Positions 1-64,000 of a DNA stretch of 64,000 bases are shown piece after piece; position 1 is the first letter of the stretch; every line of letters starts with the position of its first letter. Location: positions 310,001-374,000 of the forward strand of contig NZ_PVZV01000003.1 of the NCBI RefSeq assembly GCF_002995495.1, in the 5' to 3' direction. This DNA is from Actinocorallia populi. GTDB taxonomy: Bacteria; Actinomycetota; Actinomycetes; Streptosporangiales; Streptosporangiaceae. Position numbers and translations under genes: made by a program. The notes under the pieces are model-generated. The model was not told the DNA's origin, made no database searches, and saw only the letters and a program-made list of their open reading frames with translations.

Positions 1-161
1 GCCTGGTCACGCTGCTCATCGGCGCCGAGAGCATCCGCGAGGTGATCGCCTTCCCCAAGGCCGCCTCCGGCCTCGACCCGCTCACCGCGGCGCCCACCCC
101 GATCACCGCGCAGCAGCGCAGGGAGGCCGGGATCGACGCCCCGGTCAAGCCGCAGGGCTGA
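1..161 (+). CDS. aspS: Aspartyl-tRNA synthetase, C-terminal end (partial)
   Basis: The window opens inside this gene; the readable frame starts at base 3 and gives 52 residues before TGA at 159-161. The tail contains [19 protein letters not shown] followed by APTPIT, the typical C-terminal catalytic-core end of bacterial AspRS, where the arginine after SI belongs to class II motif 3. The enzyme charges tRNA-Asp in the cytoplasm. A strong hairpin terminator follows 13 nt after the stop. Only the last tenth of the protein is visible, so whether it is discriminating or non-discriminating cannot be judged. Confidence 0.9.
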
Positions 162-174
162 TCGGACGGACCCG

Positions 175-211
175 AAAGGGGCGGGAGCACACCGTGCTCC
201 CGCCCCTTTTC
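175..211. terminator. Bidirectional hairpin terminator between aspS and the methyltransferase gene
   Basis: A perfect 16-bp stem (175-190 with 194-209) has a 3-nt loop and is followed by T-rich sequence on the plus strand. It lies between converging genes, so it probably ends both transcripts. Confidence 0.85.
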
Positions 212-235
212 GTTCATCCGGCTGCCGCGCCGGAC

Positions 236-1036
236 TCAGTTCTTGCGGGCGGCGCCGCAGTAGGCGTCGACCTCCTCGGGCACGCCCCAGGGGTTGTTCT
301 CGGGACGCCAGTGCGCGACCGAGACCACTCCGGGCTCCAGCAGCTCCAGCCCCTCGAAGAAGAGGGCGATCTGCTCGGGGGTGCGCAGCTTGTAGTGGTA
401 GCCACCCTCCTCGTCCCGGATCTTCTCGGCCTCGGCCGCCGCCGCGGCGTCGACGGTGTTGGTGCCGTCCTCCAGGAGCAGGTAGCTGCCGGGCGCCAGC
501 GGCTCCAGCAGCCGCCGCAGGATGTCCCGTGCCTCCTGGTCGTCCCAGACCATGCCCAGGACGCCCAGGACGCTCAGCGCGACCGGCTTGTCGAAGTCCA
601 GGGTCTTCGCCGCCTTCTCCAGGATCTGCTCCGGCTCGCGGGCGTCGGCGTCCAGGTAGTCGCAGACGCCCTCGGGGGAGCTGGTCAGCAGCGCCTGGGC
701 GTGCACCAGGACCAGCGGGTCGTTGTCGACGTAGACGATGCGGGACTCGGGCGCGATGCTCTGGGCGATCTCGTGGGTGTTGCCCGCGGTGGGAAGGCCG
801 GTGCCGACGTCCAGGAACTGGCGGATGCCCACCTCGGCCGTCAGGTGGGTGATCGCCCGCTTGAGGAAGCCGCGGGTGTGGCGGGCGACGTCCCGGGTTC
901 CGGGGTAGGCCTGCAGGATCTGCTCGGCGAAGGCCCGGTCGGCCTCGTAGTAGTCCTTGCCGCCCAAATAGTAGTTCCAGACACGGGCCTGGTGCGGAAC
1001 GGTCGTGTCGATCTTGGGGGTCTCTGAGGGCTGCAC
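236..1036 (-). CDS. SAM-dependent methyltransferase of the actinobacterial PF04672 (DUF574) family
   Basis: The protein of about 266 aa matches the actinomycete-expanded S-adenosyl methyltransferase family. An N-terminal block DTTVPHQARVWNYYLGGKD is followed by motif I FLDVGTGLPT and an acidic strand end VYVDND for SAM binding. The substrate is unknown; many copies occur per genome in mycelial actinomycetes. I chose GTG at 1036 because AGGAG sits 9 nt upstream. A longer reading starts at TTG 1099 without a good ribosome site and adds 21 poorly conserved residues. It follows relA on the same strand with a gap of 125 bp. Confidence 0.8.
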   Translation of the reverse strand: MQPSETPKIDTTVPHQARVWNYYLGGKDYYEADRAFAEQILQAYPGTRDVARHTRGFLKRAITHLTAEVGIRQFLDVGTGLPTAGNTHEIAQSIAPESRIVYVDNDPLVLVHAQALLTSSPEGVCDYLDADAREPEQILEKAAKTLDFDKPVALSVLGVLGMVWDDQEARDILRRLLEPLAPGSYLLLEDGTNTVDAAAAAEAEKIRDEEGGYHYKLRTPEQIALFFEGLELLEPGVVSVAHWRPENNPWGVPEEVDAYCGAARKN

Positions 1037-1161
1037 TGTCGCGAACTCCTGCGCAGAAGGGTCGAAGGGCGCCGGCGTCCGGATCCGGCCAATGCCCAAA
1101 TTACGCCTATTCGGCGCCGCCGGAAGGCGGTTTCGCGATCTTTCTTCCGGCGGGGCGCCGG

Positions 1162-3594
1162 TCAGCCGGCGCCGTTGTGGACCCGGTAGACGTCGTAGAC
1201 GCCGTCTATGTTGCGCACGGCCTTCAGCACGTGGCCCATGTGCTTGGGATCGCCCATCTCGAAGGTGAACCGGCTGGTCGCCACCCGGTCACGGGTGGTG
1301 GCGACCGTGGCCGACAGGATGTTGACGTGGTGGTCCGACAGGACGCGGGTGACGTCCGACAGGAGCCGGGGGCGGTCCAGCGCCTCGACGTGGATCGCGA
1401 CCAGGAACACCGAGTCCTCGCCCGGCGACCACTTCACGTCGATCAGCCGGTCGGGCTGGCTCTTGAGCTGCTCGATGTTCACGCAGTTGGTGCGGTGCAC
1501 CGAGACGCCGCTGCCGCGGGTGACGAACCCGATGATCTCGTCGCCGGGCACCGGGGTGCAGCAGCGCGACAGGCGCACCCAGACGTCGGCGCCGCCCGCC
1601 ACGACCACTCCCGGATCGCCCGCGGGACCGGCGCGGCGCGCCCGGCGGCGGGTCGACGGGATGGTCAGCTCGGCCAGGTCCTCCTCGGTGTCGTCCACGC
1701 CGCCCAGGGACTGCACCAGCTTCTGCACCACGGTCTGGGCCGAGATGTGGTTCTCGCCGACCGCGGCGTACAGGGACGCCACGTCGCCGTAGCGCAGCTC
1801 CTCGGCGAGGGAGACCAGCGACTCCCCCGACATCATGCGCTGCAGCGGGAGGTTCTGCTTGCGCATCGCGCGGGCGATCGACTCCTTGCCGGACTCGATC
1901 GCGCTGTCCCTGCGCTCCTTGGAGAACCAGTGCCGGATCTTGTTGCGGGCGCGGGCGCTCTTGACGAAGGCCAGCCAGTCACGGGACGGTCCGGCGTCGG
2001 GCGCCTTGGAGGTGAAGATGTCCACCGAGTCGCCGTTGTCCAGCTTGGACTCCAGCGGCACCAGCCGCCCGTTGACCCGGGCGCCGATCGTGCGGTGCCC
2101 GACCTCGGTGTGGATGGCGTAGGCGAAGTCGACCGGGGTGGCCCCCTGCGGCAGCGCCATGACGTCGCCCTTGGGGGTGAAGACGAAGACCTCCGAGACC
2201 GACAGGTCGAAACGCAGCGTCTCCAGGAACTCCGCGGGGTCGGAGGTCTCCTTCTGCCAGTCCAGCAGCTGGCGCAGCCACTGCATGTCGGCGGCCTTGC
2301 GCCCGCCCACGGTCTCCTCTTTGTACTTCCAGTGCGCCGCCACCCCGTACTCGGCGCGCCGGTGCATGCCCCAGGTGCGGATCTGCAGCTCCACCGGCTT
2401 GCCCTCGGGGCCGATCACGGTGGTGTGCAGCGACTGGTACATGTTGAACTTCGGCATCGCGATGTAGTCCTTGAACCGGCCGGGGACCGGGTTCCATCGC
2501 GCGTGGATCGAGCCGAGGGCGGCGTAGCAGTCGCGGACGCTGTCCACCAGCACCCGGATGCCGACGAGGTCGTAGATGTCCTCGAACGAGCAGTCCCGGG
2601 CGATCATCTTCTGGTAGATCGAGTAGTAGTGCTTGGGCCGGCCGGTGACGGTCGCCTTGATCCGCGCCTCGCGCAGGTCGCCCGAGACGTTCTCTATCAC
2701 TTCCTGCAGGAAGACGTCGCGGCGCGGCGCCCGCTCGCTGACCAGCCGGGCGATCTCCTCGAACCGCTTGGGGTACAGGGTGGCGAAGGACAGGTCCTCC
2801 AGCTCCCACTTCAGGGTGTTCATGCCCATCCGGTGCGCCAGCGGGGCGAAGATCTCCAGCGTCTCGCGGGCCTTCTTCTCCTGCTTGTGGCGGGGCATGT
2901 AGCGCATGGTGCGCATGTTGTGCAGCCGGTCGGCCAGCTTGATCACCAGGACCCGGATGTCCTTGGCCATCGCCACGACCATCTTGCGCACGGTCTCGGC
3001 CTCGGCGGCGTCCCCGTACTTGACCTTGTCGAGCTTGGTGACCCCGTCGACCAGCGCGGCGATCTCGTCGCCGAAGTCGGCGCGCAGCTCGTCCAGGGTG
3101 TAGTCGGTGTCCTCGACGGTGTCGTGCAGCAGCGCGGCGCACAGCGTCTCGGTCGCCATGCCCAGCTCGGCGAGGATCGTCGTCACCGCGAGCGGATGGG
3201 TGATGTAGGGGTCGCCGCTCTTGCGCTTCTGGTGGCGGTGGTGGTGGGCCGCCACGTCGTAGGCCCGCTCGATCAGCCGCACATCCGCCTTGGGATGGGT
3301 GTTGCGGACCGTCTTGATCAGCGGTTCCAGCACTGGGTTCATGGTGGGGCCTCGTTGGGCGCCCAGCCTGGCGAGGCGGCGGCGCACCCTGGCCGCGGAC
3401 GGGGGGATGGACGACGAGGCGGCCGAGGCGCTCGCTCCCGCCGGAACGGGACGCACCCTGTCCGTCGTCGCCTCACCCGGACCTGGGGTGCCACGGACGG
3501 GTGCCGTCTGGCGCGCCTCCGGCTCGGGCTGAACACCCGTACCGATTTCGGGCACGCTCACACGTGTTTCCGTACCAGCCGTCTCACCGGGCAC
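1162..3594 (-). CDS. relA: Bifunctional (p)ppGpp synthetase/hydrolase, RelA/SpoT family
   Basis: A protein of about 810 aa that makes and degrades the alarmone (p)ppGpp during the stringent response. Domain order: an actinobacterial N-terminal extension of about 85 residues; an HD hydrolase domain with the intact HDTVED motif; the synthetase domain with [13 protein letters not shown]; a TGS domain with [11 protein letters not shown]; and a C-terminal ACT domain. Because the HD motif is intact, a bifunctional Rel enzyme is likely rather than a synthetase-only RelA. The GTG start at 3594 has GAGGAGG just upstream. A promoter-like pair lies at 3637-3665. Its place after apt matches Mycobacterium and Streptomyces. 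Confidence 0.95.
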
Positions 3595-3636
3595 CCGGCC
3601 TCCTCGTCGCCGAACAATTCCCTGGTGAAAACCCAG

Positions 3637-3665
3637 TGTATAGGCAGGCTCCGGCTTATTGTCCG
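3637..3665 (-). promoter_or_regulatory. Probable relA promoter
   Basis: On the minus strand CGGACA (3665-3660) and TATACA (3642-3637) are separated by exactly 17 nt. Transcription would start about 35 nt before the relA GTG, leaving room for the GAGGAGG ribosome site. This suggests relA can be expressed independently of apt. Inference from sequence only. Confidence 0.5.
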
Positions 3666-3680
3666 AAAATCCCGTCAGGG

Positions 3681-4199
3681 TCAGACCGCAACCAGGGAGT
3701 GAATACGAAGATCTGCGAGCCGGTCCCGCCCGTTCAGGAAGGTCAGTTCCATCAGCACGCTGAGCCCGGCCACCTCGGCACCCGCCTGGCGGACCAGCGA
3801 GGCGGCCGCCTGCGCGGTGCCCCCCGTCGCCAGCACGTCGTCCACGATCAGGACGCGGTCACCGGGCTCGAAGGCGTCCCGGTGCACCTCGATCGTCGCG
3901 GTGCCGTACTCCAGATCATAGGTCTCAGCGTACGTCTCCGACGGCAGCTTTCCCGATTTCCGCACCGGGACGAATCCCGCGCCCAGCTCCAGCGCGACCG
4001 GGGCGGCCAGCAGGAAGCCCCGGGCCTCCAGGCCCGCCACCTTGTCCACCGGGCCCGCCTGCTCGGCGATGGCCGAGACCACCGACTGGAAGGCGGCGGC
4101 GTCGTGCAGGAGGGGGGTGATGTCCTTGAACAGGACACCGGGCTTGGGGTAGTCGGGGACGTCCCGGATCAAACCGGTGATCGTCTGCTGCAGGGACAT
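3681..4199 (-). CDS. apt: Adenine phosphoribosyltransferase
   Basis: A 172-aa purine-salvage enzyme converting adenine plus PRPP to AMP. Visible family features are [19 protein letters not shown] at the N-terminus, the GLEARGF loop, and the PRPP-binding motif [13 protein letters not shown]. The start at ATG 4199 gives the normal family length. An alternative GTG at 4259 would add 20 residues with no family resemblance. It sits between secF (82 bp away, with a hairpin in between) and relA, the usual actinobacterial order. Confidence 0.95.
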
Positions 4200-4230
4200 G
4201 GGGGTGTTTCTTCCTTCCTCATGAACGAAG

Positions 4231-4263
4231 GGAGGCGCACGATCTCCTCGATCGTGCACCTCC
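4231..4263 (-). terminator. Hairpin after secF
   Basis: Inverted repeat of about 13 bp with one internal mismatch (4231-4243 with 4251-4263) between the secF stop and the apt start. There is no T-run, as is common for actinobacterial terminators. It may end or attenuate the yajC-secD-secF transcript. Confidence 0.5.
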
Positions 4264-4281
4264 CGGTGCGCCGTACCGTCG

Positions 4282-5430
4282 TCAGGAGCGTCTGCGGCCG
4301 CGGGTGCCCTTCTTGGGCTGGTTGCGCGGCCCGGCCTGGACGACCTTGACCGCCACTCCCGTGCCGCCGCTCGCGGGCTCCGCGCCCTCCGGGGGCTCCT
4401 GGGCGTCCGCGGGCCCGTCGTCCTCGTCCGCCTCGCCGTCCGCGGCGCCCGCCTTCTTCTGGCGCTTGGCGCTGGCCTCGCGCCGTTCGATGTTCTCGCG
4501 CAGCGTGCGGTACAGGGGCTCGCGCTCCTTGAGCTGCACCAGCATCGGGGTCGCCACGCAGATCGAGGAGTAGGTGCCGACGATCATGCCGACGAACAGG
4601 GCGAGCGACAGGTCCTTCAGGGTGCCGGCGCCCAGCAGGGTCGAGCCGATGAACAGGATCGAGGCCACCGGCAGGATCGCCACCAGGGTGGTGTTCAGCG
4701 AGCGCACCAGGGTGCTGCTGAGCGCCTGGTTGGCGGCCTGGCTGTAGGTGATCTTCGACCGTTCGTTGAGCGGCTTCGTGACCTCCTTGATCATGTCGAA
4801 CACGACCACGGCGTCGTACAGCGAGTACCCCAGGATCGTCAGGAAGCCCAGCAGGGTCGCCGGGGTGACGTGGAATCCCGACCAGGCGTAGATGCCCGCG
4901 GTGATGATCAGGTCGTGGACCAGCGCGACCACCGCGGCCAGCGCCATCCGCGACTCGAACGTCACCGACAGGTAGATCACGATCAGGATCATGAAGACGA
5001 TCAGCGCCTGCCATGCCTTCTCGCTGACGTCACCGCCCCAGGTGGAGCCCACCTGCTGGGAGCTGATCTCCTTGTCCGGGATGCCCAGCTCGTCGCTGAC
5101 GTGCTGCTCCACCAGCGCGATCTCGTTGCTGGACAGCTCCCCGGTGGTGACCCGCCAGTTGTCGCCGGCCTTCTGCACGATCGACTCGCTGCCGGTCTGG
5201 CCGTCCACCGACTCGCGGACCTGCTCGATCGAGGCGTTGGGCGCCTTGATGGTGAAGACCGAGCCGCCGGTGAACTCCACGCCGAAGTTCAGGCCGCGGA
5301 TCAGCAGGCCCGCGATCGAGAACAGGACCAGCAGGGCGGAGATGGAGTACCACAGCTTCGGGCGGCCGACGATGTCGGCGGCGATGTCGCCGCGGACGAA
5401 CCGGCGGAAGGCACTTGAGAACGGCATCAT
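4282..5430 (-). CDS. secF: Protein translocase subunit SecF
   Basis: A 382-aa inner-membrane partner of SecD that uses the proton motive force to help complete preprotein export through SecYEG. It shows the N-terminal membrane segment, the RGLNFGVEFTGGSVF motif at about 45-60, a periplasmic (P4-like) region, then the C-terminal membrane bundle with a hallmark LNERSKITYSQAANQAL stretch. The C-terminal 70 residues are a charged, probably cytoplasmic tail ending KKGTRGRRRS. The ATG overlaps the secD stop (ATGA), with AGGAGG immediately upstream; the second in-frame ATG at 5427 has better spacing. Confidence 0.95.
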   Translation of the reverse strand: MMPFSSAFRRFVRGDIAADIVGRPKLWYSISALLVLFSIAGLLIRGLNFGVEFTGGSVFTIKAPNASIEQVRESVDGQTGSESIVQKAGDNWRVTTGELSSNEIALVEQHVSDELGIPDKEISSQQVGSTWGGDVSEKAWQALIVFMILIVIYLSVTFESRMALAAVVALVHDLIITAGIYAWSGFHVTPATLLGFLTILGYSLYDAVVVFDMIKEVTKPLNERSKITYSQAANQALSSTLVRSLNTTLVAILPVASILFIGSTLLGAGTLKDLSLALFVGMIVGTYSSICVATPMLVQLKEREPLYRTLRENIERREASAKRQKKAGAADGEADEDDGPADAQEPPEGAEPASGGTGVAVKVVQAGPRNQPKKGTRGRRRS

Positions 5431-7184
5431 GCCTCCTGGTGCTTCGTCGCGCGGAAGTTCGGGGTGGTCTTGTTCAGCCGGATGGAGTCCAGCCCCGACA
5501 ACTTGTGTCCGGTCGCGAAGAACTTACGCCGGGCCAGCACGGCGACCAGCGGCTTGGTGAAGAAGAAGACGACGATCACGTCGATCAGCGTGGTCAGGCC
5601 CATCGCGAAGGCGAAGCCCCGCACGCCGCCGACGGCCAGGAAGTACAGCACCAGCGCCGCCAGGAACGTCACCGAGTCCGCCACGATGACGGTGCGCCGC
5701 GCCCGGGCCCAGGACGACTCGACCGCGGGGCGCAGCGGGCGGCCGAGCTTGAGCTCGTCCCGCAGCCGCTCGAAGTAGACGATGAACGAGTCGGCGGTGA
5801 TGCCGATGGAGACGATCAGGCCGATGATGTGCGGCAGCGAGAGCCGGAACCCGAGGTTCTCGCCCAGGATCACCACCGACAGGTAGGTGATCAGCGAGGC
5901 GATCCCGAGGCTGAGCACCGCCACCAGGCCGAGCGCCCGGTAGTACAGGAAGCAGTACAGCACCACCAGCACCAGGCCGATACCGCCGGCGATGAGGCCG
6001 CCGCGCAGCTGGTCGGCGCCGAGCGAGGAGGAGATCGACTCGACGGTCCGCTTGTCCTCGGGGAACTTCAGCGGCAGCGCGCCGTACTTGAGCACCTGCG
6101 CCAGGCCCTCGGCGTACGTCTGGTTGAAGTCGGTGCCGCCGGAGATGCTGGCGGTGCCGCCCAGGATCGCGCCCTGGTTGATGGCCGGGGCCGAGACGAC
6201 CTGGCCGTCCAGCACGATCGCGATCTGCGCCTCGGCCGCGTAGGGGTTGCTCCGGTAGGCGGCGTCCGCCTCCTTGGTGAGCTGGCCGAACTGCTCGGCG
6301 CCCAGCTTCTTGAAGGTCAGGGCGACCTCCCAGCCGGTCTGGCCCTGCTGGGCGTTGGGCGGCTGGGCCATGGCCTCGTCGACCTCGGTGCCGTGCACCT
6401 TGGTCGGGCCGAGGATGTACTTGTAGGAGCCGTCGGTCTCGCAGGCCACCACGTACGGGGCGTTCGGGTCGTCGGCGCCGGGCACCTTGGTGCCGCCCGG
6501 CGTGCAGACCGTCTCCTGGTAGAGCTTGACGATCTTCTCGTCCTTGACCTTGGAGAAGTCCTCTCCGCCGTCGGTGGGAGCGGGCTCCGCCTCGGCCTCG
6601 GAGTCCGCGGACTTCGTCGGCGAGGGCGTCGATCCGGGCGAGGCGCCGGGGCTCGGCTCGGCGACCAGGGATCGCGAGAGCGCCCGGTTGTTGCCCGTGG
6701 GCGTGCCGCTCGGCGCGGCCGAGGGGCTCGCCGTCGGCTGCTTCGACGGGCTCTGGGACGGGCCGGTGGTCGGCGTCTCGGGCGCGGTCGCGCCCACCCC
6801 GGTCACCAGCGCCTGGCGGAACTGCAGCTGGGCCGTGGTGCCCACCAGGTCGATGATCTGCTTCTGGTCGTTCTCGTCACCGGGGACGGACACCACGATG
6901 ACGTTGTCACCCTGCTTGGTGACCTCGGCGTCGGTCAGGCCCGACCCGTTCACCCGGTCACGGATGATCTTGATGGCCTGGTCCATCTGCTCGGCCGGGG
7001 CGCTCTCGCCGCTCTCGGTCTGCGCCGTCATCGTGACGGTGGTGCCGCCCGCGAGGTCGAGGCCGAGTTTGGGGGTGGTCGTGCCCTGCAGGAACATCAC
7101 TCCGGCCAGCAGCACCAGGACGGCGAAGAGCGCCACGAGCGTGCGGACCGGATTGGGGACGTGTCGGTTGGACTTGGACGCCAC
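5427..7184 (-). CDS. secD: Protein translocase subunit SecD
   Basis: A 585-aa export protein working with SecF and YajC. It has an N-terminal membrane helix, the TPKLGLDLAGGTTVTM motif, a periplasmic domain containing IVLDGQVVSAPAIN, and five C-terminal membrane helices. Between about residues 130 and 190 is a Ser/Pro/Thr-rich low-complexity insertion (SPSKQPTASPSAAPSGTPTG), typical of actinobacterial SecD and absent from the E. coli type. GTG start at 7184. It overlaps secF by 4 nt and lies 30 bp after yajC, so the three form one transcription unit. Confidence 0.95.
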   Translation of the reverse strand: MASKSNRHVPNPVRTLVALFAVLVLLAGVMFLQGTTTPKLGLDLAGGTTVTMTAQTESGESAPAEQMDQAIKIIRDRVNGSGLTDAEVTKQGDNVIVVSVPGDENDQKQIIDLVGTTAQLQFRQALVTGVGATAPETPTTGPSQSPSKQPTASPSAAPSGTPTGNNRALSRSLVAEPSPGASPGSTPSPTKSADSEAEAEPAPTDGGEDFSKVKDEKIVKLYQETVCTPGGTKVPGADDPNAPYVVACETDGSYKYILGPTKVHGTEVDEAMAQPPNAQQGQTGWEVALTFKKLGAEQFGQLTKEADAAYRSNPYAAEAQIAIVLDGQVVSAPAINQGAILGGTASISGGTDFNQTYAEGLAQVLKYGALPLKFPEDKRTVESISSSLGADQLRGGLIAGGIGLVLVVLYCFLYYRALGLVAVLSLGIASLITYLSVVILGENLGFRLSLPHIIGLIVSIGITADSFIVYFERLRDELKLGRPLRPAVESSWARARRTVIVADSVTFLAALVLYFLAVGGVRGFAFAMGLTTLIDVIVVFFFTKPLVAVLARRKFFATGHKLSGLDSIRLNKTTPNFRATKHQEA

Positions 7185-7214
7185 TGGTCGTCAATTCTTC
7201 CGTAGGGGGCCGGT

Positions 7215-7625
7215 TCAGGCCTTGTCGACGGACTGCGAGGACTCGGCGGGCTGGTCCCCGTCCTTGGACTTGGACAGCTCCACGCCGCCGCTCTCCCCCT
7301 CGGCGGCCTCGGCCGCCTCGTCCTCGTCGACGTACTCGACGTCCTCCACGACCCGCATGACCGCCTGGGCCAGGACCCGGATCTCGACGCCCTCGGCGAT
7401 CTCGAGCAGGAGGTCGCCCTCGTCGTTGTCCAGAACGGTGCCGTAGATGCCGCCCGCCGTCACGATGCGGGTGCCGGGCTGCAGGCTCTGCTGCATCTTC
7501 TGCTGTTCCTGCTGACGGCGCTTCTGGGGGCGGATCAGGAAGAAGTAGAACGCCACCGCGATGAGGATCAGCGGGAGAAAGGAGACGAGCGCATTACCCT
7601 GCTGCTCTGCTGCGAGAATCGACAT
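7215..7625 (-). CDS. yajC: Preprotein translocase subunit YajC
   Basis: A 136-aa accessory subunit of the SecDF complex. It has a single N-terminal membrane helix (about 13-32) ending in the family motif FYFFLIRPQKRR. A small soluble domain follows with GTRIVTAGGIYGTV, and then a highly acidic C-terminal tail. The acidic tail is longer than in proteobacterial YajC but common in actinobacteria. First gene of the yajC-secD-secF unit. Confidence 0.93.
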   Translation of the reverse strand: MSILAAEQQGNALVSFLPLILIAVAFYFFLIRPQKRRQQEQQKMQQSLQPGTRIVTAGGIYGTVLDNDEGDLLLEIAEGVEIRVLAQAVMRVVEDVEYVDEDEAAEAAEGESGGVELSKSKDGDQPAESSQSVDKA

Positions 7626-7768
7626 ATCGTCCTGTTTCTTAATTCTTGTCCGGGTTGACGCCGGATCGGCTGCCGGTCGCCAAGTCCCGGAGTGTAGAGA
7701 GTGGAAGCCCCACCGGCAAAGACGTGACGACCCAGCCCACCGCTAAGTTCCCGGAACCCGGCACCAAA

Positions 7769-8842
7769 CTAGTCGCCTTCCCCGCCCGCGTCGAACAGCG
7801 TGCCCGTGCCGGGCGCGGCGGAGGGGAAGGGCGGGACCACGCCCGGAGGGGGGGTCAGGCCCAGGTGGGCCCAGGCCGCCGGGGTGGCGACGCGGCCGCG
7901 GGCGGTGCGGGCCAGCAGGCCGCGGCGCACCAGGAAGGGCTCGGCGACGACCTCGACGGTCTCGGACTCCTCGCCGACGCTGACGGCCAGGGTGGACAGG
8001 CCCACCGGACCGCCGCCGAACTTGACCAGCAGGGCGCGCAGCACCGCGCGGTCCAGCCGGTCCAGGCCCTGGGCGTCCACCTCGTACAGGTCGAGGGCGG
8101 CGCGGGCCAGGTCCCGGGTGACCAGGCCGTCGGCCCGCACCTCGGCGTAGTCGCGCACCCGGCGCAGCAGCCGGTTGGCGATGCGGGGGGTGCCGCGGGA
8201 GCGGAAGGCGACCTCGGCCGCGGCCTCGTCGTCGATCCGCACGCCCAGCAGGCCCGCCGAGCGCCGGACGATCACCTCGAGCTCGCCCGGCTCGTAGAAG
8301 TCCATGTGGGCGGTGAAGCCGAACCTGTCGCGCAGCGGCCCCGGCAGCATGCCGGCCCGGGTGGTGGCGCCGACCAGGGTGAAGGGCGCGATGTCCAGCG
8401 GGATCGCGGTGGCGCCCGGCCCCTTGCCGACCACCACGTCGACCCGGAAGTCCTCCATCGCCAGGTAGAGCATCTCCTCGGCGGGGCGGGCCATGCGGTG
8501 GATCTCGTCCAGGAAGAGCACCTCGCCCTCGCTGAGCGTGGACAGCACCGCGGCCAGGTCGCCGGCGCGCTCGATGGCCGGGCCGCTGGTGATCCGCAGC
8601 GGCCTGCCCAGCTCGGCGGCGATGATCATGGCCAGGGTGGTCTTGCCCAGGCCGGGGCCGCCCGACAGCAGCACGTGGTCGGGGGTGCGGCCGCGGCGCA
8701 GCGCGCTGTGCAGGACCAGGGACAGCTGCTCGCGCACCCGCTCCTGGCCCACGAAGTCGTCGAGTTTCTTCGGCCGCAGCGCGGCGTCGATCGCCTGGTC
8801 GTCGATGTGCTGCTCGGCCGAGACGAGCCTCTCCTCGTTCAC
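7769..8842 (-). CDS. ruvB: Holliday junction DNA helicase RuvB
   Basis: A 357-aa AAA+ motor that drives branch migration at Holliday junctions when loaded by RuvA. It has Walker [10 protein letters not shown] at about 60-68, Walker B LFLDEIHR, sensor region [10 protein letters not shown], the arginine-finger region PLRDRFGF and a C-terminal winged helix. The GTG start at 8842 overlaps the ruvA stop as GTGA; the reading frame continues further upstream but there it only shadows ruvA. It is the last gene of ruvC-ruvA-ruvB, with yajC following 143 bp downstream. Confidence 0.95.
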
Positions 8843-9444
8843 GGGCGGCTCAGCTTGCGCAGGGCCGCCTTGAGCAGCTCGGGAACGGGCGGGACCTGCT
8901 CGCCGTCCAGCTCGTCGGCGACCGCGGCGACCGCGGCGTCGGCGTCGCGGGCGGCCCAGCCCAGGTTCTGCAGGCCGGCCGCGACCTGGTCGCGCCACGG
9001 CTGCACCCGCGGGCGGGGCACCCGCTCGTCGGCGGCGCCGGACGGCAGGCCCAGCTTGTCCTTGAGCTCCAGGATGATCTTCTGGGCGCCCTTGGGGCCG
9101 ATGCCCGGCACCAGGGTCAGCGCCCGGACGTCGCCGGTGGCCACCGCCCGCCGGATGGCGTTCGGCCCGTGCGTGGCCAGCATCGCCAGCGCGACCTTGG
9201 GCCCGACCCCGCTGGCGGTCTGCACCAGCTCGAAGACCGTGCGCTGGTCGTCGTCGGCGAAGCCGTAGAGGGTCAGCGACTCCTCGCGCACCACCAGGGA
9301 GGTGGCCAGCCTGGCCTGCTCCCCCGGGACGAGCCCGGCCGCGGTGTCCGGGGTGCACAGGACCGAAAGGCCCACCCCGCCGACCTCCACCACGGCGCCC
9401 TCGGCGCCGGCGGAGTCCACCCGGCCGCTGATGAAGGCGATCAT
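8839..9444 (-). CDS. ruvA: Holliday junction DNA helicase subunit RuvA
   Basis: A 201-aa junction-binding protein that tetramerises on four-way DNA and recruits RuvB. N-terminal OB domain begins [11 protein letters not shown]; two helix-hairpin-helix motifs are visible as [13 protein letters not shown] and [16 protein letters not shown]; and a C-terminal RuvB-contacting domain ends in [12 protein letters not shown]. The ATG at 9444 overlaps the ruvC stop (ATGA), and the ruvA stop overlaps the ruvB GTG, so translation is probably coupled. Confidence 0.95.
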
Positions 9445-9965
9445 CGCCTGGCTCCCCTTCCTCGCCGGACGGCGGCGGCGATCCGGGCCTGGGCCCCGCC
9501 CCGCCACACATGACAGATGGCCAGCGCCAGCGCGTCCGCCGCGTCCGCGGGCCTGGGCGCGGCGCTCAGCCGCAACAACCGGGTGACCATCAGGGCCACC
9601 TGGGCCTTGTCGGCCCTGCCGCTGCCGGTGATCGCGGCCTTGGCCTCGCTGGGGGTGTGCGTGCCCACCGGCAGGCCCCGCCGGGCGGCGCAGAGCATCG
9701 CCACGCCCGCGGCCTGCGCGGTGCCGATCACGGTGCTGACGTTGTGCTGGGCGAAGACCCGCTCGACGGCCACCGCCTCGGGGGCGAACTCGTCCAGCAC
9801 CCGCTCCAGGCCCTGCTCGACGCGCAGCAGCCGCTCGGCGGGTTCGAGGTCGGCGTCGGTGCGGATGACACCGACGTGCACCAGGGTCAGCGGCGCGCCG
9901 GGGACCCCCTCCACGACGCCCACGCCGCACCGGGTGAGACCCGGGTCCACTCCCAGCACCCGCAA
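9441..9965 (-). CDS. ruvC: Crossover junction endodeoxyribonuclease RuvC
   Basis: A 174-aa Holliday-junction resolvase. It opens with [18 protein letters not shown], whose aspartate is the first metal ligand; AVERVF carries the second acidic ligand; and the C-terminal acidic pair lies in [13 protein letters not shown]. The start is TTG 9965, giving the usual N-terminus two residues before VLG; GTG 9959 is the alternative. An 88-bp GC-rich gap separates it from yebC. Confidence 0.93.
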
Positions 9966-10053
9966 CGGCCCACCCCTGATCGTCGTCCGAACACCAGTTC
10001 GCCCAGAACCCTACCGCGCCGCACGGGCCGGCGGCACGGGCGGCGCGGCGGGC

Positions 10054-10812
10054 TCAGTCCTCTTCGTTCAGCTCGGCGAGCACCTCGTCGCTGACGTCGA
10101 AGTTGGCCCAGACGTTCTGCACGTCGTCGCTGTCCTCCAGCGCCTCGATCAGCCGGAAGACCTTGCGGGCGCCCTCGGCGTCCAGCTCGACCTGCATGCT
10201 GGGCACGAAGGAGGACTCGGCCGACTCGTAGTCCAGGCCCGCCTCCTGGATGGCCTTGCGGACGGTCAGCAGGTCGCCCGCCTCGGAGATCACCTCGAAG
10301 TTGTCGCCGGCCTCGTTGATCTCCTCGGCGCCGGCGTCCAGGGCCGCCATCATGACGTCGTCCTCGGTGGTGCCGGCCATCGGCACCAGCACGACGCCCT
10401 TGCGGTTGAACATGTAGGACACCGAGCCCGGGTCGGCCAGGGAGCCGCCGTTGCGGGTCAGCGCCACGCGCACCTCCGAGGCGGCGCGGTTGCGGTTGTC
10501 GGTGAGGCACTCGATGAGCACGGCCACGCCGCCGGGCGCGTAGCCCTCGTACATGATCGTCTGCCAGTCGGCGCCGCCGGCCTCCAGGCCGCCGCCGCGC
10601 TTGCGGGCGCGCTCGATGTTGTCGTTGGGGACCGAGTTCTTCTTGGCCTTGTAGATCGCGTCGAACAGGGTCGGGTTGGAGTCGGGGTCGGGACCGCCGA
10701 CCCTGGCCGCCACCTCGATGTTCTTGATCAGCTTGGCGAAGAGCTTGCCCCGCTTGGCGTCCAGGGCCGCCTTCTTGTGCTTGGTCGTCGCCCATTTGGA
10801 GTGGCCGGACAT
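10054..10812 (-). CDS. yebC: YebC/PmpR (TACO1) family protein
   Basis: A 252-aa protein with the family-defining start [25 protein letters not shown], here separated into [15 protein letters not shown] and the following [15 protein letters not shown]. The family is described both as DNA-binding regulators near ruvABC and as factors relieving ribosome stalling at proline-rich stretches. Which role applies here cannot be read from sequence. The C-terminus is acidic ([11 protein letters not shown]). It lies 8 bp after pdxT and before ruvC. Confidence 0.93.
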
Positions 10813-10820
10813 GCGCTCTT

Positions 10821-11423
10821 TTACTCCTCGTCCTTCGACTGGCGCACCAGGTCGGTGAAGTACCGGTGCACGGTGTGGTCCCCGGTGAGCTCGGGGTGGT
10901 AGGCGGTCGCCATGAGACGCCCCTGGCGGACCGCGACGATCCTACCTTCGCGATCGCCCGACTCCACGCGTCCGAGGATCCGCACGCCCGCCCCGACCGA
11001 CTCGACCCAGGGCGCCCGGATGAAGACGGCCTCCAGCGGGGCGCCGTCGAAGTGGACCGTGGTCTCGCTGGAGTCCACCTGGCGGCCGAAGGCGTTGCGG
11101 CGCACCACCATGTCGATGCCGCCGATGGTCTCCTGGCCCGCCGCGCCGTCCACGATCCGGTCGGCCAGCATGATCATGCCGGCGCACGAGCCGTAGGCGG
11201 GCAGCCCCGCCTCGATCTTCTTGCGCAGGGGTTCCAGCAGGTCGAAGGCGCGCAGGAGCCGCCACATGGTGGTGGACTCCCCGCCGGGGATCACCAGCCC
11301 GTCGCACCGCTCCAGCTCCCCGGCGCGGCGGACGGACAGGGTGCGGGCGCCGCAGGACTCCAGCGCCCGCGCGTGCTCGCGCACGTCGCCCTGCAGGGCC
11401 AGCACACCGATGACGACAGACAA
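10821..11423 (-). CDS. pdxT: Pyridoxal 5'-phosphate synthase glutaminase subunit PdxT
   Basis: A 200-aa class I glutaminase that feeds ammonia to PdxS in the DXP-independent vitamin B6 pathway. It shows [11 protein letters not shown] at the N-terminus, the PGGESTT oxyanion-hole motif, the nucleophile cysteine in GSCAGMI, and the His-Glu pair in AYHPEL. The start is TTG 11423 with GAGAGG about 9 nt upstream. pdxS lies one gene upstream, separated by a conserved hypothetical gene. Confidence 0.94.
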
Positions 11424-11498
11424 GACTCAGGACCTCTCAGAGGGGACTTCAAAAAGAACGCCCGGGAACATCCGGGATCTTCCGGAAGGCCCCGGCCG

Positions 11499-12110
11499 CT
11501 ATGTCAGGCGGAACCGCCGCACCGGCAGTTCCAGGGGGAGGAAGCCGTCGCCGCTGCGCAGCGCGAGGTCGTGCCCGAACAGGCCGGCGGCCAGGGTGAG
11601 CCCGTACGCCTCGGGGTCGAAGGGCAGCGGCACGTCCGCCTCGCTCGCCTCGATCGCCTTGCGGTAGGGCGCCTCGGCCGGCAGCGGCTCGCCCTGGTCG
11701 ACGACCACGCCGTCCTCGGCCGTCAGGTAGACCTCGCGGACCAGGGCGCCGGAGTCGTAGCGGCGGAACCAGCAGCCCCGCGCCTCGCTGTGCAGCACCA
11801 GCACCCCGCAGCCGGAGCCGGGCAGGACCGAGGCGATCGCGTCCGCGACGCCGCGCGCCCCCTCGTCCAGGCCGCACAGCCGCCGGTCGCAGACGAGCAG
11901 CGCGCCGTCGTAGACGCCGATGAAGAGCTCGTCGTCGTAGGGCCACAACGCGAAGTCCAGGACGGTGCGCCCGGTGTCCTCCACGGTGGCGGCCGGGTAC
12001 AGCCGCCGTGCCAGCTCCAGCGCCGCGCCCTCGTCGTTCTCCAGACCGGGGCGGAAGATCCGCTCCGGATCGCCGATGCTCGCGCACGCGAGCGCCGCAG
12101 ACCAGCCCAT
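11499..12110 (-). CDS. Conserved actinobacterial hypothetical protein (DUF6928-like)
   Basis: A 203-aa soluble protein with no signal peptide, starting MGWSAALACASIGDPERIF. It carries a LYPAATVEDTGRTVLDFALWP region and ends with a positively charged strand ELPVRRFRL. The pattern resembles the uncharacterised DUF6928 family, an assignment from memory that should be checked. The ATG at 12110 has GGAGGGG 6 nt upstream. It sits between pdxS and pdxT, an interruption of the normally adjacent pair; no catalytic motif is visible. Confidence 0.6.
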   Translation of the reverse strand: MGWSAALACASIGDPERIFRPGLENDEGAALELARRLYPAATVEDTGRTVLDFALWPYDDELFIGVYDGALLVCDRRLCGLDEGARGVADAIASVLPGSGCGVLVLHSEARGCWFRRYDSGALVREVYLTAEDGVVVDQGEPLPAEAPYRKAIEASEADVPLPFDPEAYGLTLAAGLFGHDLALRSGDGFLPLELPVRRFRLT

Positions 12111-12226
12111 GCCCGACCCCTCCCGGCCGAATGCCCGCCCCTGATCGGCCGCCGCAAGCGTAACCCCTCCGGCGGCGGCCGCGGGAGGGGTCCGCGCCCG
12201 TCGGCCGCCCGTACCGGCGGCCGTCC

Positions 12227-13138
12227 TCACCAGCCGCGGCCGGCGAACTTCTCGGCCTCGGACATGGTGCCGACGTTGATGCCGACCATGGCCTCGCCCA
12301 GGCCGCGCGAGACCTTGGCGATGACGTCGGGGTCGTCGTGGAAGGTGGTGGCCTTGACGATGGCCTCGGCGCGCTTGACCGGGTCGCCGGACTTGAAGAT
12401 CCCGGACCCGACGAAGACGCCCTCGGCGCCCAGCTGCATCATCATCGCGGCGTCGGCCGGGGTGGCGATCCCGCCGGCGGTGAACAGCACCACCGGGAGC
12501 TTGCCGGTCTGGGCGACCTCCTTGACCAGGTCGTAGGGGGCCTGCAGCTCCTTGGCCGCGACGTACAGCTCGTCCTCGGGCAGCGAGGACAGGCGGCGGA
12601 TCTCGTCGCGCAACTGGCGCATGTGGGTGGTGGCGTTGGAGACGTCGCCGGTGCCGGCCTCGCCCTTGGAGCGGATCATGGCCGCGCCCTCGGTGATGCG
12701 GCGCAGCGCCTCGCCGAGGTTGGTCGCGCCGCAGACGAAGGGGACGGTGAAGGCCCACTTGTCGATGTGGTTGCTGTAGTCGGCGGGGGTGAGGACCTCG
12801 GACTCGTCGATGTAGTCGACACCGAGCGCCTGCAGCACCCGGGCCTCGACGAAGTGGCCGATCCTGGCCTTGGCCATGACCGGGATGGAGACCGCCTCGA
12901 TGATCCCGTCGATCATGTCGGGGTCGCTCATCCGGGACACGCCGCCCTCGACGCGGATGTCGGCGGGGACCCGCTCCAGCGCCATGACGGCGACGGCGCC
13001 CGCGTCCTCGGCGATCTTGGCCTGCTCGGGTGTGACCACGTCCATGATCACCCCGCCCTTGAGCATCTCCGCCATGCCGCGCTTGACACGTGCGGTGCCG
13101 ACGGCGGGAGTGTTGTCGGCAGGGGAAGTGGTAGTCAC
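12227..13138 (-). CDS. pdxS: Pyridoxal 5'-phosphate synthase lyase subunit PdxS
   Basis: A 303-aa TIM-barrel synthase that builds PLP from ribose 5-phosphate, glyceraldehyde 3-phosphate and PdxT-derived ammonia. Visible motifs are [42 protein letters not shown] and the phosphate site [14 protein letters not shown]. The GTG at 13138 has AAGGA 8 nt upstream and gives the normal family length; a longer in-frame start at 13210 would overlap no ribosome site. High conservation makes the call secure. Confidence 0.96.
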
Positions 13139-13235
13139 GGGTTGTTCCTTCGGGGTCGACGGTTGGCGGTTCCATGATATTGCCTGCCCCCCACCTGCCT
13201 TGACCCGCACCTTGTCAGGAGCGGGGGGCGCTCCT

Positions 13236-14267
13236 TTACGGAACGACGGGCCTGCCGCGGTTGACCAGCACCACCCAGACCTGACCGGGCGCGAAGGTCA
13301 TCCGCTCGCCCGACGCGGTGGTGAAGACGGTGCCCTTGCGCCGGCCGGGACGCGACCAGGTGCAGTCGTAGGCCCTGCCGTCCCGCAGCACCACCGCCCT
13401 GCCCTTTCCGGTGGTGTGCAGCAGCGGCGTGTAGGAGCCCAGGAAGTCGTGGAACCGGGACCGGGTGGTCCTGACGTACTGGACGACGATCGTCCGGCCG
13501 CCCAGCTGCCCCCCTTCGGCCGCGGTGTTGGGCTTGCCGTTGTGGTAGCTCAGCCAGCGCTTCTGGCGGGCCGACCACTTGAAGGTGATGGTCTCGGCGG
13601 GCCAGCGGGCGGTGAACTGCCGGACGGGGCGGCCGCCTTCGGGGGCCGGTCCGAAGCGGAAGCCGATGTCGCGGGCCCGCCCGGCCCTGCGCGCCTGGCG
13701 CAGCAGGCTGCGGGGGTCGCCGAAGAGGTTGTAGGGGGCGTAGCGCCCGCTGCCGTGGCGGTAGTAGCCGCCGGCGCCGTTGTCCTCCGAGACGTCGATG
13801 AGGTCGGACTCCACGACGAGGGGCTTCATCTTGGACTGCACGCCGGAGAAGGCCAGCGCGGGCCGCCGGAACTGGTCGAGCAGGTGCAGGTCGGAGATCC
13901 GGGCGCTGCGGACGGGCCCGACCCGCCGCGGGAGCCTCGAGCAGAAGATCGCCATGATCCGGGTCTCGCCGCCCTCGACCTGTTCGACGTAGACGATGTC
14001 GGCCGAGCGCAGCCCCTCCTGGGGGTGGGCGGGCGCGGTGTTGTCGATCTTGACGGCCAGGACCTTGTTCCGCAGCCCCTTCCGCCCCCCGGTGAACGGG
14101 TGGTAGCCCAGGCCCGTGGGCGTGGGCTCGGCGGTGGGGGCGGGCGGCGGGGCGGTCGCGGGAGGGGCGGTGCCCTGCGGCCTCCCCCCGTCCGAGGAGC
14201 AGCCGGCGGCGCCGAAGACCACCCCGGCCAGAGTGAAGGTGAACCTGCGCCGTGAAACACGATGCAC
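13236..14267 (-). CDS. DUF3048 (YerB-like) lipoprotein
   Basis: A 343-aa exported protein. It begins [24 protein letters not shown], here read as a twin-arginine-like RRRF start followed by a hydrophobic stretch and a lipobox ending AGCS, so it is probably a Tat-exported lipoprotein. A Pro/Thr linker (about 30-55) leads to the DUF3048 domain with [14 protein letters not shown] and [15 protein letters not shown]. The family function is unknown. The GTG at 14267 has GAGAGG 8 nt upstream. It lies between the PIM genes and pdxS. Confidence 0.85.
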
Positions 14268-14324
14268 AGTCGTTGCCTCTCGCCCCGACGACACGTCCGG
14301 ACGAACATACCGGAATTACAACGA

Positions 14325-14855
14325 TTACCGTACTTCTGGCGGAACGTCGTCAATTTCAAAGAATTCCGGCAAAGGGGCACGGCCGGCGAGCGGAAGGACG
14401 CGGGCCAGCGGCCTGCGCCGCGCGGTCCTGGTCGTGGCCACGGCGTCGTTGTAGAAGCGGCGGGCGAACTCCACCTTCTGCGCCGCGGTCTCCAGCTCCT
14501 CCAGCAGCGCGGAGCCCTCCCCCTCCACCGCCTCCCGGAAGCCGGGCTGCTCCAGCACCGCCCGCAGCGCCCGCGACAGGTCGCTCTCGGCGAACTCCCG
14601 CCGCTCGTGGTCGGCGGTGCGCGCCTGGTGCGCCGCGGTGGCCAGCACCAGGCTGGTGGCCGGGTCCAGCAGCCGGGAGGCCGCCAGCTCCAGGGAGACC
14701 GCGGCCCGGCGCACCAGGGCCGCGTCCAGGCCGGCGCGCGCCAGGTCGACGCGGGCGTGCAGCCGGTCCAGCCGCCCGGCCCGCCAGGACAGGTAGGTGC
14801 TCACCAGGAAGAGGGCGAGGAGGACGACCAGGAGGTCCAGCAGCGGGGACATCAC
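14325..14855 (-). CDS. Membrane-anchored LemA-like protein
   Basis: A 176-aa protein with one N-terminal membrane helix (PLLDLLVVLLALFLVSTYLSW) and an alpha-helical cytoplasmic-type remainder. The segment EFARRFYNDAVATT resembles the conserved FYN-DAV core of LemA proteins, so a LemA-like fold is inferred. The GTG at 14855 overlaps the pimA stop as GTGA; an ATG one codon later is equally possible. Its position as last gene of pgsA-acyltransferase-pimA suggests an envelope role, but no activity can be assigned. Confidence 0.7.
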   Translation of the reverse strand: MMSPLLDLLVVLLALFLVSTYLSWRAGRLDRLHARVDLARAGLDAALVRRAAVSLELAASRLLDPATSLVLATAAHQARTADHERREFAESDLSRALRAVLEQPGFREAVEGEGSALLEELETAAQKVEFARRFYNDAVATTRTARRRPLARVLPLAGRAPLPEFFEIDDVPPEVR

Positions 14856-15988
14856 GGGGCCGACTCCACCACGCCGATCGCGCCGGCCGCGACCGTCTCG
14901 TAGACGTGCAGCACGTCGCGGGCGACCGTCGACCAGTCGTAGGCGCGCACCGCGGACCGCGCCGCCTCGGACAGCTCCTTGCGCCGCGCCGCGTCGTCCA
15001 GCAGCCCGGCGGCCTCCTCGGCCAGGGATTCGGCGTCGCCGGTGGTGAACAGCGCCCCGGCGCGGCCGTCCTGGAGCACGCGCCGGAACGCCTCGATGTC
15101 GCTGGCCAGGATCGGGGCCCCCGACGACATCGCCTCGGTGAGGACGATGCCGAAGCTCTCCCCGCCCAGGTTCGGCGCGACGAAGACGTCCACCGAGTGG
15201 TAGGCGCGGATCTTGTCCGCCTCGCTGACCAGGCCCAGCAGCACGACGCGGTCGCGCAGCCCGGGCGAGACCCTGGCCAGCACGTCGCCGGCGTCGCCGG
15301 GCCCGGCCACCAGCAGGCGCAGGTCCGGACGCTGCCTGCCGAGGGTCTCGAAGGCCTTCAGCAGCACCTGCAGGCCCTTGCGCGGCTCGTCCATGCGGCC
15401 GAGGAAGCCCAGGGACGGCCCGGCGTCCTTGCCGCCCCAGCCGGGCAGCGGCTCGGCCGCGGCGTACTTCTCCGTGGCCACCCCGTTGGGGATGAGGACG
15501 GCGTCGCCGCCCAGATGCTCGACCAGGGTGTTGCGGGCCGCCTCCGACACCGCGATCCGGCCGGTGATCTTCTCCAGCGCGCTCTGCAGGATCGGCGCGG
15601 AGACGGTGACGGCGCGGGAGCGCTCGTAGGAGGCGTGGAAGGTCGCCACGATCGGTCCGTCGGCGGCCCAGCAGGCCAGCAGGCCCAGGCTCGGCGCGGC
15701 CGGCTCGTGGATGTGCAGGACGTCGAAGCCGCCCTCGCGGATCCAGCGGCGCACCCGGCTCGCCGACAGGAAGCCGAACGCCAGCCGGGCCACCGAGCCG
15801 TTGTAGGGCACCGGCACCGCCCGGCCCGCCGGCACGACGTAGTGCTCCAGCGGCGCGTCGTCGTCGGCCGGGGCGATCACCGACACCTCGTGGCCCAGCG
15901 CCAGCAGCGCCTCGGCCAGATCCCGGATGTGCTGCTGCACCCCGCCGGGGACGTCCCAGGTGTAGGGGCAGACGATGCCGATCCTCAA
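14852..15988 (-). CDS. pimA: Phosphatidylinositol alpha-mannosyltransferase (GT4), PimA-like
   Basis: A 378-aa GT-B glycosyltransferase that adds the first mannose from GDP-mannose to phosphatidylinositol on the inner membrane leaflet. The N-terminal motif is VCPYTWDVPGGVQQHI, with HIHEP before the linker. The C-terminal GT4 signature ESFGIVLTEAMSSG carries the E-x7-E pair. The TTG at 15988 overlaps the upstream stop (TTGA); the frame runs on upstream but only as a shadow. The neighbours pgsA, acyltransferase and HIT reproduce the mycobacterial Rv2610c-Rv2613c order, which supports the call. Confidence 0.92.
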   Translation of the reverse strand: MRIGIVCPYTWDVPGGVQQHIRDLAEALLALGHEVSVIAPADDDAPLEHYVVPAGRAVPVPYNGSVARLAFGFLSASRVRRWIREGGFDVLHIHEPAAPSLGLLACWAADGPIVATFHASYERSRAVTVSAPILQSALEKITGRIAVSEAARNTLVEHLGGDAVLIPNGVATEKYAAAEPLPGWGGKDAGPSLGFLGRMDEPRKGLQVLLKAFETLGRQRPDLRLLVAGPGDAGDVLARVSPGLRDRVVLLGLVSEADKIRAYHSVDVFVAPNLGGESFGIVLTEAMSSGAPILASDIEAFRRVLQDGRAGALFTTGDAESLAEEAAGLLDDAARRKELSEAARSAVRAYDWSTVARDVLHVYETVAAGAIGVVESAP

Positions 15989-16890
15989 GGCAGGTCCTCC
16001 ACCCAGACCCGCTGCAGCATGTGCCAGTCCGCGGGGTGGGCGGCGATGCCCTCGGCGAACGCGTCGGCCAGCGACTGGGTCATCGCGCGGACACGCGACT
16101 TGCGGTCGCCCTCCCCGGGGTCGGGGATCTCCTCGTGGACGCGCGCGCCCCAGCCGTCCTCCCGGTACCACAGGGTGACCGGCAGGAGCGCGGCCCCGGT
16201 CTGGACGGCCAGCGCGGCGGGCCCGCCGGGCAGGCTGGCCGGCGAGCCGAAGAAGTCCACCTCGATCCCGGTGGAGGACAGGTCGCGGTCGGCCACCAGG
16301 CATACCACCCGGGCCTGGCGCAGCCGCCGCGCCAGCACGCCGAAGACCGAGACGTCGGCCCCGGTCAGCGGCAGGATCTCGAAGCCCAGGGACTCGCGGT
16401 AGGCGACGAAGCGCTCGAAGAGCGACTCGGGCTTCAGCCGCTCGTTGACCGTGGTGAGCGGGTGCCCCTGCAGCACCAGCCATGCCCCCGCGTGGTCGTA
16501 GTTGCCCATGTGCGGCAGTGCCAGCACCACTCCCCTGCCCTCGCCGATCGCCCTGTCGATCTGCTCGTAGCCGGTGATGTCCATCCCCGAGACGATGCGC
16601 TCGCTGCCCATGACGGGCAGGCGGAAGCTCTCCAGCCAGTAGCGCAGGTAGGAGCGCATGGCCTCGCGGCTGAGCCGGCGCACCCGCGGATCCTCCGGGG
16701 GAACGCCGAGCACCCGGGCGAGGTTCTTCTCCAGCTGCCGCACTCCCTTGCCGCGCCCCGCCCACGTGCGGTCGGCGATCCGCCGGAAGATCCGGCGGGC
16801 GACGCCCTCGGGCATGCGCTTGACGGCCGTCCAGCCCAGCGCGTAGAGGGCGTCGAAGGCCTCGCCCCGCAGGTCCCCCGCCCGGCTCAC
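15985..16890 (-). CDS. Phosphatidylinositol mannoside acyltransferase (HtrB/LpxL superfamily)
   Basis: A 301-aa acyltransferase expected to acylate the mannose of phosphatidylinositol mannosides. It carries the HX4D catalytic motif as HMGNYD, the substrate motif RDLSSTGIEVDFFG, and a hydrophobic membrane-association surface. Homologous to mycobacterial Rv2611c (PatA) by order and motif. The GTG at 16890 overlaps the pgsA stop (GTGA), and its own stop overlaps pimA, so the three are translationally coupled. Confidence 0.9.
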   Translation of the reverse strand: MSRAGDLRGEAFDALYALGWTAVKRMPEGVARRIFRRIADRTWAGRGKGVRQLEKNLARVLGVPPEDPRVRRLSREAMRSYLRYWLESFRLPVMGSERIVSGMDITGYEQIDRAIGEGRGVVLALPHMGNYDHAGAWLVLQGHPLTTVNERLKPESLFERFVAYRESLGFEILPLTGADVSVFGVLARRLRQARVVCLVADRDLSSTGIEVDFFGSPASLPGGPAALAVQTGAALLPVTLWYREDGWGARVHEEIPDPGEGDRKSRVRAMTQSLADAFAEGIAAHPADWHMLQRVWVEDLP

Positions 16891-17501
16891 GAGGCGACCC
16901 GCCCGGCCGAGGCCTGCCGGTAGACCACGTGGAAGCGCTGGGCGACCGTGACGGTGCTCAGCACGGCCAGCAGGACCAGGCCGACGTGCAGCGCGTACGG
17001 GACGCCCAGGCCGTGCAGGCCCGCCGCGACCAGGCTGATGACGAGCCGCTCGGAGCGCTCGGCGATGCCGACGTCGCACTTGAGGCCCAGTCCCTCGGCC
17101 CGCGCCTTGGCGTAGGAGATGACGACGCCCGAGACCAGGCAGTACAGCGCGAGCCAGGACAGCGGCGCGTCGTCGCCCGCTCCGGTGAACCACAGGATGA
17201 GCCCGGTGAACACCGCGGCGTCGCCCACCCGGTCCATGGTGGAGTCCAGGAAGGCGCCCCAGGTGCCGGTGCGGCCGGTGATCCGGGCGACGGCGCCGTC
17301 GAACATGTCGAAGAAAACAAAGGCAGTGATCACCATGGTGCCCCAGAACAGCTCGCCCCGCGGGTAGAACGCCAGCGCCCCTGCGGCGACGCCCAGCGTG
17401 CCCGTCACGGTGATCATGTTGGGGGTGGCACCGGTGCGGGCGAGCGTCCTCCCGATCGGGGTCACCACCTTGGCCAGCGCAGGCCGCAAGCGGTTGAGCA
17501 T
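16887..17501 (-). CDS. pgsA: Phosphatidylinositol phosphate synthase (CDP-alcohol phosphatidyltransferase)
   Basis: A 204-aa integral membrane enzyme joining CDP-diacylglycerol and inositol phosphate. The CDP-alcohol motif D-G-x2-A-R-x8-G-x3-D-x3-D is complete across FDGAVARITGR and GAFLDSTMDR at about 70-94. About six membrane helices are visible. The ATG at 17501 begins MLNRLRPALAKVVTPIGR, the family's usual amphipathic N-terminus. The next gene upstream, the HIT protein, is 74 bp away. Confidence 0.92.
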   Translation of the reverse strand: MLNRLRPALAKVVTPIGRTLARTGATPNMITVTGTLGVAAGALAFYPRGELFWGTMVITAFVFFDMFDGAVARITGRTGTWGAFLDSTMDRVGDAAVFTGLILWFTGAGDDAPLSWLALYCLVSGVVISYAKARAEGLGLKCDVGIAERSERLVISLVAAGLHGLGVPYALHVGLVLLAVLSTVTVAQRFHVVYRQASAGRVAS

Positions 17502-17575
17502 CTTCGTCCAAACCAGTCGGGAGCAGGGGTTCCGCCATCGTAGTGGCTGCCCCGGCCCCCGGTCGTCCCGGTCGC

Positions 17576-18151
17576 TCAGTCCTCCGGCCAGGACTCCGCC
17601 AGCAGCGCCCGGGTGTCGCGCAGCAGCTGGGGGAGCACCTTGGTGCGGCCGATCACCGGCATGAAGTTGGTGTCGCCGCCCCAGCGCGGGACGACGTGCT
17701 GGTGCAGGTGCGCGGCGATGCCGGCGCCCGCCACCGTGCCGAGGTTCATGCCGACGTTGAAGCCGTGCGCCCCGCTGGCCTTGCGCAGCGCCGCCAGCGC
17801 CCGCTGGGTGAACCGCGCGAGCTCCAGCGCCTCGGCGTCGTCGAGCTCGGCGTAGTCGGCCACGTGGCGGTAGGGGCAGACCATGAGGTGGCCGGAGTTG
17901 TACGGGTAGAGGTTGAGCACGGCGAAGACCGCGGTGCCGCGGCGGATGACCAGGCCGTCCTCGTCGGTGCCCTTGGGGATCTCGCAGAACGGGCAGCCGT
18001 CGTCGCGGCCGGGCCCGCTCGGCTTGTTCTCGCCCTTGATGTAGGCCATCCGGTGCGGGGTCCACAGCCGCTGGAACCCGTCCTGCTCTCCGACGCCCTC
18101 CTGCTCCTCCGGACCGGAGGACCTGTCAGACGGCTCCCGCACCACGGCCAC
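17576..18151 (-). CDS. HIT-domain protein (Ap4A phosphorylase-like)
   Basis: A 191-aa nucleotide-binding protein with the HIT triad HLHQHVVPRW near residue 150 and a DDGCPFCEIPKG zinc-type segment near 50. It likely cleaves dinucleoside polyphosphates, but the physiological substrate is unknown. The GTG at 18151 follows GAGAGGGG closely. First gene of the PIM operon, as in mycobacteria (Rv2613c). A divergent Asp23-family gene starts 182 bp away. Confidence 0.9.
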   Translation of the reverse strand: MAVVREPSDRSSGPEEQEGVGEQDGFQRLWTPHRMAYIKGENKPSGPGRDDGCPFCEIPKGTDEDGLVIRRGTAVFAVLNLYPYNSGHLMVCPYRHVADYAELDDAEALELARFTQRALAALRKASGAHGFNVGMNLGTVAGAGIAAHLHQHVVPRWGGDTNFMPVIGRTKVLPQLLRDTRALLAESWPED

Positions 18152-18333
18152 GCCCCTCTCTCAGCATCCGCCCAGGATATTCCTGCCGGGTGCGGAGCCG
18201 GAAACCGGGCGTACAAACTTAACTTTTGGCGACGAAGAACAGGAAAAACAACTTTGTCTGGTATATCCCGACCCTGCTCCGCCAAGATGGCAGGAGCACC
18301 GCCCCAGCGGCGCTGCCAGTAGAGGAGTCCGCG

Positions 18334-18996
18334 ATGCCCGATCTCGACCCCCTGTACTCCGCCAACGGCACCGGCGGCGAGCACCGCGCCGAACCGCGGT
18401 CGGCGATGCCGTTCTTCCCCGCTCCCTCGGCCGCGCCGCCCTCCGCCCCCGCGGGCCTGTCGGGCGGCGGATCCCCGTCCGCCGGAACGCTCCCGTCGCC
18501 GCCTCCGCTGCGCGGCGAGGTCCTTCCCGGTTCGGGCGGCTCCGTCACGGGGCCGATCGCGCAGGCGCCCCCGCCGCCGCCGTCCGTCCCCGTCCAGGCC
18601 CCCGAAGCCGTCCCCTCGGAGCCCGCCGGGCGCGCCACGGTCAAGGGGCAGATCCGCATCGAGGACGAGGTGGTCGAGAAGATCGCCGCCCTCGCCGCGC
18701 TCGAGGTCGCCGGGGTGGCCGCGCTCGGCGGGAGGCGGGAGGCCTCGGAGACCATGGAGGAGGTGCGCCGGCGCATCGGCGACGGGCGCGCCGCGCCCGG
18801 CGTGCGGGCCCTGGTCGCCGACGACGAGATCTCCCTGGAGGTCGCGCTGGTCGTGGAGTACGGCAGCATCGTCATCGACGTGGCCAGGACGGTGAAGAAC
18901 AACGTGGCCAAGAACGTCAGCACGATGCTGGGCATGCGGGTCGCCGCGGTCGACGTGACCGTGCAGGACGTGCGGATGCCCGGCGAGGCCGGCTGA
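18334..18996 (+). CDS. Asp23/Gls24 family envelope stress protein
   Basis: A 220-aa protein. The N-terminal half (about 1-95) is low-complexity Pro/Ser/Ala/Gly. The C-terminal Asp23 domain starts near GQIRIEDEVVEKIAALAAL, which here falls at about 107-125, and ends VAAVDVTVQDVRMP. Asp23 proteins are membrane-associated through partners and linked to envelope stress, though the role in actinobacteria is not settled. The ATG at 18334 has GAGGAG 6 nt upstream. It converges with the next gene with only 3 bp between stops. Confidence 0.85.
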   Translation: MPDLDPLYSANGTGGEHRAEPRSAMPFFPAPSAAPPSAPAGLSGGGSPSAGTLPSPPPLRGEVLPGSGGSVTGPIAQAPPPPPSVPVQAPEAVPSEPAGRATVKGQIRIEDEVVEKIAALAALEVAGVAALGGRREASETMEEVRRRIGDGRAAPGVRALVADDEISLEVALVVEYGSIVIDVARTVKNNVAKNVSTMLGMRVAAVDVTVQDVRMPGEAG

Positions 18997-18999
18997 GGC

Positions 19000-19524
19000 C
19001 TACTTGCGCTGCAGCTCGCACTCCTCGCCGCCGGTGCCGCTGGTCACCGTCAGGCCGACCTTCTTGATCGCCTGCGGCGAGACGTCCTCGAACTTGAAGA
19101 CGTGCGGGGTCGGGTTGCCGGAGGTGGTGTAGCTCTGCGCCAGGGGTTCGCCGTTGGCCGGCACCACGATCGCCCGCACCGCGCCGAACCCCGCGTAGAC
19201 GACGGTCACCTCGATGCCGCCGCCGACCCGCTTGTAGTACGCCGCCTTGGTCCCGCAGGGCCCGTCGCCCTGCTTCTCCTCGCGCCGGTCCGTGCCGGGG
19301 TCGATCGCGGTGAACGGGTTCTCGCCCTGCTCCGCCGTGCCGGGGGCCGCGCTCGGCGCCGTCTGCGCGGACGGCGCGGAGGACGGGACGGGAGCCGCGG
19401 AGGGCCGCTCGCCGCCGCCCATCAGCGGCCACAGCAGGACGCCCACCGCCGCCAGGACGAGCAGCGCCGTGAGCGAGTATCCGGAGCTGCGGAGAACCCG
19501 GTGGACCAGAGGGCTCTGCGGCAT
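19000..19524 (-). CDS. Hypothetical membrane-anchored secreted protein
   Basis: A 174-aa protein with one N-terminal membrane helix (about residues 15-35, SLTALLVLAAVGVLLWPLM), a Ser/Pro/Ala-rich linker, and an extracellular domain of about 110 residues containing two cysteines (GPCGTK and EECELQRK) that could form a disulfide. No known domain is recognised. ATG at 19524 chosen, preceded by a weak GGGTGA. It lies between the Asp23 gene and a TetR gene. Confidence 0.6.
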   Translation of the reverse strand: MPQSPLVHRVLRSSGYSLTALLVLAAVGVLLWPLMGGGERPSAAPVPSSAPSAQTAPSAAPGTAEQGENPFTAIDPGTDRREEKQGDGPCGTKAAYYKRVGGGIEVTVVYAGFGAVRAIVVPANGEPLAQSYTTSGNPTPHVFKFEDVSPQAIKKVGLTVTSGTGGEECELQRK

Positions 19525-19568
19525 CGGCTCACCCGCAATCGTTACTAGGGGGTAGGGAGTGATAGAGG

Positions 19569-20174
19569 CTACCGCACGGGGACGCCCAGGACCCGGACCG
19601 CCATCGCGGCGATCCGGCGGGCCGAGTCCTCCGGCGGGCCCTCGGGCGTCACCAGATAGCTGACGGTCACCCGGCAGACCATGTCGACGGTCAGCTGGAG
19701 CGCCTCGGGGTCCAGATCCGGACGCTGGTGCAGCGCCAGGTCGGTCACCGTCCGCAGCGCCAGGGTCAGCGGCGGCACCTTCCTGCGGCGCAGCACCGCC
19801 ACCAGCCCCTCGGCCGACCAGCCCACCCGGGCGCTGGTGAGGATGCTGTGGAGCACCGTGTCGCGCGACGCCCGGCGGAAGGTGTAGAGCACCGCCTCGG
19901 CGACCGCCGCCTCGATGTCGTCCCGCTGGTCCAGCAGGCACTCGCCGAGCCCGGCCAGGTGCCGCTCGAACTCCCGCATCACCAGGGCCTCGCCGAGCGC
20001 CGCCTTGGAACCGAACTCGTTGTAGGCGCTCTGCCTGCTGACGCCCGCCTCGGACGCGATGTGGGCGACGCGCATCTGCGCCCAGCCGCGCGTCTCGATC
20101 AATCGCCGGGCGGCGTCGAGCAGGCGGTCCCGTACCGGGGGTCGAACGTCGCGGCTGGCCGTCACCCGTCGCAT
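19569..20174 (-). CDS. TetR family transcriptional regulator
   Basis: A 201-aa repressor-type protein. The N-terminal helix-turn-helix reads IASEAGVSRQSAYNEFGSKA, and the helical C-terminal ligand domain is of the short type with no recognisable ligand signature. ATG 20174 gives a normal length. It is downstream of thrS on the same strand, separated by a perfect palindromic terminator, so it has its own transcript. The target genes are unknown; no clear operator was seen near its start. Confidence 0.85.
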   Translation of the reverse strand: MRRVTASRDVRPPVRDRLLDAARRLIETRGWAQMRVAHIASEAGVSRQSAYNEFGSKAALGEALVMREFERHLAGLGECLLDQRDDIEAAVAEAVLYTFRRASRDTVLHSILTSARVGWSAEGLVAVLRRRKVPPLTLALRTVTDLALHQRPDLDPEALQLTVDMVCRVTVSYLVTPEGPPEDSARRIAAMAVRVLGVPVR

Positions 20175-20202
20175 CGTACAGAGATCAACCCTTTTCCGAC
20201 CA

Positions 20203-20232
20203 CCGGAAGGAGCCCCGCGGGGCTCCTTCCGG
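20203..20232. terminator. Terminator-like perfect palindrome after thrS
   Basis: A perfect 30-bp inverted repeat (15 + 15 bp, CCGGAAGGAGCCCCG and its complement) directly after the thrS stop. There is no T-run, in line with many actinobacterial terminators. It separates thrS from the TetR gene. Confidence 0.7.
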
Positions 20233-20239
20233 CCGGCGG

Positions 20240-22195
20240 TCAGACCTGGATCCGGTCCTCGACCGCCTTCACGATCTCGGCCACCGCCTCGTCCACCGGC
20301 ACGCCGTTGTTCTGCTCGCCGGAGCGGTAGCGGAACGACACCGCGCCCTTGGACACGTCGTCGTCGCCCGCCAGCAGCATGAAGGGGACCTTCTGCTTCT
20401 GGGCGTTGCGGATCTTCTTCTGCATGCGGTCGGACGAGGAGTCCACCTCCACCCGGATGCCGCGGGCGCGCAGCTTCGCCGCGATCTCCTCCAGGTAGGG
20501 CGCGTGCTCGTCGGCGATCGGGATGCCCACGACCTGGACCGGGGCCAGCCACGGCGGCATCGCGCCGGCGTAGTGCTCCAGCAGGACGCCGAAGAACCGC
20601 TCGATCGAACCGAACAGCGCCCGGTGGATCATGATGGGCCGCTGCCGGGTGCCGTCCGCCGCCTGGTACTCCAGGTTGAACAGCTTCGGCAGCTGGAGGT
20701 CCACCTGGATGGTGGACATCTGCCAGGTGCGGCCGATCGCGTCGCGGGCCTGGACGGAGATCTTCGGACCGTAGAAGGCGGCGCCCTCCGGGTCGGGGGT
20801 GAGCTCGAGTCCGGAGTTCTCGGCGGCCACCCGCAGCATCTCGGTGGCCTCCTCCCACTCCTCGTCGGAGCCGACGGACTTCTTCGGGTCCCGGGTGGAC
20901 AGCTCCAGGTAGAAGTCGTCCAGGCCGTAGTCGCGCAGCAGGTCCAGCACGAACTTCAGCAGCGAGTGCAACTCGTCCTGCATCTGCTCGCGGGTGCAGT
21001 AGATGTGCGCGTCGTCCTGGGTCAGGCCCCGCACCCGGGTGAGGCCGTGCACGACGCCGGACTTCTCGTACCGGTAGACGGTGCCGAACTCGAACAGCCG
21101 CAGCGGCAGCTCCTTGTAGGAGCGGCCCCGGGCGTCGAAGATCAGGTTGTGCATGGGGCAGTTCATGGGCTTGAGGAAGTACTGCGCCCCCTCCAGCTCC
21201 ATGGGCGGGAACATGCCGTCGCGGTACCAGCCGAGGTGCCCGGAGATCTCGTACAGGTGGCCCTTGGTGATGTGCGGGGTGTTGACGAAGGAGTACCCCG
21301 CCTGCTCGTGCCGCAGCCGCGAGTAGTTCTCCAGCTCGCGCCGGATGATGCCGCCCTTGGGGTGGAACACCGGCAGGCCGGAGCCGATCTCGGTCGGGAA
21401 GGAGAAGAGGTCGAGCTCGGCGCCGAGCTTGCGGTGGTCGCGCTTCTCGGCCTCCTCCAGCATCTTGAGGTACTCGTCCTGCTTCTCGCGGGACTCCCAC
21501 GCGGTGCCGTAGATGCGCTGCAGCTGCGGGTTCTTCTCGCTGCCGCGCCAGTACGCGCCGCCGGAGCGCATGAGCTTGAACGCCGGGATGTTGCGGGTGG
21601 TGGGCAGGTGCGGGCCGCGGCAGAGGTCCTTCCAGCACAGCTCGCCGGTCTTGGCGTTGAGGTTGTCGTAGATGGTCAGCTCTGCGCCGCCCACCTCCAC
21701 CGACTCCTCGTCCTCCGCGCCGCCCTTGAGGCCGATCAGCTCGAGCTTGTAGGGCTCGGCGGACAGCTCCTCGCGGGCCTCCTCGTCGGAGACGACCCGG
21801 CGGGAGAAGCGCTGGCCCTGCTTGACGAGCTCGCGCATGCGCTTCTCGATGCGCTTGAGGTCCTCGGGGGTGAACGGCTCCTTGACGTCGAAGTCGTAGT
21901 AGAAGCCGTTCTCGACCGGCGGTCCGATGCCGAGCTTGGCCTCGGGGAAGATCTCCTGGACGGCCTGGGCCATCACGTGCGCGGTGGAGTGGCGCAGGAT
22001 GTCGCGGCCGTCCTTGGAGTCGATCTCGACGCCCTCGAGGACGTCCCCGTCCCGCACGACGTACTCCAGGTCGCGCAGCTCACCGCCGACCCGGGCCGCG
22101 ACGATCCGGGGACCTCCGTCCAGCACCTGCCCCGCCGTGGTGCCGGCGTCCACCACTCGCTCGCTTCCGCCGAGGGTGACGCGCAGTTCGGACAC
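20240..22195 (-). CDS. thrS: Threonyl-tRNA synthetase
   Basis: A 651-aa class II synthetase charging tRNA-Thr. It has an N-terminal TGS domain (1-60), the editing domain with [11 protein letters not shown], the catalytic core with [10 protein letters not shown] (zinc cysteine), motif 2 around [15 protein letters not shown], and an anticodon-binding C-terminus. GTG at 22195 with AAGGAG 5 nt upstream. Expression is probably controlled by the upstream leader peptide and hairpins at 22235-22355. The place next to the PIM operon matches mycobacteria. Confidence 0.96.
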
Positions 22196-22234
22196 GGGAA
22201 CTCCTTGAATCGTGGGATCGATCGGATGATCACA

Positions 22235-22266
22235 AAGGGCCCTGGGAGAGTTCTCCCAGGGCCCTT
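22235..22266 (-). terminator. Attenuator hairpin in the thrS leader
   Basis: A 15-bp GC-rich inverted repeat (22235-22249 with 22252-22266) between the leader peptide and thrS, followed on the minus strand by three T residues. Its upstream arm and loop contain GGGAGAAC, exactly complementary to GTTCTCCC inside the leader peptide gene. The two pairings exclude each other, as expected for a terminator/antiterminator switch. Confidence 0.65.
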
Positions 22267-22295
22267 CGCATGTCGCAGATGGTCAGCGCGCGTGC

Positions 22296-22355
22296 TCAGA
22301 CGGCCGGGGAGAACCCCGGCGTGGTCGTCTCGCGGATCGCGCAATCGGCTGCCAT
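22296..22355 (-). CDS. Putative thrS leader peptide, 19 aa with three consecutive Thr codons
   Basis: The peptide MAADCAIRETTTPGFSPAV is encoded from ATG 22355 to TGA 22296 and includes ACG-ACC-ACG for Thr-Thr-Thr. The ATG lies 6 nt after a TACACT -10 box, so the transcript would be nearly leaderless. The Thr codons sit just before a hairpin whose 3' half can pair with the attenuator. This is what ribosome-mediated threonine attenuation of thrS would need. It is inferred and not demonstrated; the peptide would have no function besides regulation. Confidence 0.6.
   Translation of the reverse strand: MAADCAIRETTTPGFSPAV
22303..22320 (-). promoter_or_regulatory. Protector hairpin inside the leader peptide gene
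   Basis: GCCGGGG-AGAA-CCCCGGC (plus strand) forms a 7-bp stem with a 4-nt loop immediately after the Thr codons. A ribosome waiting at those codons would cover its 5' arm, freeing the 3' arm to pair with the attenuator. Confidence 0.5.
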
Positions 22356-22361
22356 GCCCAC

Positions 22362-22391
22362 AGTGTAACCCGATCTCGTCTCCCGTCTCAT
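22362..22391 (-). promoter_or_regulatory. Probable promoter of the thrS leader transcript
   Basis: On the minus strand ATGAGA (22391-22386) and TACACT (22367-22362) are 18 nt apart. The -35 overlaps the end of the rhodanese gene. The predicted start of transcription is at or next to the leader-peptide ATG. Confidence 0.5.
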
Positions 22392-22798
22392 CCGGAAGCG
22401 GGCCTCGCCCCTCCGGTGCAGGGCAGTCCCGCCGCCTTCCACGCCCGGAACCCGCCGTCGACGTCGGTGGCCCGGGACAGGCCGAGGTCCTGCAGGGCGG
22501 CGGCCGCGAGGCTGGAGGTGTAGCCCTCGGAGCAGAAGACGACCACCCTGACGCCGTAGCCGGCGGCCTCGGGCAGCCGCGCGTCGCTCTGCGGGTCGAA
22601 CCGCCATTCCAGGTGGTTGCGCTCGACGATCAGCGCGCCCTCGATCTCGCCCTCCTCCGCGCGCTGCGCGGCGGGCCGGATGTCGACGAGCAGGGCGTCC
22701 GGCGCGGCGTGCGCCTCGGCGGGCGTGAGCCGGGCCAGGCGGGAGCGCGCCTCGGCCAGGATCTCGTCGATGGACCTGGCCCCCGGCGGCCGGTTCAC
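22388..22798 (-). CDS. Rhodanese-like sulfurtransferase
   Basis: A single rhodanese domain of about 136 aa. The active-site cysteine is in VVFCSEGYTSSLAAAAL, and ALLVDIRPAAQRAEEGEIEGAL forms the characteristic N-terminal part. It probably moves sulfane sulfur between thiol acceptors. The GTG at 22798 overlaps the cysteine dioxygenase stop (GTGA), so the two are co-expressed. Pairing with cysteine dioxygenase is a known arrangement in thiol and sulfur oxidation. Confidence 0.88.
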   Translation of the reverse strand: MNRPPGARSIDEILAEARSRLARLTPAEAHAAPDALLVDIRPAAQRAEEGEIEGALIVERNHLEWRFDPQSDARLPEAAGYGVRVVVFCSEGYTSSLAAAALQDLGLSRATDVDGGFRAWKAAGLPCTGGARPASG

Positions 22799-23250
22799 CA
22801 CTCCTCCGCCGACTCGGACCGCAGGGTGACCAGTTCGCCGTTCTCATCCAGGTCGTAGCGGTTCATCCGGGACAGCGGCGGCGCGTAGACGTGGACGCTC
22901 ACCGCGGGCGCGCCGGAGACGTTGCGGACGTCGTGGACGTGGTGCCCGCCGAACCCGCGGACCTGGCCGCCCTCCAGGGTGCGGGCGGCGCCGGGGACCG
23001 CCTCCTCCAGCTCGCCCAGCACGACGGCGAACGCGCCGGCCGAGCCGCCGTGGTCGTGGAAGCCGGTGCTCTGGCCCGGCAGCCAGCTGATGATCCACAC
23101 CTCGTGGTCGGCGTCGGCGTGCAGTCTCTCGTACCAGCGGCCCTGGGGGTCCAGGCGGACCCGGTGCAGCCACTCGGCGCTGTCCTCGGCGAGGGAGCGC
23201 GCTCGCGCGCTGAGCGCGCGCGTCCCGGTGTCGGTCGCGGTCACGGTCAT
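22795..23250 (-). CDS. Cysteine dioxygenase (cupin)
   Basis: About 151 aa, of the bacterial CDO type I family, oxidising cysteine to cysteine sulfinate with a ferrous iron held by three histidines. Visible are GFHDHGGSAGAF (two His) and GHHVHDVRN (third His). The ATG at 23250 begins MTVTATDTG; in-frame alternatives at 23259 and 23271 exist. The promoter region overlaps a palindrome (23272-23292) that recurs before the sulfatase gene, suggesting control by sulfur supply. Confidence 0.88.
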   Translation of the reverse strand: MTVTATDTGTRALSARARSLAEDSAEWLHRVRLDPQGRWYERLHADADHEVWIISWLPGQSTGFHDHGGSAGAFAVVLGELEEAVPGAARTLEGGQVRGFGGHHVHDVRNVSGAPAVSVHVYAPPLSRMNRYDLDENGELVTLRSESAEEW

Positions 23251-23271
23251 GAGAACCATCCTGGCCCGCAT

Positions 23272-23292
23272 TTCCTATTAAGTCAATCGGAA
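23272..23292 (-). promoter_or_regulatory. Operator overlapping the cysteine dioxygenase promoter
   Basis: Inverted repeat TTCCTATT-N5-AATCGGAA (7 of 8 positions paired). On the minus strand it contains TTGACT as a -35 box, followed after 17 nt by CAGGAT. The same element with perfect arms stands before the sulfatase at 30820-30840. Confidence 0.6.
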
Positions 23293-23390
23293 TACTTAGC
23301 TAGGTGCCCCGGCATCCCGCGCGGGGCCGCCCCCATCCTGAGAGGTGCCCGCGAGTTCACCCCCAGGGGGCGGGACGCGGCACGCCCGGT

Positions 23391-24656
23391 ATGGCTAGCC
23401 TCGCCGATGTGATCGGACAAGCTCCCCGGAACATGCTGGACTCGGTGCTCGACGCGGTGATGCGGGCGCCCTCCGGGCCGGAACGCCAGCCCTACTCCAT
23501 CGAGCGGTGGTGGCTCAAGGCCCTCATCATGGGCGTCGCCCTGGCGCTGGGCATCGGCTTCTCCGGCGGCAGCATCGCGATATACCACCACATGCACGGG
23601 CTGGGCCTCAGCCAGAGCTGGCTGCTGGGCCTGCTGCAGGGCCTGCCCCTGGTGGTCGCGCCGCTCATGCCGCTGGCCGCCTGGCGGGTCATGGTCACGG
23701 GGCTGCTGCTGGCCGACCTCACCGCGGGCCGCGGTGAGTTCATGCCCTGGCCGGTCACCTCCCTGCTGGGGATGCTGGTGGTGCTGGCCCTGGTCGCGGC
23801 GGTCTCCTCCCGGCCGGTGAGCCAGGGCGTGAGCATCATGATGATCGCCGTGCTGGCGATCCTGCCGGTCATGTTCAACGGGCTCGAGCAGTGGTTCGGG
23901 CTCATCCTCATCGCCCTGGCGCTGCTGGCGGTGGTCTTCGGCGACGCGGTCGGCGGCCGGCGCTGGGCGGAGATCAGCCTGGCCGAGCAGGCCGAGCTGC
24001 GCCGCCAGGACCTGGCCCGGCAGGCGGTGCTGGAGGAGCGCTCCCGCATCGCCCGCGAGCTGCACGACGTCGTCGCCCACCACATGTCGGTGATCGCGCT
24101 GCAGGCCGAGGCCGCCCCCTACAAGATCCCCGAGCTGCCCGAGGCCGCCCGCACCACCTTCGTGCTGCTGCGGGACGAGGCGCGGGCCGCGCTCACCGAG
24201 ACCAGGCGGGTGGTCGGGCTGCTGCGCGCCGACGACGAGACGGCCGAGCGGGTGCCGCAGCCGGGCATGGAACGGCTGCCCGAACTGGTGGCCTCCCACG
24301 ACGGGCTGCGGGTGTCGCTGGCCGTGGTCGGCACGGCGCGTGCCCTGCCCGAGGGGCTGGACCTGTCGGCCTACCGGATCGTCCAGGAGGCGCTGAGCAA
24401 CGCCTCCCGCTACGCCCCCGGAGCCGCGGTCGCCGTGGAGGTGCGCTACGACGCGGACATGCTGCGGCTCTCGGTCGTCGACGACGGGGCGCGCGGCGAG
24501 CCCGACACCAGCAACGGCGGGCACGGCCTGGTCGGCATGCGCGAGCGCGTCACCATGCTCGGCGGCACCCTGTTCGCGGGCGGGCGCAACGACGGATGGG
24601 CCGTCATCGCGGAACTTCCCTATGATGACGGGCATGATCCGCGTGGTGATCGCTGA
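23391..24656 (+). CDS. Sensor histidine kinase (NarL/HisKA_3 type)
   Basis: A 421-aa membrane kinase. The N-terminal half has about five to six hydrophobic segments (for example VALALGIGFSGGSIAIY and SLLGMLVVLALVAAVS). The HisKA_3 phosphorylation motif is ERSRIARELHDVVAHHMSV, whose histidine in ELHD is the phospho-site. A HATPase domain follows with QEALSNASRYA and GHGLVGMRERV. ATG 23391 is the best start, though upstream in-frame codons exist and no strong ribosome site is seen. It overlaps its response regulator by 23 nt. Confidence 0.88.
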   Translation: MASLADVIGQAPRNMLDSVLDAVMRAPSGPERQPYSIERWWLKALIMGVALALGIGFSGGSIAIYHHMHGLGLSQSWLLGLLQGLPLVVAPLMPLAAWRVMVTGLLLADLTAGRGEFMPWPVTSLLGMLVVLALVAAVSSRPVSQGVSIMMIAVLAILPVMFNGLEQWFGLILIALALLAVVFGDAVGGRRWAEISLAEQAELRRQDLARQAVLEERSRIARELHDVVAHHMSVIALQAEAAPYKIPELPEAARTTFVLLRDEARAALTETRRVVGLLRADDETAERVPQPGMERLPELVASHDGLRVSLAVVGTARALPEGLDLSAYRIVQEALSNASRYAPGAAVAVEVRYDADMLRLSVVDDGARGEPDTSNGGHGLVGMRERVTMLGGTLFAGGRNDGWAVIAELPYDDGHDPRGDR

Positions 24657-25284
24657 CGATCAAGTAATGATCAGGGACGGGCTCGCCACACTGCTGGCCT
24701 CCGCTCCGGACATCGAAGTGGTGGGGCAGGCCGGGGACGGGCAGGAGGCGGTGGAGCTCTGCACCGAGCTGCGGCCGGACGTCGTCGTCATGGACATCCG
24801 GATGCCGCGGCTGGACGGGCTGGCCGCCACCGAACGGCTCGCGGGCAAGGGCGGCGACGGCACGAAGGTGCTCATCCTGACCACGTTCGATCTGGACGAG
24901 TACGTCTACGAGGCACTCGGCGCGGGCGCCAGCGGGTTCCTGCTCAAGGACGCCTCGGCGGGCGACCTCATCCACGCCGTGCGGGTGGTGGCCTCCGGCG
25001 AGGCGCTGCTGGCGCCGTCGGTGACCCGCCGGCTGATCTCCGACTTCGCCCGCAGGCGGCGGCACGAGCGGCCGCGCAGCGACCTGGTGGACGTGCTCAC
25101 CCCGCGCGAGCTGGACGTCCTGCGGCTGATCTCCCGCGGCCTGTCCAACGCCGAGATCGCCGGGGAGCTGTTCCTGTCGGAGCAGACGGTCAAGAGCCAC
25201 GTCGGCAACGTCCTGAGCAAGCTGGGCCTGCGGGACCGCACCCAGGCCGTCGTCTTCTCCTACGAGAACGGCATCGCCGGGTGA
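24634..25284 (+). CDS. LuxR/NarL-type response regulator
   Basis: A 216-aa protein: receiver domain with acidic pair ADDQ, phospho-acceptor in VVVMDIRMP at about residue 53, conserved Thr in ILTTFD, and Lys in FLLKDAS. The C-terminal LuxR helix-turn-helix reads LTPRELDVLRLISRGLSNAEIA. ATG 24634 lies within the kinase gene's 3' end. It partners the adjacent kinase; the stimulus and targets are not visible. Confidence 0.92.
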   Translation: MIRVVIADDQVMIRDGLATLLASAPDIEVVGQAGDGQEAVELCTELRPDVVVMDIRMPRLDGLAATERLAGKGGDGTKVLILTTFDLDEYVYEALGAGASGFLLKDASAGDLIHAVRVVASGEALLAPSVTRRLISDFARRRRHERPRSDLVDVLTPRELDVLRLISRGLSNAEIAGELFLSEQTVKSHVGNVLSKLGLRDRTQAVVFSYENGIAG

Positions 25285-25297
25285 GGTCCCGCCGCGG

Positions 25298-26254
25298 CTA
25301 GCGGGAGGGGTCGAGCACGAGCTTGCCGGCGGTCCGGCGGGAGCGCAGCGCCTCGTGGGCGGCCCGCGCCTCCGACAGGCCGTACTCGCCGCCGGGGACG
25401 ACGCGCAGCGCGCCCGTGGCGGCCAGCTCGAACAGCTCGGTCATCGCGCGGCGCATGACGTCGCCGGGCAGGGTGAAGACGTGCGGCAGCCACATGCCGA
25501 TCACGGCGGTGGAGTGGCGCAGCAGGGAGGGCGCCTGGATCGGGGACGGCGGCTTACGGGACGCCATGCCGTAGAAGGCGAGCCTGCCGAACGGGGCCAG
25601 CGCCGCCAGCGAGCGGTCGGTGACCTCGCCTCCGGTCATCTCCAGCACGGTGTCGACCCGCCTGCCTTCGTTGGCCTCGATGAGCGCGGCCTTGAGGTCG
25701 GGCACGGCCGGGTCCAGCGCCACGTCCGCGCCGAGGTCCAGCGCCAGCCTGCGCTTGTCCTCACTGGAGGCGGTGGCGATGACGCGCCCCGCGCCCCAGG
25801 CCTTGGCGAGCTGGACGGCCAGGGTGCCGACGCCGCCCGCCGCGGCGTGCACCACCACGGACTCGCCGGGCTCCAGGTGCACGCTCTTGCGCAGCAGCAG
25901 CCACGCGGTCGCGCCCTGGACGACGAGGCCGAGCGCGGTCGCGTCGTCCACCCCGTCGGGGATGTCGTAGACGGCGCCCGCCTCGGCCACGGCCTGCTCG
26001 GCGTAGCCGCCGCCGTCGGAGGTCAGGGCGACCACGCGGCGCCCGTCCACCGTCCCGGCGACCTCGCCGCCGGGGATCATCGGCAGTTTCGCGGCCGCCA
26101 GGTAGCTGTTCTCCGCCTGGTGGGTGTCGGCGTAGTTCACGCCGGCGCGGGTGACGTCGATCAGCACCTGGCCGGGGCCCGGCACGGGGGCCGGCACGTC
26201 GGCCAGGCGCAGGACCTCGGGGCCGCCGAACTCGGTGATCTGGATGGCTCTCAT
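25298..26254 (-). CDS. Zinc-type quinone oxidoreductase (MDR superfamily)
   Basis: A 318-aa NADPH:quinone-reductase-like enzyme starting MRAIQITEFGGPEVL. It has the VNYADTHQ segment, the GESVVVHAAAGGVGTLAVQLAKAWG nucleotide-binding region (here split into VVVHAAAGGVGT and AVQLAKAWG), and no structural zinc cysteines, so it is of the QOR class. ATG 26254 has AGGAGA 7 nt upstream. It lies 13 bp downstream of the SDR gene and is probably cotranscribed. Confidence 0.85.
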   Translation of the reverse strand: MRAIQITEFGGPEVLRLADVPAPVPGPGQVLIDVTRAGVNYADTHQAENSYLAAAKLPMIPGGEVAGTVDGRRVVALTSDGGGYAEQAVAEAGAVYDIPDGVDDATALGLVVQGATAWLLLRKSVHLEPGESVVVHAAAGGVGTLAVQLAKAWGAGRVIATASSEDKRRLALDLGADVALDPAVPDLKAALIEANEGRRVDTVLEMTGGEVTDRSLAALAPFGRLAFYGMASRKPPSPIQAPSLLRHSTAVIGMWLPHVFTLPGDVMRRAMTELFELAATGALRVVPGGEYGLSEARAAHEALRSRRTAGKLVLDPSR

Positions 26255-26267
26255 GACTCTCTCCTGC

Positions 26268-27002
26268 TCAGGCCCGGGGTCCGGGAACACCCCGGAAGCG
26301 GAACGGTTCGAACTCGCGGCCGGGCACCACCGGCCAGGCCTGCCCGGTGCCGCCGGAGGCCAGGAGGTTCAGGAACGCGTCGACGACGGTCTCCACGTCC
26401 AGGATCGGGAAGTCGCCGAGGATGTCGCGCATCCGGTCGATGATCCGGGTCTCGGCGAAGGACGGGCACAGCGCGTTGACGCGGACGCCCTCCTCGGCGT
26501 AGGCCGGGCCCAGCGAGCGGGCCAGCGCGACGACGGCCGCCTTGTTCGCCGCGTAGACCGGCTCGTAGGGCATCGGCGCCAGGCCGCCCATGCTGCCGGT
26601 GAGGACGATGTCGCCGCCGCCGCGGGCGCGCAGCGCGGGCAGCGCCGCGTTCACGCCGTACACGACGCCGTCGAGGTTGATGGACATCGCGCGGCGGTAG
26701 ACCTCGGGGTCGAAGCCCTCGCCGAGGTCGCAGCCGGTGCTCACCCCGGCGTTGAGGAACGCCACGTCCAGGCCGCCGAAGTGCTCGGCCACCGCCTGCA
26801 CCGCGCGGACGCTGTCGGCGTGCTCGCGCACGTCGCACCGGACGAACAGGGTGTCCAGCTCGGCCGCCAGGGCCTCGCCCCGTTCGACGTCCACGTCCGA
26901 GAGCGCCGGCAGGGCACCGAGGCCGGCCAGGCGCCGGGCGGTGGCCGCACCGATGCCGTTGGCGCCGCCGGTGATCCAGACGACCTTTCCCTTGAGTTCC
27001 AC
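26268..27002 (-). CDS. Short-chain dehydrogenase/reductase
   Basis: A 244-aa NAD(P)-dependent oxidoreductase. The cofactor motif is TGGANGIG, the active site YAANK sits near residue 170, and NAG reads FLNAGVS. GTG at 27002 follows GGGAGGG. The gene diverges from the acyl-CoA dehydrogenase across a 44-bp gap that holds a perfect palindromic operator. This suggests the local TetR controls both and that the cluster handles an alcohol, ketone or fatty acyl substrate. Confidence 0.88.
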   Translation of the reverse strand: MELKGKVVWITGGANGIGAATARRLAGLGALPALSDVDVERGEALAAELDTLFVRCDVREHADSVRAVQAVAEHFGGLDVAFLNAGVSTGCDLGEGFDPEVYRRAMSINLDGVVYGVNAALPALRARGGGDIVLTGSMGGLAPMPYEPVYAANKAAVVALARSLGPAYAEEGVRVNALCPSFAETRIIDRMRDILGDFPILDVETVVDAFLNLLASGGTGQAWPVVPGREFEPFRFRGVPGPRA

Positions 27003-27018
27003 GGACCCTCCCTAGAAG

Positions 27019-27036
27019 TAACTGACGCGTCAGTTA
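27019..27036. promoter_or_regulatory. Palindromic operator between divergent SDR and acyl-CoA dehydrogenase genes
   Basis: TAACTGACGCGTCAGTTA is a perfect 18-bp palindrome. It overlaps a TATGGT -10 box (27035-27040) that ends 6 nt before the ATG at 27047, implying a leaderless acyl-CoA dehydrogenase mRNA. It is the likely target of the TetR protein encoded at 28248. Confidence 0.7.
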
Positions 27037-27046
27037 TGGTACCGGT

Positions 27047-28258
27047 ATGGACTTCTCACTGAGTGAACGGGCTGCCGACCATCTGGCCCGGTTGCAGGAT
27101 TTCATGGACGCCCACGTCTACCCCGCGGAGCCCGTCTACGAGGCGCAGCGCGCGGAGCTGGCCGCCGCCGGACGGCCCCACGACCTGCCTCCCGTCGTCG
27201 AGGAGCTCAAGACCGAGGCGCGCAAGCGCGGCCTGTGGAACCTCTTCCTCCCGGACGTCTCCGGCCTGACCAACACCGACTACGCCACGCTGGCCGAGCT
27301 CACCGGCCGCTCCCCCGCGCTGGCGCCCGAGGCGATCAACTGCGCCGCCCCCGACACCGGGAACATGGAGGTGCTGCACCTGTTCGGCACCGACGAGCAG
27401 AAGGAGCGCTGGCTCAAGCCGCTGCTGGAGGGCGAGATCCGCTCCTGCTTCGGCATGACCGAGCCGGACGTGGCCTCCTCCGACGCCCGCAACATCTCCA
27501 CCGCCATCGTCCGCGACGGCGACGAGTACGTCATCAACGGGCGCAAGTGGTGGACGACCGGCGCCGCCGACCCGCGCTGCCAGGTCATGATCCTCATGGG
27601 CAAGACCGATCCCGAGGGCCACCCCTACCTGCAGCAGTCGATGGTGCTGGTGCCGATGGACGCCCCGGGCCTGACCATCGTGCGCGACCTGTCGGTCTTC
27701 GGCTACCACGACCAGCACGGCCACTGCGAGATCCGGCTGGAGGACGTGCGGGTGCCGGTGGGCAACCTCATCGGGCAGGAGGGCGGCGGTTTCGCCATCG
27801 CCCAGGCCCGGCTGGGGCCCGGCCGCATCCACCACGCGATGCGCACCATCGGCCTGGCCGAGCGGGCCCTGGAGCTGATGTGCGAGCGGGCCGCCGCCCG
27901 CGTGGCGTTCGGCAAGGAGATCGCCCGCCAGGGCGTGGTCCAGCAGTGGATCGCCGAGTCCCGCATGGCCATCGAGCAGGCGAGGCTGCTCACCCTCAAG
28001 ACCGCCTGGCTGATCGACACCCAGGGCGTGAAGGCCGCCCGCTCCGAGGTCGCCGCGATCAAGGTGGTCGCGCCGCGCGTCGCGCTGGAGGTCCTCGACA
28101 AGGCCATCCAGGTCCACGGCGGCGCGGGCGTCTCCCCCGACACCCCTCTGGCGCGGATGTGGGCGGCGGCGCGTACGCTACGGCTTGCGGACGGCCCCGA
28201 CGAGGTGCACATCCGCTCCGTCGCCCGCACCGAACTGGCTCCTTACCTTGGCAAGTAG
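27047..28258 (+). CDS. Acyl-CoA dehydrogenase
   Basis: A 403-aa FAD enzyme catalysing alpha,beta-dehydrogenation of an acyl-CoA. It shows [16 protein letters not shown] (FAD/acyl contact), [14 protein letters not shown] and the C-terminal [31 protein letters not shown]. It resembles the ACAD10/11-like long subgroup. The ATG at 27047 is preceded only by a -10 box at leaderless distance. The TetR gene overlaps its last 11 nt. Confidence 0.92.
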
Positions 28259-28886
28259 AAGACTGTCCGCCGCCACCCGGCGGGAGCAGCTGATGGCCGC
28301 CGCGCTGGCCGAGTTCGGCCGGCGCGGCTTCCACCTGACCCAGATGGAGCACGTCGCCGCGGCGGCCGGGGTCTCCAAGGCGCTGCTGTACCAGCACTTC
28401 GAGTCCAAGGAGCAGTTGTTCTCCGAGGTGGCCCAGGCGATCGTCGACGACCTGACCGCGCGGCTGGCCGCCTCCGAGGTGGAGCAGGCCTCGTCCCTGG
28501 AGCGGGTCTCGGGCATGGTCTCCACCCTGTTCGACTACGCCACCGCCGAGCCCGACGCCTGGTCGGTCATCATCCGCCACCTCGACAAGCCCGAGGTCGG
28601 GGTGGAGCTGCGGGAGCTGCGGGAGAGCTTCGGCAAGGCCGCCGCCGACCGGTTGTTGTCGCGGCGCAGGCGGCGGCTCGACGCCCGGGAGCTGGCGGCC
28701 AACGAGCGCCGGGCGCTGCTGCTGGTCCCGCTCATCTACGGCTCGCTGTTCTCGCTGATCTCCTGGTGGCTGGAGCACCCCGAAGCCGAGCGCGAACGGG
28801 CCGAGGCGATGGCGCTGGACTTCATCTGGCTGGGTCTGGAGCGCGTGCGCAACGGCGAGCGGCTGCCCCGGGAGCAGGAGGGCTAG
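28248..28886 (+). CDS. TetR family regulator
   Basis: About 212 aa. The DNA-binding domain is clear: [20 protein letters not shown], split here as AATRREQLM and ALAEFGRRG, then [23 protein letters not shown] at 28248 starts inside the end of the acyl-CoA dehydrogenase gene, so coupling is likely; no strong ribosome site is seen. It probably binds the palindrome at 27019-27036 and responds to an acyl-CoA or related metabolite, but that is inference. Its TAG stop overlaps that of the converging GNAT gene within CTAG. Confidence 0.85.
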
Positions 28887-29353
28887 AGGCTCTTGGCCAT
28901 GCAGATCGACATGAGCTCCGGAACGCCCGCGTAGGGCGGGAACACGGGGATGCGGGCGTAGCCCTCGCGCTCGTACACGCGGACGGCGGCGGGCTGGCGG
29001 TCGCCCGTCTGGAGGATCACGCGGACGGCCCCGGCCTTGCGCGCCGTCTGCTCGACCCAGTCGAGCAGCACGCGGGAGGTCCCGTTCCCCCGCGTCCGCG
29101 GTGTGACGTACATGCGCTTGAGCTCCAGGTCGGGCCCGCGCCAGCGCAGCGCCGCGTGCCCGACGGGGACGCCGTCGCGGGTGGCGACGCCCACGAAGGC
29201 GATCTCGGCCGGGTCCACGGCCAGCGCCTCCCACAGGACGGGGGTCGCCGCCTTGGCCCGGTCGGCGTACAGCTCGCCCATCTCCGCGTCCATCGCCGCC
29301 CGCAGCCTCTCGCCGTCCGGGTCGCTCCAGTCACATGTCCGTACTTCGATCAC
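28883..29353 (-). CDS. GNAT family N-acetyltransferase
   Basis: A 156-aa acetyl-CoA-dependent acetyltransferase fold. The core motif A region reads LKRMYVTPRTRGNGTSRVLL, with the RGNGTS stretch binding acetyl-CoA, and VYEREGYARIPVF supplies the C-terminal motif B. The substrate is unknown. GTG 29353. It converges with the TetR gene. Confidence 0.88.
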   Translation of the reverse strand: MIEVRTCDWSDPDGERLRAAMDAEMGELYADRAKAATPVLWEALAVDPAEIAFVGVATRDGVPVGHAALRWRGPDLELKRMYVTPRTRGNGTSRVLLDWVEQTARKAGAVRVILQTGDRQPAAVRVYEREGYARIPVFPPYAGVPELMSICMAKSL

Positions 29354-29383
29354 CGTGCGACGATACCCGCGCTCCCTTTCGCC

Positions 29384-30157
29384 TCAGGACGTGCCTCCGA
29401 GGGCGGACCGGGCCTCGGCGGCACGGGCGAGGGCGGTCTCGGTCTGCGCTTCGGCGTCCTCCAGGCGGCGGCGGACGGCCGAGCGGTGGAGGCGGAGCTG
29501 GTCGAGGCGGTGGCGGAGCCGCTCCTCCTCCTGCTCGATGTGTTCGACCTCACGGCGCAGGACGTCGCGTTCCCCGGCCAGTTCGGCCGCCCGGTGCTCC
29601 AGCTGCTCGACGCGCCTGCGCTGCTTCTCCTCGCGGACGCGTTCCTGTTCGCTCCCGGCGAGCACGGCCTCGCCGGGAGCGGGCGCCTCGGGAACGGCGA
29701 AGCCCGCGTGGCTGCGGGGGTGGGTGAGGCGGCCCGAGCGCACCTCCTCGGCGGCCTCCGCGTCGACGATCGCGGCCTGGAGCGTCTCCTCCACCTCGTG
29801 GGCGGCCTGCTCGCCCAGCGGGCGGCCGGTGGCCTCGACCAGGACTCCCGCCACCCGGACGGCCTCGGCCACCGCCAGGTTGCGCACCCGGTCGAACCTG
29901 GCGGGGTCCTCGCCCCCGGCCCAGCCCCTGCGGATCTCCTCGCCGAGCTCCAGCAGCTCGCCCACCAGTTCGCCCTGCTCTCGTACCAGCAGGTTCACCG
30001 CCCAGGCCGAGACGGTCGGCCGCCGCAGCGCCCTGATCCGCTTGGCCACCGCCTCGTCGCCCGCGGCCTGCGCCGCGTCGGCGAGCCTGCGCCTGGTCTG
30101 GACGAACTCCGAGGGCGGCACCCGGTAGAGCTCTTCGATCGCCGCGTTGAGATCCAC
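29384..30157 (-). CDS. Conserved actinobacterial coiled-coil protein of unknown function
   Basis: A 257-aa, cytoplasmic, strongly charged protein. Residues about 1-130 are helical with the conserved-looking phrase PTVSAWAVNLLVREQ. From about 165 to 245 there is a long coiled coil rich in E, R and L (for example LRREVEHIEQEEERLRHRL). No enzyme motif is seen. The GTG at 30157 begins MDLNAAIEELYRVPPSEF. Homologues with this layout occur widely in actinomycetes as hypothetical proteins (from memory). Confidence 0.65.
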   Translation of the reverse strand: MDLNAAIEELYRVPPSEFVQTRRRLADAAQAAGDEAVAKRIRALRRPTVSAWAVNLLVREQGELVGELLELGEEIRRGWAGGEDPARFDRVRNLAVAEAVRVAGVLVEATGRPLGEQAAHEVEETLQAAIVDAEAAEEVRSGRLTHPRSHAGFAVPEAPAPGEAVLAGSEQERVREEKQRRRVEQLEHRAAELAGERDVLRREVEHIEQEEERLRHRLDQLRLHRSAVRRRLEDAEAQTETALARAAEARSALGGTS

Positions 30158-30358
30158 AACCGGTAACTACCACCGGAGATCTCCCCGGAATCCGGGAGTG
30201 ATCAGTCTCTCCCCCGCACAGGAGGACATCCTCTCCGCAAAGCCCAGAAGTCTCCGACGAATCGTCGATTGACGGAAGACCTGACTGACCCTGACGTCCG
30301 CCCTTCCTCCCCGGCGCGGCCATGGCCGGGACCCGGAGCCGTTCCTACCCTCGGAGGG

Positions 30359-30805
30359 ATGAACACCGTTCCTTTCCTCGCCACCGCCTTCCTGGTCATC
30401 GGCGTGCTGGCACCGGAGAAAGGCGCCTCCACCCCCGACTCCGCCCCCGACGTCCGGATCGAACGGGTCCGCTTCGACGCGCCCGGCACCGACGCCCGGA
30501 CGAACCGGAGCCTCAACGGCGAATGGGTGGAGGTCAGGAACCGCTCCCGGCAGGCGCGGAACCTGCGGGGCTGGCGGCTGCAGGGGGCGGACGGCCGCAC
30601 CTACACCTTCGGCGACCTCCGCCTGCCGCCCGGCCGGAGCGTCCGCGTCCACACCGGTTCCGGACGGGACACCGGCGGGCACGTCTACTGGAACCGCGGC
30701 ACCCACGCCTGGCGGAACTCGGGCTCGGCCGTCCGCCTGCGCTCCCCCGCGGGAAGCGCCGACTCCTGCCGCTGGAGGTCGGGGGGGACGGTCAAGCGTT
30801 GTTGA
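30359..30805 (+). CDS. Secreted lamin-tail-domain-like protein
   Basis: A 148-aa protein with a short signal peptide (MNTVPFLATAFLVIGVLAPE) and a C-terminal domain with NGEWVEVRNRSRQARNLRGWRL, TYTFGDLRLPPG and the HVYWNRG segment. This pattern is that of extracellular LTD domains. The ATG at 30359 directly abuts GGAGGG, too close for a normal ribosome site; a TACCCT -10 box 7 nt upstream suggests a leaderless mRNA. Function unknown. Confidence 0.75.
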   Translation: MNTVPFLATAFLVIGVLAPEKGASTPDSAPDVRIERVRFDAPGTDARTNRSLNGEWVEVRNRSRQARNLRGWRLQGADGRTYTFGDLRLPPGRSVRVHTGSGRDTGGHVYWNRGTHAWRNSGSAVRLRSPAGSADSCRWRSGGTVKRC

Positions 30806-30819
30806 CCTTAAGGTGACTA

Positions 30820-30840
30820 TTCCTATTGACTTAATAGGAA
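30820..30840 (+). promoter_or_regulatory. Operator and promoter of the sulfatase gene
   Basis: Perfect inverted repeat TTCCTATT-N5-AATAGGAA. TTGACT inside it serves as a -35 box, followed after 17 nt by GATCAT (30848-30853). The element matches the one before the cysteine dioxygenase gene at 22 of 23 positions including flanks. Confidence 0.65.
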
Positions 30841-30852
30841 ATCTCTCTGATC

Positions 30853-32295
30853 ATGGACATACCCCCCTTGGTCCGTGTTCGGAGTGTGATCACCTTGCTC
30901 AGCCGCCGCCAGCTGCTCCACGGTTCGGCAGTCCTCGGCCTCGGGGCCCCGCTGCTGGACCGGGCATCGGCACCCGCCCGCGCACGGGAGCCGGCGACCG
31001 CCGACGACCGCCCCGACCTCGTCCTCGTCGTGGCCGACGACCTGGGGTACGGCGCGCTCGGCCCCTACGGCCAGGAGAAGATCAAGACGCCCGTCCTGGA
31101 CCGCATGGCCCGCCAGGGGCTGCGCTTCACCCAGGCGTACGCCGCCGCGCCGGTCTGCGCCCCCTCCCGCTGCTCCCTGTACACCGGCCTGCACGCCGGG
31201 CACGCCCGGGTCCGCCAGAACCCCCGCCCGGGACTGCCCAACGGGCTGCGCGAGCAGGACACCACCTTCGCCGAGGCGCTGCGCGCCGCCGGCTACCGCA
31301 CCGGTCTGTTCGGCAAGTGGGGGCTCGGGCCCGAACGGGCCGGGCAGCCCAGCCATCCCAACGCCCGGGGGTTCGGGGAGTTCTTCGGCTACATCGGCCA
31401 CCGCCACGCCCACGACTACTACCCCGGCCACCTCTGGCACGACGGGAAACGGGTGCGCCTGAAGGACGGCCGGCACGGCGGCTACGCCCCCGACCTGCTG
31501 CGCGACCGCGCCGTCTCCTTCATCAAGGAGTCCGGGGAAAGGCCGTTCCTGCTCGTCTACACGCCCAACCTTCCGCACTCCCCCAGCGATGTGCCGAGCC
31601 TCGGGCGGTACAGGAGCAGGTCCTGGCCGCGCGCCGACCGGGGGCACGCCGCGCAGATCACCCGGCTGGACTCCCACCTGGGCGACCTGCTGGACGCGCT
31701 GCCCCGCAAACGCAAGACGATCGTGCTGGTGACCGGCGACAACGGACCGCACGAGGAGGGCGGCGTCGACCCCGACCGGTTCGACGCCAACGGCAGGCTG
31801 CGCGGTTACAAGCGCAATCTCTACGAAGGCGGTATCCGGGTGCCTCTGATCGCCTGGGGACCCGGTCTGGTGAAGCGGGGACGCAGTTCGCGGGTCACCC
31901 AGCACACCGACCTGTTCCCCACCCTCGCGGAGTTCGCCGGGGCGCCCGTCCCGCCGTACCTGGACGGCACCTCGCTGCGCGGAACGCTCACCGGCGAACG
32001 AGGCCAGGGCCCCGCCCGGCACCTGTACTGGTACCGGAGCGAGACCCACTCCACCCCGAAGGCGAACGCGGCCGAGAACGGCAGCGTCACCCGGATGGCC
32101 GAGGCGGTGCGGCAGGACGGCTGGAAACTGGTGCGCTTCGCCCCCGGCCCAGACCGTCCCCGTTCGGACTCCGGCTGGCGGACCGAGTTGTACGACCTGG
32201 ACAAGGACCCCGGGGAGCGCCGGAACCTGGCCTCCCGCCATCCGGAGGTCGTCATCCGGCTCTCCCGGCTGGCCTCCGCCTCCTGGGCGGGCTGA
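30853..32295 (+). CDS. Tat-exported arylsulfatase-type sulfatase
   Basis: About 480 aa. The sulfatase signature CAPSR (first Cys near residue 102, to be converted to formylglycine) is intact, and VADDLGYG supplies two metal-binding aspartates. The N-terminal stretch SRRQLLHGSAVLGLGAPLL is a twin-arginine signal. It would release sulfate from organic esters outside the cell. The start is uncertain: ATG 30853 overlaps the proposed -10 box, so GTG 30886 or TTG 30895, both just before the Tat motif, may be the true start. Confidence 0.88.
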   Translation: MDIPPLVRVRSVITLLSRRQLLHGSAVLGLGAPLLDRASAPARAREPATADDRPDLVLVVADDLGYGALGPYGQEKIKTPVLDRMARQGLRFTQAYAAAPVCAPSRCSLYTGLHAGHARVRQNPRPGLPNGLREQDTTFAEALRAAGYRTGLFGKWGLGPERAGQPSHPNARGFGEFFGYIGHRHAHDYYPGHLWHDGKRVRLKDGRHGGYAPDLLRDRAVSFIKESGERPFLLVYTPNLPHSPSDVPSLGRYRSRSWPRADRGHAAQITRLDSHLGDLLDALPRKRKTIVLVTGDNGPHEEGGVDPDRFDANGRLRGYKRNLYEGGIRVPLIAWGPGLVKRGRSSRVTQHTDLFPTLAEFAGAPVPPYLDGTSLRGTLTGERGQGPARHLYWYRSETHSTPKANAAENGSVTRMAEAVRQDGWKLVRFAPGPDRPRSDSGWRTELYDLDKDPGERRNLASRHPEVVIRLSRLASASWAG

Positions 32296-32332
32296 TCCGG
32301 TCGTCCGCGCCCATCCTGGGTAGGGCCCGAGC

Positions 32333-32998
32333 ATGGGGGTTTCTCAGGACGCCGGGCCGTTCGTACCCGGGAAAGCGGATCTGTCGGAGCTGCGGGAGGC
32401 CGCGGCCGGCTGCCGGGGATGCCCGCTCTACGAGCGGGCCACCCGGACGGTGTTCGGGGAGGGGCCCGCGGCTGCCCGGCTCATGCTGGTCGGGGAGCAG
32501 CCCGGCGACCAGGAGGACCGGCAGGGGAGACCGTTCGTCGGCCCCGCCGGGCGGCTGCTGGGCCGGGCGCTGGCGGAGGCGGGGATCGAGCGGGACGCCG
32601 TCTACCTCACCAACGCCGTCAAGCACTTCAAGTTCACCTGCAAGGAGGGCTCGAAGCGGCGGTTCCACCAGAGCCCGGGGGCTACCGAGATCAACGCGTG
32701 CCGGCCGTGGCTGGTGGCCGAACTCGAGACGGTCTCCCCCGAGGTGGTCGTCGCGCTGGGGGCCGTGGCGGGCAGGGCGCTGCTGGGCCCGTCGTTCCGC
32801 GTGACCAGGCAGCGCGGCGTGCCGCTGGACTGCCCGCCCTTCGAGGCCATCGGCGCCCCGGCGAACGCGCAGGGACCGCCGGCCGGACGGATCGTCGCCA
32901 CGATCCACCCGTCGGCGGTCCTGCGCGCTCCCGACCGGGACTCCGTCTACGCCGGGTTCGTCGGCGACCTGGCGGTCGCGGCCCGGCTGCTGGGCTGA
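32333..32998 (+). CDS. UdgX-type uracil-DNA glycosylase
   Basis: A 221-aa member of the family 4-like UDG superfamily that removes uracil from DNA. It carries GEQPGDQED (motif A), LTNAVKHFKF, the UdgX-specific insertion KRRFH (residues 108-112) and HPSAVL (motif C). In Mycobacterium smegmatis UdgX the histidine of KRRIH bonds covalently to the abasic sugar; here it is KRRFH, so Ile is Phe. C27 and C30 and C123 fit iron-sulfur ligands, with C103 as a possible fourth. It starts 37 bp after the sulfatase. Confidence 0.88.
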   Translation: MGVSQDAGPFVPGKADLSELREAAAGCRGCPLYERATRTVFGEGPAAARLMLVGEQPGDQEDRQGRPFVGPAGRLLGRALAEAGIERDAVYLTNAVKHFKFTCKEGSKRRFHQSPGATEINACRPWLVAELETVSPEVVVALGAVAGRALLGPSFRVTRQRGVPLDCPPFEAIGAPANAQGPPAGRIVATIHPSAVLRAPDRDSVYAGFVGDLAVAARLLG

Positions 32999-33002
32999 GC
33001 CC

Positions 33003-33179
33003 TCAGACCCTCGTCTGCGGCTCGTACCCCTCGTCCTCGCCGCCCGGCCCGTCCGCGGGCGCGATGGGCGGGTCGGTGGGGCCGGGCGTGTGCTCCTCGG
33101 CGAGGTCGGGGACCTCGTCCTCGAGCGGGGCCCCTTCCTCGGCCCTGCGGTCGGCGAAGCTCCTCTTCTCCTGTTTCAT
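33003..33179 (-). CDS. Small acidic hypothetical protein, 58 aa
   Basis: The frame starts at ATG 33179, with AAGGAGGG just upstream, and ends with TGA at 33003. The product begins MKQEKRSFADRRAEEG and is strongly acidic and proline-rich, probably disordered. The stop is 4 bp from the end of udgX on the other strand. It lies 14 bp after the SDR gene and is the last gene of a minus-strand operon. Confidence 0.6.
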   Translation of the reverse strand: MKQEKRSFADRRAEEGAPLEDEVPDLAEEHTPGPTDPPIAPADGPGGEDEGYEPQTRV

Positions 33180-33193
33180 GGCCCTCCTTCGGG

Positions 33194-34042
33194 TCAGCCC
33201 GGGTGGATCTCGCCGCCGGCCGGGACCAGGGTCTGGCCCGTGTAGTACGAGGAGGTGCGGTCCGCGGCGAAGAACACGTACGACGGGGCGATCTCGTCGG
33301 GCTGTCCCGCCCGCCCCATCGGCGCCTGCTTACCGAAGTCCGCGACCTTCTCGGCCTCGAAGGTCGCCGGGATGAGCGGCGTCCACACCGGTCCCGGCGC
33401 CACGCAGTTCACCCGGATCCCCCGGTCCATCAGCGACGTGGCCAGCGACTGGGCGAGGTTCATCGCCCCGGCCTTGGTGGCCGCGTAGTCGATGAGGCTC
33501 GGGTTGCCGCGCAGCCCGTTGATCGAGCCGGTGATGACGATCGACGAGCCCTCCGAGAGGAACTCCAGCGCCTCCTGCACGCACCAGAACAGGCTGAGCA
33601 GGTTGACCTCGACGGTGCGGCGCAGCTGCGCCGAGTCGATCTTCTGGACGTCGTCGGCCGGGGTCTGGGTGCCGTGGTGCAGGACCAGGACGTCCAGCCC
33701 GCCCAGTGCGTCGGCCGCGTCCCGGACGACCTGTCGGCAGTGCCGCTCGTCCGCCATGTCGCCGCCGAAGGTGTGGCAGGCCCGGCCTTCGGCCTCCACC
33801 AGCCGTGCGGTGTGCCGGGCGTCGGCGTCCTCCTCCAGGTAGGACAGCGCCACGTCCGCGCCCTCCTTGGCGAAGGCCGCGCACACCGCCCGTCCGATGC
33901 CGGAGTCGCCTCCGGTCACCAGGGCGCGGGCGCCTTCCAGCAGTCCGCTGCCGCGGTAGCCGCGCATCTCGTCCCGCGGCTCGGGCTCCATCTTCTCGGT
34001 CAGACCGGGGTATTCCTGGCTCTGTGCCGGTCTCTCGCTCAA
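33194..34042 (-). CDS. SDR oxidoreductase of the YhdG/general-stress type
   Basis: A 282-aa SDR with a long N-terminal extension (MSERPAQSQEYPGLTEKMEP) typical of the general-stress SDRs of Bacillus (YhdF, GSP39). The cofactor motif is TGGDSGIGRA, the active site is Y-x3-K in DYAATKAG, and the catalytic Ser lies in ITGSINGL. The substrate is unknown. It lies 19 bp after the DUF2795 gene; the surrounding small acidic genes also suggest a stress role. Confidence 0.85.
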   Translation of the reverse strand: MSERPAQSQEYPGLTEKMEPEPRDEMRGYRGSGLLEGARALVTGGDSGIGRAVCAAFAKEGADVALSYLEEDADARHTARLVEAEGRACHTFGGDMADERHCRQVVRDAADALGGLDVLVLHHGTQTPADDVQKIDSAQLRRTVEVNLLSLFWCVQEALEFLSEGSSIVITGSINGLRGNPSLIDYAATKAGAMNLAQSLATSLMDRGIRVNCVAPGPVWTPLIPATFEAEKVADFGKQAPMGRAGQPDEIAPSYVFFAADRTSSYYTGQTLVPAGGEIHPG

Positions 34043-34061
34043 CGGCGTCTCCCTCCTCGGC

Positions 34062-34466
34062 TCAGGTGCGGCGCTCTTCGTGGCCGATGCCCAGGTCCCG
34101 GACGATGTCCGGAAGCCCGTCGTAGGACTTGCCGGGCAGGCGGGACAGCCGGGACACCACCACGTCCGTCGCCCCGGACTGCGCGGCGTGGTCGGCCAGT
34201 TCGTCGGGCCCCGCCGGGTACTGCACCCCGGCCAGGACCGAGGCGACGGCGCTGCGCTCCTCCACGTCCTGCGGGGTCATCCCCGGAGGCGCGCCCCTGC
34301 GGTCGAGGCGGGTGGACGTCGGGTCGAGTCCGGTGTCGGTGTCCACGGGTTCGGGATCGTTCCACGGCTGGGGATGGGTGGGACCGCCGCTGCGCGTCAG
34401 CCCTTCGCTCTCCCTGCTCATCTCGTCGTCGAGTTTCGGACCGTGCTTGTCGCTCTTATCGCTCAT
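34062..34466 (-). CDS. DUF2795 protein
   Basis: A 134-aa soluble protein. The N-terminal 75 residues are charged and probably disordered. The C-terminal domain with VQYPAGPDELADHAAQSGA and LPGKSYDGLPDIVRDLG matches the DUF2795 pattern found in many actinobacterial stress proteins. ATG 34466 has AAGGTGG upstream; an earlier in-frame codon would add 5 residues. Function unknown. Confidence 0.8.
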   Translation of the reverse strand: MSDKSDKHGPKLDDEMSRESEGLTRSGGPTHPQPWNDPEPVDTDTGLDPTSTRLDRRGAPPGMTPQDVEERSAVASVLAGVQYPAGPDELADHAAQSGATDVVVSRLSRLPGKSYDGLPDIVRDLGIGHEERRT

Positions 34467-34538
34467 AAGACCACCTTTCACATCTTTGTGTTCGTGCGGC
34501 TCATGTCCCGGCGCGGGCCCGGCCCGCCGGAGCGGGCG

Positions 34539-34790
34539 TCAGCGGCGCGGATGGTCCCGCGTGGCGTCCTGCTCCTCCGCCTCCCGCACTCCCTCTTCGT
34601 CGGGAGGCAGGGAGTACTGCTGCTCGGCGCTCTCACCGGGGACCCCGGTGCCGCTGCGCGGAACGGCGCCCTCGTTCTGGGTGACGGGCGGAACGGTGCG
34701 CCCCCGGGCGTCCGAGCCGCGGTTGACCGGTGCGAACTCCCTGTCGTGCGTCTCCTCGGGTTCATGACCGAGATCGTCATATTTGGTCAT
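34539..34790 (-). CDS. Small hydrophilic hypothetical protein, 83 aa
   Basis: Begins MTKYDDLGHEPEETHDREF and ends ATRDHPRR. It has no hydrophobic core and many E, D, P and R residues, so probably an intrinsically disordered stress-type protein. It starts the minus-strand operon that continues with DUF2795, the SDR and a 58-aa protein. A sigma-B-like promoter lies just upstream. Confidence 0.55.
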   Translation of the reverse strand: MTKYDDLGHEPEETHDREFAPVNRGSDARGRTVPPVTQNEGAVPRSGTGVPGESAEQQYSLPPDEEGVREAEEQDATRDHPRR

Positions 34791-34800
34791 GTTTTATCCA

Positions 34801-34826
34801 CTACCCCTCGGAGGCGATATGCACCC
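34801..34826 (-). promoter_or_regulatory. Possible sigma-B-type promoter of the stress operon
   Basis: On the minus strand GGGT (34826-34823) and GGGTAG (34806-34801) are 16 nt apart, fitting the streptomycete stress-sigma pattern GNNT-N14-16-GGGTA. It sits in an AT-rich gap 10 nt before the first gene, so the mRNA would have almost no leader. Tentative. Confidence 0.35.
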
Positions 34827-34855
34827 CCTATCCATAAGAAAATAGAAAAATCTAC

Positions 34856-36220
34856 TCAAATCACACTGAAACGGAGACGGAACGGCCCGAAAGTGCGCGG
34901 CAGCGGGCGGTCGGCCCGCAACCGCACCCCGGCCCGCTGCCGGAAGTCGTGCTCCCGCAGCAGCGCCGCCAGGAACCGGCTCGCCGTCAGCAGCACCAGC
35001 TGCCGGCCGGGGCACTCACCGGGCCCGGCGCTGAACGGGACGATCGACCAGTCCTCCCGCGCCCTGCCGTCCAGCCAGATGTCCGGCACGAAGGAGTCGG
35101 CGAACGGCAGGAGCTCGTCGTCCCGCTGCAGGAACGGGGTGAAGATGAGCATTCCCGTCCCCGCGGGCATCGTCCTGCCCGCCCAGACCGTGTCCTCGGT
35201 GCTCTCCCTCAGGATCGCCATGGTGGTCGGCCACAGCCGCAACGACTCCTGCACGCAGGCACGAAGAAACGGCAGCTCCGCCGTCTCGCCCTCGGCCTCG
35301 CGGCGGGCCCTGCGCATCTGCTCGGGGTGGGCCGCCAGCAGCGCCAGCGTGCGGAACGCGGCCATGCCCGCGGGCTCGTAGGCGAACAGCCACTGCGGCA
35401 CCTGCTGCGCCGGTTCGGTGCGCGCCGTCTTGGGCGCCGTGGCGACCAGGCCCGCCAGGCTGTCCGGCTCCGCCCGCCGCAGGTGGGCGTCCAGGCGGCG
35501 CTGGAAACGGGCGCGCAGGACGCGGCGGCGGGGATGGGCGAACGCCCAGTCGGCGTTCATGCGCAGCTTGGTCAGCAGGTCGCTGACGCGGTGGTCGTCA
35601 CGGGCGGCGTCTCCCAGCACGATCCGCCGGATGACCCGCCACCAGGCGACGCGGAACCTCCCCCAGTCCAGTTCGCCCGAGTCCGCGACGGACCGGAGCA
35701 GCACCGCCGCCTCCTCCTCGATCTTTCGGGAGAACGCGTCGGCCAGGCAGTGCAGGGGGTGGGCGGTGTCCAGCACGTCCTCGTTGAAGGCCCTCCGGTC
35801 CGCCCGGTCCGCTCCCCGTGAGATGAGAACGCCGTGCGGCTGGAAGTGCGCGAGGGAGGCGTGCTTCTCCCAGGTGTCGAGCGAGAAGGGCTCGGGCGAC
35901 TGCGTCAGCGCCCGCCGCGTGTCCTCGGGCGTCAGCAGCAGCGCGAACGACCTTCCGGGAATCCGCAGATGCAGCGGCCCCTTGCCGTAACGGTGGCGCA
36001 GCCGCTTCAGCAGGCGCCCCGCCCTGAGGTCCGCCTGCATCTCCTCGGCCAGCGCAACGATCCTGGGACGGCGCGCGATGACACCGCGCGCGATCGCCGG
36101 TGCCATCACCACCGCGCCGACGCGCAGCGTGTCGGCGATCGACGCCCTGTTCAGCGGCACAGTGCCGGAGGCGTTCCGGCGGACGTGGTCCTTCGTCCCC
36201 TCTTTCACCGGGACGGCCAT
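34856..36220 (-). CDS. Cytochrome P450
   Basis: A 454-aa heme monooxygenase. The I-helix region is unclear, but the K-helix ESLRLWP (E-x2-R) and the heme loop FSAGPGECPGRQL with the cysteine ligand are complete. ATG 36220 has AAAGGAG 6 nt upstream. The arginine-rich first 80 residues and larger size differ from typical soluble bacterial CYPs of about 400 aa. It lies 41 bp after the epimerase gene and is likely cotranscribed with it. The substrate is unknown. Confidence 0.85.
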   Translation of the reverse strand: MAVPVKEGTKDHVRRNASGTVPLNRASIADTLRVGAVVMAPAIARGVIARRPRIVALAEEMQADLRAGRLLKRLRHRYGKGPLHLRIPGRSFALLLTPEDTRRALTQSPEPFSLDTWEKHASLAHFQPHGVLISRGADRADRRAFNEDVLDTAHPLHCLADAFSRKIEEEAAVLLRSVADSGELDWGRFRVAWWRVIRRIVLGDAARDDHRVSDLLTKLRMNADWAFAHPRRRVLRARFQRRLDAHLRRAEPDSLAGLVATAPKTARTEPAQQVPQWLFAYEPAGMAAFRTLALLAAHPEQMRRARREAEGETAELPFLRACVQESLRLWPTTMAILRESTEDTVWAGRTMPAGTGMLIFTPFLQRDDELLPFADSFVPDIWLDGRAREDWSIVPFSAGPGECPGRQLVLLTASRFLAALLREHDFRQRAGVRLRADRPLPRTFGPFRLRFSVI

Positions 36221-36261
36221 GGGAACTCCTTTCGAAGAGGCATGCGGGGCGGTGTCACGGG

Positions 36262-37311
36262 TCACGGGGTGCGGCCGACGCCCGAGAGGAACTCACGAAC
36301 GCGCAGCGGACCGCTGGACGCCTTCGACAGGGCGGGCGTGTCCTCGTCCGCACCCGTCCTGAGCCCCGCGAGGAACTCCGACAGCGCGTAGATGGAGGTG
36401 TGCTCGGGCACCCAGCGCAGCTCGTCCCGGGCCCGGCCGGTGTCCATCAGCGGCAGCCGCATCACCAGGTCGAACAGGTGCGGGGAGGCCGGAACCAGAT
36501 GCAGGCCCCACGCGGCCGCCAGGACCGCCCGGACCGCCCGTGCCGGCACCTTCACCTTGCGGGCCCCGAACAGCGCGGCCAGCTCGTCGCCGCCGACGAC
36601 CGGCGAGGCGGCGAGGTTGAAGGCGCCGCGTACGGGACGCGTGACGGCCTGGTGGAAGGCCTTTCCCACGTCGGACGAGTGCAGCATCTGCAGCTTCAGA
36701 TCGGGGATGTCCGGGACGACCGGCACGGTCTCGGGCCGGACGAGCCTGCCGGGGACCAGCGGACCCGCGAAGATCCTGCGCTGCTCCGTCGCGGCGCGGC
36801 GCTCGAAGACGAACCCGGGACGCATCCTCACCACGCGGCATTGCGGGTACTTCGCCTCGAAGTTGTCCAGGAGCCGCTCGACATAGGCTTTCTCCCGGCT
36901 GTAGGCGGCCTCCGGCCAGCCGTGGGTGGGCCAGTCCTCCCCCACGAAGCGGTCCTTGGGACCGGGCGAGTAGGCGCCTACCGAGGAGGAGTAGACGAGT
37001 GCGGGCACACCGGCCTCCGCGACGGCGTGAAGCACCCGGGCGGTGCCGAGGACGTTCGTGCGCCAGGTCGTGTAGGGGTCGTGGGTCGGCTGGAAGATCC
37101 AGGCCAGGTGCACCACGGCGTCGGCGCCGCGCAGCAGCGGCACCAGGTCGCTCCTGGCGATGTCGGCGGTCATCCACTGGGTGCGGCCGATCTCCAGGCG
37201 CGGCCTGCGGCGGGCGACGCCGATGAGCTGCGTGATCTCCGGGTCCGTGGAGAGCGACCGCAGCGTGTTCGTTCCCAGGTTCCCCGTTCCCCCGATGACC
37301 ACTACCCGCAT
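36262..37311 (-). CDS. NAD-dependent epimerase/dehydratase family protein
   Basis: A 349-aa extended SDR. It starts MRVVVIGGTGNLGTNTL (the GxxGxxG cofactor motif), and has the catalytic Y-x3-K in AAYSREKAYVE with a serine in LVYSSSVGAYSPG. ATG 37311 is preceded by GGAAGGGCGGGG. A nucleotide-sugar or steroid-like substrate is possible, but nothing nearby decides. It is the first gene of an epimerase-P450 unit. Confidence 0.85.
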   Translation of the reverse strand: MRVVVIGGTGNLGTNTLRSLSTDPEITQLIGVARRRPRLEIGRTQWMTADIARSDLVPLLRGADAVVHLAWIFQPTHDPYTTWRTNVLGTARVLHAVAEAGVPALVYSSSVGAYSPGPKDRFVGEDWPTHGWPEAAYSREKAYVERLLDNFEAKYPQCRVVRMRPGFVFERRAATEQRRIFAGPLVPGRLVRPETVPVVPDIPDLKLQMLHSSDVGKAFHQAVTRPVRGAFNLAASPVVGGDELAALFGARKVKVPARAVRAVLAAAWGLHLVPASPHLFDLVMRLPLMDTGRARDELRWVPEHTSIYALSEFLAGLRTGADEDTPALSKASSGPLRVREFLSGVGRTP

Positions 37312-37463
37312 CGTCCCCGCCCTTCCGGCCCCCGCCGGGTCGTTTCGCGTTCCCACCCCGTGACCGGTGCATCAAAAGCACAAATGCACCGTGTTCATCT
37401 CCTCTCTCCCCGGGAAGGCATGAAAGAAACGGGAGGAACAACCGGGATCGGGGGATTCGACCC

Positions 37464-37958
37464 GTGAGTCATATGAGTTCGGCAACACACACGAAAGGTG
37501 CGGGCACCCGCGAGACAACGTCCCGGCGGTCCCTGTGGGCCGGGGTCCTGTTCGGGGTGGGGGTGGCCGCGTTCGTCGACGAGGCCGTCTTCCACCAGCT
37601 GCTGCACTGGCACCACTTCTACGACAGGTCGACCTCGAGCATAGGTCTGGTCTCCGACGGGCTGTTCCACGCCTTCAGCTGGTTCGCCACGGTCCTCGGG
37701 CTCGTGATGGCGGCGGACGCCGTGCGACGGGGGGAGTTGGACAAGCGCGTCATGGGCGGGGGCGTGCTGCTGGGCGCGGGAGCCTTCCAGCTCTACGACG
37801 GCATCGTCAACCACAAGCTGCTGCAGCTGCACCAGATCCGCTACAACGTCGACATCGCGCCCTATGACTGGGCCTGGAACATCGTCGCGGTGCTCCTTCT
37901 CGCCGCGGGATGCTGGCTGCTCCTTGCAGCGCCGCGGCGGCGAGGCGGGGCCGACTGA
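37464..37958 (+). CDS. DUF2243 membrane protein
   Basis: About 164 aa with four hydrophobic segments and conserved His-rich residues FHQLLHWHHFYD and HKLLQLHQIR, a pattern consistent with metal or heme contact. GTG 37464 has GGGGG 9 nt upstream; ATG 37473 is the alternative. Its stop overlaps the start of the CtaG-like gene (TGATG). DUF2243-CtaG pairs are frequent in actinobacteria and proteobacteria (from memory), suggesting a linked role in cytochrome oxidase metal handling. Confidence 0.8.
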   Translation: MSHMSSATHTKGAGTRETTSRRSLWAGVLFGVGVAAFVDEAVFHQLLHWHHFYDRSTSSIGLVSDGLFHAFSWFATVLGLVMAADAVRRGELDKRVMGGGVLLGAGAFQLYDGIVNHKLLQLHQIRYNVDIAPYDWAWNIVAVLLLAAGCWLLLAAPRRRGGAD

Positions 37959-38770
37959 TGGGAGACGGTCACCATCTTCCCTCCCCGCTCTGGGCGCTGC
38001 AGTGGGCCGCCGCGCTCGCCATGGTGGGCGTCGTGGTCGCCTACCTCGCCGCGGCGAGCCGGCTGAGGCACCGGGGGGACGCCTGGCCGTGGCCGCGCGA
38101 CCTGTCCTTCGCGGTGGGAGGCGCGGCCGTCGCGACGGTCTCCGTGGCTCCGCTGCCCGGCGGGGAGTTCACCGCGCACATGCTCCAGCACCTGGTCATC
38201 GGAATGGCCGGGCCGCTGCTGCTCATCCTGGCCCGGCCCGTCACCCTGCTGCTGCGGATGCTGCCGCCCGGCCGCACGCGGCGGACGCTGCTGGCCGTGG
38301 TGCAGTCGAGGGTCGCGGCGGTGCTGGTGTTCCCCCCGGTCGCCGCGCTCATCGACGTCGGCGGGTTGTGGGTGATGTACCGGACGCCGCTGCTGGCGGC
38401 CGTGCACGACCAGCCCTGGGCGCACGCGCTGCTGCATCTGCGGGTGTTCGCGGCGGGGATGCTGTTCACCACCGCCCTGTGCCGGCTCGACCCGATGCGC
38501 CACCGCTACTCCCTGACGCTGCGGGCGGGGACCCTGGTCGTCGCGAGCGCCGCCCACGCCGTCCTGGCCAAGTCCCTGTGGGCGGCGCCGCCGCCCGGAC
38601 TCGCCTTCGCCGCGGACGACCTGCACGCGGGGGCACGGCTGATGTACTACGGCGGCGACCTGGTCGAGGTGGGCCTGGCGCTGGTCATCGTGCTGGGCTG
38701 GTACGCCGACACCGGGCGCGCCCTCCAGCGCAGGCGGCGGCGTCTGGGAGCGGTTCCGAGCGGAGTGTGA
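37958..38770 (+). CDS. CtaG-like cytochrome c oxidase assembly protein (caa3_CtaG)
   Basis: A 270-aa polytopic membrane protein with about seven helices. It has the family pattern FTAHMLQHLVIGMAGPLLLI, a second histidine cluster HALLHLRVFAAGML, and H-x in ADDLHAGARLMYYGGDL. In the family this is thought to help copper insertion into the oxidase. ATG 37958 overlaps the upstream stop. No oxidase gene is present in the window. Confidence 0.85.
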   Translation: MGDGHHLPSPLWALQWAAALAMVGVVVAYLAAASRLRHRGDAWPWPRDLSFAVGGAAVATVSVAPLPGGEFTAHMLQHLVIGMAGPLLLILARPVTLLLRMLPPGRTRRTLLAVVQSRVAAVLVFPPVAALIDVGGLWVMYRTPLLAAVHDQPWAHALLHLRVFAAGMLFTTALCRLDPMRHRYSLTLRAGTLVVASAAHAVLAKSLWAAPPPGLAFAADDLHAGARLMYYGGDLVEVGLALVIVLGWYADTGRALQRRRRRLGAVPSGV

Positions 38771-38866
38771 TCTGTGGCAAATCACCTAATTGTCGAGAAT
38801 TGTCGCGGTTAATGGCGAACCCCTCGGGCAAGGAGGTCATAACGGGGCAAACCATAACAAGGGGGA

Positions 38867-40054
38867 ATGATGAAGGCAGTGACCTGGCATGGCCGTCGCG
38901 ACGTCCGCGTGGACCAGGTGCCGGACCCGATCATCAAGGAACCCAACGACGCGATCATCAAGGTCACGTCCACCGCCGTCTGCGGCTCGGACCTGCACCT
39001 GTACGAGGTGCTGGGGCCGTTCCTGCAGGAGGGCGACATCCTCGGACACGAGCCCATGGGCATCGTCGAGGAGGTCGGGCCCGAGGTCACGCACATCAGG
39101 CCGGGGGACAGGGTGGTGATCCCCTTCAACATCTCCTGCGGCCGGTGCCACATGTGCGACCGCCGGTACTACGCCCAGTGCGAGACCACCCAGGTCCGCG
39201 AGTACGACAGCGGGGGCGCGCTCTTCGGCTACACCAAGCTGTACGGGGAGGTCGCGGGCGGCCAGGCCGAGTACCTGCGGGTGCCGCAGGCGCACTTCGG
39301 GCCGATCCCGGTGCCGCACGGCACCCCCGACGAGCGGTTCCTCTTCCTGTCGGACGTGCTGCCCACCTCCTGGCAGGCCGTCGAGTACGCCGAGGTCCCG
39401 GACGGCGGCAGCGTCACCGTCCTCGGGCTCGGCCCCATCGGCCAGATGTCCGCGCGCATCGCCCGCCACCGCGGCTACCGCGTCATCGGCGTGGACCTCG
39501 TCCCCGAACGGCTGGAGATGGCCCGCCGGCACGGCGTGGAGACCATCGACCTCCGGCACACCGACGTCGTCTCCGCCGTCCGCGACCTCACCGGAGGCCG
39601 GGGCACCGACTCGGTGATCGACGCCGTGGGCATGGAGGCGCACGGCTCCCCCGTCGCCAAGGCGGCGCAGGCCTTCACCGCCTTCCTGCCGGACAAGGTC
39701 TCCGCACCGCTCATGACCCACGCGGGGGTGGACCGGCTGGCCGCCCTGCACCTGGCGATCGAGGTGGTGGCGCGGTGCGGCGTCATCTCGCTGTCCGGCG
39801 TCTACGGCGGCATGTCCGACCCGATGCCGATGCTGCGGCTCTTCGACAAGGGCGTCACCCTGCGCATGGGCCAGGCGCACGTCCGCCGCTGGCTGGAGCC
39901 GCTGATGCCCCTGGTCACCGACGAGTCCGACCCGCTGGGCGTGCTGGACCTGGCCACCCACCGCGTCCCGCTGGACCGCGCCCCCCAGGCCTACGAGGCC
40001 TTCCAGAAGAAGCGCGACGGCGCCATCAAGGTGGTCCTCGACCCGGCTCTGTGA
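38867..40054 (+). CDS. Zinc-dependent alcohol dehydrogenase (formaldehyde-dehydrogenase-like)
   Basis: A 395-aa medium-chain dehydrogenase. The catalytic zinc residues are CGSDLH and GHEPMG, and the structural zinc cysteines are in CGRCHMCDRRYYAQC. The cofactor motif is VLGLGPIGQMSA. It resembles glutathione-independent formaldehyde dehydrogenase-like enzymes of actinomycetes. ATG 38867 follows AGGGGG. A 97-bp gap separates it from the CtaG-like gene and a hairpin follows. Confidence 0.9.
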   Translation: MMKAVTWHGRRDVRVDQVPDPIIKEPNDAIIKVTSTAVCGSDLHLYEVLGPFLQEGDILGHEPMGIVEEVGPEVTHIRPGDRVVIPFNISCGRCHMCDRRYYAQCETTQVREYDSGGALFGYTKLYGEVAGGQAEYLRVPQAHFGPIPVPHGTPDERFLFLSDVLPTSWQAVEYAEVPDGGSVTVLGLGPIGQMSARIARHRGYRVIGVDLVPERLEMARRHGVETIDLRHTDVVSAVRDLTGGRGTDSVIDAVGMEAHGSPVAKAAQAFTAFLPDKVSAPLMTHAGVDRLAALHLAIEVVARCGVISLSGVYGGMSDPMPMLRLFDKGVTLRMGQAHVRRWLEPLMPLVTDESDPLGVLDLATHRVPLDRAPQAYEAFQKKRDGAIKVVLDPAL

Positions 40055-40072
40055 CGCTCGGGTGTTTGAAAG

Positions 40073-40103
40073 GCTCACCCTCGTGCCGATACCGAGGGTG
40101 AGC
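40073..40103 (+). terminator. Hairpin after the alcohol dehydrogenase gene
   Basis: 11-bp perfect stem (40073-40083 with 40093-40103) and a 9-nt loop starting 18 nt after the stop. No T-run. Likely terminator. Confidence 0.55.
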
Positions 40104-40140
40104 AGGAACACCGGACACGTGACGAGTCGGCGAGACATCC

Positions 40141-40515
40141 ATGGAATCCACCACCGCTTTTTCGCGCCCGACCCGGCTGCCCTGGCGGGCCGATCTCCTC
40201 ACCGCGCTCCTCGGCCTCGCCCTCGAGGCCGTCGCGGCCTTCTTCGTCGTCATCGCCTCGGGCCTGGCCAGCGGCGCCGATTCCCACCGGTCCGGCGGCG
40301 GAACCGGGCGCGCCGACCAGATCCTCGTCCTCGGGCTCGGCGCCCTGGCCTGCCTCGCCCTTCTGGTGGCCCTCCTCCTCCGTGCCAAGGCGCCCATCAC
40401 CACCGCCCTCCACCTCCTGCTGTCCGCCGCGCTCCTGCTGGCCGTCCTGACCGCGCCGCCCGTGTCGCGGCCGCCCGCCCGCACACCGGTCCCCTCCTCC
40501 ACCGGGAGCCGGTGA
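40141..40515 (+). CDS. Small hypothetical membrane protein
   Basis: A 124-aa protein with three probable membrane helices (ALLGLALEAVAAFFVVIASGL, split as ALLGLALEAVAA and FFVVIASGL; LVLGLGALACLALLVALLL; HLLLSAALLLAVLTA). The C-terminus is Pro/Ser-rich. No family recognised. The ribosome site is weak. It precedes the Zur-type operator. Confidence 0.5.
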   Translation: MESTTAFSRPTRLPWRADLLTALLGLALEAVAAFFVVIASGLASGADSHRSGGGTGRADQILVLGLGALACLALLVALLLRAKAPITTALHLLLSAALLLAVLTAPPVSRPPARTPVPSSTGSR

Positions 40516-40547
40516 CCGCGTCCCCGGTGAGCTGCACCTGTTTGAAA

Positions 40548-40569
40548 TGAAAACTGTTTTCACTAAGAT
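40548..40569 (+). promoter_or_regulatory. Zur-type operator with -10 box
   Basis: TGAAAACTGTTTTCA (40548-40562) is a perfect 7-1-7 palindrome close to the Streptomyces Zur box. TAAGAT at 40564-40569 is a good -10 element, so the palindrome sits in the promoter spacer/-35 region, where zinc-bound Zur would block transcription. Confidence 0.75.
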
Positions 40570-40598
40570 GGCCGGTCGTCGGCGTGAAGGGGGTCGGG

Positions 40599-41609
40599 GT
40601 GGCGACGGGGGTACGGCGGGACGCGGAGGTGCCGCCCGCTCAGTGGGGGGCGCGGCGGGCCGAACCGGGGGCCGACGCGGTCTGGTGGTTCATCTCGATC
40701 GTCTCGCTGCTGGCGATCGGCCGGATCTGGGTGGCTCCCTGGGTGACCTGGGCGGGGGTGCAGGCCTGGTCGACGATCTTCATCGCGATCTGCGTGCAGG
40801 CCCTGCCGTTCCTGGTCTTCGGGGTGGTGCTGTCGGCCGCGATCACCGCGTTCGTGCCGGCGGAGGTGTGGAGCAGGGTGCTGCCGCGGCGGGGGGTCGC
40901 GGCCGTGCCCGTCGCGGGGATGGCCGGAGCCGTCCTGCCGGGGTGCGAGTGCGCCTCGGTGCCGGTGGCCGGGAGCCTGATGGCCCGGGGCGTGGTGCCC
41001 GCGGCGGCGCTGACGTTCCTGCTGGCCGCGCCTGCGATCAACCCGATCGTCATGGTGGCCACGGCCGTGGCCTTCCCCGGGCAGCCGGAGATGGTGGCGG
41101 CCCGGTTCGGCGCCTCGCTGGTGGTGGCGGTCCTCGCCGGCTGGGTGTGGTTGCGCTTCGGCAAGGGCGAGTGGTTGCGGATCCCCGCCCGGCCCGAGCA
41201 CTCCGGCGGGCGCTGGGAGGCGTTCCGGGTGGCGGTGCGGCACGACTTCATGCACGCCGGGGGCTTCCTGGTGGTGGGCGGGATGGCCGCGGCCGTCATC
41301 AACGTCGTGATCCCCGCCTCCTGGGTGAACGGGCTGGCCGGGGTGCCCTGGGCGGCGGTGCTGACCCTGGCGGTGCTGGCCGTGCTGATGTCGATCTGCT
41401 CGGAGGCCGACGCCTTCGTGGCGGCGAGCCTCACCGCGTTCTCCCCCACCGCGAAGCTGACGTTCCTGGTCGTGGGGCCGATGGTGGACCTCAAGCTCAT
41501 CGCGCTGCAGACCGGCGTGTTCGGGAAGCGGTTCGCGATCCGCTTCATCCCGTTGACCTTCGTCCTGGCGGTCGGGGTCAGCGCCCTCGTGGGAGGTTTG
41601 TTCCTGTGA
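40599..41609 (+). CDS. Zur-controlled permease (DUF318/ArsP_1-like)
   Basis: A polytopic membrane protein of about 336 aa. Family motifs are GAVLPGCECASVPVAGSLM, LLAAPAINPIVMVATAVAF (both with conserved Cys or Pro/Asn) and LMSICSEADAFVAASL. The GTG at 40599 has AAGGGGG about 6 nt upstream; GTG 40584 is an alternative. A Zur box stands before it and a TIGR03943 subunit follows, so a zinc-starvation role is inferred rather than arsenic efflux. The stop overlaps the next start as GTGA. Confidence 0.85.
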   Translation: MATGVRRDAEVPPAQWGARRAEPGADAVWWFISIVSLLAIGRIWVAPWVTWAGVQAWSTIFIAICVQALPFLVFGVVLSAAITAFVPAEVWSRVLPRRGVAAVPVAGMAGAVLPGCECASVPVAGSLMARGVVPAAALTFLLAAPAINPIVMVATAVAFPGQPEMVAARFGASLVVAVLAGWVWLRFGKGEWLRIPARPEHSGGRWEAFRVAVRHDFMHAGGFLVVGGMAAAVINVVIPASWVNGLAGVPWAAVLTLAVLAVLMSICSEADAFVAASLTAFSPTAKLTFLVVGPMVDLKLIALQTGVFGKRFAIRFIPLTFVLAVGVSALVGGLFL

Positions 41610-42346
41610 GCAGAGCCATGCAGAACCTGCTGATGGTGCTCGTCGGCGGCGCCGTCCTGTGGATCACCCTGGTCACCGGGGAGGTCGTCAACTTCGTCAA
41701 GGAGGGGCTGCGCTGGCCGCTGGTCGCCGCCGCCGCCGTCCTGGTCGTCCTCGGGCTGGCCGGGATGCGCCGCGACTGGCGGGACCGGCCGGACGAGCAC
41801 GCGGACTCCGGGCACGACGGGCACGGGCACGGCGCGGGCGGGCCGCGCGTGGCCTGGCTGCTGTGCCTGCCCGTCCTGGCCATCTTCGCCATCGCCCCGC
41901 CGGAGCTGGGGGTGTTCACCGCCGCGCGCACCGGCGAGTCCCGCGCGGCCGCGCCCCCGAAGATCCAGGTCGCGGAGGACGACTACGCGCTGCCGCCCTC
42001 CCCCGACCCGTACCCGATGTCGGTCGGCGAGTTCATGGGCCGCTCCTTCGAGGCGCAGATCGGCGGGCAGGTCACCCTGGCCGACCGCAGGCTCGAGCTG
42101 AAGGGCTTCGCCACCCCCGGCGAGCGGGGCGCCTGGTACCTCACCCGCCTCCAGATGAGCTGCTGCGCCGCCGACGCCATGCCGCTGAAGGTCAAGATCC
42201 TGGACGCGCCCGCCCCCGAGAAGGGCTCCTGGGTGAAGGTCGTCGGGCTCTGGCACCCGGCGGGCGAGGCGGGCGGCCGGGGCGTCTACGAGTTCACCGC
42301 CCAGAGCGTCACCCGGACCGAAAAGCCGGACAACCCGTACGAGTAA
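41606..42346 (+). CDS. TIGR03943-family partner of the permease
   Basis: A 246-aa protein with two N-terminal membrane helices, between which lies a His/Asp-rich loop HADSGHDGHGHG that could bind zinc. The C-terminal extracellular domain includes GFATPGERGAWYLTRLQMSCCAADAMPLKV, here cited as LTRLQMSCCAADAM, with a conserved CC pair. GTG 41606 with GGGAGG 9 nt upstream. It forms a translationally coupled pair with the permease; comparative studies link this pair to Zur regulons (from memory). Confidence 0.85.
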   Translation: MSRAMQNLLMVLVGGAVLWITLVTGEVVNFVKEGLRWPLVAAAAVLVVLGLAGMRRDWRDRPDEHADSGHDGHGHGAGGPRVAWLLCLPVLAIFAIAPPELGVFTAARTGESRAAAPPKIQVAEDDYALPPSPDPYPMSVGEFMGRSFEAQIGGQVTLADRRLELKGFATPGERGAWYLTRLQMSCCAADAMPLKVKILDAPAPEKGSWVKVVGLWHPAGEAGGRGVYEFTAQSVTRTEKPDNPYE

Positions 42347-42431
42347 CCATCGACCATTCCTTGTCCAAAAAGATCAGGCGATCTCGTCGAGTCGGTACGG
42401 TGGTGACGTTCGCTCGACAAGGAGACGGAAG

Positions 42432-43058
42432 ATGTTCCTCCAGATCATCCAGGCACCGGCCGGAGACGCCGGCGTCCTGCGTGCGGCGAGCTACCGGTGG
42501 GCGGACAGGCTCGGCTCCACCTCCGTCGGCTGGCTGGGCTGCACCGGCGGGGTGACGGAGGAGGGCGTCTTCTTCACCGCCGAGCGCTTCGAGTCCGAGC
42601 AGAAGATGTGGGTGGAGTCCGGCCGCCCCGGCCGCCGCCGCTGGTTCTCCGACCTGCGCGAGGGCATGACCGGCGAACCGGTCTTCACCAACTGCCGCGA
42701 GGTCGAGGTCTTCGCGCCCGACCCCGCCGCCGTCGACCGGGCGGGCTACGTCCAGATCGTCCAGGGCAGGGTGCGCAACGCCGCGCTCATGCGCACCCTG
42801 ACGCGCAGCATGGAGAAGGAGATGTCCCTGCACCGCCGGGACCTGCTCGGCTCCACCCTGGCCTTCCACCCCGACGACGGCTACACCCACCTGCTCTACT
42901 TCACCTCCGCGGACGACGTCTTCGAGGCCGAGCTGCGCGAGACCCCGCCCCGCGTCAAGGCGATGATGGACGCCGTCTACGAGCTCAACACCGCCCTGCC
43001 CGTCCACCACGTCCTGGCGTCGCCCTGGACGCACTCCCGCCGCGAGACCGACCGTTAG
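42432..43058 (+). CDS. Conserved hypothetical protein, possibly two ferredoxin-like (ABM-type) halves
   Basis: A 208-aa soluble protein. Two segments look alike in start, MFLQIIQAPAGDAGVLR and GYVQIVQGRVRNAALMR, about 100 residues apart, which suggests an internal duplication of a dimeric alpha-beta-barrel half. No active site is obvious. ATG 42432 has GGAG 8-11 nt upstream. It stands alone on the plus strand after the permease pair. Confidence 0.6.
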   Translation: MFLQIIQAPAGDAGVLRAASYRWADRLGSTSVGWLGCTGGVTEEGVFFTAERFESEQKMWVESGRPGRRRWFSDLREGMTGEPVFTNCREVEVFAPDPAAVDRAGYVQIVQGRVRNAALMRTLTRSMEKEMSLHRRDLLGSTLAFHPDDGYTHLLYFTSADDVFEAELRETPPRVKAMMDAVYELNTALPVHHVLASPWTHSRRETDR

Positions 43059-43097
43059 GTCTGATCACCGGCGGCCGCGACGGGCATGCTGTGTCCC

Positions 43098-43988
43098 ATG
43101 ACAAAGTGGACCGTCAATGACATCCCTCAGCAGAACGACCGGACCTATGTGGTCACCGGCGCCAACAGCGGTCTCGGTCTGGAGACCGCCCGCGCCCTGG
43201 CCGCGAAGGGCGCCCATGTGATCATGGCGTGCCGCGACCTGGACCGGGGCCGCGCCGCGCAGGCCCGGATCCAGGGGGGCCGCACGGAGGTGCGGCGGCT
43301 GGACCTGGCCGACCTGGAGTCCGTCCGCGAGTTCGCCGCCGCCGTCGAGAGCGTCGACGTCCTGGTCAACAACGCCGGGATCATGATGCCGCCCCTGCGC
43401 CGCACCGCGCAGGGCTTCGAGCTGCAGTTCGGCACCAACCACCTGGGGCACTTCGCCCTCACCGGCCTGCTGCTGGACCGGCTCTCGGCGGGGGACGCGC
43501 CCCGCGTCGTGACGGTCACCTCCAGCCTGCACCGCACCGGCTCCATCCGCTTCGACGACCTGAACGCCGAGAAGTCCTACTCCCCCATCGGGCACTACGC
43601 CCAGTCCAAGTTCGCCAACGTCCTGTTCGGCCTGGAGCTGGACCGCAGGCTGCGCAAGGCGGGCAGCCCGGTCCTCAGCCTCCTGGCCCACCCCGGCTAC
43701 GCGGCCACCAACCTGCAGTCCTCGGGCCCCGTCAAGCTCATAGCGCTGCTCGGCAAGCCCGCCAACCTGCTCCTGGCCCAGCCCGCCGCGCACGGGGCGG
43801 TCCCCCAGCTCTACGCCGCCGCCGGCTCCGGCGCCGAGTCGGGGAGGTTCTACGGGCCCTCGGGGTTCCAGGAGATGCGGGGCCGCCACCCGAAGGAGGT
43901 CCGGCCCGTGCGGGCCGCCACCGACCCGGACGTCGCGGGCAGGCTGTGGGCGGTCTCCGAGGAGCTCACCGGCGTCCGCTTCCCCTGA
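43098..43988 (+). CDS. Short-chain dehydrogenase/reductase (retinol-dehydrogenase-like)
   Basis: A 296-aa SDR with cofactor motif VTGANSGLGLETA, NNAGIM, and active site YAQSKFANVL. Resembles the light-dependent protochlorophyllide reductase/retinol dehydrogenase-like SDRs common in actinomycetes. ATG 43098; the CATGCT box 7 nt upstream could give a leaderless mRNA. It converges with the PucR-type regulator, whose stop is 1 bp away. Confidence 0.87.
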   Translation: MTKWTVNDIPQQNDRTYVVTGANSGLGLETARALAAKGAHVIMACRDLDRGRAAQARIQGGRTEVRRLDLADLESVREFAAAVESVDVLVNNAGIMMPPLRRTAQGFELQFGTNHLGHFALTGLLLDRLSAGDAPRVVTVTSSLHRTGSIRFDDLNAEKSYSPIGHYAQSKFANVLFGLELDRRLRKAGSPVLSLLAHPGYAATNLQSSGPVKLIALLGKPANLLLAQPAAHGAVPQLYAAAGSGAESGRFYGPSGFQEMRGRHPKEVRPVRAATDPDVAGRLWAVSEELTGVRFP

Positions 43989-43989
43989 G

Positions 43990-45123
43990 TCACGCCTGGG
44001 ACAGCCAGGTGCCGCACAGCCACCAGGCGTCCACCGCGCCGAAGGTGGTGGCCGGGTCCACCCCGGTGACGTCCGTGAACCGCTGGACGCGGTTGCGCAC
44101 GGTGTTGGGGTGGACGAACAGCCTTTCCGCCGCCGCCCCGACGTCCCGGTCGGCCTCGAGCCAGGCCGAGACGGCCAGGGCGACGGGCACGGCGTTGGCG
44201 CCCAGGGCGTGCCAGGCCGGACGGTGCCGGTCCGCCAGCACGGCGGCGAGATCGGGCCGGCCGGCCAGCGCCACCAGCGCGGGCACCTCCGCCACGTGCA
44301 CCACGCCGGTGCGGCCCGACGACTCGGCGGCGGCCAGCGCGTCCAGCGCCAGCCTCCACGCCGCGGGAAGCTCCTCCGGCTCGGCGGGACCGGCCAGCCC
44401 CGCCGTCGTGCCCGCCCGTCCCGCACGGGGCGCGGGCGGCCTGGCGAGCACCGCGGCGAGCAGCCCGTCGATTCCGGCGCACAGCGCCGGGGGCTGCTCG
44501 CGCAACGCCCGTTCCAGCGCCGCGGCGGCGTTCGGGTCGTCGGCGCGGGCGGCCAGCGCCCACAGCCCGCCCGCGGTCGGCAGACCGGCCTCGGCCGCGG
44601 CCAGCGCGGCGGCCGAGCCGCCCTCCAGGAGGCGGCGCAGGATCGCCGCGTCCCGCTCCCCGGCCCCGGGGTCCCGCCCGGCCCGCGCGGCGCGGTGCGC
44701 GGTGATCAGCCGCGAGCGCACGGCCTCGGCCCAGTCGTCGTACAGCTCGCGGGCGTCCAGCAGGAGGTCGGGGGCGACCCCGGCGGCCGGAGCCGTCTCG
44801 CGGGCCCGCGCCCAGATCGCGCGTTCGGCCACGTGGATCGCCCTCAGCACCGCCTCGATCGGCACGCCCTGGCGGGCGCGGGTGACGGCCAGGTCCTCCA
44901 CGAAGGTCAGCTCCGCCTCGCTGGGGCCGCGCCGGTCGGCCAGCGCGCGGGTCGCGGCGAAGAGCAGGGCGCGGGTGTGGCCGGTCATGTCGGCCGTCGG
45001 CAGCGCGGCGACCTCCCGCACCATCGTGCGCACGCCGGCGACCACGGACGGCAGCAGGTCCTCCTCGCCGACGACCCGTTCGACGAGACCCGCGACGGAC
45101 GTCCACTCTTCGGGGGAACGCAT
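43990..45123 (-). CDS. PucR-type transcriptional regulator
   Basis: A 377-aa regulator. The C-terminal helix-turn-helix of the PucR/CdaR type reads AAERLFVHPNTVRNRVQRFTDVTG, quoted in part as LFVHPNTVRNRVQRF. The helical N-terminal part with ARQGVPIEAVLRAIHVAERA is the associated sensor domain of RsbRD-like form. ATG 45123. Divergent from the flavin monooxygenase, with a 7-bp inverted repeat in between, so it may control that operon. Confidence 0.82.
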   Translation of the reverse strand: MRSPEEWTSVAGLVERVVGEEDLLPSVVAGVRTMVREVAALPTADMTGHTRALLFAATRALADRRGPSEAELTFVEDLAVTRARQGVPIEAVLRAIHVAERAIWARARETAPAAGVAPDLLLDARELYDDWAEAVRSRLITAHRAARAGRDPGAGERDAAILRRLLEGGSAAALAAAEAGLPTAGGLWALAARADDPNAAAALERALREQPPALCAGIDGLLAAVLARPPAPRAGRAGTTAGLAGPAEPEELPAAWRLALDALAAAESSGRTGVVHVAEVPALVALAGRPDLAAVLADRHRPAWHALGANAVPVALAVSAWLEADRDVGAAAERLFVHPNTVRNRVQRFTDVTGVDPATTFGAVDAWWLCGTWLSQA

Positions 45124-45142
45124 TCCGCCATGATGCCCCCGC

Positions 45143-45160
45143 GTTGTGGGCCACCACAAC
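45143..45160. promoter_or_regulatory. Inverted repeat in the PucR-monooxygenase intergenic region
   Basis: GTTGTGG-N4-CCACAAC, a perfect 7-bp repeat 20 bp before the PucR start. Possible operator for autoregulation. The remaining 130 bp of the gap are AT-rich with a TTGGAT-N17-TAGATC promoter-like pair reading toward the monooxygenase. Confidence 0.4.
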
Positions 45161-45292
45161 CAGCACGGCAAATCAGGTTACATATCCCATATTCCGCGCC
45201 GTTATCAGGCCATATATTGGATTGAATTACAAACATTAGTAGATCTACCTGATAAGTAGGCTTCGGCACGCCCCCGTCCGAGGAGAAGCGCC

Positions 45293-46651
45293 ATGACCCC
45301 TCCCCGCCGCGTCGCCGTCATCGGCGCCGGAGCGGCAGGCCTCGCCGCCGCCAAGGCCCTGCTGGACGCGGGCGTCGAGGTCGCCGTCCACGAGAGGAGC
45401 GGCCGGCCCGGCGGGCTGTGGGCGCGGGACGACCCCGGCGGCCCCTCCCCCGCCTATGCCTCCCTGCACCTCAACACCAGCAAGGGGCGCACCGAGTTCG
45501 CCGACTTCCCGATGCCCCGGGACTGGCCCGACTACCCGTCGGCGGACCGCGTCGCCGGATACCTCGCCGACTACGCCGAGAAGTTCGCGCTCACCCCCTT
45601 CCTGCGCCTCCGCAGCACCGTCACCTCCGTCGAACGCGAGGAGGGAGGCGGCTGGACGGTCACGGCCGACCCGGGCGGCGCCGAGCGGTACGACGCCGTC
45701 GTCGTGGCCAACGGGCACAACTGGGACCCCCGCCTGCCGGAACCCGCCTACCCGGGCGCGTTCGCCGGAGAGCAGCTGCACGCCCACGCGTACCGCGACG
45801 CCGAAGCCTTCCGGGACAGGCGGGTCCTGGTCGTCGGCATGGGCAACTCCGCGATGGACATCGCCGTGGACGCCTCGTACGTCGCGCGCGGGCCCGTCCT
45901 GCTGTCGGCCCGCCAAGGCGTCCACATCGTGCCCAAGTACCTTTTCGGCCGCCCGTCGGACGCCACCGGCGGAGCCCTGTCCGTCCTGCCCTGGCGGCTG
46001 CGCCAGCGCCTCGCCCAGGCCATGCTCCGGCTCGCCGTGGGCGCCCCGCAGGACTACGGGCTGCCCGCGCCCCGGGGCGGGCTCTTCCAGAACCACCCGA
46101 CGATCAGCGACACCATCCTGCACCGGCTCACCCACGGCGAGGTCGTCGTGCGGCCCGGCGTCGAACGCCTCGACGGCGACCGCGTCGTCTTCACCGACGG
46201 CTCCTCCGACCCCGTCGACGTGATCGTCTGGGCCACCGGCTACCGGGTGAGCATCCCCTTCCTGTCCGCGCGCTGGCTGGGCGCGGACCCGGAGGCGCTG
46301 CCGCTGTACAAGCGGGTCTTCCACCTGGAGGACCCGAGCCTGGTGTTCGTCGGCCTGATGCAGTCCACCGGCGCGGCGCTGCCCGTCGTGGAGGCGCAGG
46401 CGAAGCTCGCCGCCGCCTACCTCTCGGGCTCCTACGCGCTGCCCGAGCCCCCGGAGCAGCGCCGCGCGGTGGCCCGCGCCCTGCGCTACGCCACGGGCAG
46501 GTGGGGCCGGGACCGGCGCCCTCACATGCGCATCGACTTCGACGCCTACGTCGCTGACGTGCCCAAGGAGATCAGAGCCGGGCGGGACAGGTTCCTGCGC
46601 GGTCAGGGCCGCCCGTTCACCCCGACCCGCCGCAAGGAGACCTCCCCGTGA
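45293..46651 (+). CDS. Flavin-dependent monooxygenase (FMO-like)
   Basis: A 452-aa enzyme with FAD motif VIGAGAAGLAAAKALL, NADPH motif VVGMGNSAMDIAVDAS, and the linking ATGYR near residue 315. It oxygenates a soft nucleophile or ketone with NADPH and oxygen. ATG 45293 with GAGGAG upstream. Overlaps the SDR gene by 4 nt (GTGA). The substrate is unknown. Confidence 0.9.
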   Translation: MTPPRRVAVIGAGAAGLAAAKALLDAGVEVAVHERSGRPGGLWARDDPGGPSPAYASLHLNTSKGRTEFADFPMPRDWPDYPSADRVAGYLADYAEKFALTPFLRLRSTVTSVEREEGGGWTVTADPGGAERYDAVVVANGHNWDPRLPEPAYPGAFAGEQLHAHAYRDAEAFRDRRVLVVGMGNSAMDIAVDASYVARGPVLLSARQGVHIVPKYLFGRPSDATGGALSVLPWRLRQRLAQAMLRLAVGAPQDYGLPAPRGGLFQNHPTISDTILHRLTHGEVVVRPGVERLDGDRVVFTDGSSDPVDVIVWATGYRVSIPFLSARWLGADPEALPLYKRVFHLEDPSLVFVGLMQSTGAALPVVEAQAKLAAAYLSGSYALPEPPEQRRAVARALRYATGRWGRDRRPHMRIDFDAYVADVPKEIRAGRDRFLRGQGRPFTPTRRKETSP

Positions 46652-47502
46652 TCCTCCCCCGCTCCCTCCTCGACGGCGGCCGCCGCGACGCGCGCGGCCT
46701 GCGGGTCATCGTCACCGGCGCCTCCGGCACGTTCGGACGGGCGATCTGCGCCCGGCTGAGCGGGCTCGGCGCCCACGTCGTAGGCCTGGACGCCGCCCCC
46801 CGCGAGGACGACCCCGTCGAGGTCCTCGCCTGCGACCTCACCGACGACGAGCGGGTGCCCGAAGCGGTGGCCGAGGCCGTCGGCCGGCTCGGCGGACTCG
46901 ACCTGCTCGTCAACAACGCCGGCATCGGGGGGCCCGCCCCGGCCGAGATCCCGCCCGGAGCCGAGGTGCGCCGCCAGCTCGACGTCAACCTGCTCGGCGT
47001 CTGGCGGGTCACGGCCGCTTGCGTGGAGGCGCTCGTGGCGTCGCGCGGACGGGTCGTCATGCTGTCCTCGCGGATGGCCGTCATGCAGTTGCCCCTGGCC
47101 GCGGCGTACGGGGCCTCCAAGCGTGCCCTCGTGGCGTACGCGGACGCGCTGCGCATGGAGATCGGCACGCACGTCGGCGTCACGTGCGTCTACCCCTCGA
47201 TGGTGCGCAGCCCGATCCACGACTCCACCGCCGCGGCGGGCCTCTCGCTGGAGGGCATGAGCCGCTACGAGCCGCTGGAGGGCGTCGTGGACGCGGTGCT
47301 GCGGGCGGCCCTCAGCCGCCGGGTCCACCGCGACCTCCCGACCACGGCCCGCGGGGCCGTGGAGTTCTTCCTCGCCCGCCACCTGCCCGCGGTGACCGAC
47401 CGGATCATCTCCCGGACCCTCGCCGCACGCGCCCGCTCCGGGGCGTTCGAGGGCGCCGGGCCGGCCGCGGGGGTCGTCCGGCGCCTGGGGACCGGGGCGT
47501 GA
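46648..47502 (+). CDS. Short-chain dehydrogenase/reductase
   Basis: A 284-aa SDR. Cofactor motif VTGASGTFGRAI, VNNAGIG, and active site YGASKRALV. The C-terminal 50 residues look membrane-peripheral (VEFFLARHLPAV). GTG start inside the previous stop. Coupled to the MFS gene by another GTGA overlap. Second enzyme of the monooxygenase-SDR-MFS operon. Confidence 0.88.
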   Translation: MILPRSLLDGGRRDARGLRVIVTGASGTFGRAICARLSGLGAHVVGLDAAPREDDPVEVLACDLTDDERVPEAVAEAVGRLGGLDLLVNNAGIGGPAPAEIPPGAEVRRQLDVNLLGVWRVTAACVEALVASRGRVVMLSSRMAVMQLPLAAAYGASKRALVAYADALRMEIGTHVGVTCVYPSMVRSPIHDSTAAAGLSLEGMSRYEPLEGVVDAVLRAALSRRVHRDLPTTARGAVEFFLARHLPAVTDRIISRTLAARARSGAFEGAGPAAGVVRRLGTGA

Positions 47503-48836
47503 GCGCCGGGCCGCGCACCGGGGCACGGCCCCGGAGCGGCGACCTCGTCACGTACGCCACCGGCTCCCTGGGCATGGGCGTGTGGGTCACCGTGCCCGGC
47601 CTGCTGCTGCTGTACTTCCTCACCCACACGCTCGGCGTCTCCCCCTTCCTCGCCGGCCTGACGCTGCTGCTGCCGAAGATCATCGACGCCGTCGTGCACC
47701 CGCTGTTCGGCACGTTGTCGGACCGGTGGGCGCGGCGGTCCGGGCACCGGCGCGGCATGCTCCGCTGGGGCCTGCTGCTGGCGGTGGCGATGGCGGCGAT
47801 GTTCACCGTCCCGCCGGGGTTGTCCGGCCCGGCGGCCGCGTTGTGGGTCGGCGCCTGGTACATCGCCGGGAACGTGCTCTTCGCGTGCTTCCAGGTGCCC
47901 TACCTGACCACCCCGTCCGATCTGCGGATCGGTTACCACGAGCGCACCCGGGTCTTCATGTTCCGGATGCTCTTCCTCACCCTGGGCCTGCTCGCGGCGG
48001 GCGTGGCGGCCCCCGCCATGGTCGCGGCGGGCGGGCGCGGCGACTACACGCGGATGGCGCTGGTGCTGGGGGCAGGCATGGCGGTCACGGGGCTCGTCGC
48101 GCTGGGCGGGGTGCGCGGGCTCACCGCCCGGTGCGGGTTCCGCGAACCCGACGCGCACGGCCGCTCCTTCCTCGAGGACGTCAAGGTCGCCTGGCGGGAC
48201 CGCGACTTCCGGATGCTGGTGCTGTCGTACCTGTTCACCAGCACCACCACGCACCTCTTCCTGGCCGCAGTGCCCTTCTACACCGAGTACGTCTTCGCGG
48301 ACGACGGCCTCACCGCGGTGTTCATGGGCGCGTTCCTCGGCCCCGCCCTGATCGCCGGACCCGTCTGGCAGCGGATCTCCCGCCGCATCGGCAAACAGCG
48401 CGGCATCCTGATCTCCCAGTGCGCCTTCATCGCCGGCTCGGCGGCACTGTCGGCGGGCGAGCGGCTCGGGGTGGCCGCGACCGTCGCGGTCATCGTCGTC
48501 CTGGGCTCGGCGTTCGCCGGGCTGCAGCTCTTCGCCTTCTCGATGGTGCCCGACGCGGTGGCCGCCGCCGAGGCGCGGGGCTCCTCCCGCGCGGGCGCCT
48601 ACACCGGGGTGTGGACGGCGACCGACGCCACGGGCACGGCCATCGGCCCCTACGTCTACTCGGCCGTCCTGGCGGTCGGCGGTTTCGTCTCCACCACCGA
48701 GGGGCGGCACGTGGCGCAGCCGGACTCCGCGCTCACGGCGCTGATCGTCGGCTTCACCCTGGTCCCCGCCGCCATCATGGTCGCCGCCGTCGCCTTCCAG
48801 CGCCGCTACTCTTTGGACGGTCCGGCTCCCGGATGA
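47499..48836 (+). CDS. MFS carrier of the GPH/MelB-like family
   Basis: A 445-aa transporter with 12 probable helices. The GPH hallmark region LPKIIDAVVHPLFGTLSDRW follows helix 2, and GAWYIAGNVLFACFQVPYLTT shows the family's loop. It likely moves the operon's substrate or product with sodium or protons. GTG at 47499 overlaps the SDR stop. A MerR regulator follows after 91 bp. Confidence 0.86.
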   Translation: MSAGPRTGARPRSGDLVTYATGSLGMGVWVTVPGLLLLYFLTHTLGVSPFLAGLTLLLPKIIDAVVHPLFGTLSDRWARRSGHRRGMLRWGLLLAVAMAAMFTVPPGLSGPAAALWVGAWYIAGNVLFACFQVPYLTTPSDLRIGYHERTRVFMFRMLFLTLGLLAAGVAAPAMVAAGGRGDYTRMALVLGAGMAVTGLVALGGVRGLTARCGFREPDAHGRSFLEDVKVAWRDRDFRMLVLSYLFTSTTTHLFLAAVPFYTEYVFADDGLTAVFMGAFLGPALIAGPVWQRISRRIGKQRGILISQCAFIAGSAALSAGERLGVAATVAVIVVLGSAFAGLQLFAFSMVPDAVAAAEARGSSRAGAYTGVWTATDATGTAIGPYVYSAVLAVGGFVSTTEGRHVAQPDSALTALIVGFTLVPAAIMVAAVAFQRRYSLDGPAPG

Positions 48837-48927
48837 CGGGGTCCGCCCTCCGGAACGGACCGCGCCGGCCGCCACCCTGCCGGGGGTGGAGGGCCGGCGC
48901 CATGGACACGTCGCTGGAGGGAACGCC

Positions 48928-49830
48928 GTGGAGGCACCGGGGCTGAGCGTGGGCGCGGTCGCGCGGCGGCTGGGGGTGTCCCCGTCGACCCTGCGGACCT
49001 GGGACCGGCGGTACGGGATCGGGCCGAGCCGGCGCAGCCAGGGGTCGCACCGGCGGTACGACCCGGCCGACGTGGCGCGGCTCGAGGTGATGAACCGGCT
49101 GATCCTGCAGGGGGCGCCGCCCGGGGAGGCCGCGCGGGTGGCGCTCGGCGGGACCGGCGTGCGGGAGCGCGCCCCGCGGGCGCACGGGGCCGGGGGCAAC
49201 CGGCTGGCGCTGAGCGCGGTCCCGGACCGGACGCGCGGGCTGGCACGGGCCGCGATGGCGCTGAACGGCCCGGCCGTCACGGAGACGGTGCGCGAGGCCC
49301 TCGCCCGGGACGGGGCGGTGCGCGCCTGGGAGGAGCTGATCGCCCCGGTGCTGCGCGGGGTCGGCGAGCGGTACGCCGCGACGGGCGAGGCGGTGGAGAT
49401 CGAGCACTTCCTCTCGGGGGCGGCGCTGGCCGCGCTGGCGGAGGCGGCCTCGCCCGTGCCGGAGACCGGGGTCCGGCCGGTACTGCTGGCCTGCGCGCCG
49501 GAGGAGCAGCACAGCCTGCCCGTCTACGCGCTGGGCGCGGCCCTGGCCGAGCGGGGGATACCCGGCCTCATGCTGGGTGCCCGCGTCCCGGAGCGGGCCC
49601 TGGGCGACGCGATGAAGAGGATCGGCCCCGGAGCGGTGTTCGTGTGGTCGCAGATGGACCGCACGGGGGACGCCGGGGTGCTGGAGCGCCTTCCCGGCGG
49701 GCGGTCCGCGTCGCGCGTGCTGGCCGGAGGGCCGGGCTGGCCCCGCCCGCTCCCCGAGGGGGTGCGGTTCGTGGCGTCCCTGCCGGAGGCGGTGGCGGCC
49801 GTGGCCGAGGTTCTGGGACTGCCCGGCTGA
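48928..49830 (+). CDS. MerR regulator with CarH/LitR-like cobalamin-binding domain
   Basis: A 300-aa regulator. The N-terminal MerR helix-turn-helix is VGAVARRLGVSPSTLRTWDRRYG (in part LGVSPSTLRTWDRRYG). The helical bundle has Y149-x9-E159-H160, matching the W-x9-EH cap of CarH with Tyr for Trp. The Rossmann part has EEQHSLP, where H195 corresponds to the cobalt ligand of the E/DxHxxG motif with Pro for Gly. GTG 48928 has GGAGGG 7 nt upstream. Light sensing through adenosylcobalamin is possible but the changed residues leave doubt. Confidence 0.82.
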   Translation: MEAPGLSVGAVARRLGVSPSTLRTWDRRYGIGPSRRSQGSHRRYDPADVARLEVMNRLILQGAPPGEAARVALGGTGVRERAPRAHGAGGNRLALSAVPDRTRGLARAAMALNGPAVTETVREALARDGAVRAWEELIAPVLRGVGERYAATGEAVEIEHFLSGAALAALAEAASPVPETGVRPVLLACAPEEQHSLPVYALGAALAERGIPGLMLGARVPERALGDAMKRIGPGAVFVWSQMDRTGDAGVLERLPGGRSASRVLAGGPGWPRPLPEGVRFVASLPEAVAAVAEVLGLPG

Positions 49831-49938
49831 TCCCCGTCGAGCTCGTGAGGTTTGCCCGGTCTTTGCGCCTCTGCCTTGCGTTTCCCGCGCGCGAGCAACT
49901 ATGAATAGATTTTGAAGAGGTTTCTGGAGGGAGGAACC

Positions 49939-50913
49939 ATGACGCCGTCTCCGCAGACCCGTCCCCGGCTCGGCGCCTCCGCCTGCCTGCTCGGCGAGCC
50001 CGTCCGCTACAACGGCGGGCACAGCCGCTGCAGGTTCCTCACTCTCGGCCCTCTGGCCGGGATGGTCGAGTGGGTGGCCGTCTGCCCCGAGATGGAGCTC
50101 GGGCTCGGCGCGCCGCGCCGCCCCGTCCGTCTCCTGAGCGACGGGCGGCTGGTCGACCGCGACGGCGACACCGACCACTCGGCCGCCCTCGCCGAGACGG
50201 CCCGCCGCGTCCTGCCCTCCTTCGAGGACCTCGACGGCTTCGTCCTGAAGTCGCGCTCCCCCTCGTGCGGGCTGTTCGGCGTCCCCCGCTACAGCGCGGG
50301 GCTGCCCGGGGAGCGCACCGACGGGCAGCCCGTCGACCGCCGCGGCCGGGGCGCCTTCGCCGAGGCGCTCACCGCCGCCCACCCCCACCTCCCGGTGGAG
50401 GAGGAGGGGCGCCTGAACGACCCCGTGCTGCGCGAGCACTTCGTGGAACGGGTGTTCGCGCACGCCAGGCTGCGGGAACTGCTGTCCGGGCCGTGGCGCC
50501 CCCGCGACCTGGTGGACTTCCACAGCCGCCACAAGCTGCAGGTCCTGGCGCACGACCCGCGCCTCTACCGGGAGCTCGGCCGCGTCGTGGCCCGCGCCGG
50601 CACCGCGGACCGCCGGGCCCTCGCCGAGGAGTACCGGCGGCTGTTCACCGAGGCGCTGGCCGTCCGGCCGACGCGGGGCCGCCAGGTCAACGCGCTGCAG
50701 CACGTCCTGGGCCCGTTCGGGCACCGGCTGAGCCCGGAGCGCAGGCACGGCCTGGCCGGCGCCATCGAGGACTTCCAGGCCGGACGCGCCCCGATGAGCG
50801 TGCCGGTCGCGCTGCTGCTGCACGACGCCCGCGCCGAGAACGTGCACTACCTCGCGGACCAGACGCTCCTGGAGCCCTTCCCCGCCGCGCTGCCCCTGCG
50901 TCACCACCTGTGA
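49939..50913 (+). CDS. DUF523-DUF1722 fusion protein (YbgA-like)
   Basis: A 324-aa protein. The N-terminal DUF523 part has ACLLGEPVRYNG and KSRSPSCGLFG with conserved cysteines; the C-terminal DUF1722 part has LVDFHSRHKLQVLAHDP. DUF1722 genes commonly neighbour DNA photolyase genes and light-induced MerR regulators (from memory). ATG 49939 follows GGAGGGAGG. A -35/-10 like pair TTGCGT-N18-TATGAA lies upstream. It suggests regulation by the preceding MerR protein. Confidence 0.88.
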   Translation: MTPSPQTRPRLGASACLLGEPVRYNGGHSRCRFLTLGPLAGMVEWVAVCPEMELGLGAPRRPVRLLSDGRLVDRDGDTDHSAALAETARRVLPSFEDLDGFVLKSRSPSCGLFGVPRYSAGLPGERTDGQPVDRRGRGAFAEALTAAHPHLPVEEEGRLNDPVLREHFVERVFAHARLRELLSGPWRPRDLVDFHSRHKLQVLAHDPRLYRELGRVVARAGTADRRALAEEYRRLFTEALAVRPTRGRQVNALQHVLGPFGHRLSPERRHGLAGAIEDFQAGRAPMSVPVALLLHDARAENVHYLADQTLLEPFPAALPLRHHL

Positions 50914-51005
50914 ACGCCGGCCGCGTCCATGCGCGGACGCGCCGGGCCGCGAAGCGGGCGCCCCGCGGGAGGAGAGACGGCGGCGGCAGCGGGCATAGGC
51001 GAAAC

Positions 51006-51500
51006 ATGGGGAATGATCCGATCGATCAGTTCACGTCCGGTTTCGATGGGCCGGTCCTGCTGGTGACCACGTCGGCGGACGGGGAACGGGCCGGCTGCCT
51101 GGTGGGGTTCGCGACCCAGTGCAGCATCGACCCGGTGCGGTTCCTGGTGTGCCTGTCCCGAACCAATCGGACGTTCCGGGTGGCGGCGAAGGCGGAGCTG
51201 CTGGGCGTGCACGTCCTGGAGCGGGACGACCCCGGACAGCTCGCCCTGGCGCGGCTGTTCGGCGAGAACACCGGCGACGAGATGGACAAGTTCGCGCGGT
51301 GCGCGTGGGAGGAGGACACCGGCGGGGTGCCGCTGCTGCTGGACGCGCCGCGCCGGATGGTGGGACGCGTCCTGGACCGGATGGAACTGGGCGACCACAC
51401 CGGCTACCTGGTGGAGCCACTCCACGTCCAGGCGAAGGGGCGGAACGCGCCCCTGGGGCTGACGCGGGTGCTGCACCTGGAGGCCGGGCACCCGGCCTGA
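51006..51500 (+). CDS. Flavin reductase-like FMN-binding split-barrel protein
   Basis: A 164-aa protein with the flavin reductase fold: GPVLLVTTSADGERAGCLVGF is quoted as VLLVTTSADGERAG, then FLVCLSRTNRTFRVA and ALARLFGENTGDEMDKF. It could supply reduced FMN or FAD to a partner oxygenase. ATG 51006; the ribosome site is weak. It is 92 bp after the DUF523-DUF1722 gene. Confidence 0.82.
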   Translation: MGNDPIDQFTSGFDGPVLLVTTSADGERAGCLVGFATQCSIDPVRFLVCLSRTNRTFRVAAKAELLGVHVLERDDPGQLALARLFGENTGDEMDKFARCAWEEDTGGVPLLLDAPRRMVGRVLDRMELGDHTGYLVEPLHVQAKGRNAPLGLTRVLHLEAGHPA

Positions 51501-51533
51501 CGGGCCGCCCCGCCCGAAGGCGGAGGCGGCCCG
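51501..51533. terminator. Shared terminator between converging genes
   Basis: 9-bp GC stem CGGGCCGCC with its complement (51501-51509, 51525-51533), with an inner CGCC/GGCG pair. It begins directly after the flavin reductase stop and ends 4 bp from the stop of the phosphatase gene on the other strand. Confidence 0.65.
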
Positions 51534-51537
51534 CACC

Positions 51538-53883
51538 TCACGGCTTGACCTCCAGCGCGACCACGCAGGTGTCGTCGTCGGTGTCGGACGCCCCGTGGCG
51601 CAGCAGGTTGTCCAGGTGGGGCTCGAGCTCGGCGTCACCGGCGGCGGCGATCGCCAGGAGGTGGCTCAGCGCCTCCTCGACGCTGCTGTCACGGCGTTCG
51701 ATGAGACCGTCGGTGTACAGCAGGATGCGGTCCCCCTGCATCAGCTCCACCGAGCCCTCCTCGAACTCCAGGTCCTCCAGGACGCCCAGCACCACGCCGT
51801 CGATCGGCGGGAGCGGCGCGGCCTTCCCGTCCCGCAGCAGGATCGGCTGGGGATGGCCCGCCCGCGCCCAGCGCAGCACCCCGTCCTTCGGGTCGAAGAC
51901 CCCGCAGACCGCGGTGGCGGTGACGTTGTCGGTCAGGTGGACGGTGACGTTGTTCAGCCAGTACAACATCTGCGCCGGGCCCGCGCCGGTCGCCGACAGG
52001 CCGCGCAGCGCGTTGCGCAGCACCACCATGTCGGTGGCCGACTGGATGCCGTGCCCCGCCACGTCGCCGACGGAGATCAGGACCTTGCCCGTCGGCAGCG
52101 ACAGCACGTCGTACCAGTCGCCGCCGACCAGCAGCTCGTTGCCCGCGGGCCGGTAGCGCACGCCGACCCGCAACCGCGGGGTGTCCAGCGGGCCCTGGCG
52201 CGGCGGCATGATCGCGTGCTGGAGGCGGAGCGTGAGCTTGGCCTGCTCGGCCGCCTGCTGCTGGGTGTGGTTGAGCTCGTCGCGCGTGGCCTCCAGCGCG
52301 ATCTCCGTCCAGTGCTGGGAGGAGATGTCCTGGTAGGCGCCGCGGATCACGATCGGCCTGACCCCGCCGTCCAGGACGGGTTCGGCCGCGATCCGCATGT
52401 GCCGGTAGGAGCCGTCCTGACGCTGGAGCCGGAACGCCGCGGTCGCCGCGTGCCCCTGGTCCAGCAGCACGCGCAGGAACGTGCTGACCGCGGCGGCGTC
52501 GTCCGGGTGGACGCGGGCGGGCAGCTCGGCCAGCGCCAGCGGCCCCGACTCCACCGGCAGGCCGTGCAGCTCGAACAGGTGGTCGTTCCAGATGATCTCG
52601 CCGGTGAGGAGGTTCTCCTCGAAGCCGCCGATCCGGCCCAGCCGCTGGGCGTGCTGGAGCAGCTCGGCCAGCCGGGTGGACTCGTCGTGCAGCCGCCACA
52701 TCACCAGCAGGTCCTCGCCTTGGCGCAGGATGCTGTAGGTGGCCGGTCCCGACACCGTCAGGTCGTCCACGCGCGTGATCACCGGGGCGCTGACCTGGCG
52801 CAGCGCATCACCCGTGGCGTGCACGTAGACGACCTGGTCGAACAGCCCGCCCTCTCTGGCCGACATCGGATACGACTCCAGGAAACGGGTGCCCATGACC
52901 GCCGAGCGCGGCCGCCCGGCCAGATCGGCGAACTTGTCGTTCGCGTGGTGGATGACGAAGTCGACGATCCGGTCGTCCTCCAGCACGGGCCGCAGCACTA
53001 TGGCCGAGTCCAGCACCGCGTCCGCGATGTCGGCGAGCGGGGAGACCCCCTGCTGCTCGCCGGCGGGCAGGTGGTCGAGGGTGTAGGCGCACAGCTCCGC
53101 CAGGGACTCCAGCTGCCGGTGCACCGCCGGAGGCTGCTCCTCCAGCGGTCCGGGCCAGCAGACCTCCAGGACGCCCAGCAGCCTGCCGCCCGTGCCCGCC
53201 GGCACCGCGACCCGCGCGCCCGGCGCGAGCTCGGTACGGCCGATCGAGGGCGGATACTGCTGCCCGGCCGCCAACCACACCGGCTGCCGCTCGACGAGCG
53301 CCTGGCGGGCCAGGGTCGTGACGGCCGGCGGGACGTGCCGCCAGCGCCGCGCCTCCGGCGGCGTGAACCCGGCGGCCCCGGCCAGCCGCAGCGAGCCGTC
53401 CGCGTCCGCGGCCCACACCGCCACGGCCTCGGCCTCCAGCGGCGCCAGAGCGTACTCCAGCAGCGAGGCCGCCATCGCCTGGGTGTCGTCGGCGGCCAGC
53501 GCCGCGCTCTCGGCCGCCCGCATCCGGTCCCCGGCCTCGGCCTGGTCTTCGGGGTCCTCCTTCGTCCCGGCCAGGAAGGAGCGGGCGACGGCGGCGAGCT
53601 CGCTCTTGGCCGCCTGCGCCACGATGTCCGCGGCGATCTCCAGCTGCGGGACCTCCGCGCGTTCGGCCAGGACGTCCAGCTGCTGGTGCGCCGCGGCGAG
53701 ACCGGAGCCCAGCCGTTCGGCGAGCACTCCCGCCGCCAGTTCGATGATGGCCCTGCCGCCGGTGGAGTGCTGCGCCTCCCGCACCTCCCGGCGCAGTCGC
53801 TCGACGGTCGTGGCCAGCCTGCCGAGCCCCTCGTCGAGGGTCCGGCGCCCGGGCGGGCGGGCGGGCGACGTATTCGTGGTCAT
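51538..53883 (-). CDS. SpoIIE-type PP2C phosphatase with GAF and PAS domains
   Basis: A 781-aa signalling protein. An ANTAR-like N-terminal helix set (AIIELAAGVLAERLGSGLAAA) is followed by a GAF-like domain (about 120-280), PAS regions (about 290-400 and 430-550, the second with HPDDAAAVSTFL), and a C-terminal SpoIIE phosphatase with VGGDWYD, VGDVAGHG and DTDDDTCVVAL. The metal-binding aspartates are intact. It likely dephosphorylates an anti-sigma antagonist. ATG 53883 is 5 nt from the hybrid kinase stop, so they form one operon. Confidence 0.88.
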   Translation of the reverse strand: MTTNTSPARPPGRRTLDEGLGRLATTVERLRREVREAQHSTGGRAIIELAAGVLAERLGSGLAAAHQQLDVLAERAEVPQLEIAADIVAQAAKSELAAVARSFLAGTKEDPEDQAEAGDRMRAAESAALAADDTQAMAASLLEYALAPLEAEAVAVWAADADGSLRLAGAAGFTPPEARRWRHVPPAVTTLARQALVERQPVWLAAGQQYPPSIGRTELAPGARVAVPAGTGGRLLGVLEVCWPGPLEEQPPAVHRQLESLAELCAYTLDHLPAGEQQGVSPLADIADAVLDSAIVLRPVLEDDRIVDFVIHHANDKFADLAGRPRSAVMGTRFLESYPMSAREGGLFDQVVYVHATGDALRQVSAPVITRVDDLTVSGPATYSILRQGEDLLVMWRLHDESTRLAELLQHAQRLGRIGGFEENLLTGEIIWNDHLFELHGLPVESGPLALAELPARVHPDDAAAVSTFLRVLLDQGHAATAAFRLQRQDGSYRHMRIAAEPVLDGGVRPIVIRGAYQDISSQHWTEIALEATRDELNHTQQQAAEQAKLTLRLQHAIMPPRQGPLDTPRLRVGVRYRPAGNELLVGGDWYDVLSLPTGKVLISVGDVAGHGIQSATDMVVLRNALRGLSATGAGPAQMLYWLNNVTVHLTDNVTATAVCGVFDPKDGVLRWARAGHPQPILLRDGKAAPLPPIDGVVLGVLEDLEFEEGSVELMQGDRILLYTDGLIERRDSSVEEALSHLLAIAAAGDAELEPHLDNLLRHGASDTDDDTCVVALEVKP

Positions 53884-53888
53884 GCCGC

Positions 53889-57860
<3,972 letters not shown>

Positions 57861-58025
57861 GAGACACCTGCCGTCATCGCCGAATCCCGTCTCCGCCCGG
57901 TCCGAGCACGCCCTCGGCGGCATCGTCTTGAGCGCATCCAGCTTAGAACCCGTCGCCCCTCTGATCGACCAAACGTTCCAAAGCCTCACAAACCACACCA
58001 GCACTCTCCCGTCCCACCGCATGCG

Positions 58026-58060
58026 AAAAGAGGCCGGATCCTTGATCGGATCCGGCCTCT
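58026..58060 (-). terminator. Rho-independent terminator of tRNA-Val(CAC)
   Basis: 13-bp stem (58029-58041 with 58048-58060), loop of 6 nt, followed on the minus strand by TTTT. It lies 4 bp after the CCA end of the tRNA. Confidence 0.85.
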
Positions 58061-58067
58061 GGGCTGG

Positions 58068-58139
58068 TGGGCGATACTGGGTTCGAACCAGTGACCTCTT
58101 CGGTGTGAACGAAGCGCTCTCCCACTGAGCTAATCGCCC
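58068..58139 (-). tRNA. tRNA-Val (CAC)
   Basis: 72-nt cloverleaf starting GGGCGATTAGCTCAG with a perfect 7-bp acceptor stem. The anticodon loop is TTCACAC (anticodon CAC) and the T-arm CTGGTTCGAACCCAG. CCA is encoded directly after the discriminator base (58067-58065). A near-copy with anticodon GAC lies at 62931. Confidence 0.97.
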
Positions 58140-58229
58140 GCCCGTTCGCTTCGCGGTTCCCCGCGCTGCGACCTCGAATAGATTAGCGCGAAACGGGGGT
58201 GGTTCGCACATCGATTGCCCCCGCGCGGG

Positions 58230-58652
58230 TCAGCGCGTGTTGATGCGGGTCCAGTCGACGTTCCAGGGCAGCTCGGTGCCCACGACGTAGAGGTAGGCGA
58301 TGACGGCCGCGGCGCAGACCAGACCGGCCAGGACGGCCAGGATGATGTTGCGGCGGCGGGTGCGCGGGTCGAGCGCCTTCTCCTTGGCGCGCTCGGCGGC
58401 GGCCTTGGCCTTGCCGAGGGCGCGCTGGGCCCAGACGAACTCGGTGGCCAGGATCGCCAGGCCGACGACGATGGCGAGCATGCCCGGGCCGGGCATCACC
58501 ATCATGACCACGCCGGCCAGCAGGACCACCGCCCCGACGGTGAAGACGCCGATCCGCCAGGTCGTGTAGAGCAGGGGATTCTGGCGCATGACCTCGCGGA
58601 AGCGGTGGTAGCGACCGCCCTCCCGAAGTTCTTTTTCCTGGTTCATCGACAC
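58230..58652 (-). CDS. PGPGW-type transmembrane protein (TIGR02611-like)
   Basis: A 140-aa membrane protein with three helices. The signature MPGPGMLAIVVGLAILATEF (PGPG followed by a GLAIL stretch) matches the putative TIGR02611 family of actinomycetes. The N-terminus is charged (NQEKELREGGRYHRF). GTG 58652 or ATG 58646. Function unknown; the gap of 290 bp to ssgB upstream contains no gene that I can support. Confidence 0.8.
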   Translation of the reverse strand: MSMNQEKELREGGRYHRFREVMRQNPLLYTTWRIGVFTVGAVVLLAGVVMMVMPGPGMLAIVVGLAILATEFVWAQRALGKAKAAAERAKEKALDPRTRRRNIILAVLAGLVCAAAVIAYLYVVGTELPWNVDWTRINTR

Positions 58653-58942
58653 GGTTTTACTCTAAGGGACGAGGTGGGGCACAAAGGGCCGCGCCACGGG
58701 AGCGGCGAGGTCAAACCCTACCCGGCTCCCGAAGATCGTGATTCCTTTTCATCCGCGTTTGCCCTGGTCATCGGCGTGTCGTTCACCGCTGATCGCGAGT
58801 TCACGCAAACGGGTGCTGGGAATGTTCTGACGACTTCCAGCAGTTACGCGTCATAGATCGGGGGGACATCGGTTGAAGAGCCGAAGTCCTCGAAGTCTTC
58901 ATCGAGATCGCTCGCCACGGGCCCGACGCTGAAGGAATGGCG

Positions 58943-59362
58943 ATGAACAGCAGCACCACCATCTCCGCCGAGCTTGGCCTTCGTCTCGTCGTGCCCGACC
59001 GCTCGACGGTGCCGCTGATGGCCACGCTCGAATACGCGGCCGACGATCCGTACGCCATCAGGATGGCCTTCCACGTCGGCAACGAGGACCCCGTGGAGTG
59101 GATCTTCGCCCGAGAGCTGCTGACGGTCGGCATCGAACGCCGGGCCGGGTTCGGCGACGTCAGGGTCTGGCCCGCGGGCAGGGAGAACGACAGGACGCTG
59201 CAGCTGGCGCTGTCCTCGCCGTTCGGGGACGCGCTGTTCGACGTCCCGCTGATCCCGATGGCCGACTTCCTGCACAAGACGTACGACATCGTGGCGGCCG
59301 GGCGGGAGTCGGAGTTCGTGGACATGGACGCCGAGCTCGAGCACCTGCTCTGGTCGTCCTGA
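58943..59362 (+). CDS. ssgB: SsgB-like sporulation and cell-division protein
   Basis: A 139-aa SsgA-like protein. Family motifs: AELGLRLVVPDRSTVPL, DPYAIRMAFHVG, VEWIFARELLTVG, GDVRVWP and the C-terminal DMDAELEHLLW. SsgB in Streptomyces helps position FtsZ at sporulation septa. ATG 58943 has GAAGGA 6 nt upstream; ATG 58937 lies too close to it. Its presence strongly suggests a sporulating actinomycete. In S. coelicolor ssgB also lies near the thrS region. Confidence 0.9.
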   Translation: MNSSTTISAELGLRLVVPDRSTVPLMATLEYAADDPYAIRMAFHVGNEDPVEWIFARELLTVGIERRAGFGDVRVWPAGRENDRTLQLALSSPFGDALFDVPLIPMADFLHKTYDIVAAGRESEFVDMDAELEHLLWSS

Positions 59363-59375
59363 GGGGCGCCGCGGG

Positions 59376-60785
59376 TCAGGCCTCCCCGGTGAGCCTGGAG
59401 ATCGCCCGCATCTTGTTCATCGCGTCCAGCGCCGCCACCTTGTAGGACTCCGCCAGCGTCGGGTAGTTGAAGACGGCGTTGACCAGGTAGTCGATCGTCC
59501 CGCCGCATCCCATGACGGTCTGCCCGATGTGCACCAGCTCGGTGGCGCCCGTCCCGAACACGTGCACGCCCAGGAGCCTGCGGTCCTGCGGGGAGACCAG
59601 CAGCTTGAGCATGCCGTACGAGTCGCCGATGATCTGGCCGCGGGCCAGTTCCCGGTAGCGGGAGACGCCCACCTCGAACGGCACCCGCCCGCGCGTCAGA
59701 TCGTCCTCGGTGCGGCCCACGAAGCTGATCTCCGGAACGGTGTAGATCCCGATCGGCTGGAGCTCGTGCAGGCTCGCCACCGGCTCGCCGCAGGCGTGCT
59801 GGGCGGCGACCCTCCCCTGCTCCATGGAGGTCGCCGCCAGCGCCGGGAAGCCGATCACGTCACCGACCGCGTAGATGTGCGGGACCCCCGTCCGGTAGTC
59901 CTCGTCCACCGCGATCCGGCCCCGGGCGTCCGCGGTCAGCCCGGCGGCCTCCAGGTGCAGCTCGGCCGTCCTGCCCTGCCGCCCCGCCGAGTACATGACG
60001 CAGTCGGCGGGGATGCGCTTGCCGCTCTCCAGGACCGTCAGCGCGCCGCCCGCGCGCCGCTCCACCGCCGCGACGCTCTCGCCGAACCGGAACGTCACCG
60101 CGAGGTCGCGCAGGTGGTACTTGAGGGCCTCGACGATCTCCAGATCGCAGAACTCCAGCATGCGCTCGCGCCGCTCGACCACGGTGACCCTGGTGCCCAG
60201 GGCCGCGAACATCGAGGCGTACTCGATGCCGATGACGCCCGCGCCGACCACCACCATGGTGTCGGGGACGCGGTCCAGGTGCAGGATCGCGTCGGAGTCG
60301 ATGACCGTGCGCTCGTCGAACTCCACGCTGCCCGGCCGGGCCGGGGTCGTGCCGGTGGCGATCACGATCTTCGCGGCGGTCACCTTCCGCTCCTCCTCGC
60401 CCCCGTCGAGGATCCCGACCGTGTGCTCGTCCAGGAAGCGGCCGGTGCCCTGCAGCAGGGTCACCCGGTTGCGGGTGAGCTGGCTGCGGATCACCTGGAT
60501 CTCGCGGCCGACCACGTGCCGGGTGCGCAGGCCCAGGTCGGCGACGGTGATCTCGTCCTTGACGCGGTAGCTCTGGCCGTACAGCTCGCGCTGGTTGAGG
60601 CCGGTGAGATAGAGGACCGCCTCGCGCAGGGTCTTGGAGGGGATGGTCCCGGTATTGATGCAGACGCCGCCGAGCATGTGCGGTTTTTCGATGACCGCCG
60701 TTTTCCTGCCGAGTTTGGCCGCGGCTATGGCGGCCTTCTGGCCGCCCGGCCCCGAACCGATGACGAGGAGATCGAAGTCGTACAC
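59376..60785 (-). CDS. sthA: Soluble pyridine nucleotide transhydrogenase (Si-specific)
   Basis: A 469-aa FAD enzyme transferring hydride between NADPH and NAD. FAD motif [16 protein letters not shown]; in place of the redox disulfide of lipoamide dehydrogenase it has [15 protein letters not shown] (Cys-x4-Thr), the SthA hallmark. NAD motif [17 protein letters not shown], and the C-terminal dimer domain with [11 protein letters not shown] lacks the usual HAHPT. GTG 60785. Converges with ssgB. Confidence 0.92.
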
Positions 60786-60853
60786 GTTCCCCAGTCTGAA
60801 CCCGGAGCCATCGCAAAATAAGGCCTTTGACGTAACAAGACCCGCACTTCGTC

Positions 60854-61663
60854 TTAAGGATCGACCTTTTCCGCGGCACGAAGGGCGAAGGTCTCCCGCG
60901 CCTTGCGGGTGACGGGACCGACCGGCAGCTCTCTGCCGTCGATCAGGCCGATCGGCTGGATGTCGCGCGTCGTGGACGTGAGGAAGGCCTCCTCGGCGCC
61001 GGTGAGCGCCGCCAGGGGGACGTCAACCTCCTCGGCGCCGATCCACTCCAGGACCAGCGCCCGGGTGACACCGGCCAGGCAGCCGCTCGCCAGCGTCGGG
61101 GTGACCAGCCGGCCGTCCAGGACGAGGAAGATGTTCGAGCCCGTGCCCTCGCACAGGTTCCCGGCGAGGTTGCCGAAGACCGCCTCGCCCGACCCGCGCT
61201 CCTTTGCGTAGGCCAGAGCCAGCACGTTGTCGGCGTAGGACGTCGTCTTGAGGCCGGTGAGCGGGCCGCGCTCGTTGCGCGGCCAGGGCACCACGGCGAC
61301 CGCGGCGGTCGCCGGGAAAGGCTTCTGCTCCCCCGCGATGATGATCATCGTGGGGCCGTCGGGGCCCCGGTCGGAGCCGAGCGGGCCCGGACCGCCGGTG
61401 TAGCTGATCCGCAGCCGGCCCAGCTCCCACGGCTCGGCGGCGGCCAGCACCTCGGCGACGCCCGCGCGCACGAAGTCCTCGTCCGGCTCGGGCAGCCCCA
61501 GGCCGCGCGCCGAGAACGCCAGGCGCCGCAGGTGGCGGGTCAGCGCGAAGGGCTCGCCCCGCACCAGCTTGACCGTCTCGAACACGCCGTCGCCCACGGT
61601 GAGGCCGTGGTCGAAGACGCTGACGGTGTCCCTGCCGAGCTCACCGTTGATCCAGACCTGCAC
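60854..61663 (-). CDS. pabC: Aminotransferase class IV, probable aminodeoxychorismate lyase
   Basis: A 269-aa PLP enzyme of fold type IV. Visible are [15 protein letters not shown], the PLP lysine in [24 protein letters not shown] and the C-terminal [13 protein letters not shown]. Beside PabB it most likely makes p-aminobenzoate for folate. A branched-chain or D-amino-acid transaminase is the alternative. GTG 61663 lies inside the last 23 nt of pabB. Confidence 0.88.
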
Positions 61664-62621
61664 CCGCCACCTCCAGGAGATTCTTCGCCTTCAGTTCCGT
61701 CTCCCGCCATTCTCTCGCGGGATCGGAACCCCAGGTGATGCCCGCCCCCGTGCCGAACCGCAGCAGGCCGTCCTCGATCCAGAAGGTGCGGATCCCGACG
61801 GCCAGCGCCGCCGTGCCGCGGTCGGCGTCCACCCAGCCGACCGCCCCGCAGTACGGGCCGCGCGGCACCGGCTCCAGGCGTTCGATCAGCTCCAGCGCCG
61901 ACGACTTGGGCGCGCCCGTCACCGACCCCGGCGGGAACGTCGCGGCGATCAGCTCCGGCCAGCCGGCGGACGTGCGGGCCCGCACCGTCGAGACCAGGTG
62001 CACCAGGCCCGGATGGGACTCCACGGCGCACAGCTCGGGCACCTCGACCGTGCCGGCCCGCGCCACCCGGCCCAGGTCGTTGCGGACGAGATCGACGATC
62101 ATGACGTTCTCCGCCTCGTCCTTGGGCAGCAGGTCGGCCTCGGTGCGCCCCGTGCCCTTGATCGGCCGGGACGTCACCAGCTCGCCGTCCCTGGCCAGGT
62201 ACAGCTCCGGGCTCGCGCAGGCCACCTGCAGGTCCGGCAGCCGCAGCGTCATCGCGTGCGGCGCCGGATTGCCCGCGGCCAGCCGCCGCCCCAGCCCCGC
62301 GATCTCACCGCGGACCGGCGCCGACAGCACCCGGCACAGGTTGGCCTGGTAGACCGAGCCCTCGGCGATCGCGGCCCGGATCTCCGCCACGCCGCGCTCG
62401 TAGGAGTCCCGGTCCAGTGAACTCGTCCACTCCCCCGGCGCCGCCCACCGCCCGTCGGGATGCGGCGCCGGACGCACGCGCTCGAACCTGGCGCAGGTCG
62501 CCTTCCCCTCGTAGGTGACCACCACCGCCCACCAGCCGCGCGTCCCGAGCACCGATAGATCATCGGAGACCTCGGCCAGCCCGGTCGCCAGCAGCCCGTC
62601 CACATGGGCGAACGCTTCCAT
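61641..62621 (-). CDS. pabB: Aminodeoxychorismate synthase component I
   Basis: A 326-aa chorismate-binding enzyme. SVYQANLCRVLSAP, RPIKGTGRTEADL with the PIKGT lysine, DLVRNDLGRVA, and PPGSVTGAPK mark the PabB branch rather than anthranilate synthase. The protein is short because the N-terminal domain is reduced. ATG 62621 with GGGAG upstream. A glutaminase (pabA) is not in the window. Confidence 0.9.
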   Translation of the reverse strand: MEAFAHVDGLLATGLAEVSDDLSVLGTRGWWAVVVTYEGKATCARFERVRPAPHPDGRWAAPGEWTSSLDRDSYERGVAEIRAAIAEGSVYQANLCRVLSAPVRGEIAGLGRRLAAGNPAPHAMTLRLPDLQVACASPELYLARDGELVTSRPIKGTGRTEADLLPKDEAENVMIVDLVRNDLGRVARAGTVEVPELCAVESHPGLVHLVSTVRARTSAGWPELIAATFPPGSVTGAPKSSALELIERLEPVPRGPYCGAVGWVDADRGTAALAVGIRTFWIEDGLLRFGTGAGITWGSDPAREWRETELKAKNLLEVAGAGLDQR

Positions 62622-62680
62622 ACCGCCCAGTCTCCCGCCCCTCCCGTCCCCCGCGCATCCCGCCCCTCCCGCTATTCGGT

Positions 62681-62710
62681 TTGGCACCGGGCCCGGAGTT
62701 TGGCTATGGT
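62681..62710 (+). promoter_or_regulatory. Promoter of the tRNA-Gly-Cys-Val operon
   Basis: TTGGCA (62681-62686) and TATGGT (62705-62710) with an 18-nt spacer, about 42 bp before the first tRNA. Confidence 0.65.
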
Positions 62711-62751
62711 TTTCCTCGTCGCCAACGGGGGCCAGCCCCCGGAAAGCACAC

Positions 62752-62823
62752 GCGGAAGTGGCTCAGTGGTAGAGCATCACCTTGCCAAGGTGAGGGTCGC
62801 GGGTTCGAATCCCGTCTTCCGCT
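62752..62823 (+). tRNA. tRNA-Gly (GCC)
   Basis: 72 nt, acceptor GCGGAAG with CTTCCGC, anticodon loop TTGCCAA (anticodon GCC), T-arm GGGTTCGAATCCC. CCA is not encoded. Confidence 0.97.
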
Positions 62824-62848
62824 CGGAGCGGTCGCGAGACCGAACCAC

Positions 62849-62919
62849 GGTGGAGTGGCCGAGAGGCGAGGCAACGGCCTGCAAAGCCGTGTACACGGGT
62901 TCAAATCCCGTCTCCACCT
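62849..62919 (+). tRNA. tRNA-Cys (GCA)
   Basis: 71 nt, acceptor GGTGGAG with CTCCACC, anticodon loop CTGCAAA (anticodon GCA), T-arm GGGTTCAAATCCC. CCA is not encoded. Confidence 0.96.
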
Positions 62920-62930
62920 CGCAGCATCCC

Positions 62931-63002
62931 GGACGATTAGCTCAGCGGGAGAGCGCTTCCCTGACACGGAAGAGGTCACTGGTTCAATCCCAGTATCGTC
63001 CA
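62931..63002 (+). tRNA. tRNA-Val (GAC)
   Basis: 72 nt, acceptor GGACGAT with ATCGTCC, anticodon loop CTGACAC (anticodon GAC), T-arm TGGTTCAATCCCA. Very similar to the tRNA-Val(CAC) at 58068. CCA is not encoded. Confidence 0.97.
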
Positions 63003-63008
63003 CGAGCC

Positions 63009-63063
63009 GGCCCCGCCTGGTCATCGAACTCCGTTCGATCTCCCGCGGGGCCGCTGTGTTTTT
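63009..63063 (+). terminator. Terminator of the tRNA operon
   Basis: Outer stem GGCCCCGC with GCGGGGCC (63009-63016, 63045-63052), inner stem ATCGAAC with GTTCGAT (63023-63029, 63033-63039), followed by GTTTTT. Confidence 0.8.
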
Positions 63064-63385
63064 CGGGGGGACGACCCCCCGGGCCCCCCGACGTGGGGGC
63101 TCCGCCCCCACGCCCCCTGCCGTCAGGTGCGCTGCCTCCTCGGTATCGAAACGGGTGCGAACTTCCCGGACGGAGCGTTCTGCGAAGTTCCCGGACGGTG
63201 ATCGTGTCCCGTACGGCGTTCATACGGTTTCGTGCACACGGTTCACCGCTCGTGAGCTGATCGTGTGTCACCCGCTTTCCGTGGACCGCTCACCGGCGGC
63301 GGCGCTGTCGCGCGTTTCACACCTTCTGCAAGGCGCTTCCGCCGGTGGGCTTCTCGCGCGTTCCCTCCTCTACGCGCCGGACCTG

Positions 63386-63770
63386 CACTGGTCGCCATGT
63401 GCCGCCCACCACCCGGAGACCGGTGGTGTCCGGCCATCGCCCGGCGAGTGGTCATGCGCCGTCCGCCCTCCGGGGCCGGTCGTGCGCCGCCCATCGCCCG
63501 GGGATCGGTGGTGCGCTGGTCTTGCGCCGCCCACCATCCGGAGACCGGTGGTGCACTGATCACCGCTCGGGAAGTGGTCGTGCGTCGCGCGCCGTCCGGG
63601 GCCCGTGGTGCGCGGCGCGCCTTCCCGCAGGCCGGTCGTGCTCTGGTCACCGTCCGCGAGCCGATCGTGCGCTGACCGCCGTGCATGGACCGGCTGTTTG
63701 ACGGTCATGCGTCGCCCATCGTCCGTGGCCGGGTCACACGCTGGTCACCGGTCGGCGGGTGGTCGTGGGG
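63386..63770. repeat. Degenerate tandem repeats of 28-30 nt
   Basis: About 12 units beginning CGGTSGTGCGC and ending near CCGGRGAY, for example at 63421, 63449, 63477, 63546, 63575, 63603 and 63633, with two longer units of 39-40 nt at 63506 and 63691. Units are 28-30 nt, so they are not multiples of three and do not keep a reading frame. Weaker copies are visible back to about 63190. The region 63064-63837 otherwise shows only G and C tracts (63064-63118) and no gene I can support. Confidence 0.65.
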
Positions 63771-63837
63771 GGTTCGTTCTTTTTCTTTCGGTGGTGGGGG
63801 TGGGCGGGTCTTCTCAGTGAGATGGGGCGAAGGCGAG

Positions 63838-63875
63838 CGGCCCCTGGGAGCGGGGTGATCCGCTTCCAGGGGCCG
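63838..63875 (-). terminator. Strong hairpin after the last minus-strand gene
   Basis: A 16-bp stem (63838-63853 with 63860-63875, one G-U pair) and 6-nt loop, 44 bp after the stop of the gene at 63920. No T-run. Confidence 0.7.
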
Positions 63876-63919
63876 TTGGGTGGGAGTGGGACGGGAGGGT
63901 GGTCCGTCCGTCCGCCGGG

Positions 63920-64000
63920 TCAGGACACGGGCTGGAGGTCCTCGCTGGGCTCGGAGTCCTCGTCGCCTGTGGCCTTCTGGTCGGCCTGGGCCGCCTTGCG
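63920..64000 (-). CDS. C-terminal end of an acidic-tailed protein (partial)
   Basis: The minus-strand frame enters from beyond the window and ends with TGA at 63920-63922. The readable 26 residues start RKAAQADQKATG and continue DEDSEPSEDLQPVS, a charged, probably disordered tail. The family cannot be identified from this fragment. Confidence 0.6.
   Translation of the reverse strand, partial: RKAAQADQKATGDEDSEPSEDLQPVS

Follow-up and report, generated by a model that had tools for sequence, protein, structure and literature searches.

In the thr operon of E. coli and Salmonella an attenuator (Rfam Thr_leader) lets the ribosome sense Thr codons, and the logic of a stalled ribosome acting on alternative hairpins is classical, having been established for trp. 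The T-box of Firmicutes couples charged tRNA to the expression of synthetase genes by direct binding of the tRNA, with no leader peptide. For the actinobacteria, a survey reported that no RNA structure was conserved at the upstream side of threonine operons, and the word thrS is absent from it (PMC1262725). The closest described system is thrL of Streptomyces lividans TK24, with the peptide MKRVRPFLETTPGFVPAR, which was reported as leaderless from RNA-seq and as lying before a threonine-tRNA ligase gene called thrS (PMC8079986).

In the initial annotation of the locus described here, an attenuator was taken as not known for thrS in this group of bacteria. That statement holds in part: thrL had already been published (PMC8079986), and thrS attenuation in our sequence is therefore not wholly new; the thrL peptide, however, was found to precede a paralogue, ThrS2, in the two genomes where we located it.

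Organisation of the leader upstream of thrS

The window, that is, the whole stretch of 64,000 nucleotides of Actinocorallia populi that was analysed, carries on its minus strand a gene for a threonine--tRNA ligase of 651 aa (thrS, 20240..22195, GTG start at 22195). Its identity is secure (TIGR00418 profile search, 659.7 bits against a cut-off of 383.65) and was also recognised by Pfam. The features that follow are all on the same strand. The Shine-Dalgarno sequence of thrS, AAGGAG, was read at 22201..22206. Further upstream lies a putatively leaderless ORF of 19 codons, MAADCAIRETTTPGFSPAV (22296..22355, stop TGA at 22298-22296), whose ATG at 22355 is separated by a 6 nt spacer, GTGGGC, from a -10 box TACACT (22362..22367); a weak putative -35 hexamer, ATGAGA (22386..22391), was read by eye 18 nt 5' of this box. 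Codons 10-12 of the ORF are ACG-ACC-ACG (22328-22320), the candidate regulatory Thr codons, which are kept in relatives. Thr codons in 36 ORFs of the window, chosen by codon-position GC, were 68% ACC and 30% ACG; the leaders prefer ACG.

The final base of the third Thr codon is the first base of a predicted 7 bp hairpin, 1:2 (GCCGGGG/CCCCGGC, loop TTCT, 22320-22303). Within it lies segment 2, GTTCTCCC (22314-22307), the putative first half of an antiterminator, and the stop codon of the leader is found 4 nt past the hairpin and 8 nt past this segment. A second predicted hairpin, 3:4, is GC-rich, terminator-like and 17 bp long (22269-22232), and contains segment 3, GGGAGAAC (22257-22250), the putative other half. 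GTTCTCCC is exactly complementary to GGGAGAAC, giving a 10-bp helix if one G.U is allowed, and because the two can pair, hairpins 1:2 and 3:4 would be mutually exclusive. The TTTGT behind GGGCCC is paired with GCGAA, so that no free U run follows hairpin 3:4. The initial annotation had described much the same arrangement: a 19-codon leader of thrS with ACG-ACC-ACG and its ATG 6 nt past TACACT, a 7-bp hairpin after the Thr codons, and an exact complementarity between two hairpins that makes the folds exclusive. These sequence elements were all seen again, and the terminator hairpin that it had placed next was also present, with 17 bp in our fold instead of the 15 bp proposed.

The leader region folded with -77.7 kcal/mol (z -7.1), a value equalled by none of 200 shuffled sequences. 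The window was also scanned with a pattern made of TANNNT, 6 or 7 nucleotides, ATG or GTG, a short ORF with three identical consecutive residues and a stem of 12 bp or more; it matched at the thrS leader only, and a control set of 100 third-order Markov sequences of equal length gave no match. A strict consensus scan of positions 21800-22800 returned no sigma-70-type promoter and no T-run terminator. When the entire window was compared with Rfam at gathering scores, neither a leader family nor a T-box was returned; the only matches were four tRNA genes (RF00005), three of them clustered, at 58068-58139 and 62752-63002.

Conservation and covariation at the thrS loci

All 100 genomes searched of the GTDB family of A. 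populi contained thrS. Of 70 thrS upstream regions read in this family, 16, the window included, had a Thr leader. Its residues were TTTPG in 15 of these regions and TRTPG in the remaining one, and behind every leader came a CCGGG/CCCGG hairpin and then a longer one rich in GC. The leader was present in all three genomes examined of the genus, which NCBI places in the Thermomonosporaceae; one of them matches Actinocorallia sp. API 0066 (L207) across the first 100 nt of the leader. When one genome per species was scanned with a pattern, over 84,980 species, 72 loci matched and 60 of them preceded thrS, in Actinomadura, Actinoallomurus, Actinocorallia, Spirillospora, Thermomonospora and four MAGs. 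Eleven of the 72 had no thrS within 2.6 kb, and at one more (L188) the contig ends 268 nt past the match. A match in Streptomyces cellulosae resembled a second Thr leader and was rejected, as another gene lies downstream.

After removal of duplicates, 66 leaders before thrS were retained (63 distinct over the aligned stretch); in those found by the pattern only, the conservation of ACG, CCGGG, CCGG and GGGAG is imposed by the search. All 66 had a TANNNT box 6 or 7 nt upstream of an in-frame start codon, ATG or GTG (43 at 6, 22 at 7, and L169, which fits 6 as well as 9), and the distance from the start to the Thr codons varied from 6 to 20 codons. The fixed spacing between box and start is strong sequence evidence for a leaderless leader. 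The first and third Thr codons were ACG in 66/66 leaders, the third being fixed by the hairpin and the first not, and they were also ACG in the 16 leaders that had been obtained independently of the pattern scan. The initial annotation had named the loss of these codons in close relatives as an argument against itself; they were conserved across genera of the NCBI Thermomonosporaceae.

A covariance model, R1, was built from the 66 leaders. The window, which is in the training set, scored 56.7 bits (E 5.1e-9). At least 90 of 341 genomes of the family had a match with E of 1.1e-10 or lower, including 65/65 of genus g37, and in a search of the whole class the best matches outside the family had E of 2.3e-7 or worse. 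Eighty-five thrS upstream regions were also drawn class-wide, 77 from outside the family, including 12 from a family taken for Streptomyces (f16); none of the 85 had a box-spaced leaderless short ORF bearing TT or TxT. One region of another family (L130, f34) had a short TTT ORF, MRRPQFAATTTGCLQPRTT, with no box-spaced start, about 150-90 nt before the ThrS match, which is possibly an unrelated Thr leader.

The terminator 3:4 was paired in 92% of the cells, against 44-62% in slid controls, and 9/16 of its pairs were changed on both sides, in 92 such cells, a result that none of 500 shuffles reached. Hairpin 1:2 had an invariant 6-bp core in the 66 leaders (imposed by the pattern for the pattern-only loci) and, being invariant, it is silent on covariation. 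The putative antiterminator helix 2:3 was paired in 88.9% of the cells, against 31-71% when slid; among the relatives no cell was changed on both sides, and cognate duplexes (-14.46 kcal/mol) were not stronger than non-cognate ones (-14.67 kcal/mol). In many species the core of this pairing is only CCCGG/CCGGG. The terminator and the loop of the window both differ from the sequence of the relatives, and among 256 tetraloops only two, its TTCT included, reach so strong a pairing with the terminator of the window (-18.0 kcal/mol). We read these data as supporting the pairing 2:3 in the window and as silent elsewhere. The initial annotation had called for compensating changes in both pairings; they were found for the terminator, and pairing 2:3 was kept with no covariation. 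Other antiterminator pairings, such as CCGC located 5' of the terminator with the outer GCGG arm, were considered by eye on alignment A1 and dropped, being present in part of the sequences only.

The stretch between the leader terminator and thrS contained an ATG preceded by a Shine-Dalgarno sequence in 46/60 thrS loci (L164, L171, L219 and others). In 43 of the 46 it shared the reading frame of thrS with no stop in between (78 to 123 nt), and it looks like the start of an N-terminal extension of ThrS; the other three were in another frame, which stops at the thrS start. A TCGNTANCAT box was found inside this stretch in 53/60 loci. Read in frame it gives the codons ATA and GCA, which are rare in such genomes, and the box looks like a second thrS promoter downstream of the attenuator. 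In the window, the sequence read between the leader terminator and thrS contained no TA-box.

Leaders of the paralogue ThrS2 and a possible second tier of pairing

A search for the thrL core across 392 genomes of genus g83, presumably Streptomyces, gave two matches, both with the whole peptide. The next gene at both encodes a ThrS paralogue of about 417 aa, here named ThrS2, with the catalytic and anticodon domains and no tRNA_SAD. R1, which was not trained on leaders of ThrS2, matched directly upstream of ThrS2 in 46 of the 59 weaker matches listed for the family (E 1.3e-8 to 1.8e-5), and ThrS2 followed 7 of the 10 best class-wide matches other than thrS leaders. A leaderless leader, mostly M[KQ]RA..TTTPE[ST]VPAR, was present in 80/84 ThrS2 loci (L238, L239, L241-L244, L247-L304, L305-L324); nine of the 84 had been chosen via a leader search (three of these duplicate other rows), and among the other 75 it was present in 71. 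At the four loci lacking it, the N-terminal stretch was long, the contig was cut or a box-spaced start was absent. In L288 and L303 the leader frame shifts past the hairpin and VPAR is replaced by an Actinomadura-like ending, PRR or SRR, with the RNA unchanged; because of this, what is conserved would seem to be the RNA and the Thr codons.

ThrS2 was detected in 124/338 genomes of the family (E <1e-140) and in none of the genera with a leader before thrS, save for a partial match in G445, and therefore the two arrangements were mutually exclusive among the genomes sampled. The partial match (G445:C3:12913-13677; 70% identity over query 162-415) comes from a g37 genome with a leader before thrS and is possibly a relic of the paralogue.

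A segment past the ThrS2 terminator, CACTCGCCC in most loci, is complementary to the 5' arm and loop of the terminator (GGGCGAGTG; alignment A2, e.g. L251, L298, L320) and also to the Shine-Dalgarno region (GCGAGGAGACC). The helices with the 5' arm and with the Shine-Dalgarno region, which were drawn from the very sequences tested, had 25 and 33 cells changed on both sides, respectively (0/500 shuffles each), and pairing was seen in 91.3% and 82.5% of the cells (slid controls, 36-62% and 36-50%). Counted by pairs changed on both sides, the helices were not above shuffled alignments, 183 and 41 of 500 reaching the observed number. Over 75 distinct loci, three of them ill-fitting, the 5'-arm helix had -18.83 kcal/mol for cognate, -17.47 for non-cognate and -14.11 for shuffled duplexes, and the Shine-Dalgarno helix -17.53, -15.98 and -11.75 kcal/mol. 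This suggests that a second tier may mask the ribosome site on ThrS2 messages that escape termination.

At the thrS loci of Thermomonosporaceae, 46/60 of which could be evaluated, the 5'-arm helix (-18.10 kcal/mol) was clearly stronger than shuffled duplexes (-13.60) and barely stronger than non-cognate ones (-17.48), and the Shine-Dalgarno helix was weak (cognate -14.51, non-cognate -14.04, shuffled -12.44). The two-tier form was not detected in the window, where 173/500 and 416/500 shuffles were as strong as its own duplexes.

Taken together, the loci may represent one widespread actinomycete threonine switch whose target changes between two threonyl-tRNA synthetases, two-tiered at ThrS2 and present in a reduced form at thrS in the window, a reading that we would accept about as readily as reject. 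The switch would guard the short ThrS2, which is without the editing-type domain, in Streptomyces, in families f4, f15, f17 and f32 of the same class and in many genera of Streptosporangiaceae. It would act there both by termination and by the segment past the terminator, which would leave the Shine-Dalgarno sequence free when paired with the 5' arm of the terminator and would otherwise pair with the Shine-Dalgarno sequence itself, silencing messages that had escaped termination. In Thermomonosporaceae, where ThrS2 is missing, the switch would stand before the housekeeping thrS and its Shine-Dalgarno half would be weak.

Proposed threonine response and comparison with known attenuators

At the thrS locus of the window there is a short ORF rich in Thr codons before the gene of the same amino acid, and between them a terminator hairpin that is present and covaries, though its U run is poor; the putative antiterminator pairing 2:3 is perfect in the window and its core is kept in relatives without covariation. 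We consider it highly likely, judging from the sequence, that the leader is leaderless and controls thrS by ribosome-mediated transcription attenuation in response to charged tRNA-Thr. The initial annotation had proposed such an attenuator, and the Thr codons, the promoter-to-start spacing, the first hairpin and the terminator, all kept across relatives, argue in its favour. From the sequence, folds, conservation, promoter-to-start spacing and terminator covariation that were observed, we infer a leaderless start in A. populi, termination, antitermination and a response to threonine.

Transcription would begin at or beside the leader ATG, and a ribosome would load on the leaderless message. 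With ample Thr-tRNA it would reach the stop codon, and segment 2 would be covered or held in hairpin 1:2; with segment 2 unavailable, hairpin 3:4 would form and most polymerases would stop. At low levels of charged tRNA-Thr, the ribosome would pause on ACG-ACC-ACG, covering segment 1, which is the 5' arm of hairpin 1:2; segment 2 would then pair with segment 3, the terminator would be blocked and thrS transcribed. The outcome would very probably be that more threonyl-tRNA synthetase is made when charged threonine tRNA is low.

The Thr-Thr-Thr-Pro block is kept in nearly all leaders, and it could be thought that they sense slow translation, or a nascent-chain or antibiotic stall at TTTP, and not the supply of threonine. 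WblC-activated genes are reported to include thrS2 of S. coelicolor (PMC7157823), and GAAAWY, given as the WblC box in that study, occurred near the expected place in 23/80 ThrS2 promoters, against 3/1083 background slots. At the expected place in the thrS leader promoters, however, it was found in 0/66. The residues past TTTP vary (PG, PE, PD, PR), some species have another reading frame past the hairpin with the RNA retained, and the confirmed loci have a threonyl-tRNA synthetase gene as their target, all of which makes a stall of this kind improbable as the signal.

Smaller still is the probability that hairpin 3:4 merely terminates an upstream rhodanese-like ORF (22388-22801) and that the small ORF is spurious. 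The hairpin does lie downstream of this ORF on the same strand, and the stop codon of the ORF overlaps the -35 region, but in dozens of species the leader, the hairpin and the terminator are found as a set upstream of thrS, and elsewhere upstream of ThrS2; a screen for T-run hairpins in 70 regions of the family, which missed the window, found them at 7/16 leader loci and at only 1/54 others (L010, 8 bp). The threonyl-tRNA synthetase of E. coli has been mentioned as autoregulated (PMC2965389), and repression of thrS by its own product bound to the leader, as at the E. coli thrS operator, was the least probable explanation of those weighed, given that conservation falls on a coding ORF with Thr codons and on a terminator distant from the start codon.

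The class that we define here as the actinomycete thrL element has S. lividans thrL as its published member, and the window shows its features: a TTP core, a CCGG/CCGG hairpin at the last Thr codon, a probable leaderless start, a GC-rich terminator and a threonyl-tRNA synthetase gene next. A covariance model now exists for this element, which precedes either the housekeeping or the spare synthetase in the family examined, no genome having been found with a full set of both. Why one lineage attenuates the housekeeping ThrS, and whether termination and masking of the ribosome site are coupled in one leader, are questions that these loci raise. In producers of ThrRS inhibitors the leader would be a plausible sensing circuit. 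Among the open-access literature matches listed, none described a thrS attenuator beyond S. lividans thrL or a ThrS2 leader, and the sole paper listed with both Actinomadura and attenuator concerns cinnamycin.

The locus differs from the T-box, which has no leader peptide, and resembles it in the proposed control of a synthetase gene by charged tRNA. The thr attenuator of E. coli and Salmonella governs another gene, has mixed Thr and Ile codons and is not leaderless. With the actinobacterial trp, leuS and trpS attenuators (PMC1262725), the window has in common a leader ORF with regulatory codons, predicted alternative hairpins and a terminator-like hairpin before the gene. S. lividans thrL is the nearest relative, sharing a leaderless Thr leader, the core ETT(T)PGF.PA, a CCGGG/CCCGG hairpin behind the Thr codons and then a GC-rich hairpin; its authors noted a single hairpin, without a U run (PMC8079986). 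The thrL peptide in two genomes precedes ThrS2 and not the housekeeping thrS, and the ThrS2 version adds the Shine-Dalgarno switch. Threonine attenuation of a threonyl-tRNA synthetase gene would be a conserved actinomycete element and not the peculiarity of one Streptomyces strain.
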